Assembly: GCF_000769655.1 (NCBI RefSeq) | Contig: NZ_CP008887.1 | Coordinates: 868,001-932,000 of the forward strand | Direction of reading: 5' to 3' | Origin: Thermococcus eurythermalis | GTDB lineage: Archaea > Methanobacteriota_B > Thermococci > Thermococcales > Thermococcaceae | DNA: 64,000 nt | Shown: positions 1 to 64,000 of the stretch, piece by piece | Layout of the letters: every line of letters starts with the position of its first letter | How positions within the stretch are numbered: the first letter of the stretch is position 1 | Translations under genes and position numbers: made by a program | Notes under the pieces: generated by a model | The model's input: only the letters and a program-made list of their open reading frames with translations | The model's database searches: none | What the model was told of the DNA's origin: nothing

Positions 1-1745
1 CAGCGCTTCGCTTCTTCAAGGACCTGCTCCTCGGTTAGGGCCGGCTCGACCTCCTCGAAGGTTCTCTTCCTCTTTTCCGGATCGAGGAGCTTCACCTTCG
101 CCCTCGGCTTTCTTTCGACATGCTCATAGTCCTTCTCGGTGACCCTCTTCCAGTGGTTGTAGGGTCTAAGGTCAAAGAGAACGTTATAGAGGTCGTCGTC
201 GCTTAGGACTTCCTCTATGTGCTTCTCGGGCTCGGTGAGAACGGCTTTGGCCTTCTCAAGCTTGCCTTTAAGATACAAGTCTATCATTATCGCGGCCCTT
301 CTTCCGGTGGCTATGCTCTCGATAACCGTTGACGGCCCGAGGACGAGGTCGCCGCCGGCGAAGACACCGGGAACGCTCGTCTGGAGCGTCACCTCATCAA
401 CGAGGGCCTTTCCGCGCCTCGCCTCAATGCCGAGGCTCTTCAGGAACTCCTCGTCGCAGTACTGGCCTATCGCCAGGATAACGTTGTCGGCCTTGACCCT
501 GAACTCTGAGCCCTCTATTGGTATCGGCCTCCTCCTTCCGCTTGAATCTGGCTCGCCGAGGCGCATCTTGACTAGCTCTACCTCCTCGACCTTCCCGTCT
601 CCGATAATCTTCACCGGATTGGTCAGGAACATGAACTCGACGCCCTCTTCCATGGCCTCCTCGACTTCCCTCTCGTTGGCGGGCATCTCTGCCTTCGAAC
701 GGCGGTAGACGACTGTGACCTTTGCACCGAGCCTCAGAGCCGTCCTCGCAACGTCCATGGCCGTGTTTCCGCCGCCGACGACTATGACGCGCTCCCCGAG
801 CTCGACCTTTTCGCCCATGTTAACCTTCCTGAGGAACTCTATTCCGTGCATGACACCTTCAAGCTCCTCGCCCGGAATCCCCATTTTCCTGCTTCTCCAG
901 GCCCCGACGCCGAGGAAGACGGCATCGTACCTCTCGCGGAGCTCCTCAAGGCTTACGTCCCTTCCGAGGGCGGTGTTGGTCTTCACCTCTATGCCTGTGT
1001 TTATCACTGTCGCAATGTCCCTGTCTAAGACGTCCTTCGGGAGCCTGTAGGGCGGAATGCCGTAGCGCATCATTCCTCCAAGTTCCGGCATCGCCTCGAT
1101 TATCGTGACCTCGTGGCCCTTAAGGCGGAGGTAGTAGGCGCACGCTAATCCAGCGGGCCCTCCTCCGACGACGGCAATCCTCTTTCCGGTTGAGGGTGGA
1201 ATCTCAGGCATCCACGGGCCGTGCTCGAGGTCGTAGTCAGCGGCAAAACGCTTGAGCTGCCTTATCGCCAGCGGTTCATCAACGAGGTTCCTCCGGCAGG
1301 CGTCCTCACAGAAGGCCGGGCAGACCCTTCCGAGAACAGCCGGCAGGATGTACTTCTCCTTCATCAGCTTGACCGCCTCGTGGTACTTGCCCATCGCTAT
1401 GAGTGCGAGGTATCCCTGAACGTCGCTGTGGGCCGGACAGGCATCCTGACAGGGACCGATACAGTCGCCGTAGTGGTTGGATAAGATGAGTTCAAGCGCC
1501 GTCTTCCTCATCGAAACGACTTCATCGGTGAGTGTCTCTACCTCAAGCCCCTCCACTGGCTTGAGGGTGCACGAGGTGGTAACCCCTCTCTTAGTGGAGA
1601 TGAGGCAGAGCCTGCAGGAGCCGTAAGGGTCAAGCTCTTCATTGTAGCAGAAGCCGGGCACGTGGCCCATCTCGCGGAGGAGCTCTATGAGCGGCCTCCC
1701 TTCAGGGGCCTCGACTTCCTTTCCGTTGACCTTGATTTTGACCAT
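1..1745 (-). CDS. GltD/NfnA-like FAD-dependent oxidoreductase with N-terminal 2Fe-2S domain (3' end outside the window)
   Basis: Read directly from the minus strand; at least 581 residues, with the C-terminus running off the left edge. An N-terminal plant-type [2Fe-2S] ferredoxin domain has Cys33, Cys44, Cys47 and Cys59. A GltD-type cluster region follows (CIGPCQDAC near residue 95, then VCPAFCEDAC), and then two dinucleotide folds: GGGPAGLACAYYL for FAD and VVGGGNTAMDVA for NAD(P). An FAD-closing motif PGVFAGGD comes later. It is the last of three co-transcribed genes: ATG lies one base after the NuoF-like stop, with a GGGGGTGAG ribosome binding site. With NuoE- and NuoF-like partners this matches NfnABC/Bfu-type bifurcating enzymes that exchange electrons between NAD(P)H and ferredoxin. 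That role is inferred; a plain NADPH oxidoreductase is the alternative. Confidence 0.85.
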   Translation of the reverse strand, partial: MVKIKVNGKEVEAPEGRPLIELLREMGHVPGFCYNEELDPYGSCRLCLISTKRGVTTSCTLKPVEGLEVETLTDEVVSMRKTALELILSNHYGDCIGPCQDACPAHSDVQGYLALIAMGKYHEAVKLMKEKYILPAVLGRVCPAFCEDACRRNLVDEPLAIRQLKRFAADYDLEHGPWMPEIPPSTGKRIAVVGGGPAGLACAYYLRLKGHEVTIIEAMPELGGMMRYGIPPYRLPKDVLDRDIATVINTGIEVKTNTALGRDVSLEELRERYDAVFLGVGAWRSRKMGIPGEELEGVMHGIEFLRKVNMGEKVELGERVIVVGGGNTAMDVARTALRLGAKVTVVYRRSKAEMPANEREVEEAMEEGVEFMFLTNPVKIIGDGKVEEVELVKMRLGEPDSSGRRRPIPIEGSEFRVKADNVILAIGQYCDEEFLKSLGIEARRGKALVDEVTLQTSVPGVFAGGDLVLGPSTVIESIATGRRAAIMIDLYLKGKLEKAKAVLTEPEKHIEEVLSDDDLYNVLFDLRPYNHWKRVTEKDYEHVERKPRAKVKLLDPEKRKRTFEEVEPALTEEQVLEEAKR

Positions 1746-1746
1746 C

Positions 1747-3549
1747 TCACTCACCCCCTGCATCGACTATCTCTATGGCGTTGAACCGGCAAACCTCGTA
1801 GCACGTCCCGCACTTGATGCACTCCTCCTGGTTGATAACGTGGGGCTTGAGCTTCTCGCCTTTGATAGCTTTCACCGGGCAGAATATGGCACATGCAGTA
1901 CAGCCGGTGCACCTGTCTGCGATGATGACGTACTTGATGAGCGGCTTACAGACCTTGGCCGGGCACTTCCCTTCGATGTGCGCCAGGTATTCGTCCCTGA
2001 AGTAGCGGAGCGTCGTGAGGACGGGGTTTGGAGCAGTCTGCCCGAGACCGCAGAGAGAGCCGGCTTTGACCTGATAGGCGAGCCGTTCGAGCTTCTCAAG
2101 ATCTTCTTCAGTTGCCTCGCCCCTCGTGAACTTGTCAAGGATTTCCCACATCCTCTTGGTGCCAAGGCGGCAGAAGGTGCACTTTCCGCAGGATTCCTTC
2201 ACAGTGAAGTCGAGGAAGAACTTGGCAACGTCCACCATACAGGTGTCCTCGTCCATGACGACCATTCCACCGCTCCCCATTATCGCACCTGTCGCCGTAA
2301 CGCTCTCGTAGTCAACGGGCGTGTCGAAGAGATATTCGGGAATGCAGCCTCCGGAGGGGCCGCCGAGCTGGACGGCCTTAATCTTCTTACCCGTCTTCGT
2401 CCCACCGCCTATTTCGTAGAGTATCTCCCTCAGCGTCATTCCCATCGGAACTTCGACGTTTCCGCCGTGCTTTATCTTGCCCGACAGGGCAAAGACCTTC
2501 GTTCCCTTGCTCTTCTCGGTTCCTATCGAGGCGTAGGCCTCCCAGCCGTGCTTGATTATCCACGGCACGTTCGCCCACGTTTCCACGTTGTTGATGTTGG
2601 TGGGCTTGCCCCAGAGGCCCTTCTGGGCCGGATAGGGCGGCCTCGGCCTCGGCATCCCGCGCTTGCCCTCTATGGAAGCTATCAAAGCTGTTTCCTCACC
2701 GCAGACGAACGCTCCAGCACCTTCCTTAATGACGATGTCGAAAGAGAAGCCAGAACCAAGGATGTTCTCACCGAGGAAACCCCTCTCGCGCGCCTGCTTC
2801 AGCGCTATCTTCAGCCTCCTTATGGCCAGCGGGTACTCGGCACGGACGTAGATGAAGCCCTTCGTCGCTCCAATCGCGTATGCACCGATTATCATACCCT
2901 CAATGACGCGGTGCGGGTCGCCCTCAAGGACGTTCCTGTCCATGAAGGCTCCGGGGTCGCCTTCGTCGGCGTTGCAGATGACGTACTTCTCGTCTCCTGG
3001 AGCTTCCCTCGTGAACTTCCACTTCAGCCCGGTCGGGAACCCTGCACCGCCCCTTCCCCTGAGGCCGGACTTCGTAATGATGTCTATAATCTCCTCCGGC
3101 TTCATCTTGAGGGCCTTTTTGAGGGCTTCATAGCCTCCAACAGCGATGTACTCGTCTATGTTCTCGGGGTCGATGTAGCCGGAGTTTTCGAGCACTATCT
3201 TTTTCTGTTTGGCGAAGTAGCCGTCAACGTCCCACGTCTTCCTCTCGCCGTTCTCCCACCAGTCGCGCTTGACAATCCACTCTTCTATGGGCTTTCCGTT
3301 GATAACGTGCTCCTCTATGATCCTGGGGACCTTCTTGGGGTCAACGTGGCCGTAGGTGATTATCTCCTCATCGGTGATGATGTCCACGAGGGGCTCGCGG
3401 TAGCACATGCCAACGCAGCCTACTATCTTGAGCTTGATGTCGAGGTTTCGCTTCTCAAGCTCGGCCTTTATGGCAGCGTAGGTTTCCCTCGCGCCCGCCG
3501 CTATTCCGCAGGAGTTCATGCCGACTGCAATGGCCTTAATTTCAGACAT
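1747..3549 (-). CDS. NuoF/HydB-like flavoprotein subunit (FMN, NADH site, multiple Fe-S clusters)
   Basis: 600 residues. The N-terminus is a thioredoxin-like [2Fe-2S] domain (SCGIAAGA and GCVGMC). The NuoF core follows: GRGGAGFPTG (FMN), CNADEGDPGAF, GAGAFVCGEETAL (NADH site), and the 4Fe-4S set ESCGKCTFCRLG with a later Cys in GSLCGLGQ. The C-terminus adds a two-cluster ferredoxin domain (CTGCTACAIFCP and CIKCGTCYEVC). This layout is that of HydB/BfuB subunits rather than of respiratory complex I. It overlaps the upstream NuoE-like gene by 8 bases and almost touches the GltD-like gene, so the three are one operon. It probably oxidises or reduces NAD(P)H and passes electrons to the partner flavoprotein. 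The long open frame on the other strand (1687-3567) is a shadow. Confidence 0.93.
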   Translation of the reverse strand: MSEIKAIAVGMNSCGIAAGARETYAAIKAELEKRNLDIKLKIVGCVGMCYREPLVDIITDEEIITYGHVDPKKVPRIIEEHVINGKPIEEWIVKRDWWENGERKTWDVDGYFAKQKKIVLENSGYIDPENIDEYIAVGGYEALKKALKMKPEEIIDIITKSGLRGRGGAGFPTGLKWKFTREAPGDEKYVICNADEGDPGAFMDRNVLEGDPHRVIEGMIIGAYAIGATKGFIYVRAEYPLAIRRLKIALKQARERGFLGENILGSGFSFDIVIKEGAGAFVCGEETALIASIEGKRGMPRPRPPYPAQKGLWGKPTNINNVETWANVPWIIKHGWEAYASIGTEKSKGTKVFALSGKIKHGGNVEVPMGMTLREILYEIGGGTKTGKKIKAVQLGGPSGGCIPEYLFDTPVDYESVTATGAIMGSGGMVVMDEDTCMVDVAKFFLDFTVKESCGKCTFCRLGTKRMWEILDKFTRGEATEEDLEKLERLAYQVKAGSLCGLGQTAPNPVLTTLRYFRDEYLAHIEGKCPAKVCKPLIKYVIIADRCTGCTACAIFCPVKAIKGEKLKPHVINQEECIKCGTCYEVCRFNAIEIVDAGGE

Positions 3550-4012
3550 CGAGCTTCCCCTCCCTGAGCTTTCTCATCAGCTTCCTGACCTTCTCGGGCG
3601 TGAGCTTGCCGAAGACCTTGTCGTTTATCATTATGACCGGCGCTAAACTGCAGCATCCGAGACAGGCGACGCGCTCCAGCGTTACGAGACCGTCCTCCGT
3701 CGTTTGCCCTTCCTCAATCCCAAGCTCCTCGGTTATGGCCTGGGATATGTTCACGGCGCCGTTTACGTGGCAGGCCGTCCCGTGACAGATTTTGACGACG
3801 TACTTCCCGAGGGGCTCGAAGCGGAACTGGGCGTAGAAGGTGGCGACGCCGTACACCCTGCTGAGCGGGACACCGAGGTAGTTCGCAATCTCCTCAAGGG
3901 CCTTCCTGGGAAGGTAGCCGAACTTTTCCTGCGTTCGCTGGAGAAGAGGAATGAGGGAGCTCGGTTCCGGGGGATATGAGTGGATGTAGCTAAGGTCATC
4001 ACCCATCTGCAT
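3542..4012 (-). CDS. NuoE/HydC-like [2Fe-2S] subunit
   Basis: About 156 residues and the first gene of the operon. The thioredoxin-like [2Fe-2S] ligands are in CHGTAC and ACLGCC, spaced as in NuoE. The N-terminal helical part (LIPLLQRTQEKFGYLP) is typical of the family. The start is ambiguous: GTG 4018, ATG 4012 and ATG 4006 are in frame, and GTGGTG could serve as ribosome binding site for 4006. Together with the NuoF- and GltD-like genes it makes a soluble electron-transfer complex. A TATA box and an extended SurR-type site lie upstream, so sulfur-responsive control is likely. Confidence 0.92.
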   Translation of the reverse strand: MQMGDDLSYIHSYPPEPSSLIPLLQRTQEKFGYLPRKALEEIANYLGVPLSRVYGVATFYAQFRFEPLGKYVVKICHGTACHVNGAVNISQAITEELGIEEGQTTEDGLVTLERVACLGCCSLAPVIMINDKVFGKLTPEKVRKLMRKLREGKLDV

Positions 4013-4050
4013 CACCACGGAGCTTTAGTCGGAAAAAACTTCGACTTCAA

Positions 4051-4060
4051 TGTTTATAAG
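4051..4060 (-). promoter_or_regulatory. TATA box of the NuoE-NuoF-GltD operon
   Basis: The minus strand reads CTTATAAACA, about 40-48 bases before the candidate starts. It is preceded by a purine/C-rich stretch where a BRE would sit. Spacing fits an archaeal promoter with a short leader. Confidence 0.6.
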
Positions 4061-4077
4061 GGTGCATCAAAGTACAA

Positions 4078-4100
4078 GTTTGTAACAAATGGTTGGCAAC
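4078..4100. promoter_or_regulatory. Extended SurR-type site (GTTn3AAC n5 GTTn3AAC)
   Basis: Two 9-bp palindromes, GTTTGTAAC (4078-4086) and GTTGGCAAC (4092-4100), are separated by exactly five bases. This is the extended GTTn3AACn5GTT motif known for SurR, the redox-sensing regulator of hydrogen and sulfur metabolism in Thermococcales. It lies about 18 bp upstream of the minus-strand TATA box, a position compatible with activation. On the other side lies the decayed sulfhydrogenase, whose family is a classical SurR target. Confidence 0.65.
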
Positions 4101-4130
4101 CATCTGTTTAGAAGCTTCGCCTTTCACGGC

Positions 4131-4398
4131 GGAGAGGAGGTCAGGGACGAAGGCTTGAGACACCTCAAGAAGTTCGAGGAGAAGCGCGCGAAAGCCTTCC
4201 AGAAGGAGCTCCCGCAGGAAGGCCCCGCCGACATGCTCGATTTAGCGTACAACAGCCAGGTGTGAAAGAAGTACGCCGAGGTATGCCTGCCCGCGACAAC
4301 GGCAACATGGTCTGTCCGACGTGCCGCTGCTACGAGGTCTGCGACCGCTGGTTGACGCGTACAGCTCCGCCAGGGGGAGGTGCTACGACTCGTGCTTT
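4131..4398 (+). pseudogene. Remnant of sulfhydrogenase beta subunit (HydB/ShyB)
   Basis: Conceptual translation gives RHLKKFEEKRAKAF, then an in-frame TGA (4262-4264) in place of an expected Trp before KKYAE. A frame change follows, then CPTCRCYEV, another frame change, and GRCYDSC. These blocks, in this order, match the middle of the cytosolic sulfhydrogenase beta subunit (FEKRRQQAF, CPTCRCYEV, RRWDSC in P. furiosus). The cysteine-rich stretch before CPTCRC is damaged. There is no intact start and no continuous frame. The remnant runs straight into alpha-subunit sequence, so the rest of beta and the gamma and delta genes are gone. Confidence 0.8.
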
Positions 4399-4885
4399 AT
4401 GGTCGGTTCACTGGCAAGACTACTCCTCAAGTCGGAGATGCTCACCCCTGAAGCAAAAGGCTATTCGAGGAGCACAGGGAGAAGCTTGCCACTGGATACG
4501 TCAGCTACAACAACCTGGCCCCGGCGATAGAGCTGGTCTATGCCCTTGAGCGGGCTAGGAGATAGCGAAGACTCTCCTGGATAGAGGCATCGAAGGGGAG
4601 AACGTCCCCGTTGAACCCAGGGAAGGCGAGGGTATCGGCTACGTTGAGGCACCGAGTGGAGTCCTCATACACCACTACCGCACCGACTCGGACGGCAAAA
4701 TAGCGTACTCAAACATCATAACGCCCACCGCCCTAAACCACGCGATGATGGAGGCCAGCCTGCTGGAGGAGGCGAGGAAGCTCTACGGAGAAGTCGATGA
4801 GCGGGCCATGATGCATCGCCTTGAGGAGACTATAAGAGCCTTTGACCCGTGCATCTCCTGTTCTGTGCACCTGGTACGGCTTTGA
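4399..4885 (+). pseudogene. Remnant of NiFe sulfhydrogenase alpha subunit (HydA/ShyA), C-terminal part
   Basis: Starting at MVGSLARLLLKSEML, frames must be switched to continue with YNNLAPAIELVYALERA, then EGIGYVEAPSGVLIHHY, NIITPTALNHAM and finally FDPCISCSVHLVRL with a stop at 4883-4885. These are group 3 NiFe-hydrogenase large-subunit blocks, including the distal DPCxxC metal ligand motif. The N-terminal half with the first CxxC ligand pair is missing and at least two frameshifts are present (near 4460 and 4560). It cannot make an active enzyme. It is joined directly to the beta-subunit remnant. Confidence 0.85.
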
Positions 4886-4893
4886 TGGGGGAT

Positions 4894-4932
4894 ATTTTGC
4901 AAATTTTTTATTTTGCAAATTTTTACAAATTC
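4894..4932 (+). repeat. Tandem AT-rich repeat upstream of the DUF257 operon
   Basis: ATTTTGCAAATTTTT occurs at 4894-4908 and again at 4910-4924, and a weaker third copy (TTTTTACAAATTC) follows. Each core contains the palindrome TTTGCAAA. The repeats end about 10 bp before a TATA box. They could be an operator. The T-runs could also end transcription from the hydrogenase side. Confidence 0.5.
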
Positions 4933-4941
4933 TTGGAAAAC

Positions 4942-4950
4942 ATTTATATC
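4942..4950 (+). promoter_or_regulatory. TATA box of the DUF257 operon
   Basis: ATTTATATC lies about 34-42 bases before ATG 4984. The ribosome binding site is GGTGAGAGGT. Confidence 0.55.
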
Positions 4951-4983
4951 CGCTCACGACAACTCTATAGCAAGGTGAGAGGT

Positions 4984-5655
4984 ATGGAATGGAAAAAGGT
5001 GGCCGAGATAGTTGATGCCATCTTTCCAGGGGAGACTGTTCTCGTGAAATATTCGACTTCATATATCCCAGAGTTTCTCCTGAGGTTCTTTGTAGAGCAC
5101 ACTTCAGAGCGGAACATATCCTTGGTTATAGATGATGACTTTGATGCCCTTTACAAGATACTCACCCATGCGGAGTGCATTGGCCTAACGATAGACCTGA
5201 ACAGGGACAATGTTTATGTCCTCAAAACCGGTGGAAAATTCAAGGTCGGAAACGTTGTGGCAAACGTCCCCTTCAACACGGACTCTAGGGTATACCTAGC
5301 CAATTATGCTGCAGCAAGCTCTAAAGTCTTTCAGGAGATACCTTCGACATCAATAAACCTGGTTCTCGGCCTGGAAGACCTGTTTCTATCCATGGAAAGT
5401 CCCCTCGATGTGTATCAGATGGTGCTCCGCGTGCAAAAGTTCCTAGGAAACGAGAAAAGGAAAGCTTTCTACATAGTAAATGAGGAAGTCATGGAGAGCC
5501 TTCCTGTGAAAATTCTAGGAGAGCTCGAAAGGATTGCTACCACAGTCATAAGACTCATCCCGTACCACACAGGTGCCCGCGTCCAGGTTCTGAAGAGTAT
5601 AAACCCGCACTTAATGGGGGTGGAAGCTGGGATAGACATAAGGGGGTGGGACTGA
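4984..5655 (+). CDS. DUF257 family protein (first of a tandem pair)
   Basis: 223 residues, using ATG 4984 behind GGTGAGAGGT rather than the in-frame upstream start at 4849. The body (FPGETVLVKYSTSYIPEF near the start, VIRLIPYHTGARVQVLKSI near the end) fits DUF257, a family largely confined to Thermococcales with no assigned function. No signal peptide or membrane segment is seen; alternating hydrophobic strands suggest a soluble alpha/beta fold. Its stop overlaps the start of a paralogue (TGATG), so the two are translated together. An EF-Tu-domain-2-like small protein follows in the same operon. Confidence 0.75.
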   Translation: MEWKKVAEIVDAIFPGETVLVKYSTSYIPEFLLRFFVEHTSERNISLVIDDDFDALYKILTHAECIGLTIDLNRDNVYVLKTGGKFKVGNVVANVPFNTDSRVYLANYAAASSKVFQEIPSTSINLVLGLEDLFLSMESPLDVYQMVLRVQKFLGNEKRKAFYIVNEEVMESLPVKILGELERIATTVIRLIPYHTGARVQVLKSINPHLMGVEAGIDIRGWD

Positions 5656-6359
5656 TGAACTCTCTAGAGCGGCGAGTTATGATAACAAAGGAGAACATTG
5701 ACATCATATTTGATTACTTACTGTCCGGAGACGTTGAAGTAATAGAAAACAGTGCCATTCTCGGAGTAGAATTTGCCCTTCACATGTTCATGGAGTACTC
5801 CAAGCGTCGGGGCGTTCCCTTGATAGTGGAAGATATCTTCGATACCCTACCTGTGTATCTCACTCACTTGAGATTCTTGGGAGTTAACTTTGAAGACCTG
5901 GACATGAAAGTCATAAAAGTTGGTGGAAGCCAAGATGCCGGCAACGTGGTCGCGAGGGTTCGTTTTGAAACAGACCCATTGATTTATCAGAGGAAAATCG
6001 ACCAAAAGTTGCAAAAGATAATCCCAGACGGGAAATACATACACCTCGTGCTCGGCCTGGAAAGGCTTCTCTCCATCCAAAACAACCCCCACATGATCCG
6101 CGCTGTCTTGTCTTCGATACGGCAGAAATTAGGTGAGAAAGACGGAATGAGCGTTTATATCCTGGAAAAGCCTTTGGCCAAAAACCCACTCTTTAATCCA
6201 CTTCCTATGCTGGAGGACCTCGCTACCTCTGTCATAGAGCTGGTGGATGAGGGAGCTGGGATTATCGGAGTCTATCTAAAGAAGTCCCGTCTGGCTCTGC
6301 TGATGAACACCCAGCGTCTCCTAATCTCCCCTCGGGATGTCGTTGGGTGGTGGGAGTGA
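5655..6359 (+). CDS. DUF257 family protein (second of a tandem pair)
   Basis: 234 residues. ATG 5655 overlaps the previous stop; a GTG at 5646 is possible but would overlap more. It is colinear with the upstream paralogue: VYLTHLRFLGVN against LYKILTHAECIG, GGSQDAGNVVARVRFETD against GGKFKVGNVVANVPFNTD, and LVLGLERLL against LVLGLEDLF. The pair is a diverged tandem duplication, perhaps forming a heteromer. Function is unknown. Confidence 0.72.
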   Translation: MNSLERRVMITKENIDIIFDYLLSGDVEVIENSAILGVEFALHMFMEYSKRRGVPLIVEDIFDTLPVYLTHLRFLGVNFEDLDMKVIKVGGSQDAGNVVARVRFETDPLIYQRKIDQKLQKIIPDGKYIHLVLGLERLLSIQNNPHMIRAVLSSIRQKLGEKDGMSVYILEKPLAKNPLFNPLPMLEDLATSVIELVDEGAGIIGVYLKKSRLALLMNTQRLLISPRDVVGWWE

Positions 6360-6670
6360 GCTTCCTGAAAAAGTTCTTTGGGAGGCAGGGGAAGGCGGAG
6401 GAAATCAAAATAGTATCCAGAAACCCTGTCGGAAAGTTTAGGGTCGAGCAAAGCCTCAACGTTCTCGGAAAGGAGATGCTGATTGGAGAGGTTGAGGGCA
6501 TAATGTACCCCGGATACAAGGTCAAGGGGGAAAGCGTTGCCATAATCCGAGAAATCCAGAGGGACAGGAAAAAAGTCGACTTCGCTGTTGACGGTGATAG
6601 AGTCGCGCTTGTTCTTGAGGGGAAGACAAACGCTAAAAAAGGAGACGTCCTTGAGGTCTACCAGTCGTGA
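6356..6670 (+). CDS. Small EF-Tu domain 2-like (translation-factor-type) beta-barrel protein
   Basis: About 104 residues from GTG 6356, which overlaps the previous stop; GTG 6347 and 6350 are alternatives. The segment GEVEGIMYPGYKVKGESVAII...GDRVALVLEG...KKGDVLEVY follows the pattern of domain 2 of translational GTPases (glycine turn, then a closing GD-V-L-L strand). There is no GTPase domain. It is co-transcribed with the DUF257 pair and followed after nine bases by a metal-dependent hydrolase. What it binds cannot be told from sequence. Confidence 0.6.
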   Translation: MSFLKKFFGRQGKAEEIKIVSRNPVGKFRVEQSLNVLGKEMLIGEVEGIMYPGYKVKGESVAIIREIQRDRKKVDFAVDGDRVALVLEGKTNAKKGDVLEVYQS

Positions 6671-6679
6671 GGTGGTGGT

Positions 6680-8622
<1,943 letters not shown>

Positions 8623-8643
8623 CTAAGTTACAACGGTGAGAGT

Positions 8644-9234
8644 ATGGACGAGCTTGAGTTCTGCGTGAAAAGCCTGAGCTATCCCCTCGGCATGCTCCTT
8701 GAAGGAATGGAGAGAGCACCTGGGAAATCCGTCCGGGTAACAAAGAACCGCATCACACTCCCCGACGTTCCCTTCGCCGCGCTTTGCTACCTGACGGGGA
8801 TAGCACTCTACGACTCTCTCGACTTGGTGGACAAAAAGCGCCTCCAGAACGACTACGAGGCCCTTGAGCGGTTCCGGGCGAAGCTCCTGGGCTCAAAGCT
8901 AGGGGATAGGCTAAGGCCCTACCTGGAAAGTCCCGGACTTTACGTATCTCCCGGGGAGAGACTGGCGGTTGACTGGCTTGAGTTCGAGGCGAGGATGGAG
9001 GCAGTTGAGCCCTATCTCAAAAGGTTTCTGGAGCTGAAAGAGACCGTTGGGAGCAGGGATTCTTTGCTGAGAGAAGCGGGATTTCTCGGCGAACTCAGCC
9101 CCGACCGGGGACTCCTGCTAATCTACCTCGCCGAAGATGAGAACCTCAAGGCGCTGATAAACGCGGCGTTGGGAAAGCACAACCCCGAGTTCAGGGCTAT
9201 GGCGCTCAGGCACTTCAGAGCTCTCCGAGGTTGA
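8644..9234 (+). CDS. Hypothetical protein, about 196 aa
   Basis: ATG 8644 follows GGTGAGAGT and is divergent from rtcA. The protein is acidic and mostly helical (EALERFRAKLLGSKLGDRL, RFLELKETVGSRDSLL), without membrane segments, cysteines or a catalytic motif I recognise. Its 3' end overlaps the convergent gene by 20 bases. It resembles lineage-restricted Thermococcales proteins; no function is proposed. Confidence 0.6.
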   Translation: MDELEFCVKSLSYPLGMLLEGMERAPGKSVRVTKNRITLPDVPFAALCYLTGIALYDSLDLVDKKRLQNDYEALERFRAKLLGSKLGDRLRPYLESPGLYVSPGERLAVDWLEFEARMEAVEPYLKRFLELKETVGSRDSLLREAGFLGELSPDRGLLLIYLAEDENLKALINAALGKHNPEFRAMALRHFRALRG

Positions 9235-10057
9235 GGCGGACTGCCAAGGGCAGGGCGTCTTTTTCGTCCAGTCCTTTTTTCTCCATCAGGGCCTTAACGA
9301 GCCTTGCCAAGGCCTCGACGTTTCTGAGGCTGAGCTTTTCGGGGGGATACTTCCTAAAAAGAGATGGACTTACCTGGAACCCAACTCTTTCTGAGAGCTC
9401 CGCCGCGAACTCCTCCGGCGAGAGCGGGGGGAGTCGTAAGGTAACGGGGAAGTCGAAACCTAAATATTTTGAGGCGCGCTTCGTCTCAACGATTAGCTGG
9501 AAGTCTCGCTCTGGATTTTCCATGATACCGAGGAGCTCTGGGGGCTCCGGTTCCCTTAGGAGCTTTGCATTTGGGGGGAGGTACTCAGAAAGGTCAACGC
9601 CCCTCAGGTTTTCAACGAGGACATCTACACCGAGCGAGAGGACTTCGTTGAGTTCAATGGACGGCTCTTCATTCTCTTCAGCTTCTCCCCCTCTGACGAC
9701 CAGCTTCTCGTAGAGGGACTCGCTCACGAGCGTGAGCTGGTAAACCGTTTCCCTGCCTTCAAGGTGGAGGACGCCGTTTGAGAGGAGCTTCAGCCCGAGC
9801 CGTGCGAGGGCCGAGCTGAGTGATAATTCTGTCCGGGTTGTTATGGCGCTTTTGCCCCTGACGCTCTCAGTTCCACTGCTCACGAGGCGGTAATCGGCAG
9901 GAAAGAGGCCCTGGGCGTTAAAAAACTTCTCAAGGGCCTCTTTCGCCGTCTCTTCGCTGACGGCGTACACCTTGACGAACTCAACGTTATCTGTGGAATC
10001 CACACCGATGAAGACGACCGCGTCCCGGCGTTCCCGCGGAAGGAGTATATCGTCCAT
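9215..10057 (-). CDS. Hypothetical protein, about 280 aa
   Basis: ATG 10057 behind GAGGCAAGGG, 13 bases after the phosphodiesterase stop, so probably the second gene of that operon. The N-terminal part (DAVVFIGVDSTDNVEFVKVYAV) looks like a beta-rich domain. The C-terminal part (LSLRNVEALARLVKALMEKKGLDEKDALPLAVRLNLGEL region) is helical, somewhat like a helical lid. No P-loop is present. Family not recognised. Confidence 0.6.
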   Translation of the reverse strand: MDDILLPRERRDAVVFIGVDSTDNVEFVKVYAVSEETAKEALEKFFNAQGLFPADYRLVSSGTESVRGKSAITTRTELSLSSALARLGLKLLSNGVLHLEGRETVYQLTLVSESLYEKLVVRGGEAEENEEPSIELNEVLSLGVDVLVENLRGVDLSEYLPPNAKLLREPEPPELLGIMENPERDFQLIVETKRASKYLGFDFPVTLRLPPLSPEEFAAELSERVGFQVSPSLFRKYPPEKLSLRNVEALARLVKALMEKKGLDEKDALPLAVRLNLGEL

Positions 10058-10070
10058 GGCCCTTGCCTCA

Positions 10071-10583
10071 TCAGAGGCTCATGGCTCCGAGAAGCTCCCC
10101 GGTCTCTATGTTGAAAATCTCGACGACCCTCTTCCTCGTGTCCAGCAGGGCGACGCTCTTGATGCCGGTTATGTAGCCGCAGACCTCGCCGGGGTTTACG
10201 ACTATCGTCCTGCCCTCTTCCCTTATCTCGTACCTGTGGGTGTGGCCGACCACGACGACGTCGTAGAGCCTGCTGCGCGCCAGCGCGCGGACGATTCTCT
10301 CATCTGTTCCGTGGGTAACGGCAATCTTCATCCCGTCGGCCTCGATTTCGAGTATGTCATCGTATATGCCGAGGGCCTCGTATAGGCCTTTTCTCTCGCC
10401 GTCGTTGTTGCCGAAAACCCCCTTGAGCGGGGCCCTGAGCCTTCCCAACTCCCTTGCAACAAATGGTGCAACGTAGTCTCCGGCATGGACTACAAGCTCA
10501 ACGTTCCTCTCGTTGAAGAAATCGACTGCCTTCCTTATAGCCGGGAGGTTGTCGTGTGTGTCACTCATTATACCAATCAGCAT
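10071..10583 (-). CDS. MJ0936/YfcE-type metallophosphoesterase
   Basis: 170 residues from ATG 10583 (MLIGIMSDTHDNLPAI) behind GGTGAG; the longer frame to 10664 lacks a ribosome binding site. The calcineurin-like metal motifs are present: SDTHDN, VVHAGDYV, VFGNNDGE, VTHGTDE and VVGHTHRYE. Proteins of this size are phosphodiesterases using two divalent metals; the physiological substrate is unknown. It heads a leftward operon divergent from gins23. Confidence 0.92.
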   Translation of the reverse strand: MLIGIMSDTHDNLPAIRKAVDFFNERNVELVVHAGDYVAPFVARELGRLRAPLKGVFGNNDGERKGLYEALGIYDDILEIEADGMKIAVTHGTDERIVRALARSRLYDVVVVGHTHRYEIREEGRTIVVNPGEVCGYITGIKSVALLDTRKRVVEIFNIETGELLGAMSL

Positions 10584-10730
10584 TACGCTCACCGTATCCA
10601 ACTGTCCGTTCAAGTTTAAAGGGTTATCGAGACCAAAACCGTCCCCGCGTCCATTTGTATTCATGAATGCCTTCGAGTGGAAATAGAACTGGCACGGGTC
10701 CGCTCAACATCGTCCTAACGTGTTCCGACA

Positions 10731-10740
10731 AGGTTTATTA
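10731..10740 (+). promoter_or_regulatory. TATA box of the gins23-mcm operon
   Basis: AGGTTTATTA-like sequence about 35-40 bases before ATG 10774; the ribosome binding site is GGTGGT. The upstream 110 bases are shared with the divergent phosphodiesterase promoter. Confidence 0.4.
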
Positions 10741-10773
10741 GCTTGAGACCGTTAGGTCGTTCAAGGTGGTGGC

Positions 10774-11268
10774 ATGTTCACAGGCAGGGCGCTCATAGCG
10801 GTCAAGGTATTAAAGCCGTTTTCGGACTGGAATCAGGGCGACATAGTCCTGGTTGAGGACTGGAAGGCGAGAGAGCTGTGGGAAGCCGGTATCGTCGAGA
10901 TTGTGGACGAGACCGACAAGATAATCGGTGAGATAGACAAGGCCATCGCCGGAGAGATGGAAAGCGAGCCCCTGACGGCCCTTCCTGCTGGACTCTATGA
11001 GAGGGCCGAGTTCTACCAGTATTACCTTGAGAACTACGTCCGCCTCAACCCTAGCGAGAGCGTTGAAACCATAAACGTCAAGCTCACGAAGCTCGCCAAC
11101 CTCAAGAAGAAGCTGAGGGACTTGAAGATGATACGCTTTAACAAGATACTCAAAGCGGTCATGCTGAGGCCCAACAGCCTTGAGCTCCTCTCACGCCTAT
11201 CACCTGAGGAGAGAATGCTCTACCTCCAGATGTCCAAAATAAGGAATGAATGGCTCGGTGATGCCTGA
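10774..11268 (+). CDS. gins23: GINS complex subunit Gins23
   Basis: 164 residues. The N-terminal beta domain (GRALIAVKVLKPFSDWNQGDIVLVEDWKA) and the following helical A domain with KKKLRDLKMIRFNKI fit archaeal GINS proteins with B-then-A order (Gins23 type). The gene overlaps mcm by one base (TGATG). In other Thermococcales Gins23 also lies next to an MCM gene. GINS binds MCM and the GAN nuclease in the replicative CMG-like helicase, so the pairing places helicase and cofactor in one operon. Confidence 0.85.
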   Translation: MFTGRALIAVKVLKPFSDWNQGDIVLVEDWKARELWEAGIVEIVDETDKIIGEIDKAIAGEMESEPLTALPAGLYERAEFYQYYLENYVRLNPSESVETINVKLTKLANLKKKLRDLKMIRFNKILKAVMLRPNSLELLSRLSPEERMLYLQMSKIRNEWLGDA

Positions 11269-14200
11269 TGGACAGGGAGGAGATGATTTCACGCTTTGCA
11301 AAGTTCCTTCGCGAGTACGTTGATGATGACGGCAATGAAGTCTACATTAACCGCCTCAAGGACTTGCTGACGGTCACACCGAGGCGCTCTCTGGCCATAG
11401 ACTGGGCACACCTCAACTCCTTCGACCCCGAGCTGGCAGAGGAACTCCTCAACAACCCCGAGGAAGCGATAGCGAGCTGTGAAGATGCCATCCAGATTAT
11501 CCTCCGCGAGCCCCCGCTCCTCGTCGAGAGGGATTTGAAGGTTCACGCGCGCTTTTACAACCTGCCCCACACGCTCCTCGTCAAGGAACTGGGGAGCGAG
11601 CACATAAACAGGCTGATTCAGGTCGAGGGAATCATCACGCGCGTCAGCGAGGTCAAGCCCTTCGTCCAGAGGGCAGTTTTCGTCTGTAAGGACTGCGGAA
11701 ACGAGATGATTCGCCTCCAGAGGCCCTACGAGAACCTTGTTAAGCCAGCCAAGTGCGACGCCTGTGGCTCAAGAAATGTCGAGCTCGACGTCGAGAAGAG
11801 TCGGTTCATAAACTTCCAGAGCTTCCGCCTCCAGGACAGGCCCGAGAGCCTCAAGGGAGGTCAGATGCCGAGGTTTGTTGACGCAATACTCCTCGACGAC
11901 CTCGTTGATACGGCCCTCCCAGGCGACCGCGTTCTTGTAACCGGAATCCTGCGCGTTATCCTCGAGCAGAAGGACAAGAGGCCGATTTTCAAGAAAGTCC
12001 TCGAGGTCAACCACATCGAACAGCTCAGCAAGGAGATAGAGGAGCTTGAGATTACCCCCGAGGACGAGCAGAAGATACGTGAGCTGGCCAAGAGGAAGGA
12101 CATCGTGGACGCGATAGTGGATTCGATAGCCCCCGCGATCTGGGGCCACAAGACGGTCAAGAAGGGCATAGCCCTAGCTCTCTTCGGCGGCGTCCAGAGG
12201 GTTTTGCCAGATGGGACGAAGCTTCGCGGTGAGAGCCATGTTTTACTGGTTGGAGATCCTGGAGTGGCAAAGAGTCAGCTCCTCCGCTACGTGGCCAACT
12301 TGGCTCCGAGGGCGATTTATACGAGCGGTAAGAGCTCAAGCGCCGCCGGTCTGTGCGTTGCGCCCGGCTCTCTCGTGGTATCTGATTCAGGTATCCATCA
12401 GATAGGCCCGCTAACTGAAAGCTGGATGAAGGAACTTGGTTCGATTAGGTATTCAGAGGGAGCAGAGTACTCGCCGTATCTCGGAGCGAGCCTGTCTGCT
12501 GAGGGTGGAAGCGTAACAAGCGCCCCCCTAAGCAGAGTCTGGAAGCTCAAAGCACCGGGAGAACTCGTGAGAATCAAAACGATAACCGGTAAGGAGCTGG
12601 TGTTAACTCCGGAAACAAAGCTCCTGACTGTCCTAGATGGGAAGCTCAAGTGGGTTGAGGCCAAGGAGTTCAAAGAGGGCGACTACGTTGCGACGCTGAG
12701 GAAGCTAACCGTAGAGGAGAAACAAACCCCCGTCCTTGAACTCCTGAAGGACCTTGATGACCTTGTCCTATACGGGATTGAGGAGCAGGTCGGTGAGCTC
12801 ATCGAGGAGACCCTTAGAAAGCTCGATATCACCAAGAGGGAGCTCACGAAGAGGCTCGGAGTCAGTGAGGGCATGCTGTACTACAACTGGGTTAACCCAG
12901 GGGCGAGGGGCAACATAAGGATGAAGCATCTCCGCAGGCTCGTTGAGCTTGCCGAGTGGGACTGGGAGAGAATAAACGTCGAAGCGGTCTCACTCCAAGC
13001 GGGAACAAGGGTGAGGATTCCCAAGTACCTCGATGAGAGGCTCGCTTACTTTGCAGGGCTTGTTGCGGGAGACGGCGATGTCTCAAGAGCTGGTTGGGGA
13101 GTCGCGATAAGGTTCTCCAACAAGAACCCTGAGATGAGACGCAGGTTCACTGAGCTTGCAAAGGAGCTCTTTGGAGTTGATGTTACGGAGCAGGTTAAGG
13201 ACGGAGTCCCCTCACTGCGCTTCCACTCGAAGGTTATTGCTCACCTGCTTGAGAAACTCGGCATTCCGCAATCTCCGAAGTCCCACCGGCTGGACATACC
13301 AAACGAGCTCTTTACCGCCCCGAAGGGTGTCCTCGCGTCGTACATCAGGGGGCTGTTTGACTGCGACGGCACCGTTGTAATAAGGGAAAGGGGCTCTTCC
13401 TACGTCGAGCTTGACACTACCAGCGAGAGGCTTGCCAAGAAACTCCAGCTGGCCCTGCTCAGGTTTGGCATAGTGGCTCACTTAAGAAAGCGGAAGCGTG
13501 CAGGTCGCACCTCAAAGTCCAAAGGCAGAGAGATAACGTCGAGACACGATAGGTGGGAGCTCAAAATCTACGGCGAGAACATCCTGAAGTTCGCGGCGGA
13601 GATTGGCTTTGGGCATCCGGAGAAGGCGAGCAAGCTCGATGCTTTAGTCGAAAAGATGAGGGGTCAGAAGTACGACACCAATGTGGACGTAATACCCGGC
13701 GTCGGAGAACTGATACGGGAGATTAGAACCTTCTACGGTTTGAGCATCGAACAGGCATACGGTTCAAACTTCGGGGCGCTCGTGGAAAAAGGAAAGCCCA
13801 TATCAAGAAGGGGCCTTCTCAGAGTCGTGGAGAACCTCTCGAATGCAAAAATAGAGGACTCCCCTGTGGAGCTTCCAGAGAGCCTTAGGGTTGCAATAGG
13901 GAAAGCACTAACACCGGAAGAGCTGGGAATGACGTACAAAGAGTTCTACGAGCTGTTCCTGAGGAAGAGACCGCGCCGGCTTAAGTTTGGACTGCTCGTC
14001 GAGGTTGCGAGGGCCATCGAAAGGAAAGACAAGTCCCTGTACTCCCAGCTCATTTGGCTTCTCAGCGAGCATTCCACGAGAGAAGAGGAGATTAGAGCAA
14101 AGCTTGAGAGATTAAAGGCACTCGCCACATCGGACTTCCTCTGGGAAAAGGTCAGACTCACCGAGAGAATAAGCTCCCCCTACGACCACGTCTACGACCT

Positions 14201-16214
14201 CACGGTTGAGGGCTCCCACAGCTTCATCGCCAACGGCTTCGTCGTCCACAACACCGCCGCAGCCGTGCGCGACGAGTTCACAGGCTCTTGGGTTCTGGAA
14301 GCGGGTGTTCTTGTTCTCGCCGACGGTGGGTTCGCGTTAATCGACGAGTTCGACAAGATGAGCGACAGGGACAGGAGCGCGATACACGAGGCGCTGGAGC
14401 AGCAGAGCTACCACCACGACTTTGAGATCCTCCTAGCTGACGGCAGGAAGGTGAAGATAGGCGAGCTGGTGGATTCGCTCATTGAAACCAACCGCGATAA
14501 GGTGATAATCGGCAAGGACACCGAAATCCTGCCGGTTGACGACATAGAGCTGCTCGCCTACGACCTTGAGAAGAAGGAAGTGGTCAAGGTCAAGGCGGAC
14601 CGTGTGAGCAGGCACAAGGCCCCGGAGAAGTTCATAAGGCTGAGATTCTCGAACGGCAGGGAGATAACAGTAACGCCGGAGCACCCGATAATGGTGTGGG
14701 AAAACGGCGAGATAAGGGAGAAACCGGCCGAGAAGGTCACAGTGAACGATGTGGTGCTTGGGGTCTCCAGGTACCCGGTAGAGCTCCAGCCCCCTGAGGG
14801 CAGAGTCTTTAAAGACCCTGTAAGCGCGTGGCTCATACAGGATTACCTCTACTCCCGTGGTATTGTGTCGAGAATAAGAAAGGGTTCAGCCGGCTACGAG
14901 GTCCTTCCCACGGAGAGAACCTTCCCAGGGGAGCTCCTGAGGACTCTAAGGGACGCAGGAAAAGAACTGCGTTTCAAGCTCTCCAAGTGGTACCACGCGA
15001 GAAAACCCCTCGTTTCAGAAAACCTCCTGAGAGAGGAGATAGAGAGGCTTAAGGGCCACATCAAGCACGTCAGGGAAATCGCAGAGAAAGACCCCCTTGA
15101 GGCCTTCAACTATCTCATCAAATCGAGGGTCGCCTCCAAGTACGGGCTCACTCCCCAGACCCTTGAACACCGGGTGGCGAGGGGAGAGCCGCTCGCCATC
15201 TCAATAGTAAAGAACGAAGTGGAGATGGCTGCTGGAAGAATTGAGAGGGCCATAAGACGTGTGGAAGACCTTATAAACGCCAACGTAAACTTCCTTGGCG
15301 TAACAGGGGTTGAAGAAATCTCCAACGACGGCTGGGAGTGGGTCTACGACATAACCGTCGAGCCCCACCACCTCTTCGTTTCCCACGGGCTGGTTCTCCA
15401 CAACACGATAAGCATCTCCAAAGCTGGTATAACCGCGACTCTAAACGCGAGGACAACCGTCATAGCCGCTGCAAACCCAAAGTTTGGCCGCTTCAACAGA
15501 CACAAGAGCCTTCCGGAGCAGCTCGACCTCCCACCGACCCTGCTGAGCCGTTTTGACCTGATATTCCTGCTCCTTGACGAGCCCGACGAGAAGATAGACG
15601 CGAGCATAGCAGAGCACATCCTTAAGGTGAGGAGGGGTGAGGCAGAAGTTGTCACTCCAAAGATACCCTACGACCTGCTCAAGAAGTACATAGCCTACGC
15701 GAGGAAGAACGTCCACCCCGTCCTCAGCAAGGAAGCCATGGAAGAAATCAAGCGATACTACGTCAAGATGAGAAAGGGACTCAGGAGGGGCGACGAAGAG
15801 GGCGTCCAGCCGATTCCAATCACGGCGAGACAGCTTGAGGCCCTTATCAGACTGAGCGAGGCCCACGCGAGGATGAGATTGAGCGAGACGGTAACGAGGG
15901 AGGACGCGAGGGCGGCGATAGAGCTCATCGAGGCAATGATGAGGACAATAGCCGTTGATGAGGAGGGCAACATCGACGTCTCGATACTGGAGGTAGGAAA
16001 GAGCTCGAAGAAGCTCAACAAGATAGAGAAGCTGGTCGATATAATCAAGAACCTCGAAAGCGAGGGCGACTACGGCGCTCCGGCCGATAAGGTAATCGAG
16101 GCGGCGAAGCAGGCAGGGGTCGGGAACAAGCGCGAGGTTGAGAAGATAATCGAGGAGCTCAAGGCAGATGGCAGAATCTATGAGCCGAGGGCGGGGTTCT
16201 ACAAGGTGCTCTAA
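11268..16214 (+). CDS. mcm: Replicative DNA helicase MCM, interrupted by two inteins
   Basis: 1648 codons, of which 682 remain after removing two inteins, the normal archaeal MCM length. The N-terminal domain has a zinc ribbon (CKDCG and CDACG). The AAA+ core has Walker A GDPGVAKSQ, Walker B ALIDEFDKM and the arginine-finger region LLSRFDLIF, and a winged helix closes the C-terminus. Intein 1 sits about 20 residues after Walker A (codons 363-995). Intein 2 sits after Walker B at EALEQQ (codons 1047-1379). Both ends of each junction look splicing-competent, so the protein should be functional. By context (gins23 upstream) it corresponds to the main replicative MCM of Thermococcus, MCM3 in T. 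kodakarensis. Confidence 0.97.
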   Translation: MDREEMISRFAKFLREYVDDDGNEVYINRLKDLLTVTPRRSLAIDWAHLNSFDPELAEELLNNPEEAIASCEDAIQIILREPPLLVERDLKVHARFYNLPHTLLVKELGSEHINRLIQVEGIITRVSEVKPFVQRAVFVCKDCGNEMIRLQRPYENLVKPAKCDACGSRNVELDVEKSRFINFQSFRLQDRPESLKGGQMPRFVDAILLDDLVDTALPGDRVLVTGILRVILEQKDKRPIFKKVLEVNHIEQLSKEIEELEITPEDEQKIRELAKRKDIVDAIVDSIAPAIWGHKTVKKGIALALFGGVQRVLPDGTKLRGESHVLLVGDPGVAKSQLLRYVANLAPRAIYTSGKSSSAAGLCVAPGSLVVSDSGIHQIGPLTESWMKELGSIRYSEGAEYSPYLGASLSAEGGSVTSAPLSRVWKLKAPGELVRIKTITGKELVLTPETKLLTVLDGKLKWVEAKEFKEGDYVATLRKLTVEEKQTPVLELLKDLDDLVLYGIEEQVGELIEETLRKLDITKRELTKRLGVSEGMLYYNWVNPGARGNIRMKHLRRLVELAEWDWERINVEAVSLQAGTRVRIPKYLDERLAYFAGLVAGDGDVSRAGWGVAIRFSNKNPEMRRRFTELAKELFGVDVTEQVKDGVPSLRFHSKVIAHLLEKLGIPQSPKSHRLDIPNELFTAPKGVLASYIRGLFDCDGTVVIRERGSSYVELDTTSERLAKKLQLALLRFGIVAHLRKRKRAGRTSKSKGREITSRHDRWELKIYGENILKFAAEIGFGHPEKASKLDALVEKMRGQKYDTNVDVIPGVGELIREIRTFYGLSIEQAYGSNFGALVEKGKPISRRGLLRVVENLSNAKIEDSPVELPESLRVAIGKALTPEELGMTYKEFYELFLRKRPRRLKFGLLVEVARAIERKDKSLYSQLIWLLSEHSTREEEIRAKLERLKALATSDFLWEKVRLTERISSPYDHVYDLTVEGSHSFIANGFVVHNTAAAVRDEFTGSWVLEAGVLVLADGGFALIDEFDKMSDRDRSAIHEALEQQSYHHDFEILLADGRKVKIGELVDSLIETNRDKVIIGKDTEILPVDDIELLAYDLEKKEVVKVKADRVSRHKAPEKFIRLRFSNGREITVTPEHPIMVWENGEIREKPAEKVTVNDVVLGVSRYPVELQPPEGRVFKDPVSAWLIQDYLYSRGIVSRIRKGSAGYEVLPTERTFPGELLRTLRDAGKELRFKLSKWYHARKPLVSENLLREEIERLKGHIKHVREIAEKDPLEAFNYLIKSRVASKYGLTPQTLEHRVARGEPLAISIVKNEVEMAAGRIERAIRRVEDLINANVNFLGVTGVEEISNDGWEWVYDITVEPHHLFVSHGLVLHNTISISKAGITATLNARTTVIAAANPKFGRFNRHKSLPEQLDLPPTLLSRFDLIFLLLDEPDEKIDASIAEHILKVRRGEAEVVTPKIPYDLLKKYIAYARKNVHPVLSKEAMEEIKRYYVKMRKGLRRGDEEGVQPIPITARQLEALIRLSEAHARMRLSETVTREDARAAIELIEAMMRTIAVDEEGNIDVSILEVGKSSKKLNKIEKLVDIIKNLESEGDYGAPADKVIEAAKQAGVGNKREVEKIIEELKADGRIYEPRAGFYKVL
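12354..14252 (+). other. MCM intein 1 with LAGLIDADG homing endonuclease
   Basis: 633 codons. The first residue is Cys (CVAPGSLVV), the C-terminal block is HSFIANGFVVHN, and the +1 extein residue is Thr. The flanking extein rejoins as SSSAAGL/TAAAVRDEF. Two dodecapeptide motifs (AGLVAGDGDV and RGLFDCDGTV) mark an apparently intact DOD endonuclease with both acidic residues. A helix-turn-helix-like insert (ITKRELTKRLGVSEGMLYYN) lies before the endonuclease and may help DNA recognition. It corresponds to the CDC21-1/-2 type inteins of Thermococcales. Confidence 0.93.
14406..15404 (+). other. MCM intein 2, without a recognisable endonuclease
   Basis: 333 codons. The first residue is Ser (SYHHDFEILLADGRKV), block B is ITVTPEHPIMV, and the C-terminal blocks are VYDITVEPHHLFV and GLVLHN, followed by Thr. 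The extein rejoins as EALEQQ/TISISKAGI. The central roughly 150 residues are helical and carry no LAGLIDADG dodecapeptide, so the endonuclease is lost or replaced. Splicing residues are retained. Confidence 0.9.
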
Positions 16215-16219
16215 CAAAG

Positions 16220-16228
16220 GTTATAAAG
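16220..16228 (+). promoter_or_regulatory. TATA box of the aIF2beta gene
   Basis: GTTATAAAG about 33 bases before ATG 16261, inside the 46-base gap after mcm. The ribosome binding site is GGGGGTGAG. The gene therefore probably has its own promoter in addition to readthrough from mcm. Confidence 0.6.
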
Positions 16229-16260
16229 CGAAAGTAAAAAACCCATGAGGGGGTGAGAAA

Positions 16261-16689
16261 ATGAGTGAGAACATTGACTTTTACGACTTTGAGAAGCTCC
16301 TCGATAAGGCTTATGAGGAGTTGCCCGAGAACATAAAGTCCCACAAGTCCCGTTTCGAGGTGCCTGCGGCAGTTGTCACGATTGCCGGTAACAGAACCAT
16401 CATTGAGAACTTCGTTGACATAGCGGAAGCGATGAACCGCGACCCGAACCACCTGCTCAAGTTCATTCTGCGCGAGGTGGCTACGGCTGGAACCCTCGAG
16501 GGCAGGCGCGTAATCCTCCAGGGGCGCTTTACACCGTACCTCATAGGCAACAAGATGAAGAAGTACCTCAAGGAGTACGTCATCTGTCCTGTCTGTGGCT
16601 CGCCTGACACCAAGATACTCAAGAAGGGCCGCTTCCACTTCCTCAAGTGTGAAGCATGTGGTGCCGAGACGCCTATCCAGCACCTCTGA
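16261..16689 (+). CDS. eif2b: Translation initiation factor aIF2 beta subunit
   Basis: 142 residues, the usual archaeal length. The N-terminal helix and alpha/beta core ([30 protein letters not shown]) are followed by the C-terminal zinc ribbon CPVCG...CEACG. The protein is part of the heterotrimeric factor that brings initiator tRNA to the small ribosomal subunit. Its position behind gins23-mcm repeats a replication/translation clustering known in archaea. Confidence 0.95.
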
Positions 16690-16760
16690 GGCCCTTATTC
16701 TTTTTTCTCCAGTTGTGGATAAATTATCCATTTTTGAATGAAACTATTCTCTCAAAAATC

Positions 16761-16770
16761 CTTTTAAACT
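16761..16770 (+). promoter_or_regulatory. TATA box of the sodium-pump decarboxylase operon
   Basis: CTTTTAAACT about 42-50 bases before ATG 16812, in an A/T-rich 120-base gap after aIF2beta. Confidence 0.45.
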
Positions 16771-16811
16771 TTACAAATTACAACCCCCGAGAACTCAAGG
16801 GGGTTACTCTT

Positions 16812-18380
16812 ATGAGCATGGAGGAAAAGCTCAAAGAACTCTATGAGAGGAAGGAAAAAATTCTCGCAATGGGCGGTGAAAAGGCGGTAGAAAAACAGCA
16901 CGCCAAGGGCAAGCTCACCGCCCGCGAGAGGATTGAGAAGCTCCTCGACCCCGGAAGCTTCGTGGAAATAGGAATGTTCGTCAAGCACCGCGGAACGGAG
17001 TTTGGCCTCGACAAAAAGGAACTCCCCGCCGACGGTGTCATCACTGGCTATGGAACTATCGATGGAAGGCTCGTCTTCGTCTACGCCCAGGACTTCACCG
17101 TCATGGGCGGTTCCCTCGGCGAGATGCACGCGATGAAGATTAAACGCGTTATGGAGCTGGCCCTTGAAGCAGGGGCGCCGGTTATAGGCCTCAACGACTC
17201 CGGCGGTGCCAGAATCCAGGAGGGCGTTGACTCCCTCAAGGGCTACGGTGATATCTTCAAGATGAACACGATTCTCAGCGGTGTTGTTCCGCAGATCACC
17301 GCGATAATGGGCCCCTGCGCCGGTGGAGCCGTTTACAGCCCGGCGATAGGAGACTTCATCCTCATGGTGGACAACCCGGCGAGCTTCATGTTCATCACCG
17401 GCCCGCAGGTCGTTAAGGCCGTCACCGGTGTCGAGGTTACACCGACCCAGCTCGGCGGAGCGATGGTTCACGCTCAGAAGGCCGGGCAGGCCCACCTCAT
17501 AGGGAAGAGCGACGAGGAAGTCTTGGCGCTAATAAGGCGCCTCGTGAGCTACCTACCGTCGAACAACATGGAGAAGCCCCCGCGCGTCAAGAGGAACGAC
17601 CCGCCCTTCAGGAAGAGCGAGAGGCTCTACGAGATTGTCCCGGACGACCCGAACAAGCCCTACGACGTCAGGGAGGTCATCTACGAGATAGTTGACCGCG
17701 ACGAGAACGGCAACCCGGACTTCCTGGAGATTCTGCCCTACTTCGCCCCGAACGCCGTCGTCGGCTTTGGAAGGATGAACGGCCAGACCGTCGGTATAGT
17801 CGCCAACAACCCCAAGTACTTCGCAGGCGTTCTCGACATAGACTCAAGCGACAAGATAGCGCGCTTCGTTAGAACCTGTGACGCCTTCAACATCCCGATA
17901 GTTACCCTCGTGGACGTTCCCGGCTATTTACCGGGCGTTGACCAGGAGAGCAGGGGAATAATCAGGCACGGCGCGAAGGTTCTCTACGCCTACGCAGAGG
18001 CGACCGTCCCGATGGTAACCGTGATTCTGAGGAAGGCCTACGGTGGTGCCTACCTCGCTATGGGAAGCAAGCACCTCGGTGCCGACTTCGTCTTCGCCTG
18101 GCCCATTGCGGAAATAGCCGTTATGGGTCCTGAGGGAGCGGCGAACATCATATTCAGGAAGGAAATCGCCCAGGCGGAGAACCCTGAGGAAATTAGAGGG
18201 CAGAAGATAGCCGAATACCGCGAGAAGTTCGCCAACCCGTACGTCGCGGCCGCGAGAGGTTACATCGACGACGTCATCGACCCTGCAGAGACGAGGGCGA
18301 AGGTGATTATGGCGCTCGAAGCCCTTGAGAGCAAGCGCGTCAAGCTCCCGCCGAAGAAGCACGGCAACATACCGCTGTGA
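16812..18380 (+). CDS. mmdA: Methylmalonyl-CoA decarboxylase alpha subunit / acyl-CoA carboxyltransferase
   Basis: 522 residues from ATG 16812 (a second ATG at 16818 is close by); the longer frame from 16656 overlaps aIF2beta and lacks a ribosome binding site. The carboxyltransferase fold is clear: LDPGSFVEIG, the oxyanion-hole block GGSLGEMHA, LNDSGGARIQEGVDSL, MGPCAGGAVYSPA, and in the second half DVPGYLPGVDQE with RKAYGGAYLAMGS. It transfers the carboxyl group between methylmalonyl-CoA and biotin on the carrier subunit. It could also be a propionyl-CoA carboxylase beta subunit, but the OadG- and OadB-type genes downstream favour the sodium-pumping decarboxylase. Confidence 0.93.
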   Translation: MSMEEKLKELYERKEKILAMGGEKAVEKQHAKGKLTARERIEKLLDPGSFVEIGMFVKHRGTEFGLDKKELPADGVITGYGTIDGRLVFVYAQDFTVMGGSLGEMHAMKIKRVMELALEAGAPVIGLNDSGGARIQEGVDSLKGYGDIFKMNTILSGVVPQITAIMGPCAGGAVYSPAIGDFILMVDNPASFMFITGPQVVKAVTGVEVTPTQLGGAMVHAQKAGQAHLIGKSDEEVLALIRRLVSYLPSNNMEKPPRVKRNDPPFRKSERLYEIVPDDPNKPYDVREVIYEIVDRDENGNPDFLEILPYFAPNAVVGFGRMNGQTVGIVANNPKYFAGVLDIDSSDKIARFVRTCDAFNIPIVTLVDVPGYLPGVDQESRGIIRHGAKVLYAYAEATVPMVTVILRKAYGGAYLAMGSKHLGADFVFAWPIAEIAVMGPEGAANIIFRKEIAQAENPEEIRGQKIAEYREKFANPYVAAARGYIDDVIDPAETRAKVIMALEALESKRVKLPPKKHGNIPL

Positions 18381-18389
18381 GGTGAAAGC

Positions 18390-18773
18390 ATGAGCCAGTT
18401 TGCCGAAGGCGGATGGATTACTGTAATCGGCGTCACGATAGTCTTCGCGATACTGAGCATACTCGCCATCGTCATGTACGCCATAGGCGCCTTCGAGCGT
18501 GGAATGACAAGGAAAGCAGAGGGCAAACCCAAGAGCGAAGCTAAGGAGGCACCCGTTGAGGAGAAGAAAGAGACTGGGGCTCCGAATGAGGAAATCCCCC
18601 CGAGGGATTTGGCCATTATTACTGCCTCAATTTTGGCCTACATCGCGAAGAAGGCGGAAGTCGCCAGACCCGTCCCGTTTAGGAGGAAGGTCTCCGATGC
18701 CTGGCGCCTTTACGGCGTCCAGACCTACATGAATGAAGTTGAGAACTTCAACTACGAACTCAGGAAGTGGTGA
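18390..18773 (+). CDS. OadG/MmdD-like small membrane subunit of the decarboxylase
   Basis: 127 residues. One N-terminal membrane segment (GWITVIGVTIVFAILSILAI region) is followed by a charged Lys/Glu-rich linker and a short C-terminal amphipathic part ending VENFNYELRKW. This is the layout of the delta/gamma subunit that assembles carboxyltransferase onto the membrane pump. It starts 10 bases after mmdA. Confidence 0.85.
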   Translation: MSQFAEGGWITVIGVTIVFAILSILAIVMYAIGAFERGMTRKAEGKPKSEAKEAPVEEKKETGAPNEEIPPRDLAIITASILAYIAKKAEVARPVPFRRKVSDAWRLYGVQTYMNEVENFNYELRKW

Positions 18774-18775
18774 AG

Positions 18776-19234
18776 ATGAAGGTTAAGGTCATCGTTGAGG
18801 GTAGGGAATACGAGGTCGAGGTTGAGGAGCTCGGTGGTGGAAAGTTCAGGGTCAGCTTCGATGGCAAAAGCTACGAGGTCAAGGCAGAGGGGCTGGGGAT
18901 ACCGCTTCCGAGCCTTCCTGAAGCGCCTGCAAGTGCTCCGGCTCCTGTTCCTGCGCCTGCTCCAGCGCCTGCCCCAACACCAGTTCCAAGCGCCCCTTCG
19001 CCGGCCCCTGCGCAGGCTTCGCCGAATACTGTTACGGCCCCGATGCCTGGCAAGGTTGTTAGGATACTCATCAGGGAGGGCGAGCAGGTTAAGACTGGTC
19101 AGGGACTGCTCGTGCTTGAGGCCATGAAGATGGAGAACGAGATTCCAGCACCAAAAGACGGCGTCGTAAAGAAAATCTACGTAAAAGAAGGCGACGCCGT
19201 AAACACCGGCGACCCACTGATAGAGCTTGGGTGA
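18776..19234 (+). CDS. mmdC: Biotin carboxyl carrier subunit
   Basis: 152 residues from ATG 18776; GTG 18767 is in frame but overlaps the previous gene. The N-terminal beta part is joined by a long Ala-Pro linker (about residues 45-80, mostly AP repeats) to a biotinyl domain. The biotin site is EAMKMENEI with the modified Lys between two Met. It shuttles carboxyl groups from the carboxyltransferase to the membrane beta subunit. Confidence 0.93.
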   Translation: MKVKVIVEGREYEVEVEELGGGKFRVSFDGKSYEVKAEGLGIPLPSLPEAPASAPAPVPAPAPAPAPTPVPSAPSPAPAQASPNTVTAPMPGKVVRILIREGEQVKTGQGLLVLEAMKMENEIPAPKDGVVKKIYVKEGDAVNTGDPLIELG

Positions 19235-19240
19235 TGGAAC

Positions 19241-20380
19241 ATGACAAGCTTCGTGGACTTCATCAACACCATGGGCCTGCTCCACCTCACGGTAGGGAAC
19301 CTCATCATGATTGCAGTGGGCCTGACGCTCGTCTACCTCGCGATACGCTACGAGATGGAGCCCCTGCTCCTCCTTCCGATAGGCGTTACGGCCGTGCTCG
19401 TCAACCTCCCCCTCAACGGTATAGCGAACTGTTCGACCATTGGGGGCCTCTGCGAACACCCGGGACTGCTTGACATAGTCTATCACTATCTCATCAAAAC
19501 GGAGATAGTGCCGCTCCTCATATTCTTCGGTCTAGGTGCAATGACCGACTTCGGACCTCTCATCGCCGACCCCAAGACTGCCCTACTCGGCGCGGCGGCG
19601 CAGATTGGTGTGTTCATAGCGATGCTCACGGCTCTTGCCCTCGGCTTCAACCTCCACCAGGCGGCCTCGATAGGAATCATCGGCGGTGCCGACGGGCCGA
19701 CGACGATATACTTGACCACAAAGCTCGCTCCAGAAATCCTCGCCGCCACCGCCGTCGCCGCTTACAGCTATATGAGCCTCGTCCCGCTGATTCAGCCGCC
19801 GATTATCAAGGCCCTAACGACCCCAGAGGAAAGGAAAATCAGGATGGAGCAGCTCAGGCCTGTGTCAAAAAGGGAGAAGATTCTCTTCCCGATTGTCAGC
19901 ATGATTGTCATCGGCCTTCTCGTCCCCAGCGCAGCGCCCCTTATCGGAATGCTCATGATGGGCAACCTCTTCCGCGAGAGCGGTGTCGTGCCGAGGCTCA
20001 CGAAGGCGGCTCAGGAAGAGCTCATGAACATCGTCACCATCTTCCTCGGCCTCGGTGTCGGCTCCACCATGAGGGCTGAGAGCTTCCTGACCCCTGAGAC
20101 CCTCAAGATACTCGCCCTCGGTGTCGTCGCCTTCGCCAGCGCAACAGCTGGAGGAGTGCTCTTTGGGAAGCTCATGATGAAGCTCTCGGGAGGCAGGATA
20201 AATCCTATGATAGGAGCGGCTGGAGTTTCGGCGGTTCCGATGTCGGCCAGGGTCGTCCAGAGAATAGCGAGCGAGGAAGACCCAGGAAACTTCATCCTCA
20301 TGCACGCGATGGGGCCGAACGTGGCAGGAGTTATAGGAACTGCCGTCGTCGCGGGCGTTTTCCTCGCCCTGCTGGGCTGA
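19241..20380 (+). CDS. mmdB: Sodium ion-transporting decarboxylase beta subunit (OadB/MmdB)
   Basis: 379 residues with about nine to eleven hydrophobic segments. Family signatures include [17 protein letters not shown]-type sequence (here [17 protein letters not shown]), [13 protein letters not shown] and [13 protein letters not shown]. This subunit decarboxylates carboxybiotin and couples it to Na+ export. Seven bases separate it from mmdC, so the operon is complete: mmdA, delta, biotin carrier, beta. The organism can therefore link acyl-CoA decarboxylation to a sodium gradient. Confidence 0.95.
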
Positions 20381-20727
20381 TGCCCTCTTTTTAATCTTAC
20401 CCTCTTGCTTTTGGTAGCTGGGCTAAGATAGAACGAATTGGACTTTCTCATCGTCATGAATGGCCCGAAAAGAGAAAAGCAGTGGCCTCTACCGTTAGAT
20501 TACTGTTAGTTCTCTAGTCAGTGCCGCCCACTCGCCTTTTTCCACCCGTCAGGAGTCGTGGCTATCAGGACTATCAAACCGGCCAGTATTGCGTGGTCGC
20601 GTATGGTTGAGACGAACTTGAAGAACCTTTTGAACCGTTTTCAATTGCTAGGTATTTGAGTCCTATGCAATAATGAAAAGCTTAAAATAGGAGTAGGGCG
20701 CCTTAATGTAAAGCGGTGGTGAAGGAA
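20381..20727. other. Gap between mmdB and the CBS gene
   Basis: About 350 bases without an intact gene. It begins with a T-run after the mmdB stop (likely termination), holds a possible minus-strand membrane-protein remnant (20518-20640), and ends with an AT-rich promoter for the CBS gene (GCTTAAAATA near 20678). No RNA gene was recognised. Confidence 0.5.
20518..20640 (-). pseudogene. Possible fragment of a small membrane protein
   Basis: A 40-codon stop-to-stop frame reads FKRFFKFVSTIRDHAILAGL, then a hydrophobic stretch and ATTPDGWKKASGRH. It has charged, then hydrophobic, then polar character like the end of a membrane protein, but there is no start codon or ribosome binding site. It may be a decayed gene or chance. 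Confidence 0.2.
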
Positions 20728-21570
20728 ATGCGTGTGAAAACCTTGATGACCAAAGACCCGGTGGTCATACAGCTCCCCGCCACGAGGGAGTACGCCCTTG
20801 AGCTCTTCAGAAAACACAACGTAAGGGCGTTCCCTGTTGTAAACAAAGAAGGAAATCTTGTTGGGATAATAAGCATCAAACGTGTCCTCCTCCACCCTGA
20901 CGAGGATCAGCTCGCCATGCTCATACGTAGAGAAGTCCCCGTTGTCAGGCCGGACGACGACCTGAAGAAGGCCGTCAGGAAGATGCTTGAGATGGAATAC
21001 CGCCGCGTTGTCGTCGTGGACGATGAGGGAAAGGTCGTTGGCATACTCACCGTTGGCGATATTGTGAGGCGCTACTTGGCAAAGAACGAGAAGCTCAGGG
21101 ACGTAACGATTGAGCCATACTACCAGAGGAACGTCGGTGTTGTGTGGCAGGGCACCCCACTGAAGGCCGCGCTCAAAGCGCTCCTCCTGTGCAACGCGAT
21201 GGCAATCCCTGTCATAGACGACGACGGAAACCTTGTTGGCATGGTGGACGAAACCGATATCCTCAAGGACAGCGAGGTCATAAGGGTCATGAAGAGTACG
21301 GATCTGGCAGTCTCAAGCGAGGAAGACTGGATTCTTGAGAGCCACCCAACGCTCCTCTTTGAGAAGGCCGAGCTCCAGCTTCCCAAGAAGCCCGTCAGGG
21401 ACATCATGAACACAGACCTTATCGTTGCAACGCCCCACATGAGCGTCTACGACGTTGCCCAGAAGATGGTGAAGTACCACATCGAGCAGCTGCCGGTGAT
21501 AAAGGGTGAGGGGGACCTCGTCGGCATCGTAAGGGATATGGACATAATCAAGGTTATCCTCAACAAGTGA
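20728..21570 (+). CDS. Protein with four CBS motifs (two CBS pairs)
   Basis: 280 residues from ATG 20728 behind GGTGGTGAAGG. Four repeats are visible, each with a V-x-T-hydrophobic-P start and a G-hydrophobic-hydrophobic end: MTKDPVVIQLPATR...GIISIK, VVRPDDDLKKA...GILTVGDI, WQGTPLKAAL...GMVDETDI and IVATPHMSVYDVA...GIVRDMDI. CBS pairs bind adenosine nucleotides, so an energy-sensing role is plausible. No partner enzyme domain is fused. Confidence 0.9.
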   Translation: MRVKTLMTKDPVVIQLPATREYALELFRKHNVRAFPVVNKEGNLVGIISIKRVLLHPDEDQLAMLIRREVPVVRPDDDLKKAVRKMLEMEYRRVVVVDDEGKVVGILTVGDIVRRYLAKNEKLRDVTIEPYYQRNVGVVWQGTPLKAALKALLLCNAMAIPVIDDDGNLVGMVDETDILKDSEVIRVMKSTDLAVSSEEDWILESHPTLLFEKAELQLPKKPVRDIMNTDLIVATPHMSVYDVAQKMVKYHIEQLPVIKGEGDLVGIVRDMDIIKVILNK

Positions 21571-21606
21571 TTTAAGGCCTTTCTCCCCCTTTCTTCTGGT
21601 GGTGGC

Positions 21607-22608
21607 ATGCGGGAGGTCAAGGTTCAGCTTTTCGGCTTTGGTAACGTTGGGAGGGCCGTTGCCCGCGTTCTCCTCGAAAAGGAGCGCTTCTTCAGGGAAA
21701 AATACGGGGTGGAGTTCAGGGTCGTGAGCATAGCAGATACGACCGGGACAGTGTGGCTTCCTGAAGGTATAGACCTTAGGGAGGCCCTCCTCGTCAAGGA
21801 GACCTTTGGAAAGCTTTCCGCCTGGACGAACGACTACGAGGTCTACAGCTTTTCCCCTGCCGAGATCGTGAAAGAAGTTGAGGCGGACGTTGTGATAGAT
21901 GTGACGAACGACAGGGGCGCCTACGAGTGGCACATGAAAGCACTCAACGAGGGTAAGGCGGTCGTTACGAGCAACAAGCCGCCGCTGGCATTCCACTACG
22001 CGGAGCTCATCGGCGAGGCCGAGAGAAAGGGCCTTCCCTATCTCTTTGAGGCGACAGTGATGGCCGGGACGCCGGTCATCGGGCTCCTCCGCGAGAACCT
22101 GCTCGGCGACTCGATGAAGCGGATTAAGGCAGTTCTGAACGCGACGACAACTTTCATACTCAGCAGAATGGAGCAGGGGATTGACTTCGATGGTGCCGTG
22201 AAGCAGGCCCAGGAGCTGGGAATAGCCGAGAGGGACCCGAGTGGAGACGTTCTTGGAATTGACGCGGGCTACAAGGCCACGATTCTTCACTGCGTGGCCT
22301 TCAAGCCGATTACCTTTGATGAGATTTCAGTGAAAGGTATTGCTGAGGTCACGGTTGATGAGGTTAAGAGGGCCCTCTCGAAGGGGAAGAGGATTCGGCT
22401 CGTCGCGACCGTGGAAGATGGGAACGTGAGGGTCGCCCCTGAGGAGGTATCTGGGCCATTGGCAGTTTCAAGCAACGAGAACGTTGCAGTGGTTGAGAGC
22501 GACCTCCTCGGCGAGCTCCTCATTAAAGGGGCCGGCGCCGGGCTGAAGGAGACCGCGAGCGGAGTTGTCAGCGATCTGGTGAAGGCGTCGCTGAGGCTTA
22601 GAGAGTAG
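21607..22608 (+). CDS. hom: Homoserine dehydrogenase
   Basis: 333 residues, ATG 21607 behind GGTGGTGG. The Rossmann motif GFGNVGRAV is at the N-terminus. The NADP-stabilised loop region SNKPPLAFHY and the catalytic-domain signature ERDPSGDVLGIDAGYKATIL (Glu, Asp and Lys of the active site) identify the family. It makes homoserine from aspartate semialdehyde for threonine and methionine synthesis. There is no ACT regulatory domain. Confidence 0.95.
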   Translation: MREVKVQLFGFGNVGRAVARVLLEKERFFREKYGVEFRVVSIADTTGTVWLPEGIDLREALLVKETFGKLSAWTNDYEVYSFSPAEIVKEVEADVVIDVTNDRGAYEWHMKALNEGKAVVTSNKPPLAFHYAELIGEAERKGLPYLFEATVMAGTPVIGLLRENLLGDSMKRIKAVLNATTTFILSRMEQGIDFDGAVKQAQELGIAERDPSGDVLGIDAGYKATILHCVAFKPITFDEISVKGIAEVTVDEVKRALSKGKRIRLVATVEDGNVRVAPEEVSGPLAVSSNENVAVVESDLLGELLIKGAGAGLKETASGVVSDLVKASLRLRE

Positions 22609-22654
22609 GCCAAACCTTTTTATTCCCTCCTTCGAGGGTTCGCCAGGTGAAAGC

Positions 22655-23179
22655 ATGGAGCACGTCATAGCGCTCCACCAGGTGTATGCGGAGCTCATAT
22701 TCCGCGGACTTAAGACCGTTGAGGTTAGGAAGAGGAGGGCATTTGAGGAGGGCGACCTGGTTTTCCTCTATATAGCGAGGGGCAACCCATACGAGCTGAG
22801 GGACACGCTCAGGAGGCTTAACCTTCACGAGGAGCAGACGCTGACCCAGAGGGGGACGATAGCTGGCGGCTTTGAGGTCGGAGAGGTCATAAAGGCAGAC
22901 CTTGAGACGCTGTGGGAGATGGCAAAGGACACCAGCGGGCTGACCCTCGTCCACGGCGAGAACGGGAAGAAGTGGCTGGGCAACTACATCAAGGACTACG
23001 GCTACGTATTCACGATAGAGAGGCCGTTCCTATTCAAGGAGCCGATGAGCAGGGAAGAGATGAAAGAACGGTACGGAATCCATGTAGAAGGCATAATCCA
23101 CCTATCGAGAAAAACGAGAAAGCCGTGGGTTAGGGCCCTAATCGAAGACCTGCTGGCGAGGGAGTACTTTTACCCCTGA
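22655..23179 (+). CDS. ASCH/PUA-like domain protein (DUF365 type)
   Basis: 174 residues. The N-terminal block ALHQVYAELIFRGLKTVEVRKRR is the ASCH/PUA-like signature (GxKxxExR), predicted to bind RNA or a nucleotide-like ligand. FLYIARGNPYEL and the later GYVFTIERP also fit. The 3' end overlaps the convergent ZPR1-like gene by 10 bases. Function in the cell is unknown. Confidence 0.75.
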   Translation: MEHVIALHQVYAELIFRGLKTVEVRKRRAFEEGDLVFLYIARGNPYELRDTLRRLNLHEEQTLTQRGTIAGGFEVGEVIKADLETLWEMAKDTSGLTLVHGENGKKWLGNYIKDYGYVFTIERPFLFKEPMSREEMKERYGIHVEGIIHLSRKTRKPWVRALIEDLLAREYFYP

Positions 23180-23886
23180 GCCTCTTTGTTTTCGTTGGTC
23201 TTCTCTGAGCTGGCTTCTTCTGACCCGTTTCCAGAGCCCTCAAGCTCTTCCGGGTTGATTATCTGGTACGGCCCAAGGCTGAGCTTCTTTATCTCTTCCT
23301 CGGTCAGCAGTCTGCTCTTGACCTTCTCGCCTATCAGCGCGCTGTTGCCGAGTGGGTCTGCTATCCTCACAGTCAGGGGCTTCCTCCCTTTCTTGACGTC
23401 TTCTATGTAGCTGAGTATCTCGTCGGCCTTCTTCACGGCCTCCTCGTCGCCCTCCTGCCTCCTGAACTCCCTGGCCATGAGGAGCGTCTCGCGGACGCGC
23501 TCAAGGACGCCCTCGACGTTGGTGATGAATCCCTCTGCCGCAGGCCCTGGCTCAATCTTGACGCCCATCTCCTCTAGCTCTATGGTTCCGCTCTTGCTCC
23601 TCACGACGCGGGTGAAGAGGTCCTTCTCCCCCTCGACCTTCACAGTGTAGAGCTTTGGCGGTCTGTCCTCAAGTATCATGACGTCGGCATTGCGGTAGCC
23701 GCACTTCTCGCAGATGATGGTGCTCTCCATGACCTTGCCGAAGTAAGGTATTTCGTGAATGTGCTGTATGGCCTTGAGCGTCCCTTTTCCACCGCAGATG
23801 GGACAGTCCCCGAGGCTTATGACCTGGACGTCGCCAACTTCAGGGTCAGCATTAACTCTCTCGCCATTCTTCTTAATCTCACTCAT
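23170..23886 (-). CDS. ZPR1 zinc-finger domain protein
   Basis: 238 residues from ATG 23886, with GGTG five bases upstream. A single ZPR1 domain: C4 zinc finger CPICGGKG...CEKCGYRN, then the beta-rich A/B domain (TVKVEGEKDLFTRVVRSKSGTIELEEMGVKIEPGP). Archaeal forms have one ZPR1 unit instead of the eukaryotic two. In eukaryotes ZPR1 is a chaperone for eEF1A; an equivalent archaeal role is an inference. Confidence 0.92.
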   Translation of the reverse strand: MSEIKKNGERVNADPEVGDVQVISLGDCPICGGKGTLKAIQHIHEIPYFGKVMESTIICEKCGYRNADVMILEDRPPKLYTVKVEGEKDLFTRVVRSKSGTIELEEMGVKIEPGPAAEGFITNVEGVLERVRETLLMAREFRRQEGDEEAVKKADEILSYIEDVKKGRKPLTVRIADPLGNSALIGEKVKSRLLTEEEIKKLSLGPYQIINPEELEGSGNGSEEASSEKTNENKEAQG

Positions 23887-23948
23887 GAGCATCACCGAGA
23901 AAAGAACCTGTGTTGCCTTTATAAAGGCATGGTAGGTAGAAAAAGAAA

Positions 23949-24347
23949 TCACTTGGCAATCTTTATGTCCTCGGGGAGTATAATGAGCTTAACCTCATCT
24001 TTGCATATCTTCGCGGCCTGCCCGCCGAAGGCGTTGACCATACCCTTAATCTGCTCGGCGACCTTTTCAAGGACGTCCGGCCGCTTGAAAAGGGGAGTCA
24101 GGTCAACTATGACTATGTTGCCCTCCTGAAGCTCGCTGGAAATCCTCTCGAGGTCTGAGTAGCTGGTCACCGATATCTTTTTCAGGTAGCGAATTTGAGG
24201 CTTGAGAAGCTCCTTAGCAAGAACATCCTCCTCAATCGGTACAACATCGATGTCATGCCTCGGAGCGGCGGCCTCCTTCTTAACGCTTGAGGGAGGCTTC
24301 ATTTTAGGTTTGCTTTCCTTCTTTTTGAGGCTGTCAAACAGTCCCAT
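23949..24347 (-). CDS. sepF: Archaeal SepF cell-division protein
   Basis: 132 residues. The N-terminus MGLFDSLKK can act as an amphipathic membrane anchor; a basic/proline linker follows, and then the SepF fold (ISVTSYSDLERISSELQEGNIVIVDLTPL and VNAFGGQAAKICKDEVKLIILP). SepF anchors FtsZ to the membrane in archaea that lack FtsA. The gene lies between the ZPR1 gene and a small membrane protein on the same strand. Confidence 0.9.
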   Translation of the reverse strand: MGLFDSLKKKESKPKMKPPSSVKKEAAAPRHDIDVVPIEEDVLAKELLKPQIRYLKKISVTSYSDLERISSELQEGNIVIVDLTPLFKRPDVLEKVAEQIKGMVNAFGGQAAKICKDEVKLIILPEDIKIAK

Positions 24348-24398
24348 AACGGTTCCCCCCGATTAATCGTAAAGCTGTTTAGTCTTATCCCTTATCCT

Positions 24399-24680
24399 TT
24401 ATAGCTCTTTCCCAAACTCTTTGGGGCTTTCCTCACGGAGCTTGAACAGGCCAAAGAAAGACAGGGCAAATGCTACGATGCCTGAGAAGATTACGATGCC
24501 GTTTGAGACGTTCCACCCTTTCCTTCCCGAGAGGTACAGGCCCCACACAAACAGCGCCAGACCCCACAGCGCGGTTGTGAGGAGCAGGTCTTTCTTGCTG
24601 TCTTCCCTGGTGAGCAGGTAGACGGTTCTCACCGCGAAGCCTGCGAAAATCACTGCCGCAATGACCGTCATGAAGTCCAT
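24399..24680 (-). CDS. Small three-helix membrane protein
   Basis: About 93 residues; ATG 24680 is five bases after GGTGA, ATG 24686 is possible. Three hydrophobic segments are seen: FMTVIAAVIFAGFAVRTVYLL, LTTALWGLALFVWGLYL and IVIFSGIVAFALSFFGL. No known family was recognised. It sits just downstream of the exosome operon, on the same strand. Confidence 0.65.
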   Translation of the reverse strand: MDFMTVIAAVIFAGFAVRTVYLLTREDSKKDLLLTTALWGLALFVWGLYLSGRKGWNVSNGIVIFSGIVAFALSFFGLFKLREESPKEFGKEL

Positions 24681-24707
24681 AGCCATCACCGAAAAAGAAA
24701 TGAAAGC

Positions 24708-25526
24708 TCAGGCCCTTCCAACGGCCTCTAAGACTATCTTCCTTATCTCTTCCGCCTTCTTGAAGGCGGTCTCAACGGCGTACATGACTTCCTCGAGCTT
24801 GAAGCTTCCGCCCTCACCCTTCTGAACCGCGGAGATGTGCCCCGTCTCGTCGGTGGTTATGGTCAGCCTGCCGTCCATGACGCGCTCCTCGTCGAGGTTG
24901 GGGTCAACCACTATGGTGTTGCCTATCTTGGCGAAGGTGACCGGTATCGGAACGCTTCTGACTGGAAGAGGCTCGTACTCGTCGAGTACCTTCACCTCTC
25001 CGCTCTCCTCATCGTACTCAATCTTCGGAATCTTGGTGCTCAGCAGTGCCGCTATCGCTCCGATTCCGCTCGCGTCAAGGAGGTTTCCGTCGTGGTCGAG
25101 CACGTGGACGTCAATGAAGATTACCCTGACGAGCTTGCCCGGGACAATGACGAGCTTCTCAAGCTCGACGGCCCCGCTCTCTCTGATTCCTCTGTCCACG
25201 ACACGGGCGAGTTCTATGGCGTTCTCGTCGGGCGGGCCGGGTTCAAAGGTCGGCGAGGCAAGGGGAACGAGCTCGACGTTGGTCGTCATGACGCCCTTGT
25301 CGGGCAAGTCCGGGAACGGCTCACCGAGATCGGCTTTTATGCCGACGAGAACCTGCGTGTTCCCGAGCCGGACCCAGGCGGAGCCCTCCGCCTTCTCAAT
25401 CACGTTGACCTTTATCTCGAGGTCGCGGTAGTCCTCGAAGGAACGACCGTCGGTCCTCTTACCCTCTCTGAGGAGGTTTATGATGTGATCGCGCATTATG
25501 CTGGCCATTACTTCCATATCACTCAT
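24708..25526 (-). CDS. rrp42: Exosome complex subunit Rrp42
   Basis: 272 residues. RNase PH fold with [13 protein letters not shown] at the start, [25 protein letters not shown] and [19 protein letters not shown]. It lacks the catalytic residues found in Rrp41, so it is the structural, RNA-binding partner in the hexameric ring. It overlaps rrp41 by eight bases. Confidence 0.96.
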
Positions 25527-26268
25527 TTCCCGCCACCTCCTGGGCTATGCGGAGGTATTTTTCTTTGAGGGCTTCCCTCTGCTTCTGATAGACGGCCTTG
25601 GCACCCTTGATTGCGAGCTTTACCGCCTCCATGAACTCTTCCCTGGTCAGGTAGCCGTCCATCTGGAGGAGCGTTATGTCGTTCTTGAGGGGCATTATGG
25701 CGACCGGAACGTCGGCCTCACCGTAGTTGTCCTCGTCCTTGTTGAGGTCGAGGACTATCTCACCGTCAATCTTTCCCGCGGCACAAGCCGCTACCAGGTC
25801 CCTCATGGGTATTCCCGCATCTGCGAGGGCGAGGGAAGCGGCCGTGATGCCCGCCACACGGGTTCCGGCGTCGGCCTGGAGAACCTCTATAAATACGTCT
25901 ATGGCGGTTCTGGGAAACATCTGAAGGATAAGGGCCGGCTCAAGCGCGCCCCTTATGACCTTGCTTATCTCGACGCTCCTCCTGTCCGGTCCGGGCTTCT
26001 TGCGCTCCTCAACGCTGAAGGGAGCCATGTTGTAGCGGACGCGCAGGATTGCCCTGTCCGGCCTCTGGAGGTGCTTGGGGTGTATCTCCCTCGGGCCGTA
26101 AACGGCCGCCATTATCTTGTTCTTGCCCCACTCGACGTAGGCCGAACCGTCAGCGTTCTTCAGGACGCCGACTTCCATTTTAATGGGCCTAAGCTCGTAC
26201 TTCTTTCTGCCGTCAACCCTTCTACCGTTCTCGTCGATGAGCTTTAAACCCTCAGGCCTGCCCATCAT
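25519..26268 (-). CDS. rrp41: Exosome complex exonuclease Rrp41
   Basis: About 249 residues; three ATGs in a row (26271, 26268, 26265) follow AAGGTGAGA. Catalytic RNase PH subunit: [19 protein letters not shown], the phosphate-contact region [24 protein letters not shown], and the later acidic site in [22 protein letters not shown]. It degrades RNA 3'-5' with phosphate. Flanked by rrp4 and rrp42, which is the standard archaeal order. Confidence 0.96.
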
Positions 26269-27025
26269 CATTCTCACCTTCCTTCTCCCCAAGCTGGGGG
26301 ATTTCGGCAATAACTCCCTGCTCCTTTAGCTCCCTGAGCCTTGAGAGCAGATACTCCTTGACCCTGTCGGTTAGGCCCTGGGTGTGGCTCTCGCGGTCCA
26401 CCTTGAGGATGGCCTCTATCGCGAGCTTCTCAAGCTCGTCGTTCTTTCCGCTCACCCAGACCCATCCGTTCTGGCCGACTATAATCCTCGTTCCCGTCAG
26501 CGTCTTAATCATGTTGATCATTGAGCCGCCCTTACCGATGAGCCTCGGCACCTTTGAGGGCGTTATCGTGACGAGCTGTCCGCCTCTGAGCGGGCCTCCC
26601 TTGAAGGGCATCCCTTTCGTCGTCAGGTCAATCTGGTTTATCTCGTTGAACGCCTTGACCTTGGCGTAGATTATGTCTCCTATGTCGTATATCTTCCTCA
26701 GGTCCGTCTTGAGCAGGTCTATGCGCTCCTCGACTGCGTCCTGGACGCGGAGGTTTGCCTGGTACGGTGCGCCGATGTCCACTGTCCAGTTCGAGAACTT
26801 GACGTCCACTATCTTTCCGAGGACGTTGTCTCCAACCTCGGGGATGTAGGGCCCTTCAAGCGGTATGACCCTTATGAGGTCGCCCCTTATCTCCACAAGG
26901 CCTATCACTGTCGAGTAAATCCTGTTGCCTTCTCTAAAGGTTCCTCTTCCGTTCTTAAACGGCCCCTGGGCGAGCAGGGTCCCAGGGACGACGAGTTCCC
27001 TTGGTTTTACAAAAATCCGCCTCAT
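26252..27025 (-). CDS. rrp4: Exosome complex RNA-binding subunit Rrp4
   Basis: 257 residues. N-terminal domain ([22 protein letters not shown]), S1 domain ([20 protein letters not shown]) and KH domain with [21 protein letters not shown]. It caps the exosome ring and guides RNA in. It overlaps both neighbours by a few bases, showing one polycistron. Confidence 0.96.
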
Positions 27026-27732
27026 AGTCCCTTCCTCTCTACAAGTTTAGTAAGGGCGGTGCCCTTTGTGAGGGCGTTGAGCTTCTCATAAAACTCTTCC
27101 TCTACTCCTCCGGGTATCTCGATGAGGAACATCCAGGAGCCGTCGCTGGCCCACTCTTCCCTCTTTATGTTGCCGAACCTTCTGACCTCACCGTAGGCCT
27201 TTCCGACGTAGTCGCTTGGTATCTTCACCGCTATGACCTTGACTTCAAGCTTTATCGGGAGCAAAGGCCTAATCGCCTTGATGACCTTTGGAACCTGTTC
27301 TTCCGCGTCCTTGAAGATATCAACGTGGACTCCAGCCTCTTCCATTGCCCTCAAAATCCTGTCAACGGGGTGAGGATAGCCCGTCCTCGGGTCAACAGCG
27401 TGCCTGTGGATTACCGTCGCTATGTAGCGCTTCTTCTCCTCAAGCATCTGTCTCCTCTGCTCCGCTGTGAGCTGGACGTCGCCCTTTCGGAGGATTATCT
27501 TCGCAACCTCATAGGGGTCGCTGGTTCCAAATATTTTCTCCATTTCGTGTTCGCTCGCCTTGTCGCCCTTGTGGGCGTCCTTAAAAACATAGGGAGTGGC
27601 GAGGATCTCCTCTATGGGGACGTCCTTGCCCTCCTTGAAGTCCCTCGCCAGGTACGGGTCAACGAGTATCTCGAAGGTCTCGCCGTGGGTCTTGAGACGG
27701 GCGATGACTGCCTTGTCAACGCTTATCGGCAT
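27022..27732 (-). CDS. sdo1: Ribosome maturation protein SBDS (Sdo1)
   Basis: 236 residues. N-terminal SBDS domain ([29 protein letters not shown]), then [18 protein letters not shown] and [17 protein letters not shown], as in archaeal SBDS. It acts in late assembly of the large ribosomal subunit (release of aIF6). It lies between psmA and rrp4, the common superoperon order. Confidence 0.96.
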
Positions 27733-27743
27733 CGCCCGTCACC

Positions 27744-28526
27744 TCAGTAGTTCTGGTCGAGCTCGGAGTAGTCCTCGGACTTCTCCTCGACTTCTTCCTC
27801 TTTAATCTCCTCAAGAACCTCGGAGAGGAACTTCTCAAGCTCCTCCCTCGGGAGCTTCTTCCAGCGCTTGTCCTCGGTGGTTATGTAAGCTACTTCTATC
27901 GAATCGGCGGTTGGCTCCTCGAGGGTCTTTGCCAGGGCGAGTATGGCGAGCTTTATCGCCCCGTCCCTGTCGAGGTTGTCGTCGTAGTGCTCCTCGAAGA
28001 TGGCCATCGCCACGTTCCTTCCGCTTCCTATCGCGACTGCCTTCCACTCGAAGTAGGCACCGCTGGGGTCGGTCTCGTAGAGCTCGGGCTTGTCGTTTAT
28101 GCCCGCCATGAGCAGGGCGGCACCAAAGGGCCTCACACCGCCGTACTGGGTGTGGGCCTGCTTGAGGTCGCATATTTTCTTCACCAGAACGGTGAGCGGG
28201 ACGGGTTCGCCGTAGGTGAGCCTGTAAACCTGGGCCTCCAGCCTGGCCCTGTCCACCAGAACGCGGGCGTCGGCTATTATACCGCTCGGGGCGGCGGCTA
28301 TGTGGTCGTCAATCTGGAAAATCTTCTCATAACTTCTCGGCTCGATAAGCTTGCTGGTAATCCTCTTCTCAACGGCCAGGACAACGCCGTCCTTCCATTT
28401 TACTCCTACGGCCGTTGCACCTCTTTTTACAGCCTCCCTCGCATAGTTCACCTGGAACAGCCTTCCGTCCGGGCTGAAAACGGTTATCGCCCGGTCGTAA
28501 CCGGCCTGTGGTGGTACAAACGCCAT
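27744..28526 (-). CDS. psmA: Proteasome alpha subunit
   Basis: 260 residues. The N-terminus [25 protein letters not shown] is the alpha-type signature, and [29 protein letters not shown] follows. The C-terminus is acidic and Glu-rich. It forms the outer rings of the 20S proteasome. First gene of the leftward superoperon psmA-sdo1-rrp4-rrp41-rrp42, with 11 bases to sdo1. Confidence 0.97.
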
Positions 28527-28578
28527 CTTACATCACCTCTCTTTCTCACTTCCTTTTGGATAGTTGCCGGGTTTTCTA

Positions 28579-28803
28579 TTAAGCTTTTCTATCTCCCTTG
28601 AGGGCTATAACCGCCATCTTCCTTGCGGTTCTCTTTGCGATTTCTAGGGGTATGAAGGCCACTGCAAAAACAGCGAGCCCAACGTAGAGGGACGCCTGGC
28701 CAATGGGCTTGAATATCAGGAGTGCGAAGCCAAGCAGGAGCATGATCAGTCCGACTGAAAGGAACTTTTTGTAGATTTTCCCCATCTCTTCAAGTTCTCC
28801 CAT
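28579..28803 (-). CDS. Small membrane protein with two helices
   Basis: 74 residues from ATG 28803 behind GGTGGT; the longer frame to 28893 would run into the divergent HIT gene. Two hydrophobic segments (FLSVGLIMLLLGFALLIF and SLYVGLAVFAVAFIPLEI) flank a short turn; the C-terminus is basic. No family recognised. Confidence 0.65.
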   Translation of the reverse strand: MGELEEMGKIYKKFLSVGLIMLLLGFALLIFKPIGQASLYVGLAVFAVAFIPLEIAKRTARKMAVIALKGDRKA

Positions 28804-28857
28804 ACCACCACCGGGAGATTTTTTAGGCGGGGGGATTTTAAGCCTTTGGTGTTTGCT

Positions 28858-29307
28858 ATGGAGTGCCCATTCTGCAGACCTCCAAAAGAACAACTACTCT
28901 ACGAGGACGGGCTCATCAGAATCCTCATTGATTCGTATCCCGCAAGCAGGGGTCACCTCCTCGTCGTTCCTAGGAGGCACGTGGAGAGCTGGGGAGAGCT
29001 GAGCCGGGAAGAAAAATCGGCCTTAATCCGGGGGATGGAGCTGGCGATGGAAAAGCTGACTGAAGTCCTTAAGCCTGATGGCTTCAACGTGGGAATGAAC
29101 CTCGGAAGAGCGGCCGGTCAGACCGTCCCGCACCTCCACCTGCACGTGATTCCCCGCTATACCGGAGACTGCGCCCGCCCAAGGGGCGGCGTCAGGAAGG
29201 CAGTCCTCGACGTGGAGGACGAAAACCTCAGTGCAGAAAGCCGGTGGGAGAAGAACAGAATGGGCGAAAAAGAAATCGAAGCGCTGGGGAAGGCCTTCAA
29301 GTCCTGA
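28858..29307 (+). CDS. HIT-family nucleotide hydrolase
   Basis: 149 residues from ATG 28858. A CPFC pair lies at the N-terminus, RGHLLVVPRRHV in the middle, and the histidine triad HLHLHVIPR near residue 95 with catalytic His. HIT proteins hydrolyse dinucleoside polyphosphates or nucleoside phosphoramidates. The 3' end overlaps the convergent MazG-like gene by 11 bases. Confidence 0.94.
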   Translation: MECPFCRPPKEQLLYEDGLIRILIDSYPASRGHLLVVPRRHVESWGELSREEKSALIRGMELAMEKLTEVLKPDGFNVGMNLGRAAGQTVPHLHLHVIPRYTGDCARPRGGVRKAVLDVEDENLSAESRWEKNRMGEKEIEALGKAFKS

Positions 29308-29614
29308 GCGGGTACTTTTTCCCGTTCTTCTCGATTTTTTCTTCAACGGCCCTGTCAAGGTCTATGCCCAGCTCGTGGGCGAGGAGCGTGAGGTAGATGA
29401 TGACGTCGGCTATCTCGTCGGCTATGGCCTCCTTCTTGGCCGGGTCTTTAATCGACTCCAGTATTTCCTCGTCGCTCTCCCACTGGAAGTGCTCAAGCAG
29501 TTCCCCCATCTCCACGGCGGCGGATATGGCCAGGTTCTTCGGCGTGTGGTATTTCATCCAGCCCCTCGCGTCGCGGAAGGCAACGAGCTTTTCCTCAAGC
29601 TCCCGGAAGTGCAT
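29297..29614 (-). CDS. MazG-like nucleotide pyrophosphohydrolase
   Basis: 105 residues. The all-alpha NTP-PPase motif is present: EMGELLEHFQW (ExxE) and DEIADVIIYL (ExxD), plus the terminal Lys-rich EKNGKKYP common in this group. The size and KNLAISAAVEMGEL stretch resemble the RS21-C6/dCTPase-type enzymes that sanitise nucleotide pools. Second gene after a small helical protein (10-base gap). Confidence 0.92.
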   Translation of the reverse strand: MHFRELEEKLVAFRDARGWMKYHTPKNLAISAAVEMGELLEHFQWESDEEILESIKDPAKKEAIADEIADVIIYLTLLAHELGIDLDRAVEEKIEKNGKKYPLRT

Positions 29615-29623
29615 GGTACCACC

Positions 29624-29911
29624 TCAGTAGGCGTGGGCATCGGCTTTCCTCAGGAGCTCCAGGAGCTTCAGAAACTTCTCAAGCTCCTCCCTGGGGAAGT
29701 GGTTCTCAACGTCGTCTTCAGGGTCAAGCCCCGCCAGAAACTCCCGGACCTTCAAAAGGTCATCGAGGTCTTCCTGGAGCTCAATGGCCCTTTGAGTAAA
29801 TTCGTAGCTCGTGTAGGGGCTCTCAAGGGCCCTCTGCTGGTTGGAAACTATGGCTATCTTCACTTCTGCTATTGTCTCGTCCAGAATATCCAAAAGCTCG
29901 CGGACTTTCAT
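29624..29911 (-). CDS. Small helical hypothetical protein
   Basis: 95 residues from ATG 29911 (MKVRELLDILDETIAEVK). Entirely helical in appearance and acidic, with a coiled-coil-like middle (RAIELQEDLDDLLKVREFL). No motif recognised. It is upstream of, and probably co-transcribed with, the MazG-like gene. Confidence 0.6.
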   Translation of the reverse strand: MKVRELLDILDETIAEVKIAIVSNQQRALESPYTSYEFTQRAIELQEDLDDLLKVREFLAGLDPEDDVENHFPREELEKFLKLLELLRKADAHAY

Positions 29912-30003
29912 TATTACCACGCCCTTATTATGTGCGAATACGTATTTAAAGTTCTCGAAAAGTTTTTATGTTACAGTTGCTAAGGCAGTATGCGGTGGTC
30001 TCA

Positions 30004-30261
30004 ATGGACTTTGCCCTCTTTATGGAGAGGTACGGGTACAAGATACTCTTCGCGATATTTGGGGGCATTGTTCTGCTGATATTCGGGGTTGTTCTGCTCT
30101 CCGTGTACTCGTTCCTGAAGCTCTACGGGCTCCTGCTCGGGGGGCTGCTCCTCATCAGCATAGCGGTGTACGCGTTCTTTGCCAAGCGCAGATACCTCAA
30201 CGCTTACGGAGAAGCCCTCGGGAAATACTTCTACGACCCGAAATACGGAAAGAAACCTTGA
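30004..30261 (+). CDS. Small membrane protein with two helices
   Basis: 85 residues from ATG 30004 behind GGTGGT; the longer frame from 29968 has no ribosome binding site. Two long hydrophobic segments (ILFAIFGGIVLLIFGVVLLS and LLLGGLLLISIAVYAFF) and a basic tail (AKRRYLN). A TATA-like AGTTTTTATG lies near 29958. Family not recognised. Confidence 0.6.
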   Translation: MDFALFMERYGYKILFAIFGGIVLLIFGVVLLSVYSFLKLYGLLLGGLLLISIAVYAFFAKRRYLNAYGEALGKYFYDPKYGKKP

Positions 30262-30310
30262 GAGTTTTATGAAAATTCTTTGACTTTTTCAGCTTTCTTC
30301 CGAGCCACAA

Positions 30311-30320
30311 GTTTTATACC
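30311..30320 (+). promoter_or_regulatory. TATA box of iorA
   Basis: GTTTTATACC about 30-38 bases before ATG 30349, with GGTGGTGGT as ribosome binding site. Confidence 0.55.
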
Positions 30321-30348
30321 GACAAAACGATGCTTTTCTGGTGGTGGT

Positions 30349-32253
30349 ATGGAAGCGGCTAAGGCTTACCCTTCTGACTCGGCTGGAGTGAAGACCGAAA
30401 AGCGCGAGAAGAAGCTTCTCATGGGAAACGAAGCGATAGCATACGGCGCCCTTGAGAGCGGTGTCGTTTTTGCCACCGGTTACCCCGGAACGCCTTCGAC
30501 CGAGGTTGTAGAGACCATAGCAAGGCTCAAGCCAGAAGTTTTTGCCGAGTGGGCCCCCAACGAGAAGGTCGCCCTTGAGGAAGCGGCCGGAGTTGCCTAC
30601 GCCGGCCTCAGGGCGCTCGTCACGATGAAGTGTGTCGGCCTCAACGTCGCCGCCGACCCCCTCATGAGCCTTGCCTATTCTGGCGTTGAAGGCGGCCTTG
30701 TAATCCTCGTGGCGGACGACCCAGGGCCGCACACCAGCCAGACCGAGCAGGACGACCGCTACTACGGCAAGCTCTCGCTTTTGCCCGTTCTTGAGCCAGC
30801 CGACCCGCAGGAGGCCCACGACCTCATCAAGTATGCCTACGAGCTGAGCGAGAAGTACAAAGTCCCTGTCATATTCAGGACGACCACGAGGGTGAACCAC
30901 ACGACGAGCGACGTTGAGGTCGGTGAGTTCGTCGAGCTCGACAGGGAGCCCGTCTTCAAGAAGGACATTGAGAGGTATGTGCGCGCGAGCATGGAGGGCA
31001 ACAGGAAGCGCCACAGGTGGCTGAACGAGACGCTGAGAAAGATTGAGGAGGAGTTCAACACGATGCCCTTCAACTGGATTGAAGGCAAAGATGACGCTAA
31101 AATCGGTATAATCGTCGAGGGTGCGCCCTACAACTACGTGCGCGAGGTCGTTCCTAAGCTAAACGCTGAGTTCAAGATTCTCAAGCTCTCCACGCCGCAC
31201 CCGCTCCCGAAGAAGCTGGTCACTGACTTCCTCAAGACCGTTGACTACGCGATTGTGGTCGAGGACGGCGCGCCGTTCCTTGAGGAGGAGGTCAAGATAG
31301 CCGCCTATGAGGCGGGCCTCAACGTCCCGATCTACGGCAAGAGGACCGGACATCTCCCGCTTGAAGGCGAGCTTACCCCAAGCCTCGTGAGGAACGCCCT
31401 TCTGAAGCTCCTCGGCGAGGAGGGAGAGACCTACGAGAAGCCGGAAGAAGTGAAGTTCGCCGAGAGCCTCGCACCGAAGAGACCACCCGTGATGTGCCCC
31501 GGCTGTCCGCACAGGGGAAGCTATAGGGCCGCTTTGGACGCCCTCCGCGACCTCAAGCTCGGCCGTTACAAAATCCCGATACATGGCGACATAGGTTGCT
31601 ACGCCCTCTCGCTCCTCCCGCCGCTTGAAGCCATCTGGACTGAGTACGTGATGGGCGCCAGTATAAGCCTCGCCAACGGCCAGAGCGTCGTGATGAACAA
31701 GAAGATAATAGCCACCATAGGAGACTCCACGTTCTTTCACAACGGAATCCAGCCGCTGATTGATGCAGTCTACAAGAATCTGAACGTCCTGGTTATGATA
31801 CTCGACAACAGGACGACGGCGATGACAGGCCACCAGCCCCACCCCGGAACCGGCGGAAGCGAGACTGGCAGGAAGTTCAATGAGATTGACATCGAGGCGC
31901 TCGTCAAGGCGCTCGGAGTGAAGTACGTGAAGACCGTTGACCCATACGACCTCAAGGCTACGAGGGAGGCAATAAAGGAGGCAATGGGGGTTGAGGGGCC
32001 GGCCGTCATAATAGCGAGGCGCGAGTGTGTCATACCCGTCATAAGGCGTGGTGAGATAGGTGAAATCCCCGTAGTCATCGAAGACAAGTGCACCGGCTGT
32101 AAGGCCTGCATACTCCTGACCGGCTGTCCGGCGCTCGTTTACGACCCGGAGACGAAGAAGGTCAGGATAGACGGCCTCATATGCACCGGCTGCGGCCTCT
32201 GCAACCAGCTCTGCCCCTTCGAGGCCATAAAGTTCCCGAGCGAGCTTAAGTAA
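30349..32253 (+). CDS. iorA: Indolepyruvate ferredoxin oxidoreductase alpha subunit
   Basis: 634 residues from ATG 30349. N-terminal pyrimidine-binding-type domain (LLMGNEAIAYGALESGVVFATGYPGTPSTE), CPGCPHRGSYRA before the TPP domain, the TPP-Mg motif GDSTFFHNGIQPL...LDNRTTAMTG, and a C-terminal two-cluster ferredoxin domain (CTGCKACILLTGCP and CTGCGLCNQLCP). The enzyme oxidatively decarboxylates aryl pyruvates from aromatic amino acids, reducing ferredoxin. The beta subunit gene iorB, which lies next to iorA in several Thermococcales, is not downstream here; an AT-rich island follows. Confidence 0.96.
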   Translation: MEAAKAYPSDSAGVKTEKREKKLLMGNEAIAYGALESGVVFATGYPGTPSTEVVETIARLKPEVFAEWAPNEKVALEEAAGVAYAGLRALVTMKCVGLNVAADPLMSLAYSGVEGGLVILVADDPGPHTSQTEQDDRYYGKLSLLPVLEPADPQEAHDLIKYAYELSEKYKVPVIFRTTTRVNHTTSDVEVGEFVELDREPVFKKDIERYVRASMEGNRKRHRWLNETLRKIEEEFNTMPFNWIEGKDDAKIGIIVEGAPYNYVREVVPKLNAEFKILKLSTPHPLPKKLVTDFLKTVDYAIVVEDGAPFLEEEVKIAAYEAGLNVPIYGKRTGHLPLEGELTPSLVRNALLKLLGEEGETYEKPEEVKFAESLAPKRPPVMCPGCPHRGSYRAALDALRDLKLGRYKIPIHGDIGCYALSLLPPLEAIWTEYVMGASISLANGQSVVMNKKIIATIGDSTFFHNGIQPLIDAVYKNLNVLVMILDNRTTAMTGHQPHPGTGGSETGRKFNEIDIEALVKALGVKYVKTVDPYDLKATREAIKEAMGVEGPAVIIARRECVIPVIRRGEIGEIPVVIEDKCTGCKACILLTGCPALVYDPETKKVRIDGLICTGCGLCNQLCPFEAIKFPSELK

Positions 32254-32363
32254 AGACTATTCATGAATGCTATATGTTGCCTGGTATATTATTTTCCATT
32301 TATATTAGTACGCTAGTGGAAAATTTTTTAAGTAGTATATTATACAAACGACAGGGTGATATT

Positions 32364-33284
32364 ATGTCGAAATATGGTCTATGGTATTATATGCCATATG
32401 GTGGGAATTACCAAACGTTCCCAACCAATAAAACGGGCGCTCTTTGTGAGCTTGGGTTCGATTACCTGATAGCATTGCATACAAGTGGGAAGAACAATAG
32501 GTACGGCAACATGCCATACGGCACAACTTTTACTGAGGGATTAAAGAATGGAGGTAACTTTGGGAAGTGGCTTGAAGAACACGTCGGGACAAAAATATCT
32601 GAAAGATTAAGAGCCGATGGGTACGCCCCCATACCATACATCGCAGAGATTCCTGTAAAACATAAAGAGATTCCCCCATTGGATTATCTCCTCGGATGGA
32701 TTGAAGGAGTGTATCTCAATACAAGCGGGCTGTTAAGGGGTTTCTATTGGTATTACGAGTATCCCTGGCAGGTTTCAAATGGCATCACCCCAATGAATTA
32801 TGTTAAGGAGATTTCAGACCAAGTAAAAACATGGGGCCTCCAACTTATATGGATTCCATATCTCCACATCTCAGAAAACAGTGAAGATTTCCAAAAACTT
32901 ATGAGCATGTATGAAAACAAGATAAAGTGCATACACTACATAGTTGATCACACTGACATCCCCAAACTCTCCAAGCACTTCACCAAAATTTTCATTCAAC
33001 CAAATTATTATCAGAAAAAGACTATACTGAGAGACGATAATGGCAAGGTTAGTCTTCGAGTTTGGTTTGAAGGCGTCATCGAGTACCTCAGGGAGTACCA
33101 CAAGATGAATAATATCTACATGGAACTGGAATGTGACGGAGCAGTAAAGGGAAGCTCGGAAAGCCTCAAAAAGGCTTGTGAATATACCAAGTACGCCAAT
33201 AAACTTCAAGATAGAGCATATTACTTTGATGTCAATGTAAGTAATTTATACGTGCTCAGGGATAAATGTCCAGGGTACGTATAG
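32364..33284 (+). CDS. DUF4855-like putative TIM-barrel protein
   Basis: 306 residues from ATG 32364 behind AGGGTGAT. The sequence is rich in Tyr and Trp (LWYYMPYGGNYQTFP, GFYWYYEYPWQVS) and contains FIQPNYYQ near residue 215 and YMELECDG near 250. QPNY and the following Glu pattern resemble DUF4855 and related glycoside-hydrolase-like barrels. No signal peptide is seen. Codon use and base composition are clearly more AT-rich than in flanking genes, which suggests transfer. It is followed after 11 bases by a surface-protein gene. Catalytic function is not shown. Confidence 0.55.
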   Translation: MSKYGLWYYMPYGGNYQTFPTNKTGALCELGFDYLIALHTSGKNNRYGNMPYGTTFTEGLKNGGNFGKWLEEHVGTKISERLRADGYAPIPYIAEIPVKHKEIPPLDYLLGWIEGVYLNTSGLLRGFYWYYEYPWQVSNGITPMNYVKEISDQVKTWGLQLIWIPYLHISENSEDFQKLMSMYENKIKCIHYIVDHTDIPKLSKHFTKIFIQPNYYQKKTILRDDNGKVSLRVWFEGVIEYLREYHKMNNIYMELECDGAVKGSSESLKKACEYTKYANKLQDRAYYFDVNVSNLYVLRDKCPGYV

Positions 33285-33295
33285 AGGTGCCTACC

Positions 33296-34669
33296 ATGGC
33301 AAAAAGGAACAACGTCTTTGGTTTTCTTATCATTTTCATTGTGCTCCTCGAATATACCCTGCCAACCCCGGATGTCGTCGCCTCAAAGGATTGTGGCCCC
33401 CCGGACGTCCTGTTCATAAAGTCAGCTGCAGTGGTGGGGGAAGACGATGCCTTCGTCATCGTAGGCGTTGCCGGTTACATACCACCTCTCCCAATGAATC
33501 TGACTTTAACCAGGGAGTTCGTACTCAGCTACTACATGAACGCCACCGAGATGCTGGAAAACTACACCTCCAGAGGGCTGGAAAAACTGAAAAGTCCCTA
33601 CTCCTACGACCCAGACTACGGAGCGTACGAGAGTCTGTTTGAGAACACGTATCTGTTTTACATCAACGTGAGTGGCGTTTATCTCGTGTATCCTCACCGG
33701 TTTGCGTATCCCTTTTCGTATCCGTTCATCCAGTACTCCGAGGGAGATAGAATCATCTATGAGGGCGAGGATCTGTGGTATCTGGGGCTACCAGCCCCTA
33801 TTCCGAGCATACAATGGGATGAAGGCACTGCATATCCCTACCAATACAGCTTTTATATCCTAAACCGGTCGTGTATAGAACCGGCTAACAAGCTCGCCCT
33901 TCACCCCTTAAACCCATACATAGGGGAGCCCATGGAATCTGCCATGTTAAATGGAAGTGTTTATAACTTTAACACGGGATTTGCATGGGTGAGCGTCAGC
34001 GTTCAGAACCCGTCCTGGGTAGCATTCTCGTGGAACGTTTCAGAAGCAATTATCCAAGGTGGGCTTGGATATTCGCCAGGGGAAGTTGAATTTGTCACGG
34101 CGCCTGTTGAATACTGCTATCCCGATCTCGAAAAGGGTGCGAGCTTCTGCCGTCCCGTCGTCCCCAACCTGACCGTAGCATACCTGGGAAACCTGCAGAT
34201 CTGGGCAATTCCAGAAAAGAGCGGAGACACATGCAGTTTCCACTACTACGTGACCACAGTGGTTCAGAGGGAAAATGGCACTTATGCCGCCCAATTTCTG
34301 TACAACACCACAGATACCCGTGATATACCTCCGTACAGCATTTTGCTTCTCAACATGACCGGCTGGACACGCCATGAACCGGAACTCATCTACACCGGCA
34401 ATGTCAGAGATTACCGAGTCATTAAGCTCCTCAGATACACCTACAACCCCGAGGCATGGGACAAACTGAACGTTAAACCTGCAGAGAACTTCACAGTATT
34501 CTCACCCGTTGAATGTGGAAAATCAACCATCAACGCCACACGGGGGAGCAACACAACATGCATCTCCTATAACTCCGGGAAGAACTCTCAAACCGCCCCT
34601 GCGGTGATGTACGCTTCCATCGGATTCCTGGCAGGGTTTATAGGAGCAACAATTTGGAGAAGAAGGTGA
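33296..34669 (+). CDS. Secreted, membrane-anchored, N-glycosylated surface protein (unknown)
   Basis: 457 residues from ATG 33296, six bases after AGAGGTG. An N-terminal signal segment (FGFLIIFIVLLEYTLPT) and a C-terminal anchor (APAVMYASIGFLAGFIGATI then RRR) bracket an extracellular part. That part has many N-x-S/T sequons (NLT, NAT, NYT, NVS, NRS, NGS, NTT, NMT and others) and several Cys. No known domain was recognised. Its gene follows the DUF4855-like gene closely, so they may work together at the cell surface. The downstream end abuts a truncated PIN toxin. Confidence 0.65.
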   Translation: MAKRNNVFGFLIIFIVLLEYTLPTPDVVASKDCGPPDVLFIKSAAVVGEDDAFVIVGVAGYIPPLPMNLTLTREFVLSYYMNATEMLENYTSRGLEKLKSPYSYDPDYGAYESLFENTYLFYINVSGVYLVYPHRFAYPFSYPFIQYSEGDRIIYEGEDLWYLGLPAPIPSIQWDEGTAYPYQYSFYILNRSCIEPANKLALHPLNPYIGEPMESAMLNGSVYNFNTGFAWVSVSVQNPSWVAFSWNVSEAIIQGGLGYSPGEVEFVTAPVEYCYPDLEKGASFCRPVVPNLTVAYLGNLQIWAIPEKSGDTCSFHYYVTTVVQRENGTYAAQFLYNTTDTRDIPPYSILLLNMTGWTRHEPELIYTGNVRDYRVIKLLRYTYNPEAWDKLNVKPAENFTVFSPVECGKSTINATRGSNTTCISYNSGKNSQTAPAVMYASIGFLAGFIGATIWRRR

Positions 34670-34671
34670 CG

Positions 34672-34749
34672 GTTTATTCGCTCAGCACTTTCGCTAATCG
34701 GCGTTTCAAAGAGGTAGCTGTACATGACGTTCGCGTCAATATAGATCAC
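34672..34749 (-). pseudogene. Truncated PIN-domain toxin (VapC-like)
   Basis: GTG 34749 begins VIYIDANVMYSYLFETPISESAERI, the first strand (IDAN, first acidic residue) of a PIN-domain nuclease. After about 26 residues the frame runs into antisense of the upstream surface-protein gene and no further PIN motif appears. The start overlaps the end of the antitoxin frame, as in VapBC operons. It is cut at the island boundary near 34671. Confidence 0.7.
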
Positions 34750-34950
34750 TGAACTCAGCCTCCAGCTCGTATGCCTTAAGCTCCCCAAACTCCGCCTTTC
34801 CCAAAATCCTCCTAAGTTTTCTGAAGTCGCCCTTTGGTCGTTTTTTCTCCTTTACAAGCTCTTTGCGAGGCAGTTCAAGCTCCAAGAGCCTCTTCAGTTC
34901 TTCGGGGTCAGTGTTTTGGGGACATTCACCCTGATAGTAATGACTGGCAT
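34736..34950 (-). pseudogene. Frameshifted VapB-like antitoxin
   Basis: ATG 34950 follows GGGTGGTCAT and reads MPVITIRVNVPKTL, the start of a ribbon-type antitoxin, but stops after 18 codons. The neighbouring frame continues with PEELKRLLELELPRKELV and ends at 34736. A slip in the CCCCAAAA run (about 34914-34922) explains it. Base calling at this run should be checked; if real, both partners of the toxin-antitoxin pair are dead. Confidence 0.6.
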
Positions 34951-34990
34951 ATGACCACCCAATAAACATTGGAGGGGGAAGTTAAAGCCC

Positions 34991-35674
34991 TTACTCCTTC
35001 CACACCTCTAAAACCATGAACCTCCTAACGAGCGGGTTCGGGTAGAGCTCCCAGCCAATACCTTCCGTCCCCGCTTCAATTTCCCCGTAGAGACCGCCCT
35101 CGCGCGGGTCTAAGCTTTCTCCGTAGATTTTTCCGGGGTGAATTTCCACCTTCATGTAGCGGGGGAGACCGACGATGGCCCTGCCGTGCTCCCTCGCGTA
35201 GTCAATCGCCCACTTGGCCGTGTATAGTCCTGCGTAAATCTCCGCTATCCTGACCGGGACGCTGGACTTGCCGATGGCGATTATTTCTATCCCGGTTTCC
35301 TCCCAGAACTTCTTGGCGAGGGGTTGCAGGTCTTTGGCAAGGTCCTTCCAGACTTCCTTTCCCCTGTCCGTTATTGTCAAAGCATCAATGGTGGGCTCAT
35401 CGAGCTTTCTGACTTCCACCCCTCCTATGGTGGAGTCGAGGTGGACGACGTCGGGCTTGACTTCCCTCGCGAACTCCACTGCAAGGAAGGCCTCGTCCCT
35501 TATCGCCTGTCTGCCGCTCATGTCGTAATCGAAGGGGTTGGCGTACCTCACCCTGCTGAGTGTCGCCGTCCTGTAGGGCTTCTCGACGAGCACCACCGCA
35601 GTTGCTATCAGGCCAATAGGCTCATACTCCTCCGTTAAGAGTGCTCCGCCAGTGTCAGCCGCAACAATCCTCAT
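34991..35674 (-). CDS. DUF4152 protein, PF2046-like nuclease candidate
   Basis: 227 residues from ATG 35674 (MRIVAADTGGALLTEEYEPIG) with GGTGAT upstream; the longer frame to 35893 overlaps a divergent gene. DTGG at the N-terminus, HLDSTIGGVEVRKLDEP in the middle and later Asp/Glu residues suggest an RNase H-like fold. The P. furiosus homologue PF2046 has, as I recall, been reported as a single-strand DNA 3'-5' exonuclease. DNA repair role is inferred. Confidence 0.7.
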   Translation of the reverse strand: MRIVAADTGGALLTEEYEPIGLIATAVVLVEKPYRTATLSRVRYANPFDYDMSGRQAIRDEAFLAVEFAREVKPDVVHLDSTIGGVEVRKLDEPTIDALTITDRGKEVWKDLAKDLQPLAKKFWEETGIEIIAIGKSSVPVRIAEIYAGLYTAKWAIDYAREHGRAIVGLPRYMKVEIHPGKIYGESLDPREGGLYGEIEAGTEGIGWELYPNPLVRRFMVLEVWKE

Positions 35675-35739
35675 GGTGATCACCGGTAACGACCAATTAC
35701 CAATATACGACCCCGCTTTAACTCTCTTGGTGTGGGCCA

Positions 35740-36114
35740 ATGGACGACACGATTTATGAAGCTTTGGGGAAGTACGTGGACAGCCTCTCAAACTCCCTGT
35801 ACCTCGGGACGGCGCGGGGCAGGGTCTATCTCGACGGCAGACCCATAACCCCCGACGGTGTGAAGCTCTCCCTGTTCTTCTCTGGAAAATCAATAGAGGT
35901 AAGCTCCCTCTGGGGGAAGCGGGAGCACGGGGCGCTCTACCTGAGGGGCTCTCCAGAGGTGAGCTTCCATTCTGGCCGTGTTGAGCTGCTTTTCCTGACG
36001 AGAAAGGGCAGGGTTCTCGTCCGGCTCAGGGCAGGGAAGGGCTTTGCCAGGGTTCTAGCAAACACGGCCTCCCTCTGCGTTGGCGGTATTGGCTCGCTCT
36101 GGGTCAGAGGCTGA
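35740..36114 (+). CDS. Hypothetical beta-rich protein, 124 aa
   Basis: ATG 35740 behind TTGGTGTGGG. Many short strands with Arg/Lys and Gly turns (LYLGTARGRVYLDGRPITPDGVKLSLFFSG). No cysteine cluster or catalytic motif was recognised. It is convergent with the next gene, with only six bases between stops. Confidence 0.55.
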   Translation: MDDTIYEALGKYVDSLSNSLYLGTARGRVYLDGRPITPDGVKLSLFFSGKSIEVSSLWGKREHGALYLRGSPEVSFHSGRVELLFLTRKGRVLVRLRAGKGFARVLANTASLCVGGIGSLWVRG

Positions 36115-36120
36115 GTCTCG

Positions 36121-36438
36121 TCACCGCTCGGAACTCGGCAAACTCATCATCCCCTTCAGTTTCTCCAGCTCCTCCCTTAAAGACCTTGCCGTCTCCTCAT
36201 TTCCCGTCAGCGATGAATACTTTTTCACCGCTTCTTCAAGCTCCGGGTACTTTCCAAGGAAGCCCACCAGCCTCTCGGCCGGGACGAGCATCCCCGTCTC
36301 CCTGTAGACTATCAGGACGCCGAGGGCCTTCAGGGCGTCGAGGAAGGCCTCAAAGGCCTCGTCGTACCTGCTCTCGCCCATCAGCCTCTCGCCCCTCTCA
36401 ATGTAGGAGTTGAACCTTTCGATGAGTGCCTCCTCCAT
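36121..36438 (-). CDS. Small helical (TPR/HEPN-like) protein, 105 aa
   Basis: ATG 36438 behind GGTGGG. The N-terminal helix pair (YIERGERLMGESRYDEAFEAFLDALKAL) has a TPR-like look; the C-terminus is helical and charged. No catalytic motif. It is divergent from the AI-2E-type transporter. Confidence 0.55.
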   Translation of the reverse strand: MEEALIERFNSYIERGERLMGESRYDEAFEAFLDALKALGVLIVYRETGMLVPAERLVGFLGKYPELEEAVKKYSSLTGNEETARSLREELEKLKGMMSLPSSER

Positions 36439-36485
36439 GTTCCCACCGACGGGTTTTTATAGGACGTTTTAATAAACGTTCTGAA

Positions 36486-37523
36486 ATGAGGGCAGAGGAA
36501 CTGGTCTGGGGCGCGGTCGTGGCAGTTATTCTGTACGTTGCGTGGAGGGTAGTCCACCCTCTTGTGACGCCCCTGTTCTTCGGGTTCGTTCTTGCCTACG
36601 CCTCCTACCCGCTTCAGCGGAGGCTCTCGCCGAGGCTCGGAAATAAGCGCTCCGCCCTCCTGATAAGTCTCTCGGTTCTTCTCGTTGGGGGATTTCTGAC
36701 GCTTTATCTCCTCCTTGTATCAGTCCAAGTCGCCATGTCCTTCTATGACAGCGTTGTAGGGGCTTTCAACTGGCTCCTTACCCTTCCGCTCCCGGAGGAC
36801 GTTCTCCAGTTCCTCCAGAACTTCCAGGGCCAGGTCGTTCCGAAAATAGCGGACTACCTCTCCGAGCAGGCGTTCTCCCTGCCCTCCTACCTGCTCCAGC
36901 TCCTCGTGTTCTTCTTCACCTACTACTACGCCCTTGCCTACGGGGAGGAAATCCGGGCCCAGATATACGCCCTCCTGCCCGAGAAGAACCGCGAGCTCGG
37001 TGAGGAAATTCTGACGAGCGTGAACAAAACGCTCTCAGCGCTCATCAGGGCATGGCTTCTCCTCAACGTGGCCAAGGGAATCCTGATGACAATCGGCTTC
37101 ATAATCTTTCGCGTCTCAGACCTCTACACCGCCATAGTCGCCGGCTTCTTGACATTTGCCTTCTCATTTGTCCCGCTCTTTGAGGGCTGGATGATTTGGC
37201 TGGCCGGAGCGATATATTTTGCAATCAACGGGGCTTACTTCCACGCCGTTGGCATAGCGCTCTACGGCTTCTTCCTCGTCTCCCCGATGCCGGACTACAC
37301 GATAAGGCCGATGATGGTCGCGAGGGACACGGAGCTCGACGAGACCCTCGTGTTCGTAGGAATGCTTGGGGGCACGTGGGCAATGGGTCTGAAGGGTCTC
37401 ATAATCGGCCCGATAGTCCTCAACGTCCTCCTTGTCCTCCTGAAAGAATGGAAAAGGTTCACAGAATCTTCACGCCGGCCTTCTCAAGCTCCTCAAGGGC
37501 CTTCTTCTCGTCCTTTGGGTTAA
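36486..37523 (+). CDS. AI-2E/PerM family membrane transporter
   Basis: 345 residues from ATG 36486. About seven to eight hydrophobic segments and the family's C-terminal block (FVPLFEGWMIWLAGAIYFAINGAYFHAVG, then PMPDYTIRPMMVA, GMLGGTWAMGLKGLIIGPI). These transporters export small molecules or Na+ in exchange for H+; the substrate is unknown. The last 20 residues are read through the 3' end of the convergent nicotinamidase gene (65-base overlap), so a mutated original stop is possible. Confidence 0.88.
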   Translation: MRAEELVWGAVVAVILYVAWRVVHPLVTPLFFGFVLAYASYPLQRRLSPRLGNKRSALLISLSVLLVGGFLTLYLLLVSVQVAMSFYDSVVGAFNWLLTLPLPEDVLQFLQNFQGQVVPKIADYLSEQAFSLPSYLLQLLVFFFTYYYALAYGEEIRAQIYALLPEKNRELGEEILTSVNKTLSALIRAWLLLNVAKGILMTIGFIIFRVSDLYTAIVAGFLTFAFSFVPLFEGWMIWLAGAIYFAINGAYFHAVGIALYGFFLVSPMPDYTIRPMMVARDTELDETLVFVGMLGGTWAMGLKGLIIGPIVLNVLLVLLKEWKRFTESSRRPSQAPQGPSSRPLG

Positions 37524-37995
37524 TTCCCTTGACCGCGTCGCTCAAAAGGTAGACTTCAAAGCCGTGCTTCACCGCGTCGAGGGCGGTGGCCTTAACGCAG
37601 TACTCAGTCGCAACACCGCAGATGTAGACGCGCTTGACGCCCTTCTCCTTCAGAATCTCGGCGAGATTCGTTCCCTCGAAGCCGGAGTAGGCTTCCTTGT
37701 CCGGCTCGGTGGCCTTGGAGATTATCACCGCGTCCTCGGGTAGCTCGACGACGAACTCAGCTCCCTCCGTCCCCTGAACGCAGTGCTTCGGCCACGGCCC
37801 GCCCTGTTCCTTGAAGCTGATGTGGTTTTCCGGGTGCCAGTCGCGCGTCGCCACGATGAGCGCTCCCTTTTCCCTGAACTTCCGTATGTACTCGTTGACC
37901 TTCGGGATTATCTTGTCTCCCTCGGGAACGGGCAGGGCTCCCCCTGGCATAAAGTCCCTCTGCATGTCAACAACGATTAGTGCCTCCTCGGACAT
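37459..37995 (-). CDS. pncA: Nicotinamidase
   Basis: 178 residues from ATG 37995 (MSEEALIVVDMQRDF). The catalytic triad is visible: Asp in VVDMQRDFMPGGAL, Lys in VIISKATEPDKEAYSGFEGT, and Cys in GVATEYCVKATALDA. The metal site is DWHPENHISF. It converts nicotinamide to nicotinic acid for NAD salvage. Confidence 0.95.
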   Translation of the reverse strand: MSEEALIVVDMQRDFMPGGALPVPEGDKIIPKVNEYIRKFREKGALIVATRDWHPENHISFKEQGGPWPKHCVQGTEGAEFVVELPEDAVIISKATEPDKEAYSGFEGTNLAEILKEKGVKRVYICGVATEYCVKATALDAVKHGFEVYLLSDAVKGINPKDEKKALEELEKAGVKIL

Positions 37996-38044
37996 GGGCA
38001 TCCCCCATATTGAGAACCGTGAAAGGTGTTAATAAGTTTAGAGT

Positions 38045-38449
38045 TCAGACGTCAAGCCTGTCCTTGAACTTTGACATGTCGACGCCCTTCTCAAGGCCGA
38101 AGAGGTAAGCCAAAATCCGTTCATCAAGGTCTCCGTAGCGCTCGCGGAGTGCCTTTATTCCCTCCATTACCTCCATCTCGCTCCAGCCTAGGGAGCGGGC
38201 TATGTGGACGACCATCTCTCCCAGAAGGTCTTCGGGCTTTTCCGTTTTTTCGAGGGCCTCGATTTTCACGTGTAGCTTCCCCTCGCGCTCCTCGAGCAGG
38301 CCCTCCTCCAGCCACTCCTCTATGAGTTCCTTCGCCTCACTAACCGAGAAGCGCCTCAGCCTGAAGGTGAGTATCCCGACCAGCTCGCTCCTCGTGAACT
38401 CGGTTGAGCCCTTGACCTGGACTGCTTCCTCCAGCGGGTGCATGGCCAT
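38045..38449 (-). CDS. DUF2240 family protein
   Basis: 134 residues from ATG 38449 (ATG 38443 also possible); the longer frame to 38932 is antisense to the thioesterase gene and not real. FTRSELVGILTFRLRRFSVSEAKELIEEWLEEGLLEE looks like a winged-helix and fits the archaeal DUF2240 family. Its promoter is shared with the divergent thioesterase. Function unknown, perhaps DNA-binding. Confidence 0.7.
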   Translation of the reverse strand: MAMHPLEEAVQVKGSTEFTRSELVGILTFRLRRFSVSEAKELIEEWLEEGLLEEREGKLHVKIEALEKTEKPEDLLGEMVVHIARSLGWSEMEVMEGIKALRERYGDLDERILAYLFGLEKGVDMSKFKDRLDV

Positions 38450-38494
38450 CAATCTTTTTATGTCACGGGGATAGATAAACTTTTGGTGTTGGAA

Positions 38495-38911
38495 ATGGAG
38501 CAGAGGACTCACAGGCGCACCTCGGAGAGGCTCGTCGGAAAGCCGGTAAAGATAGAGCCCGGAAAAGCCGAAGTTGAGCTTCTGACAACGGAGGAGATGG
38601 CCGTTGACGAGTACGGCCTCGTCCACGGCGGCTTCACGTTCGGGCTGGCCGACTACGCGGCGATGCTCGCGGTAAACGAGCCCACAGTTGTGCTCGGAAA
38701 GGCCGAAGTGAAGTTCCTCAAGCCCGTGAGGGCAGGCGAAAAGCTTGTGGCCAGGGCCAAAATAATGGAGGAATCTGAAGGGGGTGTGGGGGACGGGACG
38801 TCCCCCCGGAGGAAGAAGCTCGTTAAAGCCGAGGTCTTCAACGAGAGGAACGAGAAGGTCTTTGAGGGGACTTTCCACTGCTACGTCCTCGAAAAGCACG
38901 TGCTCGAGTGA
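38495..38911 (+). CDS. Hotdog-fold thioesterase (PaaI/YbgC-like)
   Basis: 138 residues from ATG 38495. The hotdog helix block VDEYGLVHGGFTFGLADYAAMLAV carries the HGG motif, and the strands AEVKFLKPVRAGEKLVARA and FNERNEKVFEGTFHCYVL follow. It probably hydrolyses an acyl-CoA; substrate unknown. There is an unusual Gly/Ser-rich insertion (GGVGDGTSPRRKK) between strands. Confidence 0.85.
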   Translation: MEQRTHRRTSERLVGKPVKIEPGKAEVELLTTEEMAVDEYGLVHGGFTFGLADYAAMLAVNEPTVVLGKAEVKFLKPVRAGEKLVARAKIMEESEGGVGDGTSPRRKKLVKAEVFNERNEKVFEGTFHCYVLEKHVLE

Positions 38912-38919
38912 ACTAAAAA

Positions 38920-38928
38920 TTTTTAAAC
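38920..38928 (+). promoter_or_regulatory. TATA box of the padR-MFS operon
   Basis: TTTTTAAAC about 33 bases before ATG 38961, just after the thioesterase stop. Transcription should start near 38950, giving an almost leaderless message. Confidence 0.6.
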
Positions 38929-38932
38929 TCAA

Positions 38933-38962
38933 ATATCAAAGTTCGATATCGGTGTTCGATAT
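38933..38962. promoter_or_regulatory. Tandem overlapping operator for the PadR regulator
   Basis: Two inverted repeats ATATC-n7-GATAT overlap: 38933-38949 (spacer AAAGTTC) and 38946-38962 (spacer GGTGTTC). They cover the expected transcription start and the first bases of the padR ATG. The layout points to autorepression by the PadR protein encoded next. Confidence 0.6.
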
Positions 38963-39248
38963 GAAGTACCGCGACTTCCTGACCCTTCATGTCCTCCACC
39001 ATGCTAGGGAGGGCATTACCGGTAGCTTCATGATGAAGGAATTGGGAAGACACGGTTACAAACTTAGTCCCGGCACGATTTACCCCCTCTTGCACGAGCT
39101 GGAGAAAAAGGGGCTTCTGGAGAGCAGGGAAGAAATCAGGAACGGGAGAAGGGTTAAGGTCTACACGATAACCGACGCGGGCTTAACTGCTCTGGAAGAA
39201 GGGAAAGAAAAGTTAAGGGAGCTCTGCGAGGAACTTCTGGGGGAGTAA
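38961..39248 (+). CDS. PadR-family transcriptional regulator
   Basis: 95 residues. Winged helix with ITGSFMMKELGRHGYKLSPGTIYPLLHELEKKGLL, the PadR recognition signature (SPGTIYPLLHxLE), and wing KVYTITDAGLTAL. It is a short form without the long C-terminal dimerisation helix of larger PadR proteins. ATG is only two bases upstream-overlapping the operator end. It abuts an MFS exporter (two-base gap), typical of efflux control. Confidence 0.93.
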   Translation: MKYRDFLTLHVLHHAREGITGSFMMKELGRHGYKLSPGTIYPLLHELEKKGLLESREEIRNGRRVKVYTITDAGLTALEEGKEKLRELCEELLGE

Positions 39249-39250
39249 AT

Positions 39251-40417
39251 ATGGAGAAGGAGCGGAAGGTTTTCGGAATCAGCTGGAACGTCTTTCTCCT
39301 TGGCCTCGTCAGCTTCCTCAACGACATGAGCAGTGAAATGATAGCGCCAATCGTTCCCGCTTATCTGACCGAGGTTCTCAAGGTCGGGAAGCTCGCGGGC
39401 GGTTCTATAATGGGCCTCATCGAGAGCGCGAGCTCGCTCTTCAAGGTCGTCTTCGGCTACTTCAGCGACCGCTTCAGGAAGAGGAAGGTCTTCGTCTTCA
39501 CGGGTTATGCGCTCTCTACGGTCGCCAAGGGCGCTCTCGCATTCACACAGGGCTGGCTTGACTTCCTCGCGCTGAGGCTCCTCGACAGGACGGGAAAGGG
39601 GATAAGAACCGCCCCCCGCGACGCGCTCATCGCGGAGTCCAGCAACGGGAAGACAGGCAAATCCTTCGGCTTTCACAGGATGATGGACACACTCGGAGCA
39701 GTCGCCGGCCCTCTCATTGCCGTCCTTCTGCTCGGCCTTCTCTCATATCTGCCCAAGGAGGTGCTCTACCGCAGGATTTTCTTGATTTCGGCCGTTCCCG
39801 GGATTATCTCACTTATCATAATCGCCCTCTTCGTGAAGGACAGGGGCGGTGAGGTAAAAAAGAAAATAGCGGGTGTTTCATCACTGAGGAGCCGTTCCCT
39901 CCAGCTCTTTCTCGCTGTTGTTGCCTTAGGAACCCTCGGCAGGTACAGCTACGCCTTCACCCTCTGGAAGGCCGAGGAGCTCGGCTACACGGTTCTGCAG
40001 GGTTCGGCGTTTTACGCCCTCTTCAACCTCATCTACGCCCTCTCCGCGTACCCGATAGGCGTTTACTCTGACAGGGTCAGCAAGAAGGCGCTAATCGGCG
40101 CTGGCTTCCTGCTGTCTGCCCTTGCAAGCATATGTTTCGCCTTTGCCCAGAGCTTGCCCCTCCTCGTCGTCGCTTTCATTCTCTATGGCCTCCACATGGC
40201 GGTGATGGACACAGTGCCCAGGGCTTACATGGCGGAGCTGGCGGGGGAGGGTGAGAAGGGGACTGTCATAGGCGCTTACCACACCGTTGTCGGCGTCTTT
40301 GCCTTTCCAGCGTCCCTTATAGCCGGCTACCTCTGGAACACCTACTCCCTAACGTACAGCTTCCTCTTCGCTTCCGCTATGGCCTTCCTTGCCTTCATTC
40401 TTCTCCAGTTTGATTGA
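39251..40417 (+). CDS. Major facilitator superfamily transporter
   Basis: 388 residues with about twelve membrane segments. Motif A-like FGYFSDRFRKRKVFVFTGYAL between helices 2 and 3 and its echo YPIGVYSDRVSKKALIGAGF in the second half are visible. FLNDMSSEMIAPIVPAYL and LDRTGKGIRTAPRDALIAES are typical of a prokaryotic MFS group near drug/metabolite exporters. Co-transcribed with padR, so export of a toxic or aromatic compound is plausible; substrate unknown. Confidence 0.92.
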   Translation: MEKERKVFGISWNVFLLGLVSFLNDMSSEMIAPIVPAYLTEVLKVGKLAGGSIMGLIESASSLFKVVFGYFSDRFRKRKVFVFTGYALSTVAKGALAFTQGWLDFLALRLLDRTGKGIRTAPRDALIAESSNGKTGKSFGFHRMMDTLGAVAGPLIAVLLLGLLSYLPKEVLYRRIFLISAVPGIISLIIIALFVKDRGGEVKKKIAGVSSLRSRSLQLFLAVVALGTLGRYSYAFTLWKAEELGYTVLQGSAFYALFNLIYALSAYPIGVYSDRVSKKALIGAGFLLSALASICFAFAQSLPLLVVAFILYGLHMAVMDTVPRAYMAELAGEGEKGTVIGAYHTVVGVFAFPASLIAGYLWNTYSLTYSFLFASAMAFLAFILLQFD

Positions 40418-40434
40418 CATTCTGTCAATTTTTC
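40413..40434 (+). terminator. Hairpin plus T-run at the end of the MFS gene
   Basis: ATTGACA-TTC-TGTCAAT is a perfect 7-bp stem (40413-40429) followed by a run of T. It overlaps the MFS stop codon. It looks like an intrinsic terminator; archaeal termination needs mainly the T-run, so the hairpin may be incidental. Confidence 0.5.
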
Positions 40435-40504
40435 CCGTCTATTTTTGTTCATTTCCCGTCAAAAAGACTAAAAACTGCTGAGCGTATCTCTTCCGGTGGT
40501 CGGA

Positions 40505-41491
40505 GTGAGAATCCTCATCATCGGTACCGGCGGCACCATCGCGAGCGCGAGAACCGAGAAGGGCTACAAGGCCAAGCTTACCGCGGGAGAGATACTTGAG
40601 CTCGCTGGGATAAGCGGAAACGGCGTTAAAATCGAGACGCGTGACATACTCAACCTCGACAGCACGCTCATCCAGCCAGAGGACTGGGTGACGATTGGAA
40701 AAGCTGTTTTTGAGAGCCTTGGCGACTACGATGGCATCGTCATAACCCACGGGACCGACACGCTCGCCTACACCTCTTCCGCTCTGAGCTTCATGCTCAG
40801 GCACGTCCCAATTCCAGTCGTCTTGACGGGCTCGATGCTCCCAATTACGGAGTCCAACAGCGACGCTCCCAGAAACCTGAAAACGGCCCTGACCTTCGCC
40901 ATGAAGGGCTTTCCTGGGATATACGTCGCCTTCATGGACAAAATCATGCTGGGCACGAGGGTCTCAAAGGTGCACTCTCTCGGCCTAAACGCCTTCCAGA
41001 GCATCAACTACCCGGACATCGCCTACGTCAAGGACGAGGAAGTCGTGGTAAGACACAGGCCTGAGCTACCAGAGGGAGAGCCTTCCTTTGACCCTAGGAT
41101 AGACCCGAACGTTGTCCACATACGCCTAACACCAGGCCTTTCCCCAGAAGTCTTCCTGGCGGTTGCGGAGAAGGCTCACGGGGTAGTCCTTGAGGGCTAC
41201 GGTGCGGGAGGAATCCCCTACCGCGGAAGGAACCTCTTCGAGGCCGTCTCAAGGGTCGCCGGCGAGAAGCCGGTTGTGATGACGACGCAGGCCCTCTACG
41301 GAGGCGTTGACCTCACTCGCTACGAGGTCGGAAGAAGGGCCCTTGAGGCAGGTGTCATACCAGCGGGGGACATGACGAAGGAAGCGACGCTCGTAAAGCT
41401 GATGTATGTCCTCGGTCACACAAAGGACGTTGAAGAAGTGAGAAGAATAATGGGAAGAAACCTGGCCGGAGAACTCAGCTCAGCTTTTTGA
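40505..41491 (+). CDS. ansA: L-asparaginase (type I)
   Basis: 328 residues from GTG 40505 behind GGTGGT. Catalytic Thr in GTGGTIAS, DSTLIQPEDW, the second triad THGTDTLAYT, LTGSMLP, and the late GYGAGGIPYRG. Matches the thermostable archaeal asparaginases; hydrolyses asparagine to aspartate. It lacks the N-terminal domain of GatD, so it is not the amidotransferase subunit. Convergent overlap of 17 bases with a small gene. Confidence 0.93.
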   Translation: MRILIIGTGGTIASARTEKGYKAKLTAGEILELAGISGNGVKIETRDILNLDSTLIQPEDWVTIGKAVFESLGDYDGIVITHGTDTLAYTSSALSFMLRHVPIPVVLTGSMLPITESNSDAPRNLKTALTFAMKGFPGIYVAFMDKIMLGTRVSKVHSLGLNAFQSINYPDIAYVKDEEVVVRHRPELPEGEPSFDPRIDPNVVHIRLTPGLSPEVFLAVAEKAHGVVLEGYGAGGIPYRGRNLFEAVSRVAGEKPVVMTTQALYGGVDLTRYEVGRRALEAGVIPAGDMTKEATLVKLMYVLGHTKDVEEVRRIMGRNLAGELSSAF

Positions 41492-41687
41492 GCTCCTCGT
41501 CGCCGACTATGAGGGGCCTCTTTGCCTCTATGACGTAGCTGAACTCCCACTTTACTTCTCCCCTGTTCATAAGCTCGGCGTAGCGCCTGGCCTTCTCCTC
41601 GGCCTCCTGGAGAGAAGAGGCCTCTATAATCCTCCTGACGTACCACTTTCTGTCTCCAAACCTGAGCTTGAACTCGGCCATGAACAT
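41475..41687 (-). CDS. Small hypothetical protein, 70 aa
   Basis: ATG 41687 follows GGTG at five bases. The sequence AEFKLRFGDRKWYVRRIIEASSLQEAEEKARRYAELMNRGEVKWEFSYVIEAKR has a strand-helix-strand pattern. It does not match ribosomal protein LX/L18a, which I considered. Function unknown. Confidence 0.6.
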   Translation of the reverse strand: MFMAEFKLRFGDRKWYVRRIIEASSLQEAEEKARRYAELMNRGEVKWEFSYVIEAKRPLIVGDEELKKLS

Positions 41688-41795
41688 GGGCATCACCGTA
41701 GGATATTGGGCAATGCCTTTTAAAACGTTGGCCAAGTTCTGCGGGTAAACATGAACGGTGGAAAAACAAAACGGGTTCGTCTCAAAGCTCTAAAT

Positions 41796-42059
41796 TCAAA
41801 GCTCGGCCGCCATGTACCTTCCGTCCCTCTCGAAGGCCTCGAAGACCTTGTCCCCTTCTTTCGTCTTCAGCTCGATGAGGACTTTCTTCGGAGTCTTTTC
41901 GACATCGGCTTCGACCCTCTGGTCGCTTAAAACTTGAATGAACGCATCTCCAAGCCTTTCAAACTCGAAAACGAGGTTTTCGCCATCCCACCTTGTACCG
42001 CGGAAGCTGACTCCACCCATCCTAAAAGTTACTTCAAGAACCACTTTCAAAGCCTTCAC
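41796..42059 (-). CDS. Small hypothetical protein, up to 87 aa
   Basis: Starts at GTG 42059; TTG 42050 or GTG 42044 are alternatives that would put GGTGAAGG in ribosome-binding position. Antiparallel strands are suggested (VVLEVTFRMGGVSFRGTRWDGENLVFEFERLG). Not recognised. Confidence 0.5.
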   Translation of the reverse strand: MKALKVVLEVTFRMGGVSFRGTRWDGENLVFEFERLGDAFIQVLSDQRVEADVEKTPKKVLIELKTKEGDKVFEAFERDGRYMAAEL

Positions 42060-42097
42060 CGAGTGGAATATGAAAGAGGGGGTTAAAAAGGTTGGCC

Positions 42098-44320
42098 TCA
42101 GGCCTTCTTCAGCTTCACTATCTCCTTGGCGAACTCCTCAAGGACTTCCTTCCTCATGCCCTCGAAGAACTTTATCGAGCCTGCGTAGCTGTGGCCGCCA
42201 CCCTCGATTCCAGCAGAGGGTAGCTTCTCCTGGAGCCTCGGGATTATGGCGTTGAGGTCGAAGTTGTATGCTGCCATCCCGTCGCTGGCCCTGACAACCG
42301 CGAAGTCCGGCCCGTAGGCGAGCGTGAGTATCGGCGAGTCCTCACCGTACTTCTCCTTGAAGTGGTCGTGGATGAGGCCGGAGAGCTTGCCCGGGCTCGG
42401 GTAGCTGAACTTCGGTGCGAAGAGCTCCACGTCTATTGTGTTGAACCTTACCCCGTTCGGCAGGACGACGCTCTTGACGTGCGGCAGGGACGCCTTCAGG
42501 GCCTTCTCCTGCTTCTCCTTGACCTCCGGGTAAATCGCGTTTATCAGCTGGCGGTGCCTCTGCAGGTTGCCCGTGAGGAGCAGAATCTCGTCTATTATGC
42601 CGTGTCCGTCCATGAACTTCCAGTAGAAGGCCTCGTGGTCTATGACCTCGGCGATCTTCTTCAGGTCTTCCTCGGTAAGGCCCTTAGCCTTCTTCGCTAT
42701 CTCAAGGTACTGGTAGAACTCTGGAGCTTTGCTCCTGTCGCCGGTCCCGGCTATCGCTGGCAGGTGCTTTATCCTGTCCTCGACCTCTGGGTTGATGAAG
42801 CGGGCCACTTCAGTTGCAAGCATTCCCGCGGTGAGTTCGTAGTAGCCGCGCTTTATGTGGTGCGGGTTGACGTGGACGTCAACGTAGTCATCGACCTTGG
42901 CCTTGTCCTCGCTAACCCACTCGCGCGGGTCGTGGTGGTCTATGACAACTATCGGGACGCCGTAGGCCTTTATTCTCTTGTAGGCAGGAATGTCCTCGCT
43001 CGTTCCTCCGTTGTCCACTATCACGACGAGGGGGAGAGGGTCGCCGAACTTCTCGTGGTCTTCGACCATGAAGATTATGTCCTTGAGAACGTCCTCCAGT
43101 TCGTAGAACGGCGCCCTGCTGGGCCTGCGCTTGAAGAGCTTCCACCTGGCCTGCGGGTCTGGGGAGATGCTCTCTATCAGCGGGACTATCGCATATTCGA
43201 GGGCAAGCCCTGCGGTGTAGCCGTCGGCATCGGCGTGGTGCCTTAAAAGGATTGGCCTGCCCTCGTAGATGGCGCGCCTTATCATGAAGGCGGCCTTCAT
43301 AATCTTCGGCTTGAGCTTCTCTAAGACCTCGCTCTGGACGAGGAAGCCAACGTCCTGCGGCTGGGCGCGCTTGTCGAGCTCGGCCTCTATCTGCTGCTTA
43401 ACCCTCGCCGCATCGGGGCCCCAGAGCCTCGCCATGTCGCTGACTTCTATCTGGATTTCGCCGGAGTGGAACGCTATCTTCCCTACCACTTCCACGATGT
43501 CGCCGACGTTTATGTTCGGGTACGCCCTAACGCCCGGCGCCTCAAAGGCGGCCGCCCAGGTTATTCCGGTTCCGTCGGTTATCGTGAAGACCGTCGGTCC
43601 GCCGGTGACCTGTATCTGGGTAACCCTACCCTGCACCCTCACGGTCTTGCCGGCCATGTCCTTGCTGAGCTCGGCTATCGGGGTAACCGGGAGCTCCTTC
43701 TTAACGACAACTGTCTTGTAGTGCCTCTGCGGGGACTCGATGAGGTCTATCTCCCTCTTGTCTGGCCTCACGTCAAGGACCTGGACGATGATTTCGTCGC
43801 CGGGCTTGTACTCTCTCCCGCCGAGGAGGTCCTTTCTCTTTATCAGGCCAACGACGTGTGGGTTAAGCTTGACGAAGACGCCAAAGCGCTCTACCCTGTC
43901 AATTGTTCCCTTGTAGAGGCTTCCGACCTCAACGTCCTCGTAATCACAGGTCTTGTCGAGGATGTAAACGACCTTGTACTTCCTCAGGCAGTCCGGGCAG
44001 ACCCATGTGGTCTCCATTCCGGGCTCCCAGGGCTCCTTTATCTTGCCGCAGATGTCACAGACGAGCACTTTGCCTGTCCCACCGCACGTCGGACAGGTCT
44101 CGTAAACCGGGACGGTGCCTTTGCCGTGACATTCAGGGCAGGGTATTTCATCTACCTCGTCCTCAACACCAAGGTAGTCCAGGTTCCTGTAACCCTTCAG
44201 CTTGTCTCCTATCTTGAAATCAGCCGGAACGTAGCCCCATCCCTCACAAACGGGGCACTCCTTCTCGCCTGCTTTTACCTTTCCAGTCCCGTGGCACTCA
44301 GGACAGTCCTTAACCGCCAT
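42098..44320 (-). CDS. Archaeal RecJ-like DHH phosphoesterase with DnaJ-type zinc finger (COG1107 type)
   Basis: 740 residues. The N-terminus has DnaJ-like CxxCxGxG repeats (CPECHGTGKV, CPVCEGWGYV, CPECHGKGTV, CPTCGGTGKV) and a further CPDC. Then an S1-type domain (GSLYKGTIDRVERFGVFVKL), an OB-fold (AGKTVRVQGRVTQIQVTGGPT), the DHH domain with HHADADGYTAGLAL (about residue 365) and VVIDHHDPREW (about 462), and DHHA1 with GIEGGGHSYAGSIKF near the C-terminus. Thermococcales relatives degrade or trim single-stranded RNA/DNA. This architecture is archaeal-specific and distinct from the GINS-associated nuclease GAN. Confidence 0.93.
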   Translation of the reverse strand: MAVKDCPECHGTGKVKAGEKECPVCEGWGYVPADFKIGDKLKGYRNLDYLGVEDEVDEIPCPECHGKGTVPVYETCPTCGGTGKVLVCDICGKIKEPWEPGMETTWVCPDCLRKYKVVYILDKTCDYEDVEVGSLYKGTIDRVERFGVFVKLNPHVVGLIKRKDLLGGREYKPGDEIIVQVLDVRPDKREIDLIESPQRHYKTVVVKKELPVTPIAELSKDMAGKTVRVQGRVTQIQVTGGPTVFTITDGTGITWAAAFEAPGVRAYPNINVGDIVEVVGKIAFHSGEIQIEVSDMARLWGPDAARVKQQIEAELDKRAQPQDVGFLVQSEVLEKLKPKIMKAAFMIRRAIYEGRPILLRHHADADGYTAGLALEYAIVPLIESISPDPQARWKLFKRRPSRAPFYELEDVLKDIIFMVEDHEKFGDPLPLVVIVDNGGTSEDIPAYKRIKAYGVPIVVIDHHDPREWVSEDKAKVDDYVDVHVNPHHIKRGYYELTAGMLATEVARFINPEVEDRIKHLPAIAGTGDRSKAPEFYQYLEIAKKAKGLTEEDLKKIAEVIDHEAFYWKFMDGHGIIDEILLLTGNLQRHRQLINAIYPEVKEKQEKALKASLPHVKSVVLPNGVRFNTIDVELFAPKFSYPSPGKLSGLIHDHFKEKYGEDSPILTLAYGPDFAVVRASDGMAAYNFDLNAIIPRLQEKLPSAGIEGGGHSYAGSIKFFEGMRKEVLEEFAKEIVKLKKA

Positions 44321-44404
44321 CTTCTCACCCGGCTAAGGTTGAGGTTTCAGCTTAAAAACGTTAAGCAGGTTCGGACTGTTTTCATCTTTGTTTGGTGGTT
44401 CGAA

Positions 44405-44425
44405 CCTACACAATGTCCTACACAA
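44405..44425. repeat. Short direct repeat upstream of the chemoreceptor gene
   Basis: CCTACACAA occurs at 44405-44413 and 44417-44425 (12-base spacing), directly before the A/T-rich promoter CTTAAAAAATT. It may be a regulator site. No hairpin is formed. Confidence 0.35.
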
Positions 44426-44487
44426 ATCGCTTAAAAAATTTCATGTATTATTTCTCATTAGGTGGTGACAGTGTGCCCGTGGGGTGA

Positions 44488-46722
44488 TTGGCTTTGAGGT
44501 TCAGACAAAAGTTGTACCTGGTCGTTTTTGGGACTGCCATAGTCATAATGCTCATCATGGCACTTGCACAAATTCGGGGAATCGAAGCGATGGGGGCCTC
44601 GATGGAGAAAACAATGGGACCGACGATGAGGGAGCAGGCCAGGAAGATTGCCCTCCTTGAGAGCGAGAAGTACGCCCTCATGATAGACGAAAGGCTCCAC
44701 CCCCTTAAGCTTGTGGCGGATTCTTATGCCAGTGCAATAGGAACCGAGTATATGATGGAGGAATACATACCCCACTACTCGCAGACGGATAATTTCTGGA
44801 ACATCGTTAAGAAGAAGCTGAATGAACTCAAGGCCTCGGACGATTCCATAATAAATGCTTATTACGCCGATAGGAATGGGAGGCTGGAGATAGTCCCTCC
44901 AGCAGAGCTTCCTCAGGATTTCGACGCGACGAAATCTGTTTGGTATCAGCGGGCCGCAGAGGAGGGCCAGTTCTGGATGGAGCCGTACACAGACATAATC
45001 ACGAACAAGACTGTCATAAGCTACATAACACCCGTCCACTACAACGGTGATTTGAAGGGCGTTCTGGGTGTTGATATTGACTTCTCAGCCCTCTACAAGG
45101 AAATGACTTCCACCAGAATCGGCGAGACCGGTTATCTTTTTGTCATAAGTCACAACGGAACCGTTGTAATTCACCCCAACGCTGAGCTTATTGGCAGTGT
45201 GAACATCTTTACCGATGAGAAGTATTCCGGGCTCGCCAGTGCGGTGAAGGGCAATGAGAAGGGCGTCGTTGAGGCTGAACTCGACGGAAAGACCATGGTG
45301 ATGGCCTTCGCGAGGAGCGAGGTTACCGGCTGGACGATAGTTGCAGTTGCCCCAGAAGACGAGCTTATCGGTGCACTGGTGACATCCCTTGACAACGCTA
45401 AGTCCGAGGCCTCGAAGAACCTCATTTTCAGCATCGGCCTTGCCTCGCTTATAGCCTTCGGCCTCGTGCTCGCGGGCGTTCAATACCTCAGAAAAGCGTT
45501 GAAGCCAATAGAAGAGCTCACGAACGCAGCGGAGCTGATAGCCCAGGGCAGGCTCGAGGAGGCAAAGGAGCTCGTTGGTTCCATTGACTACCCCTACCGC
45601 GACGATGAGATTGGAAAGCTCCTTACCGCTTTTGAGGCAATCTCGCGCGACGTTATTGGAACCCTCAACGGCGTCATCCAGAAGCTCGAACGCCTCGCTG
45701 AGGGTGACCTGAGCAACGGTTTGAGCGTCGAGGCCAAGGGGGACTTGATGGAAATAATAACGGCTCTGCGAGAGACATCGGCTAAGATGAGGACGCTGAT
45801 AGGTAACATCCGCCATATCGGTTTGTTACTTGACCAGCAGGCAGGCGAACTGGCGCAGATTGCTGAAAACGTTCGCGGTTCGATGGAGCAGGTCGGTGAG
45901 GCCATAGAGCAGGTCAGCGTCGAAGCCCAGAGACAGCAGGAGAGCATCAACGAGATTACAGAGGGAATGCGTCTCGTTGCCCAGGTCACCGAGGAGACTT
46001 CGAGCATAATGGAGGAGTTTGAGAGGGCCGTCGAGGAGGTAACGAGGACGGCATCTGAGGGTGGACGGAAGGGCGACGAGGCCATACGGGACGTTGAGAG
46101 CATCAAGCGCTCGATGGACTTCATTGACGAGGCAGTTAGGGCTGTAAGTGAGATGAGCAAGAGGATAGGTGAGATAACCCAGACGATAGGGAACATCGCC
46201 GAGCAGACGAACCTTCTGGCTTTGAATGCCGCGATAGAGGCGGCACGTGCTGGGGACGCAGGAAAGGGCTTTGCGGTAGTTGCCCAGGAAATCCGCGGTC
46301 TGGCCGAGGAGAGCAAGGAGGCCGCCGAGAAAATACGCGAAATCATAGCCGAGATGGACGAGAAGGTCAGGAGGGCCGTTGAGGAAACGAAGAAAGGCGT
46401 TGACACGGTTTCAAACTCGACCGAGACCCTCAAGGAGAGCCTCGGCTACCTCGGATACGTAGCGGAGATGATTGGCTCGATAGGCGAAAGGGTCTCTGAG
46501 GTAAAGGAGCAGGCCGAGAGGACGAAGGAGGAAGTCGAGAAGGCCCTTAGGGCCCTTGAGAACCTCGCCGCGAGCGCCGAAGAGACAACCGCCTCTGCCG
46601 AGGAGGTCAGCTCGGCGATGCAGGAGCAGAGGGCTGAGATAGAGGCCCTGAGCGAAGAGGCCAGGAAGCTCAAGGAGATAGCGCGGGAGCTCCGCGAGAA
46701 CGTGGAGCAGTTCCGCCTTTGA
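44488..46722 (+). CDS. Methyl-accepting chemotaxis protein with dCache-type sensor
   Basis: 744 residues from TTG 44488; TTG 44494 fits the GGGGTGATT ribosome binding site equally well or better. One membrane helix near residues 8-28, an extracellular dCache-like domain (WYQRAAEEGQFWMEPYTDIITN, VISYITPVHYNGDLKGVLGVDIDF), a second helix near 311-331, HAMP, and a cytoplasmic signalling coiled coil with the hairpin tip EQTNLLALNAAIEAARAG near residue 571. No CheA/CheW genes are nearby. The ligand cannot be told. Confidence 0.93.
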   Translation: MALRFRQKLYLVVFGTAIVIMLIMALAQIRGIEAMGASMEKTMGPTMREQARKIALLESEKYALMIDERLHPLKLVADSYASAIGTEYMMEEYIPHYSQTDNFWNIVKKKLNELKASDDSIINAYYADRNGRLEIVPPAELPQDFDATKSVWYQRAAEEGQFWMEPYTDIITNKTVISYITPVHYNGDLKGVLGVDIDFSALYKEMTSTRIGETGYLFVISHNGTVVIHPNAELIGSVNIFTDEKYSGLASAVKGNEKGVVEAELDGKTMVMAFARSEVTGWTIVAVAPEDELIGALVTSLDNAKSEASKNLIFSIGLASLIAFGLVLAGVQYLRKALKPIEELTNAAELIAQGRLEEAKELVGSIDYPYRDDEIGKLLTAFEAISRDVIGTLNGVIQKLERLAEGDLSNGLSVEAKGDLMEIITALRETSAKMRTLIGNIRHIGLLLDQQAGELAQIAENVRGSMEQVGEAIEQVSVEAQRQQESINEITEGMRLVAQVTEETSSIMEEFERAVEEVTRTASEGGRKGDEAIRDVESIKRSMDFIDEAVRAVSEMSKRIGEITQTIGNIAEQTNLLALNAAIEAARAGDAGKGFAVVAQEIRGLAEESKEAAEKIREIIAEMDEKVRRAVEETKKGVDTVSNSTETLKESLGYLGYVAEMIGSIGERVSEVKEQAERTKEEVEKALRALENLAASAEETTASAEEVSSAMQEQRAEIEALSEEARKLKEIARELRENVEQFRL

Positions 46723-46806
46723 TTCTTTATGTTTTCCCTTTGGAGTCCTGGTTTTGTTTTCCGTATTGTTAACCTTTATAACCTCCCCCGTGAAGTGATT
46801 CTCGCG

Positions 46807-47346
46807 ATGATGAGTGAATCCAATGCTGATGAGATGATGAGCCCCAAACCTGAGCACTGGATTGACGAAGAGCGGCAGGCGAGAATGGAGATGCGTCTTG
46901 AGGAGTTGTACTCGAGTATCGAGGAGCTAAAGAGAGAAAACGAAGCCAGGAATGCCCCGGATAAGCTCGGCTGGGACGACATTGCGCAGGAGATAGTCGG
47001 TGCCGTTACCTTCGCCCTCCCGTTCCTCTTCACGGCGGAGCTCTGGGACATAGCCAAGGATATATCAATCGAGCGCTCCTTTCTGGTATTCCTTATGACT
47101 CTCGGCCTGGCATACCTGTTCATAGTTAAATCCAGGATAGGGAACCTGAAGAAGGAGGAGCTCTTCCACATCCCCAAGAGGCTCCTGACTGTCACGGGGA
47201 TATCATATTTCATATCCGCCGTTCTGATATACATTTATGGGATAAACGGCCTGGCGCACTTCACTCCCGGCCAGTACATCAACGCGACCATACTCGTAAG
47301 CACCTTCGCCGTGATAGGAGCAATAACAGTGGATATGGTGAAGTGA
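46807..47346 (+). CDS. DUF2391 family integral membrane protein
   Basis: 179 residues from ATG 46807 (46810 possible); a TATA-like CCTTTATAAC lies near 46772. The N-terminal part is charged and helical with a coiled-coil look (MRLEELYSSIEELKREN). Four to five hydrophobic segments follow, including DIAQEIVGAVTFALPFLFTAELWDIAK, the DUF2391 block. The gene touches the next one (TGA then ATG), so the two proteins are made together. Confidence 0.72.
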   Translation: MMSESNADEMMSPKPEHWIDEERQARMEMRLEELYSSIEELKRENEARNAPDKLGWDDIAQEIVGAVTFALPFLFTAELWDIAKDISIERSFLVFLMTLGLAYLFIVKSRIGNLKKEELFHIPKRLLTVTGISYFISAVLIYIYGINGLAHFTPGQYINATILVSTFAVIGAITVDMVK

Positions 47347-48375
47347 ATGAAGTTAATAACCGGAAAAAAGTGGGAAGGCTTTGCTGGTGAAAACGCCGTT
47401 CTGTTCCCCGAATACCAAAAGAACAGGGACGAGCTCGCCGATTTCGTGAACTCCCTTACGGGAGATGAGACCGTCGTTACAGCGAGCCTTGAGCTGGTTG
47501 ACTTAATCGCCTGGAAGTTCAGGAAGGGCGATGAAAACGTTCTGATATACTCCGACACGAGCAAAAGCCTGACCCTCAAAGAGGTCTATGAGCTGAGGAA
47601 GTACCTCGACTTCGACGTCCGCGGCGGTTTTTCCGGAGAAAACGCCCGGACGGGCGTCCTCTTCGTCGAGGGAAAGACCGACTCCAAGTTCTTCAAGGCC
47701 GTCTTCAAGAAGCTCTTCGAGTTCAGAGAGAGCCGGGAAGTCCCCTACAGCCTGCGCTTTATTGAGCGGGTCTTTGAGCGCGACAACTTCGACCTGCTGG
47801 GGCGCGAGGACGGTGTTTTTCTCGCGGTTATCCCCAGTGAGGGCAACTCTGGGGTGATAAGGAACCTCGGCAACTTCCTCAGGGCTATGGAGGTCTTTGA
47901 TTTCACGGTCGAGAGGCTCGGCGTGGCGATAGACATAGATGAGGACAGGGAGGCGGCCCTGGCGTCCATAGCCGGAAAGCTCTCCGGGTTCGAGCATCAG
48001 AAAACTCCCCTCGGCTACCTCGTCGGAAAAACCGAAGTGATTCCGCTGATAATCGGTCTCCCCTTTGAGGACGAGCTGATAGAGTGGAAAAAGCCCACAG
48101 TCGAGGACTTGATGCTCCACCTCATATCGAGGGAGGGTCTGCTTGAGAAGATAAAACCGGGGCTCAGGGCCCTAAATGAGAGCCTCGGGAGGAAGCTCAG
48201 GCCGAAGGAGGTAATGTACCTCGCACTCTCTGCCTACGGCCACTGGGGCAACCTTGAGGGCTTCTACGAGCTGTTCGTCATGCGCTCCCGCTTCAGGAAC
48301 CTCAAGGCAGTTTTGAGAGAGGCGGGCCTCATGGAGGGTCTCACATACCTCGCATGGAGGGAGAGGGGCCGTTGA
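47347..48375 (+). CDS. TOPRIM-like (DUF3226 type) protein
   Basis: 342 residues. GVLFVEGKTDSKFFKAVFKKL has the TOPRIM catalytic Glu of OLD/DUF3226 proteins, and AIDIDEDREAAL gives the DxD pair expected about 90 residues later. The rest has no clear domain. No ATPase gene is adjacent; instead it is translated directly after a DUF2391 membrane protein. TOPRIM folds catalyse metal-dependent nucleic acid cleavage or phosphotransfer, so a nuclease role is possible but not shown. Confidence 0.7.
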   Translation: MKLITGKKWEGFAGENAVLFPEYQKNRDELADFVNSLTGDETVVTASLELVDLIAWKFRKGDENVLIYSDTSKSLTLKEVYELRKYLDFDVRGGFSGENARTGVLFVEGKTDSKFFKAVFKKLFEFRESREVPYSLRFIERVFERDNFDLLGREDGVFLAVIPSEGNSGVIRNLGNFLRAMEVFDFTVERLGVAIDIDEDREAALASIAGKLSGFEHQKTPLGYLVGKTEVIPLIIGLPFEDELIEWKKPTVEDLMLHLISREGLLEKIKPGLRALNESLGRKLRPKEVMYLALSAYGHWGNLEGFYELFVMRSRFRNLKAVLREAGLMEGLTYLAWRERGR

Positions 48376-48415
48376 GTTTTTAATTTCCGGCGGGGAATTC
48401 AGACCGGTGGTGGAG

Positions 48416-49117
48416 ATGAAGCTCGTTTCATTCGACGTCTGGAACACCCTCTTGGACATCAACGTCATGCTCGACGCGATGGCCGTTGAGCTGTCCAAGC
48501 TTATGGGGACGTGCATCGTCGACGTCGTCGAGGGGATGATTGCCACCCGCGAGAGGATAAAGCGCATGAGGGCAGAGACCACTGGAGACCCGGCAAGGGC
48601 CCTTGAGGAGAGCCAAGAGATGCTGGCTGAGCTTCTAGGAACGGACATCGAGATTGTGAGAAGGGCTGCTGCGAGGGCTACCCTCAACGTCGGCGATGAG
48701 ATAGTCCTTCCGGGGGCGAAGAAGGCCCTTGAGGGTGTCAAGAAGAAGGGCCTAACGGTCACGGTTACCGGCAACGTGATGTTCTGGCCGGGCTCATACA
48801 CGCGCCTCCTGCTGGAGCGCTTCGGGCTGATGGGCTTCATAGACAGGACTTTCTTCGCCGACGAGGTTTTCGCCTACAAACCGATGCCGGAGATGTTCGG
48901 AAAGCCGCTGGAGACCTTCGGCGTGAAGCCGGGGGAGGCGATTCACATCGGGGACACCTACGCCGAGGACTTCGAGGGTGCGCTGAGGGCAGGAATGTGG
49001 GGGGTCTGGATAAACCCCGAGGCCGAAGGGGTCAGAAAAATCCACGAGAGGGGCTTCGAAGTGCCGAGTGTCGAGGGGATTCTAAAGGTGCTGGAAAAAA
49101 TAAATGAAAAAGGTTGA
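48416..49117 (+). CDS. HAD-superfamily hydrolase
   Basis: 233 residues from ATG 48416 behind GGTGGTGG. Motif I FDVWNTLLD (the second Asp of DxDxT is replaced by Asn after Trp, as in several archaeal HADs), motif II TVTGN, motif III Lys in FAYKPMPEMF, motif IV HIGDTYAEDFEGA. A helical cap lies between motif I and II. Probably a phosphatase; substrate unknown. Confidence 0.9.
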   Translation: MKLVSFDVWNTLLDINVMLDAMAVELSKLMGTCIVDVVEGMIATRERIKRMRAETTGDPARALEESQEMLAELLGTDIEIVRRAAARATLNVGDEIVLPGAKKALEGVKKKGLTVTVTGNVMFWPGSYTRLLLERFGLMGFIDRTFFADEVFAYKPMPEMFGKPLETFGVKPGEAIHIGDTYAEDFEGALRAGMWGVWINPEAEGVRKIHERGFEVPSVEGILKVLEKINEKG

Positions 49118-49130
49118 TAGTGGTTTGCTT

Positions 49131-52100
49131 TCACTTCTTTCCCTTCGGCTTCAGCCACGCGCTCAAACCCACCTGCTTCGTCTTCTGGTAGCGCAAATCC
49201 TCCTTCCTGTAGCCGAAGGCCCTGAGAATCCTCTCAACGGCGGGAAGAACCTGGTTTTCGATGTAGTATTCGGCGTCGTACTTGTGCTTCGTCGGGTCGA
49301 ACTCGTCAGCCGGAATCGCCCTGTCGCCTATCCTACCAGAGCCCTTTAGGACGATGTAGCTTATCACCGTTCCAGGACGGATTTTCACTCCCCTCGCCGC
49401 GAGGCGCTTTGCTACTGCAACGTGTGGACCTGTGGCTTTGTAATCCTTCAAATCGCGTGTTATCTGCTCGTGGATTACGAGCTTCTCGGGCGGGACTTCA
49501 TACTTGCTCAGCTTTTCGGTCACCTCCTTGACTATCCTGACTGCTTTTTCGACGTCACCGTGCTTAAGTATCGCCTCAAGAACCCTCGCCTGCGTCTCCT
49601 TCGCTATCTCGCTCCAGTCACGCCTCACAATCTCCAGCCCGCGCGTGGTTATCTTGCCCTCCTCGTCTATGACCGCGTACTTCTTCTTCGTGACGAAGAA
49701 CCCCCTCACGTAGAAGCCCTCGTACTCAAGTTCGAGCAGGCCGGGCAGTTTGGCGTTGATGTACTTGAGGAACTCCTTGGCCTTCTTTTTCACAGTTTCT
49801 GCATCTGCTCCTGGTATTGTGGCAAAAAATCCATCAGTGTCTGCGTAAAGCACTTTGAAGCCAAACTTTTCCTCTATTTCATGAATTGTGGTCTCTATGT
49901 ACTCCCTTCCCCACGCGGTCACGCTCTCGGCGCACTCCCTGCAGTACCAGCGGGCCTTGGCGTAGCCGTAGTAGCCGTAGTAACTGTTGTGCGCGTAGAG
50001 GAATCCAAAGCCCGCCAGAAAGTTCTCGTCCTCCTCAACGCTCAGGTCGTAGACGTAGCCTTCATAGTTCATCTTTTTGACTTCCACGACCTTATCGAGG
50101 ATGATGTCCCCACTGATAAGCCATTCTATTCTCTTGGCCTTCTCCCCCTCGAGTTTTTCACTCTCAACGAGCTCTTGGAACTTTTCGTAGCTCATATTCC
50201 TTTGGAAGACCTTACCGAACGTTTCCTCAAGCACTTCCTTTGGAATAACGTGGGAGTAGTAGGCGTTTTTCTTCTTTTTGTACCCCGTGAAAGGAAGTTC
50301 CTCGTTCACGTAGACCCTGTAAACTCCGCTGTCGTGCCCGAGCTTAACCGCTGAAACGCCGAGCGAATTGAGGAGAAGGACGAGACCGTTTGCAAGGAGC
50401 TCGCTTTTCGTTGAGAGCCTGACCCTCTTGCTCGGGTGGACGTCCCCGTCTCCTATGAAGTACCCCTCAAGGAACGCCCACCTGACGTCTTCCGGCGACG
50501 TGAAAATTACCTCTGGAACCCTCTTGTTCTCGGCCAAGGTGCCGCAGAGGCTCTCAAAGATTATATAAGCCATCTTCCTTGGGATTTCAACGTAGTTCCT
50601 TCCGCGCCGGGCCTTTCCAAAGAACTCCCTCGCGAGGTTCTCCATGTCATCAAGAACTCTCTCGTCCTCGTTGTAGAGCTTCACGGTGTAGCTCCACCCG
50701 TTTTTCTGGTTCCTCTGCTTGCCCGCGTAGCCCTCGCTCACGTAGTAGCCGAGGAGCTTTGCAAAGTCTTCGTCAACCTCAATGAGTGACTTTATTCTGA
50801 AGCCGTTCCTTGTCCCCACCTGCCACTCATTGAGTTCTTCCTCTGGCATAAGGGAAATAACATCGCGAACGGCGTTGAATTCTATAAGGTATTCTCTTTT
50901 GTTGCCATTGTAACGAACGACCTCAGCTAAGCGCTCGTAAAGTTTCCTGTACCTTTTGAGTCCTTCTCTATCAATGATCTCATAGCCGATTTTTCTCAGC
51001 TTTACGTAGCCGAGGCCTTCGAGGTGTCTCAGGTAGCGCCTCGCAGTTCTCGGTCTCTTTTCCTCCCCAAAAATCCAGCGAAGGGTTCTCAGCATTCCCT
51101 TGAAGAAATTCTTTCTGCCCTTTGCTGGAATCGTAAGGATTATGTCCTCCGTTTCTTCCTCAGGCAGTTTTAGGAGGAGTTCAACAAGGTCCAGCCGTTC
51201 ATACCTCTCGGGCAGGTGCACGCGTCTTGGAACCGCGAGGAGGTCTCCAGCCTTAATTTCTTCACCAGGCACTTCGACGAGCTCTCCATTTCTGTACGCG
51301 AAAAGGCTGTGGCCTTTGGTTACTGTTATCTTCCTTCCTGAACTCAGGGTTATTTTGTAGACATCTCCTGAATAGCGGTGCCTTATCACGGCCTTCACGG
51401 GCATTAAGCGGGCTTTCTTCGTCTTCCTGTCAAAGGAGACCGCGCGAATTCCGCTGACTTCAAGAACCTCAGTGTTTCCGTCCCTTTTGGCCCTTCCCTT
51501 TTCGTCCTTCATGAGTCCATCCACGAACTCGCCAATCCTGACGAGCTTGACTTTTCCGTTCTCAACTACCGGAATCCATTCCTCTGGCAGGAGGCTGTTC
51601 GCCAGGATTTTGATAGCCCTCTGCCTGTAATCGAGGATTTTCTTCTCCAGCGGGTCTATTGTGGCCTTCATCTTTTTCTTTATCTTCTGTCTCTCCTCAA
51701 GCAGGTCGCCGAGGAGACTTGGTATGAAGCCTGGAAAGTCCTTACAAAAGCGGTGCCCAACCTCTGGGGCGACGTCGTACTCTTTACAGCCCTCGCGGTT
51801 GAGGGTGTCCGGCGAGACGTTGTGGGTTATGATGATTGAGGGGTATAGGCTCATGAAATCTAGGTAGACAATGTTCTCCCACAGCCCGCGCTCGGGCTCC
51901 TTAACGTACCCACCCGCGTAGCTCTCGCGCCGTCTCGCGAGCTCCCTCTCGTCGGGCTTGTTTGGGGCCAGTTCGTTCCTCTCGTAGGCCTTCCGCAGAA
52001 GGAACCACTCGACGAGGTTGCCCGTGCTCGAGCGCGAGACGTCCCAGAGGCTCTGACCTATGAGCCTTGAAAGCTGGGCCTCCATCGGAAAGAACTCCCT

Positions 52101-53069
52101 TCCGAGCTCGTAGGTCACCTTCGCGTCCTCCATCGAGTAGCGGGCAACCCTTTCAAGGCCCTCCCCGCTCTCCCAGGCCTCTGTTATCTCCTCGGCGTAA
52201 ACCTTCTCCTTAGGCTTTCCAAAGACGGCCTCGTACACTGCCTCAAGGGTGTAAGTCGGGAGGTTTATCGTGCGCCTTATGACTGGATAGAGGTCGAAGT
52301 GAATCCTGCCCTTTACCTCGACGGCAAAGCGGTCGCCCATGCGCTGGATTTTCGGCTCGCTTCCGTCTCTCCCGAGCGTGAACTTTATCCCGAGTTTCTC
52401 ACAGCGCTTTTTTAGATAAGCGAAGTCGAAGTTGTCGCCGTTGTAGGTGATGAGCACGTCGGGGTCCTTCTCCTTGATGACGCGGAGGAAGCGCTTAATC
52501 ATCTCCTTCTCGGTCGAAACGACCTCAACGTACGGAAGGTCAATCCTCTTCCAGGTTATCACCCTTGCCTCGTTCTCGTCGGCGTAGCTTATCATGAGAA
52601 TCGGTCCGGTTCCAAACTCCTCACCCTCATGGTAGAGCGTCTCGATGTCGAAGGCGAGCATCGTGAGCTCCTCGTCGCCCTCCATCGGAATCAGGCCCTT
52701 GTCGATGAGGTAGCGCTTGGCGAAGGGTATGTCGTACTCGTAGATGTCCACAACGGCCGGATGCTCCCTAATCTTGTCTCGAATCGCTGGAACGTCCTGA
52801 GGGTGCGTGAAGTAGAGCTTCCAGACCTCTATCGGCCTGCCGAGGAACTTCCTCTGCACCTTCTCGGCGCGCTTCACCTTCACGACCGTCCCATGCCTTT
52901 TGGCGGTTACTTTCTTCACGTCTTCTATTGCTGAATCGTCCTTCAGGAGGGCGTAGAAGTAGGGCTCGAAGGTTCTGTCGTACTCGATTTTAAACTCGCC
53001 GTTCTCCTTCTTGAAGACCCTTATCACAGGCTTCCCGTTCTCGGTGATGTAGTCGGTATCGAGAATCAT
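49131..53069 (-). CDS. polB: Family B DNA polymerase, interrupted by one intein
   Basis: 1312 codons; 775 remain after the intein, as in other Thermococcus PolB enzymes. Exonuclease motifs: [24 protein letters not shown] and [11 protein letters not shown]. Polymerase motif [15 protein letters not shown], motif B rejoined as [12 protein letters not shown], motif C YADTDGF, and the later [11 protein letters not shown]. The N-terminal domain is of the uracil-sensing type. Its ATG overlaps the stop of a UPF0175-like gene by four bases (ATGA), so the two are co-translated. Replicative or repair polymerase with proofreading. Confidence 0.97.
49986..51596 (-). other. PolB intein with LAGLIDADG endonuclease
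   Basis: 537 codons (492-1028), inserted in polymerase motif B after KILAN. First residue Ser ([18 protein letters not shown]), block [12 protein letters not shown]-terminal blocks [16 protein letters not shown] and FLYAHN, followed by Ser. Two dodecapeptides ([12 protein letters not shown] and [12 protein letters not shown]) have their acidic residues, so the homing endonuclease may be active. Confidence 0.93.
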
Positions 53070-53335
53070 GACAACTCACCACGCAGGTTGTTCAAAATCC
53101 GGTGGGCGCTCTCACTCTCAAGCCTCGCCTCCTCCTCATCGAGAAGGGAGTACTCAACGCCAAGCTTGTCAAGGAGAAACGCAAGTTCATCTAACCTCAT
53201 ATCGAGCAACTCTGCGGCTTTCTCAAACGTTATCTGGTGGCTTACGAGCAGTCCAATCACCTTTAGGAAGCGCTCTTTCTCACGGTAGTCTTTGAACAGG
53301 GGAAAGTTAAAGACCAGCCTGTCAACCTCTTCCAT
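53066..53335 (-). CDS. UPF0175-like small HTH protein upstream of polB
   Basis: 89 residues from ATG 53335 behind GGTGGGAGC. The segment [30 protein letters not shown] has the UPF0175 helix-turn-helix pattern (KAAEL...E...L...G), a family often annotated as antitoxin-like. No toxin gene is next to it; the downstream gene is polB with a four-base overlap. A regulatory role for polB is conceivable but unproven. Confidence 0.65.
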
Positions 53336-53415
53336 GCTCCCACCGTTATGAAATTGCACTCGGGACTAATAAACCTCACCGCCACCTTTTTAAAGCGCCC
53401 CGCGAAGGGCCGAGC

Positions 53416-54771
53416 ATGGAGCTGTTTTACAGGGTGAGCTTTCAGGAAGTCGTGGCCGATGCTCTAAGCTTAGTTGAGGAGCGCGAGCTTTCATCGAAGC
53501 ACGCCCTTGAGCGGGTCTTCCGGAAGGTTGCCGGAAAGGACAGGGAGAAGGCGAGGGGATTGGCTCACGCCTACGTATTCGAGATTGAGAAGTGGAGGGC
53601 CAAGATAGACTTCATAATCAACTCCGTGCTGAAGGGTTCGAAGGTGGAAGACCTTGACCCCTACCTTGCTAATCTCCTCCGCATAGGGACATTTGAAATC
53701 CACTTCCGGAAAGTCCCTCCGGCCATAGCCACCGACTCGATAATCCGCGTCGTCAAGGAGCGCTTCGACTTCTCCCGCGCCAAGTTCGTCAACGCGCTGA
53801 TGCACTCGATAGAGAAGTTCGACGTGGAGAGGGCCTTAAAACGGCTCAAGGAGAGGGATAGAGTTGAGTGGCTCTCGGTTCGCTTCTCCCACCCGCGCTG
53901 GTACGTCGAATACGTGATAGAGCTTTTAGGCTACGACGAAGCTGTAAGGCTTCTCCTCAGCAACAACCGACCGCAGAGGTACTACGTCCGCGCGAACACC
54001 CTCAAGACCGACGTGGACTCCCTCCGAGATTACCTTGAGGAGAACGGCGTGAGAACAGCCCTAACACCCGTTCCGGACGTTCTGAAGGTTCTTGACTATA
54101 AGACGCCGGTGACGAGGCTCGACTGGTACAAAGAGGGGAAGTTCGTCATTCAAGATTTGGCCTCTGCCTACGTTGCCCACGTTCTGGCCCCGGAACCAGG
54201 CGAGAGGGTTCTCGACCTGGCGGCCGCGCCGGGGAGCAAGACCTTCCATGCCGCCGCATTGATGGAGAACAAGGGCGAGATAGTCGCGGTGGACTACTCC
54301 TACGACAGGTTGATGCGCATGAAGGAGAAGATGAAGCTCCTTGGAATCAAAAACGTCAAGCTCGTCCACGCGGACGGCCAGAGCTTTAGGGATAAGGCCA
54401 AGTTCGACAGGATAATCCTCGACGCGCCGTGCTCGAGCTCGGGGACCTACAGGCAATTCCCCGAAGTCAAGTGGCGCTTCGACGGGGACAAGATCAAGCG
54501 CATAATAAGCGTCCAGAGGAACATGCTCCGCAACGCGTACGAGAACCTCCGCGATGGCGGTGAGATGACCTACTCGACGTGCTCGATTAGGGTTGATGAA
54601 GACGAGGAGAACGTGCTCTTTGCAATTGAAAAAGTTGGGCTTGAACTGCTGGACTACGATTTCAGCTGGGGCGATAGGGGCTTCCTCGAAATCGGCGATA
54701 AAGTCTTCCGCGCGTGGACGCACAGGCACGACTGCAACAGCTTCTTCATAGCGAAGATGGGAAAGGGTTAA
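53416..54771 (+). CDS. RNA m5C methyltransferase (RsmB/NSUN type) with NusB domain
   Basis: 451 residues. N-terminal NusB-like RNA-binding domain (about 1-140), then the Rossmann methyltransferase: SAM motif DLAAAPGSKTFHAA near 266, DAPCSSSGTYRQFPEVKWR near 337 and the catalytic TYSTCSIRVDEDEENV near 387. Both Cys of motifs IV and VI are present, as in m5C enzymes. Target (rRNA or tRNA) cannot be decided. Confidence 0.94.
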   Translation: MELFYRVSFQEVVADALSLVEERELSSKHALERVFRKVAGKDREKARGLAHAYVFEIEKWRAKIDFIINSVLKGSKVEDLDPYLANLLRIGTFEIHFRKVPPAIATDSIIRVVKERFDFSRAKFVNALMHSIEKFDVERALKRLKERDRVEWLSVRFSHPRWYVEYVIELLGYDEAVRLLLSNNRPQRYYVRANTLKTDVDSLRDYLEENGVRTALTPVPDVLKVLDYKTPVTRLDWYKEGKFVIQDLASAYVAHVLAPEPGERVLDLAAAPGSKTFHAAALMENKGEIVAVDYSYDRLMRMKEKMKLLGIKNVKLVHADGQSFRDKAKFDRIILDAPCSSSGTYRQFPEVKWRFDGDKIKRIISVQRNMLRNAYENLRDGGEMTYSTCSIRVDEDEENVLFAIEKVGLELLDYDFSWGDRGFLEIGDKVFRAWTHRHDCNSFFIAKMGKG

Positions 54772-55385
54772 ACCACCGGCTTCCTCCTCACCTGCCCCCT
54801 CGGGTACTCCTCCTCAAAAATCTCCGCGGTGAAGCGGTAGACCTTTGTATCTGGATCGAGCCAGCAGTCGGGCGGTAGACCGGCCTTCCAGCAGGTCTGA
54901 GCTAAGAACTCCTCCTCGTCCCAGCCCCACTCCACCGGCACCTGCGGGAGAAGTAGGCCGGAGTAAATGCCCTTCTCGATTATCAGGCCGTCCCTGCCGA
55001 CCTGTATCTTCCTCGGCCTCTCCTCCGGGGGCCCTTCCACCGGCTCCGGTGGTGTTAAAACACTGACTTCCACCGTCAGCTCGTCGAGCTCCTCAGGCCT
55101 AACCGGCGGGAACCGGGGGTCTTCGACGGCGGCATGAATGGCCGCTTTAATCGTCGCCTCGACCAGCGGATAAACCGGCAGTGGGAAGCCTATGCACCCG
55201 CGGAGCGCCATCTGTGGCGGGACGTTGTGGCGGTTGAGGGTCACGAAGACTCCCATCTTCTCCCAGAGCTCCGGCGGTGTGTCCTCTGGAGGTTCGATTA
55301 CTCTTCCGTTCCTCACGTACTCCTCGATGGCTTTCCTCGCGAGCCTGACGAGGAACTCGCCCCACTCGTCCTTAATCCTGTACAT
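54768..55385 (-). CDS. AMMECR1 family protein
   Basis: 205 residues from ATG 55385 behind GGTGGTG (GTG 55394 possible). The signature LRGCIGFPLPVYPLVEATIKAAIHAAVEDPRFPPV is the AMMECR1 core, followed by LTVEVSVLTPPE and GLIIEKGIYSGLLLPQVPVEWGWD. The C-terminus is cut off from the convergent methyltransferase by a four-base overlap. The conserved family, often near MEMO1 and AmmeMemoRadiSam genes, has no firmly assigned reaction; here none of those partners is adjacent. Confidence 0.94.
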   Translation of the reverse strand: MYRIKDEWGEFLVRLARKAIEEYVRNGRVIEPPEDTPPELWEKMGVFVTLNRHNVPPQMALRGCIGFPLPVYPLVEATIKAAIHAAVEDPRFPPVRPEELDELTVEVSVLTPPEPVEGPPEERPRKIQVGRDGLIIEKGIYSGLLLPQVPVEWGWDEEEFLAQTCWKAGLPPDCWLDPDTKVYRFTAEIFEEEYPRGQVRRKPVV

Positions 55386-55471
55386 CAGCACCACCCTAAC
55401 TGGTATTTGGCGTAAAGAGTTATTTAACTTTCCCGCAAAGTTTAAAAAATTGCCGAAAAAAGATAAGTCGG

Positions 55472-55807
55472 GTGTCGAAAGTGGTGATAGTCGAGTTCGT
55501 CATCGTGCCCCTCGGCGAAAAAAGCCTGAGCAGGTACGTTGCAGAGGTAGTAAAGCTTTTAGAGAGGAAGGGAGTTAAGTATCAATTGACGCCGATGGCG
55601 ACCATCATAGAGGTTCCAACCGTGAAGGAGGCATTCGCAATAATCGAGGAGGCCCACGAGCTCATGTTCAGGCTCGGCGCCGAGAGGGTCTCGACGACCG
55701 TGCGGATTGACGACAGACGCGACAAGGAGAGGCACATGGAGGACAAGGTCAAATCCGTAATGGCCAAGGTGAGGGGTGAGGATGAGGGTTCTCGTTCTGG
55801 CCATTGA
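55472..55807 (+). CDS. MTH1187/YkoF-type thiamine-binding protein
   Basis: 111 residues from GTG 55472; GTG 55481 or 55484 are alternatives closer to the family's usual start. VEFVIVPLGEKSLSRYVAEVVKLLERKGVKYQLTPMATIIEV is the characteristic ferredoxin-like half, with ERVSTTVRIDDRRDK following. Homologues bind thiamine or its precursor. The end overlaps the DUF373 gene by 26 bases. Confidence 0.88.
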   Translation: MSKVVIVEFVIVPLGEKSLSRYVAEVVKLLERKGVKYQLTPMATIIEVPTVKEAFAIIEEAHELMFRLGAERVSTTVRIDDRRDKERHMEDKVKSVMAKVRGEDEGSRSGH

Positions 55808-56948
55808 CCGTGATGACGATTTCGGCAAAAAGGCGGGCGTTAAGGGGCCCGTCATAGGGCGAGACGCCTGCTTAGACGCTGCCCTAAAGCTCAGCCTGGC
55901 CGACCCGGAGGACAGCGACGCGAACGTCGTCTATGCGGCCGTTAAGCTGAGGGACGAGCTTGAGGAGAAGGGGGAGTTCGACGAGGTTGAGGTTGCGATA
56001 ATCACCGGCCACCCGAAGGTCGGCCTGAAGAGCGACATGGAGCTTGCAAGGCAGCTTGATGAAGTCCTTAGGGTCTTCCCGGCTGACGGGGTCATTCCTG
56101 TCACCGATGGCGCTGAGGACGAGCAGATTTTCCCGATAATCTCGTCCAAAGTCCCGATAATAACCTCTCACCGCGTCGTCGTCAAGCAGAGCCCCGGCAT
56201 CGAGACGACGTGGTACATCATCGCCAAGTATATGAAAGAAATCCTGAGCGACCCCGAGGTCGCGCGCGTTGTCTTCGGTATTCCGGGCCTGATGGCTCTG
56301 CTCTACGGAATGGCAAAGCTCGTTGGTGTATGGTACCCCGAGAGCGAAAAGATAGTCTCAACCGTGATATGGGGAACTATCCTCCTGATAATTGGCGGGA
56401 TATTCTTCTCAAAGGGGTTCAATATCAGTCCCGGGCACATATTTACAGCTCTCAGACAAGCTGTCGTTGAGCAGTTTATTGTAGTGCTGTCATTTGTCTC
56501 CGGCCTGCTCATTATCGTCAGCGGTGCAATTAACGCGTACCTCAACCTGGAGAGCTATTCGCTCAAGCTGATTGGTAGTTACCCGGGGACGTCCCTCTTG
56601 GCGACGCTGATTTACCTGAACGCTCTCTCATCTTCAATTGCCATAGGCATCGCCGTGATGATGAGTGGCAAGGTTATCCACGCATACCTCAAGAGGGATC
56701 GCCACATCTGGTACTACGTCTCGGCCCTGCTCATGACCCCCGCGCTGTGGGTGACCGTAGACCTCACCACACGCTACGCGCTGGCGATACTGACGATATC
56801 GGACATAGACGTCTTCCAGAAACTGCTGTTTGCGATATTTGACGTCGCGCTGGCGGTTGTGGTCGGCGTCTACCTCCGTGGAAAAGTTAAGGGATGGATG
56901 GATGTTGAAGCTAAACGAAGCAATACGCGAGTACGAGCTAAGGCGTGA
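55782..56948 (+). CDS. DUF373 family membrane protein
   Basis: 388 residues from ATG 55782 behind GGGGTGAGG. N-terminal soluble part with AIDRDDDFGKKAGVKGPVIGRDACLDAALKLSLADPEDSD and later GVIPVTDGAEDEQIFPII, the DUF373 signature. Then about six membrane helices in the C-terminal half. Role unknown; the Asp-rich N-terminal motif may bind metal or nucleotide. The gene overlaps a coiled-coil gene by 47 bases, so the products may form a complex. Confidence 0.88.
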   Translation: MRVLVLAIDRDDDFGKKAGVKGPVIGRDACLDAALKLSLADPEDSDANVVYAAVKLRDELEEKGEFDEVEVAIITGHPKVGLKSDMELARQLDEVLRVFPADGVIPVTDGAEDEQIFPIISSKVPIITSHRVVVKQSPGIETTWYIIAKYMKEILSDPEVARVVFGIPGLMALLYGMAKLVGVWYPESEKIVSTVIWGTILLIIGGIFFSKGFNISPGHIFTALRQAVVEQFIVVLSFVSGLLIIVSGAINAYLNLESYSLKLIGSYPGTSLLATLIYLNALSSSIAIGIAVMMSGKVIHAYLKRDRHIWYYVSALLMTPALWVTVDLTTRYALAILTISDIDVFQKLLFAIFDVALAVVVGVYLRGKVKGWMDVEAKRSNTRVRAKA

Positions 56949-57978
56949 AGAGGGCCTGAAAGAGGCCGAAAAGCTCCGGAAAAAGTACGACAAATGGCTC
57001 GGCAAAAAGAAGAAAGAGCTCCTCAAGGCCGTTGAGAAGCTCGAAAAGGCCAGGCCCCCAAAGAAAGTTGATGAGAAGCTCCTTCAGATAGTTGAGACGG
57101 ATAGAAGGAACTACGTAAACGCGATAAGGCACGCCCTTGAGGGCATACAGACGATAGACGACCTTGGAAAGCGGCTCCAGGATCTGGCGAAAGTCCACTT
57201 CGACTACGGGAAGCACGTCATAATCCTTTTTGAAAAAGAGGTTTACGCCATCAACTCCCTTTTGAAGGAGCTCACTGAGGGCTACGCCAAGTTTAGGAGC
57301 GAGCTTGAAGAAAGCATTCCGCCAAAGATTGATGTCGTTGCAAAACTTGAGGAGCTCAGAGAGACCCACAGGGAATTCCTGGAGAAAAGGGAGGCCATTT
57401 CTAGGCTCGCACGCAAGCTCGAGGAGCTGAGGAGCAATCTTGAGTATGTTGTATCGTCCGAGGAGTTCGTGGAAACAAACAGGGAAATCCAAGATATCTC
57501 CAAAGAAATCCGCTCGGTTGAACTTGAGCTCCGCTCAAAAGTCTCGAAGCTCCAGAAGCCTCTGAAGAGAATGCGTCTCGGCGGGATAGCAGACGAGGTC
57601 GCCAGGGACAGCGGGGTTGCCCTTGAAAGGCCGAACGAGTTCCTTTCGCTTCTCAAGGCGGTGTACCCAAAGCTCGACGGCAAAGCCCAAAAATCCGCCA
57701 GGTGGCTGATGGAAAACTTTGAAGAAAGGCTCTCCGAGATGTCAGCCCTTCGTTCAAAGCTGGAAGAGCTCAGCAAAAGGCGGGAAGAAATTTTGGGGGA
57801 CACCGCGCAGGTTCAGGCCGAGTTCCAGGCCATAGAGCGGGAGCTGTCCATTCTGGCAGAGGACGTCAAGAAACTTGAGAAAAAACTGCTGAGGCTTGAA
57901 AATGAGCTGAAGGCGGAACTGGAAAAGCTTGAGGCTTACCTGGGGGAGCGCATCGAGCTGACCTCCTCCCCGCCCTGA
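56902..57978 (+). CDS. Long coiled-coil protein, 3' end altered by a mobile element
   Basis: 358 residues from ATG 56902 (the in-frame start at 56830 overlaps DUF373 more). Nearly the whole protein is heptad-like coiled coil (EAEKLRKKYDKWLGKKKKELLKAVEKLEKA, ELSILAEDVKKLEKKLLRLENELKAELEKLEAYL) interrupted by a globular-looking stretch (LKRMRLGGIADEVARDSGVAL). The last residues SSPP and the stop codon lie inside the terminal hairpin of the adjacent TnpB element, so the original C-terminus was probably lost. Co-transcribed with DUF373; perhaps a structural partner. Confidence 0.75.
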   Translation: MLKLNEAIREYELRREEGLKEAEKLRKKYDKWLGKKKKELLKAVEKLEKARPPKKVDEKLLQIVETDRRNYVNAIRHALEGIQTIDDLGKRLQDLAKVHFDYGKHVIILFEKEVYAINSLLKELTEGYAKFRSELEESIPPKIDVVAKLEELRETHREFLEKREAISRLARKLEELRSNLEYVVSSEEFVETNREIQDISKEIRSVELELRSKVSKLQKPLKRMRLGGIADEVARDSGVALERPNEFLSLLKAVYPKLDGKAQKSARWLMENFEERLSEMSALRSKLEELSKRREEILGDTAQVQAEFQAIERELSILAEDVKKLEKKLLRLENELKAELEKLEAYLGERIELTSSPP

Positions 57979-59385
57979 AGGACGAGGGTCAGTCCCTCGC
58001 CATGGACGGAGAGGTTCGAGGGGCCTCATTCAGGCCCAATTCAAAGCGGGCTTTCAGCCCCTCTGGCCGGGCCTCCGGCCAATTACCCCTACCTGCCGTT
58101 AAACCCTGCAGGCTTAGGGTTATAGTTTTCACAACCTTCTTTAAAATGTTGAAAGCTCCAACCAAGTCAGCGTTAAAAACAAGCCCCGTTGCGGGACACT
58201 TAAACAAACCGCGGACGAAGCGAGCCCCTTCGTGAGGCCTCCCGCAAGCAGGGCAAGTCCGAGAAGTGAAAGCCTCATCAACAACCACAACCTCAATACC
58301 ATACTCTTCAGCAACCTCAGTCAAACGTTTAATCACGTGATTAAACCGCCAAACGTGGGAGATGATGAAATTCTGCTTTTTACCTCTGTCGGAGTTTCTG
58401 GCAATCCCCCTCGGGTAGCCAACGACAATTCTTGAAACTCCTAAGTCGTAGAGTTTCCTAACCGTTTGTCTTACTGCCGTGTTGATGTAGTGTTTCGCCT
58501 GAAGTTTAGCCTTCCCGTGCATTCTTTTGAGTTTTCTGCTCGCTTTAGCTCCAGACTTGTTGAGTCTTGACTGGTAATCGGCAATCCGCTTTTGCCAGTA
58601 AAAGTCAATACTCTTCAACGGCCTACCGTTAACGAGGAAGCTTTTCCCGTTTTCAACGTAAACGGCCATTAGGTTGTTTACGCCCAAGTCAATCCCCGCT
58701 GAAAGGTTTCCTTTCGGCTTTCTTGGGAGTTTAACCCATTCCCTACCCTCAAGTTTTTCCTTGACAGTAAGGCTGATGTGAGCATACCACTTCCTTTTCA
58801 CGTCGTCATAGGTTATTTCCAAGCGTCCTTGCTTACCCTTCAAGTGTATCCTGCCCTTGAACTGAACTTCCAGCTTTTTGAATTTGCCAAGGCCTTTCAG
58901 AATCAGCTTGTTTCCCTCGATTCTGTACTGGTCGTTCCGGAGGACGATTAAGGGCTTTCTTCTCCCATCTTCCTTCAAGTAGTTTGGTGGTTTTGGCTTA
59001 AGTCAGTTGGGGAGTTCTCCGTTCCGCTTTTTTCGGAGGAGGGAGAAGAAACTCCACCAAGCTTCGGCGTTTTTCCTCGCTATTTGCTGGACTGTTGCAG
59101 AGCCGATTTCGTGCTTAAACTCCCCATAAACGGTTTTCTCAGTCTTGTTAAAGTCCACGATTTTGTTTTGGAAGTATTGTTGGCGCCTCAAGTAGTTTAC
59201 TCGGTTCCAAGCCTTGGCCCCAAGGTTGGCTAACTCAAAGAGTGTCTTCTCCTGTTCTTTTGAGGGCTGGAGTTTGAAGGTTATTGAACGCTTCATTTCA
59301 ATTGATAGTATGAATTTTAGGCTTTAAACTAGTTTCGCTCGTTGGGTTTACCACTTCCCCGCCGTGAACGGCAAGGCTCTCAAAA
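57965..59385 (-). mobile_element. IS200/IS605-type element carrying only tnpB (IS1341-like)
   Basis: The element is bounded by two hairpins with a TGAA loop: GCCGTGAACGGC at 59361-59372 (upstream of tnpB) and CCCGCCCTGAAGGACGAGGG around 57969-57988 (after the tnpB stop). No Y1 transposase gene tnpA lies in or next to it, so it depends on a tnpA elsewhere or is a fossil. Exact ends are uncertain by several bases. It is inserted between the coiled-coil gene and the endonuclease IV gene. Confidence 0.75.
57989..59296 (-). pseudogene. tnpB: TnpB (OrfB) RuvC nuclease split by an in-frame stop
   Basis: The frame 59296 to 57989 (436 codons) is intact except for TGA at 59005-59003 (codon 98), where TGG Trp fits (GELPN-stop-LKPKPPNYL). 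N-terminal fragment: MKRSITFKLQPSKEQEKTLFE with TVQQIARKNAEAWWSFF. Downstream: RuvC Asp in AGIDLGVNNLMAVY, Glu in VVDEAFTSRTCPACG, Asp in VFNADLVGAFNI. The zinc-binding second pair appears as CPATG, so one Cys is replaced, a variant seen in archaeal TnpB. A single nonsense change separates this from a full-length TnpB; sequencing error should be ruled out. Confidence 0.88.
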
Positions 59386-59432
59386 GAAAAATGTAATAAA
59401 ATAGGTTTACCTAATTCCTTTTGGTGGTGGAG

Positions 59433-60278
59433 ATGTTCAAGGTTGACAGGCTCCGCTTTGGAACCGCGGGGATTCCCCTTTCTGCCCCGAAGCGCTCAAC
59501 GATAGACGGCATCATCCACGTGAGGAACCTCGGGCTCGATGCAATGGAGCTAGAGTTCGTCCGCGGTGTGAACATCAAGCCCGAGCTTGCCAAGAAAATA
59601 AAGTACGTCGCCAAAAAGCACGACGTCCTGCTCACAGCTCACGCGCCCTACTACATCAACCTCAACGCGAGCGAGAAGGCCAAGGTCGAAGCCAGCAAGA
59701 GGAGGATAATCCAAAGTGCGGAGAGGCTTCATCAGGCGGGGGGCTGGAGCGTCGTTTTCCACGCCGGCTACTACCTGAAGCAGGACCCCGCGAAGGTCTA
59801 CAACAGGATTAAGGACGCGTTGAAGGAAATAGAAAAGGAGCTCATGGACAGGGGGATAGAGGTGTGGATACGGCCCGAGCTGACAGGGAAGCCGACGCAG
59901 TTCGGTGACCTGAAGGAGATAGTGAAGCTGAGTGAAGAGCTGGAGATGGTTCTGCCCACGATAGACTTTGCCCACGCCCACGCGAGGAACAAGGGCAAGT
60001 GCAACTCGGCCGAGGAGTGGCGCGAAATGCTGAGCTTTATGGAAGACAGGCTGGGCAGGGAAGCCCTCGACAACATGCACATCCACGTGAGCGGCATCGA
60101 GTACACGGATAAGGGCGAGAAGAGGCACCTGAACCTCCAGGAGAGCGACATGAACTGGGAAGACCTGCTCGGAGTCCTCAAGGAGTTCCGAGTTAGGGGT
60201 GTCGTCATAAGCGAGAGTCCCAACATCGAGGGTGATGCGCTCTTGATGAAGAAGAAGTACGAGGAGATAAAGGTCTAA
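59433..60278 (+). CDS. nfo: Endonuclease IV-like (AP endonuclease family)
   Basis: 281 residues from ATG 59433 behind GGTGGTGG. TIM barrel with metal/active-site blocks: FGTAGIPLSAPKRS, HAPYYINLNASEK, VVFHAGYYLKQDP, WIRPELTGKPTQFGD, PTIDFAHAHARNKGKC and IHVSGIEYTDKGEKRHLNL, ending with VISESP. These place it in the AP endonuclease 2 family near Nfo. It probably cuts at abasic sites in base excision repair. Confidence 0.88.
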   Translation: MFKVDRLRFGTAGIPLSAPKRSTIDGIIHVRNLGLDAMELEFVRGVNIKPELAKKIKYVAKKHDVLLTAHAPYYINLNASEKAKVEASKRRIIQSAERLHQAGGWSVVFHAGYYLKQDPAKVYNRIKDALKEIEKELMDRGIEVWIRPELTGKPTQFGDLKEIVKLSEELEMVLPTIDFAHAHARNKGKCNSAEEWREMLSFMEDRLGREALDNMHIHVSGIEYTDKGEKRHLNLQESDMNWEDLLGVLKEFRVRGVVISESPNIEGDALLMKKKYEEIKV

Positions 60279-60318
60279 AGCCCAATTCCAGAAGTCAGAC
60301 CTTCGGGAAAAGCTCTGT

Positions 60319-60858
60319 TTACCTGGAGCTTTTTTGTGCCCTTTTCTGGCCTCTTGTTTTGAGGCATTCGATTAGGGCCTTTAGAATCTCATCGTCACCC
60401 TCTGAAAGGATTTCGGCGATTCTCTCGGCTATAAGGTTCTTCTGAAGAATGGCCTCTATTCTCCTTTTGATTTTTTCCGCTTCCTCGCTCTCGTCCCCTT
60501 CAAGCTTCTCAAGGGCCTTCAGGAGGCTTGCCCTCATCTCCTTTACGTCTTCCTCGATTTTCCGGTAATAGGCCTCGCGACGCCAGTCCTGAATGTTCTT
60601 TGTGGCGGTGTAGTAGGCCTTCCTGTCTCCAGGCTTTTTTATTCTCGTCACGAGCCCGATGCTCTCAAGAAACTTGAGGGCGCTGCTGACGTGGGAAATG
60701 GAGTATCCCGTTCTCTCCGCTATTTCTCTAAGGCTCATGGGTTCTTCCTCAAAGAATAGCAGACCGTAGATGTAGCCGTAAAGCTCGCTAAGGCCAAACT
60801 TTCGCGCGGTTCTCGCGAAGTGCTCCATCATTATGCGCTTGGCTTCCTTCACACCCAC
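60319..60858 (-). CDS. GbsR/MarR-like winged-helix regulator
   Basis: 179 residues. DNA-binding part LREIAERTGYSISHVSSALKFLESIGLVTRIKKPGDRKAYYTAT with a GYIYGLLFFEEEPMS lead-in, the GbsR-group pattern, then a long helical C-terminal half (REAYYRKIEEDVKEMRASLLKALEKLEG). Second gene of a leftward pair after an Lrp-RAM-like gene (three-base gap). Probably autoregulated through the palindrome at the operon head. Confidence 0.85.
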   Translation of the reverse strand: MGVKEAKRIMMEHFARTARKFGLSELYGYIYGLLFFEEEPMSLREIAERTGYSISHVSSALKFLESIGLVTRIKKPGDRKAYYTATKNIQDWRREAYYRKIEEDVKEMRASLLKALEKLEGDESEEAEKIKRRIEAILQKNLIAERIAEILSEGDDEILKALIECLKTRGQKRAQKSSR

Positions 60859-60861
60859 GCA

Positions 60862-61089
60862 TCATTCCCCCGCGATGACCAGGGTGTCAATGGAAAGAAT
60901 CTGGCCGCCGTTTAAAAGTTCTCTTTCGAGGGACGAGAGCTCCTCAAGGTCGTTTACCCGAACTTTAAGGAGCATGTCGTATTCTCCATAGAGCCGGTGC
61001 ACCTCAAGGGTCTGGGGGAGGCTTTTTAGGGACTCCAGAACTTCAAAATCGTGCCTCGAATCTGTCACGAGGAGCATGAAAGCTTCCAT
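60862..61089 (-). CDS. Stand-alone Lrp/AsnC effector (RAM) domain protein
   Basis: 75 residues from ATG 61089, five bases after GGTGA. It has the ferredoxin-like RAM fold (EAFMLLVTDSRHDFEVLESLKSLPQTLEVHRLYGEYDMLLKVRVNDLEEL) and no HTH domain. Such small ligand-binding units pair with other regulators; the next gene encodes an HTH protein, so the two may form a split sensor-regulator. Confidence 0.8.
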   Translation of the reverse strand: MEAFMLLVTDSRHDFEVLESLKSLPQTLEVHRLYGEYDMLLKVRVNDLEELSSLERELLNGGQILSIDTLVIAGE

Positions 61090-61120
61090 AGGGGTCACCG
61101 GTTTATGTAGGAAGTCTCAA

Positions 61121-61130
61121 CATATAAAAC
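61121..61130 (-). promoter_or_regulatory. TATA box of the RAM-GbsR operon
   Basis: Minus strand GTTTTATATG, about 32 bases before ATG 61089. Confidence 0.6.
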
Positions 61131-61151
61131 TTTCGGAAATTTCCGAAAGTT
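61128..61151. promoter_or_regulatory. 24-bp perfect palindrome at the BRE/TATA edge
   Basis: AACTTTCGGAAA is followed immediately by its exact inverted repeat, with no mismatch over 24 bp. It overlaps the upstream edge of the minus-strand TATA box, an ideal place for a repressor or activator dimer. It also lies 20-43 bp after the convergent-side stop of the radical SAM gene, and is followed by TTTT on the minus strand, so a terminator role is possible. Confidence 0.65.
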
Positions 61152-61170
61152 GTGAAAAACAAAAATGCTA

Positions 61171-62778
61171 TCAGTAGGCCTCGACAAGGCTCGGCTGGCC
61201 GTGCCACCTGTGCTCCTCAACCTCGATGCGGACCTCCAGGGGTTCGAGGGGCTTTACCTCGTATCCCTTACTCCTGCCCCACTTCTCTATCTGCCTCAGC
61301 ACGACCCTCGTCCCGATGCGGGCGAGCGGGTAGAACGGAATCAGGAACGGGTTGCCCTTCATGACCATCGGTAGCCCGCGTATTACCTCGTCCATCATGT
61401 GTTTCCATGCGTAGTACAGGTGCAGGAACTGTCCGTAGGTTATCATCTCGTCTATGCGGTAGAACTCCTGGTCTCTGAGGAGCCCCATTGGAATGAAGGC
61501 CAGCGGGGTCACGGTAAAGTGCGCTCTGTTGCCGAGCTTCGCCTTGAGCTCCTCCTCCATCGTGATTATCAGCTGGGCAGTCATTATCTCGTCCTCATCG
61601 GTGTCTCCAGGAAGGCCCAATATCGTCGTGTAGGCCGGGAACCAGTAGTTCTTGTTAAGGACGTAGGTTCCGTTGAGCAGAACCCAGGGCCACTCCTCGG
61701 GTGAGAATGGCTTCATCTTGTTGTTCATGTACTTTCCAATGAGCCTCGGCGAGGCCGTCTCAAAGCCCACCTGTATGCCAATCCAGTGGTTCGGCCCTGC
61801 CTCGACTATTTCTGATATGCGTTCTATCATCCCCGGGTTCGCTAAAGCGCCTGCCACCGCGCCGTGGGTCGGGTTGACGTTCCTTGTGTATCTCCTGGCC
61901 ATCTCGAAGAGCTCTACAACAGCTTCGGCGTTCGGATAGAAGTTCCTCTTGTCCTCGACCTTGTAGAGGAAGATGTCCTCGCTGTGGAGCCATGCGTGGT
62001 CTATGCCCGCTTTTACGTTGAGCCTTATCTCGGCCTCGATGTTTTCAAGGGGTATGTAGCGGGCCACCCTCAGGTTCGGCTCGCAGAAGCGGCAGCCCCT
62101 TCCGCAGCCGCGCATGACCTCGATGAGGCCCTTGTACGAGGGGGCAACTATAGTGGGAATCTGCTCGACCCTCGGCCAGCCCTTTATGAATATCGTTTCG
62201 TCGGCGCTCCCGGATTCGATGTCCCTGAAGAGGTCGCCGGCAACGTGGTCGACCTCGCCTATAACGACGTGGTCAATCCTGAGCTTTTCCCGCTCTTCCC
62301 TTCTGAAGTCCACCTGCCAGGCTCCCGGGCCTCCGACGACGAGCTTGAAGTCCAGCCCCTTCGCGTCCCTGATGCGGTTTATCCTCTCGACGAGCTCCCT
62401 GAACTTGACCTTGGTGTAGTTCGTCCATTTCCCGCCGTTCGTGAACATCATGCTCACGGGGCCGAGTCCGAGGGGGTCCATCTCGTATAGGGCCACAACG
62501 GTTGTGTCCCTGCCGATGAACTTCTCTATCCTGCGCGGGTGGGCGACGACAACTTCGTCCCGCCTAAAGCCGTCTCTGAGGAGTGCCGCCTCGACCTTCC
62601 TGAGACCGTAGGGAGCCTGCGTTAAAACGCCGTTCTCGTCTGGAAGCTGGGTGTCAAGGAGCCTGAAGACCCACTTTGGAAGCTTGTCGTAGGGTGCACA
62701 GCCCAGGAAGTCCAGCAGGGGGACGTCGTGGTACGTGCTCGTCAGCGTTTCGTCGGTCGTCAGCACGATTCGAGTCAT
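61171..62778 (-). CDS. B12-binding-like/radical SAM Fe-S protein
   Basis: 535 residues from ATG 62778 behind GGTGACC. The N-terminal part (about 1-200) resembles a cobalamin-binding Rossmann domain (FKLVVGGPGAWQVDF, DHVVIGEVDHVAGDLFRDI). The radical SAM cluster motif is RGCGRGCRFC (C-x3-C-x2-C) near residue 223, followed by IPLENIEAEIRLNVKAGIDHAWLHSEDIFLY and PTHGAVAGALANPGMI. Such proteins are methylthiotransferase-like or B12-radical SAM enzymes; the substrate is unknown. Confidence 0.9.
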   Translation of the reverse strand: MTRIVLTTDETLTSTYHDVPLLDFLGCAPYDKLPKWVFRLLDTQLPDENGVLTQAPYGLRKVEAALLRDGFRRDEVVVAHPRRIEKFIGRDTTVVALYEMDPLGLGPVSMMFTNGGKWTNYTKVKFRELVERINRIRDAKGLDFKLVVGGPGAWQVDFRREEREKLRIDHVVIGEVDHVAGDLFRDIESGSADETIFIKGWPRVEQIPTIVAPSYKGLIEVMRGCGRGCRFCEPNLRVARYIPLENIEAEIRLNVKAGIDHAWLHSEDIFLYKVEDKRNFYPNAEAVVELFEMARRYTRNVNPTHGAVAGALANPGMIERISEIVEAGPNHWIGIQVGFETASPRLIGKYMNNKMKPFSPEEWPWVLLNGTYVLNKNYWFPAYTTILGLPGDTDEDEIMTAQLIITMEEELKAKLGNRAHFTVTPLAFIPMGLLRDQEFYRIDEMITYGQFLHLYYAWKHMMDEVIRGLPMVMKGNPFLIPFYPLARIGTRVVLRQIEKWGRSKGYEVKPLEPLEVRIEVEEHRWHGQPSLVEAY

Positions 62779-62898
62779 TTTGGTCACCATAGGTATGAAA
62801 GAAAAACTGCATATTTAAGAGTTTCCATTTTCTTTAATACCCAAAGTGCCAATTTGGAATATGTCGGTATCAAACTATATAAAAAAGTAAAAAAACGT

Positions 62899-63954
62899 CT
62901 AAACCGCCTGGGTGTCCAACTGAATCCGGTTATATTTTGATAGTATCTCCTTGACATTGTCAATGGGCAAAGCGTACCTCACGTGTCCGTTGCCCTCAAC
63001 CGTTCTCGCCTGGAGAAGCGCGTTGATTATGGCCTCCTCAGTCGCCTCGGCGGTTGCCTTGAAGAGCCTGCTGAGGGCGTTGTCGGGCAGGAAACTGAGC
63101 AGGTGGGGCTCTTTATCCAGCGGGGCCGTCTGCGCCGTTGAGAAGGCAAGGACTACGTCCCCGCTCCCGTGGTACGCGTAGCCGCCGGTTCTCGCGAGGC
63201 CGACAACTGCCCTTTTCGCGACCCTCTTCAGCCCCCTCGCGGTCAGGGGCGCGTCCGTTGCCACCACCATCGAGATGCTGCCCTTCGCGGAGGGCCCCCT
63301 TCCGGGGTAGTCCTTCAGCTCAAGGCCGACGGGGACGCCGGCTATTGTGAGGTCTTCCCTCCTGCCGAAGTTCGCCAGGACGAGCGACGCGACCGTGTAC
63401 TCCTCGCCGCCGATTTCGACGACCCGTGAGGAAGAGCCTATTCCGCCCTTGAACTCGAAGGCGCTCATTCCGGTTCCAGCACCAACGGCACCTTCCTCAA
63501 AGTCAAGGCTCGCGTTTTTGACGGCCTCGAAGTAGTGCTCCTCCCTGACGGCCATCTTCCTGATGTTGTTGAGGTAGGAGTCGTTGCACTCCATCACGAC
63601 CGGAGAGACGCTCTTCAGGTCTGGGTTGAGCTCAATCATGTGCTTTACCATCGCGCTTGCGACCGTGTAGACGCTCAGCGTGTTGGTTAGGGCTATCGGC
63701 GTCTCAATGTAGCCGAGCTCATCGACCTGGACGAAGCCTATTGGCTTTGAGAAGCCGTTCATGACGAAGGTCGAGGCAAAGAGCTTTTCCTTGAAGGGGT
63801 TCTTCACCGGCGGGAGCAGGACAGTAACCCCAGTCCTCACGTCGTCGCCCTCGATGAGGGTTACGTGGCCGACCCTGACTCCCAGGTCGGCTATCGAGTT
63901 CCTCTTTCCGTGCTCGAAAACGCCTATCTTTATGCCCAGCTCCGGGGCCTTCAT
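62899..63954 (-). CDS. P1 (DmpA/BapA-type, S58) aminopeptidase
   Basis: 351 residues. N-terminal block NSIADLGVRVGHVTLIEGDDVRTGVTVLLPP, then FVQVDELGYIETPIALTNTLSV, VMECNDSYLNNIR, and the self-cleavage site GGIGSSSR near residue 170, where the nucleophilic Ser of the beta chain is exposed after autoprocessing. The C-terminal part has FSTAQ and LFKATAEATEEAIINALLQA. Ntn-type aminopeptidase; exact substrate (D-amino acid or beta-peptide) unknown. Confidence 0.93.
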   Translation of the reverse strand: MKAPELGIKIGVFEHGKRNSIADLGVRVGHVTLIEGDDVRTGVTVLLPPVKNPFKEKLFASTFVMNGFSKPIGFVQVDELGYIETPIALTNTLSVYTVASAMVKHMIELNPDLKSVSPVVMECNDSYLNNIRKMAVREEHYFEAVKNASLDFEEGAVGAGTGMSAFEFKGGIGSSSRVVEIGGEEYTVASLVLANFGRREDLTIAGVPVGLELKDYPGRGPSAKGSISMVVATDAPLTARGLKRVAKRAVVGLARTGGYAYHGSGDVVLAFSTAQTAPLDKEPHLLSFLPDNALSRLFKATAEATEEAIINALLQARTVEGNGHVRYALPIDNVKEILSKYNRIQLDTQAV

Positions 63955-64000
63955 GGTATCACCGGTGATAAATTGTATGCCGGGCTTAACAACCTTGCCC

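Follow-up and report, generated by a model that had tools for sequence, protein, structure and literature searches.

A probable SurR operator at the Nfn-Bfu promoter of Thermococcus eurythermalis, present where the neighbouring sulfhydrogenase II has been lost

The SurR-type array and the operon behind it

In the window analysed here (the whole 64-kb stretch of the Thermococcus eurythermalis genome), a minus-strand oxidoreductase operon is preceded by repeated half-sites that resemble those of the redox regulator SurR, which raises the questions of whether SurR controls this operon and for which gene such a site has been kept. The preliminary description of this DNA had reported two GTTn3AAC palindromes five bases apart, and both are exact: palindrome 1 (GTTTGTAAC) occupies 4078-4086 and palindrome 2 (GTTGGCAAC) 4092-4100, with a spacer of exactly 5 bases. 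It had stopped at this doubled site; a further GTT at 4106-4108 forms a fifth half-site, conserved like the others, and extends the site to 4108; the start that it gave, 4051, belongs to the TATA box. The full array, GTTn3AACn5GTTn3AACn5GTT, covers 4078-4108 with no strand assigned (GTTTGTAACAAATGGTTGGCAACCATCTGTT on the plus strand) and has five half-sites, a 14-bp period and 15 fixed bases. GTTn3AAC (short) and GTTn3AACn5GTT (long) are the published SurR motifs (PMC8595942, PMC12162507), and the presence of either in the promoter is a mark of a SurR regulon target. Judged by geometry alone, a 14-bp period rotates successive palindromes by about one third of a helical turn, and several dimers could wrap the duplex.

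The doubled pattern GTTn3AACn5GTTn3AAC is found as a single exact copy in the window, where a dinucleotide model expects 0.002 copies by chance (0.00006 for the five-half-site array), and three times in the whole 2.13-Mb genome. Across the 61 genomes of the genus, the pattern is about as frequent as its backwards control. The motif alone is therefore weak, and position and conservation carry the case.

The operon encodes a predicted bifurcating enzyme, Nfn-BfuCBA, and Pfam and NCBIfam matches of bfuC, bfuB and bfuA show that its first assignment to a NuoE-NuoF-GltD class was right. bfuC (3542-4006, minus strand) codes for a NuoE-like [2Fe-2S] thioredoxin-like subunit (Pfam PF01257, E 6.4e-55; NCBIfam NF005722 above cut-off) and likely starts with the ATG at 4006, behind GGTGATG. 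bfuB (1747-3549, minus strand) codes for a NuoF-like FMN/NADH subunit with SLBB and two [4Fe-4S] motifs (Pfam PF01512 and PF10589; 509 bits against NCBIfam nuoF_fam, under that family's cut-off), and bfuA (1-1763, minus strand) for a protein of 956 aa that joins a GltD-like NADPH-FAD domain to a NuoG-like Fe-S domain; it leaves the window at base 1 and is complete at L034:2393-5263. This is the architecture of type 1 Nfn-Bfu (clade 53), in which a core of BfuC and BfuB is joined by a BfuA with Fe-S domains and an NADPH-FAD domain resembling the one in the NfnAB large subunit. The same three subunits (NuoE-like, NuoF-like and GltD plus NuoG-like) make up the Nfn-BfuABC of Thermococcus sibiricus (Tsib1517-1519), which has been purified and characterised, and whose bifurcating NADH/Fd/NADP activity has been assayed (PMC9304861). 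That paper deals with the enzyme and with how it alternates with NfnAB; a whole-word search of it returned no mention of SurR. The regulator itself is encoded in this genome next to pdo (L038:646-1347): the protein scores 401 bits against NF047699 (cut-off 250), carries the N-terminal CxxC (a CTEC motif) and aligns end to end with the solved P. furiosus PF0095, of which it is a close relative.

Conservation of the promoter and loss of the hydrogenase

We compared 46 homologous promoter regions, 45 of them with bfuC in view and one cut by a contig edge, which shows just the array and the hydrogenase side. All 15 fixed bases are kept in 37 of the 46 loci and 14 of the 15 in the other nine, which share an identical GTT to GTG change and belong to G034 and to members of two other genera. 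Among 31 distinct arrays, pairwise divergence is 2.4% at the fixed bases as against 53% in the spacers. The doubled motif, which the preliminary description had suggested looking for in orthologous promoters, thus passed decisively, and conservation over three genera is what a SurR regulon target should display. The TATA box of the Nfn-Bfu promoter, TTATAAAC, lies at 4052-4059 on the minus strand; as first estimated, the array is 18 bp upstream of it, and this gap is unchanged in 46/46 loci, with TTATAA at the same offset in each. No GTTn3AAC was found in the 45 bp downstream of the TATA box in any of the 46 loci. A site upstream of BRE/TATA with none downstream places the promoter in the SurR-activated class, although this assignment does not settle the sign of control. 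In addition, a second conserved element, GTACTTTGATGCAC (consensus GTRCTTTARTGCAC), was recognised by column conservation between array and TATA box (4062-4075, minus strand). It occupies the same place in other Nfn-Bfu promoters and is conserved nearly as well as the SurR bases; a genome-wide search returned one other place within 1 mismatch and no regulon, and the element is possibly the site of a second factor or an unusual BRE.

In most relatives the array lies between Nfn-Bfu and a divergent sulfhydrogenase II (SHII) operon, whose ShyB and ShyC score above NCBIfam cut-offs, and the SHII core promoter, a TTTAAG block when read on the Nfn-Bfu strand, adjoins the array. The initial interpretation had the type of site, its position class and the enzyme class right, but it missed this usual bidirectional Nfn-Bfu/SHII element. 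In the window the SHII core promoter and the 5' half of shyB are deleted, and tblastn and blastn against the intact shyB of L037 reveal a pseudogene remnant at 4134-4402 on the plus strand (about residues 182-271 of SHII beta), which is interrupted by a TGA in frame and by frame shifts. The blastn match to the intact locus breaks off at 4113, picks up again over 4162-4402 and then ends; the genome is without SHII and keeps the SHI paralogue alone. The deleted region is followed by a tandem pair of related genes coding for about 240-270 aa (4849-6359); similar-looking gene pairs are seen at L034:868-2224, downstream of bfuA, and in another SHII-less genome, G014 (L079), where the pair is upstream of Nfn-Bfu.

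SHII is absent from five genomes with Nfn-Bfu (G000, G011, G014, G037 and G045), which represent four separate losses on the bfuC tree (built from this one gene, about 460 bp, and weak at some nodes). Each of the five retains 15/15 fixed bases, and in a simple string test the TTTAAG block was present in 39/41 SHII-bearing loci versus 0/5 SHII-less ones. Between SHII-less G011 and its SHII-bearing neighbour G015 the spacers are strongly different but the fixed bases are not. Because the array is intact after four independent losses of SHII, with the TTTAAG block gone, it was most likely kept for Nfn-Bfu itself.

NfnI and Nfn-Bfu in the slot beside SHII

In a set of 94 genomes, 44 carry Nfn-Bfu, 25 carry NfnI (orthologues being proteins with 77% identity or more to that of G013), 25 carry neither and none carries both, an overlap of zero whose probability is 3e-9 on the assumption, which does not hold, that genomes are independent. 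Such lack of co-occurrence with NfnI in Thermococcaceae is a further feature of type 1 Nfn-Bfu (clade 53), and the present genome lacks NfnI and carries just a divergent NfnAB paralogue (L035). Mutual exclusion of the two enzymes has been noted before (PMC9304861), and published SurR sites exist for SHII and for NfnI; new here is that the slot beside SHII is common to NfnI and Nfn-Bfu. Of the NfnI genomes examined, all but one have NfnI and SHII in divergent orientation; the exception has no shyB in view. In the SHII-NfnI intergenic regions of G013, G016 and G028 the half-sites are as far from the SHII TATA as in loci of the type described here, and the SHII side is homologous, also in the SHII promoter of T. 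barophilus, which holds a listed long SurR site (PMC12162507, Table 2). These regions differ in that the partner is NfnI, in lacking one of the half-sites on the partner side (G013, G016 and G028), and in being without the GTRCTTTARTGCAC element, unlike the Nfn-Bfu promoter.

Four NfnI genomes of genus g4 combine both arrangements: their array and neighbouring element are still of the Nfn-Bfu-promoter type, and a newer TATA box lies about 100 bp further down. This relic upstream of the newer NfnI promoter suggests that Nfn-Bfu was replaced by NfnI in g4, a direction of exchange that we infer from it. Retention of the array and the relic upstream of a separate NfnI promoter was seen at L102-L105 and L111, in the g4 NfnI genomes and in G093. 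On balance we lean towards a SurR-controlled bidirectional promoter beside SHII having served as a fixed slot, in which the unrelated bifurcating transhydrogenases NfnI and Nfn-Bfu displaced one another in Thermococcaceae and the array stayed, even after loss of the hydrogenase. The preliminary description, correct on the type of site, had overlooked this history, both the shyB remnant and the alternation of NfnI with Nfn-Bfu. The four SHII losses and the exchange of enzymes at one slot amount to natural experiments, which bear on how regulation survives exchange of the enzyme that it serves.

Proposed control and competing readings

Taken together, these data point to the array being a SurR operator through which reduced SurR controls, and most likely activates, Nfn-Bfu in the absence of sulfur, a sequence-based reading to which we give a probability of roughly 0.8; we infer SurR binding, its redox response and the preference for activation over repression. 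Without S0, dimers of reduced SurR would bind the sites phased at 14 bp, directly upstream of the Nfn-Bfu TATA box, and most likely switch on bfuCBA, whose product would keep NADH, NADPH and ferredoxin in balance while cells grow with hydrogen production. Once sulfur is present, SurR would be oxidised at its CxxC and leave the DNA, and expression would change. In this genome, where SHII is deleted, the operator would have been retained for Nfn-Bfu alone. Promoters of the known SurR regulon (mbh, SHI, SHII, mbs, surR/pdo and NfnI/II/III) have the same GTTn3AAC or GTTn3AACn5GTT sites adjoining BRE/TATA and share with Nfn-Bfu the theme of electron flow and the sulfur switch; they have one long motif, whereas the array here has five phased half-sites. 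In the openly readable literature searched we found no statement of Nfn-Bfu as a SurR target and no expression data for its operon with or without sulfur; an earlier report in subscription papers is possible.

Given binding, we hold activation to be fairly probable, because the array lies upstream of the TATA box and, under the published rule, SurR sites upstream activate and those downstream repress (PMC12162507). The activation without sulfur that was first proposed fits this rule, but the responses of NfnI to S0 run the opposite way. SurR could instead bind the array and repress Nfn-Bfu without sulfur, in which case the enzyme would be induced along with the sulfur-reducing genes. This we regard as possible but rather unlikely. 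Elsewhere NfnI (SuDHI) takes this divergent slot, and in both P. furiosus and T. onnurineus it is reported to rise on S0 (PMC6981617, Table 2); Nfn is listed under negative SurR control (PMC8595942). The NfnI pair of T. onnurineus is mixed, TON_0057 being up on S0 in line with repression and TON_0056 showing the opposite trend (PMC4463584). Against repression, NfnI is a different gene with its own TATA box, and at Nfn-Bfu the array is wholly upstream, at the position published for activation, and none of the 46 loci has a site just downstream of the TATA box. In T. kodakarensis, a 2017 study by Hidese reportedly found that SurR represses one ferredoxin:NADP oxidoreductase via sites paired upstream and downstream, and that it activates a second one from an upstream site. 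The sign of SurR control of Nfn-Bfu becomes a clean bench question.

Other readings dispute SurR or Nfn-Bfu itself. Other ArsR-type regulators exist in Thermococcales, SurR binding is a prediction and a second, unexplained conserved element adjoins the array, so the site might be read by another ArsR-type or so far unknown regulator; we think this improbable, as the array exactly matches both published SurR motifs and their spacing, the SurR gene is present and the SHII side is a listed SurR promoter. Still less credit, and indeed strong disfavour, goes to the proposal that the array serves the SHII hydrogenase only, with Nfn-Bfu a passive neighbour and the copy here a leftover. SHII does have a listed SurR site, and the shyB fragment still has 87% nucleotide identity, so that its loss may be recent, but the retention of 15/15 fixed bases through four losses, the fate of the TTTAAG block and the G011 spacers, far from those of G015 around unchanged fixed bases, speak against it; an SHII-only operator was rejected on that retention. 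The probability that the array is a chance occurrence of a low-information motif is close to nil: although genome-wide counts are not above the backwards control, the array is conserved at a single fixed place in the promoter throughout 46 loci from three genera, which rules chance out. The comparative evidence, hard to explain otherwise, ties Nfn-Bfu to the sulfur/hydrogen switch of the Thermococcales.

Lastly, both other doubled sites of the genome lie outside the window. One (G000:C1:59872-59894; L001, L035) is upstream of the NfnAB paralogue, which is about 45% identical to the FAD/NAD-binding subunit of NfnI, and a doubled site is thus common to two of this genome's NAD(P)H/ferredoxin enzymes. 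The other (G000:C1:774423-774445; L002) stands ahead of a putP-like sodium/solute symporter; its palindrome 2 contains the TATA-like GTTTATAAC, and similar sequences are present in many genomes of the genus.
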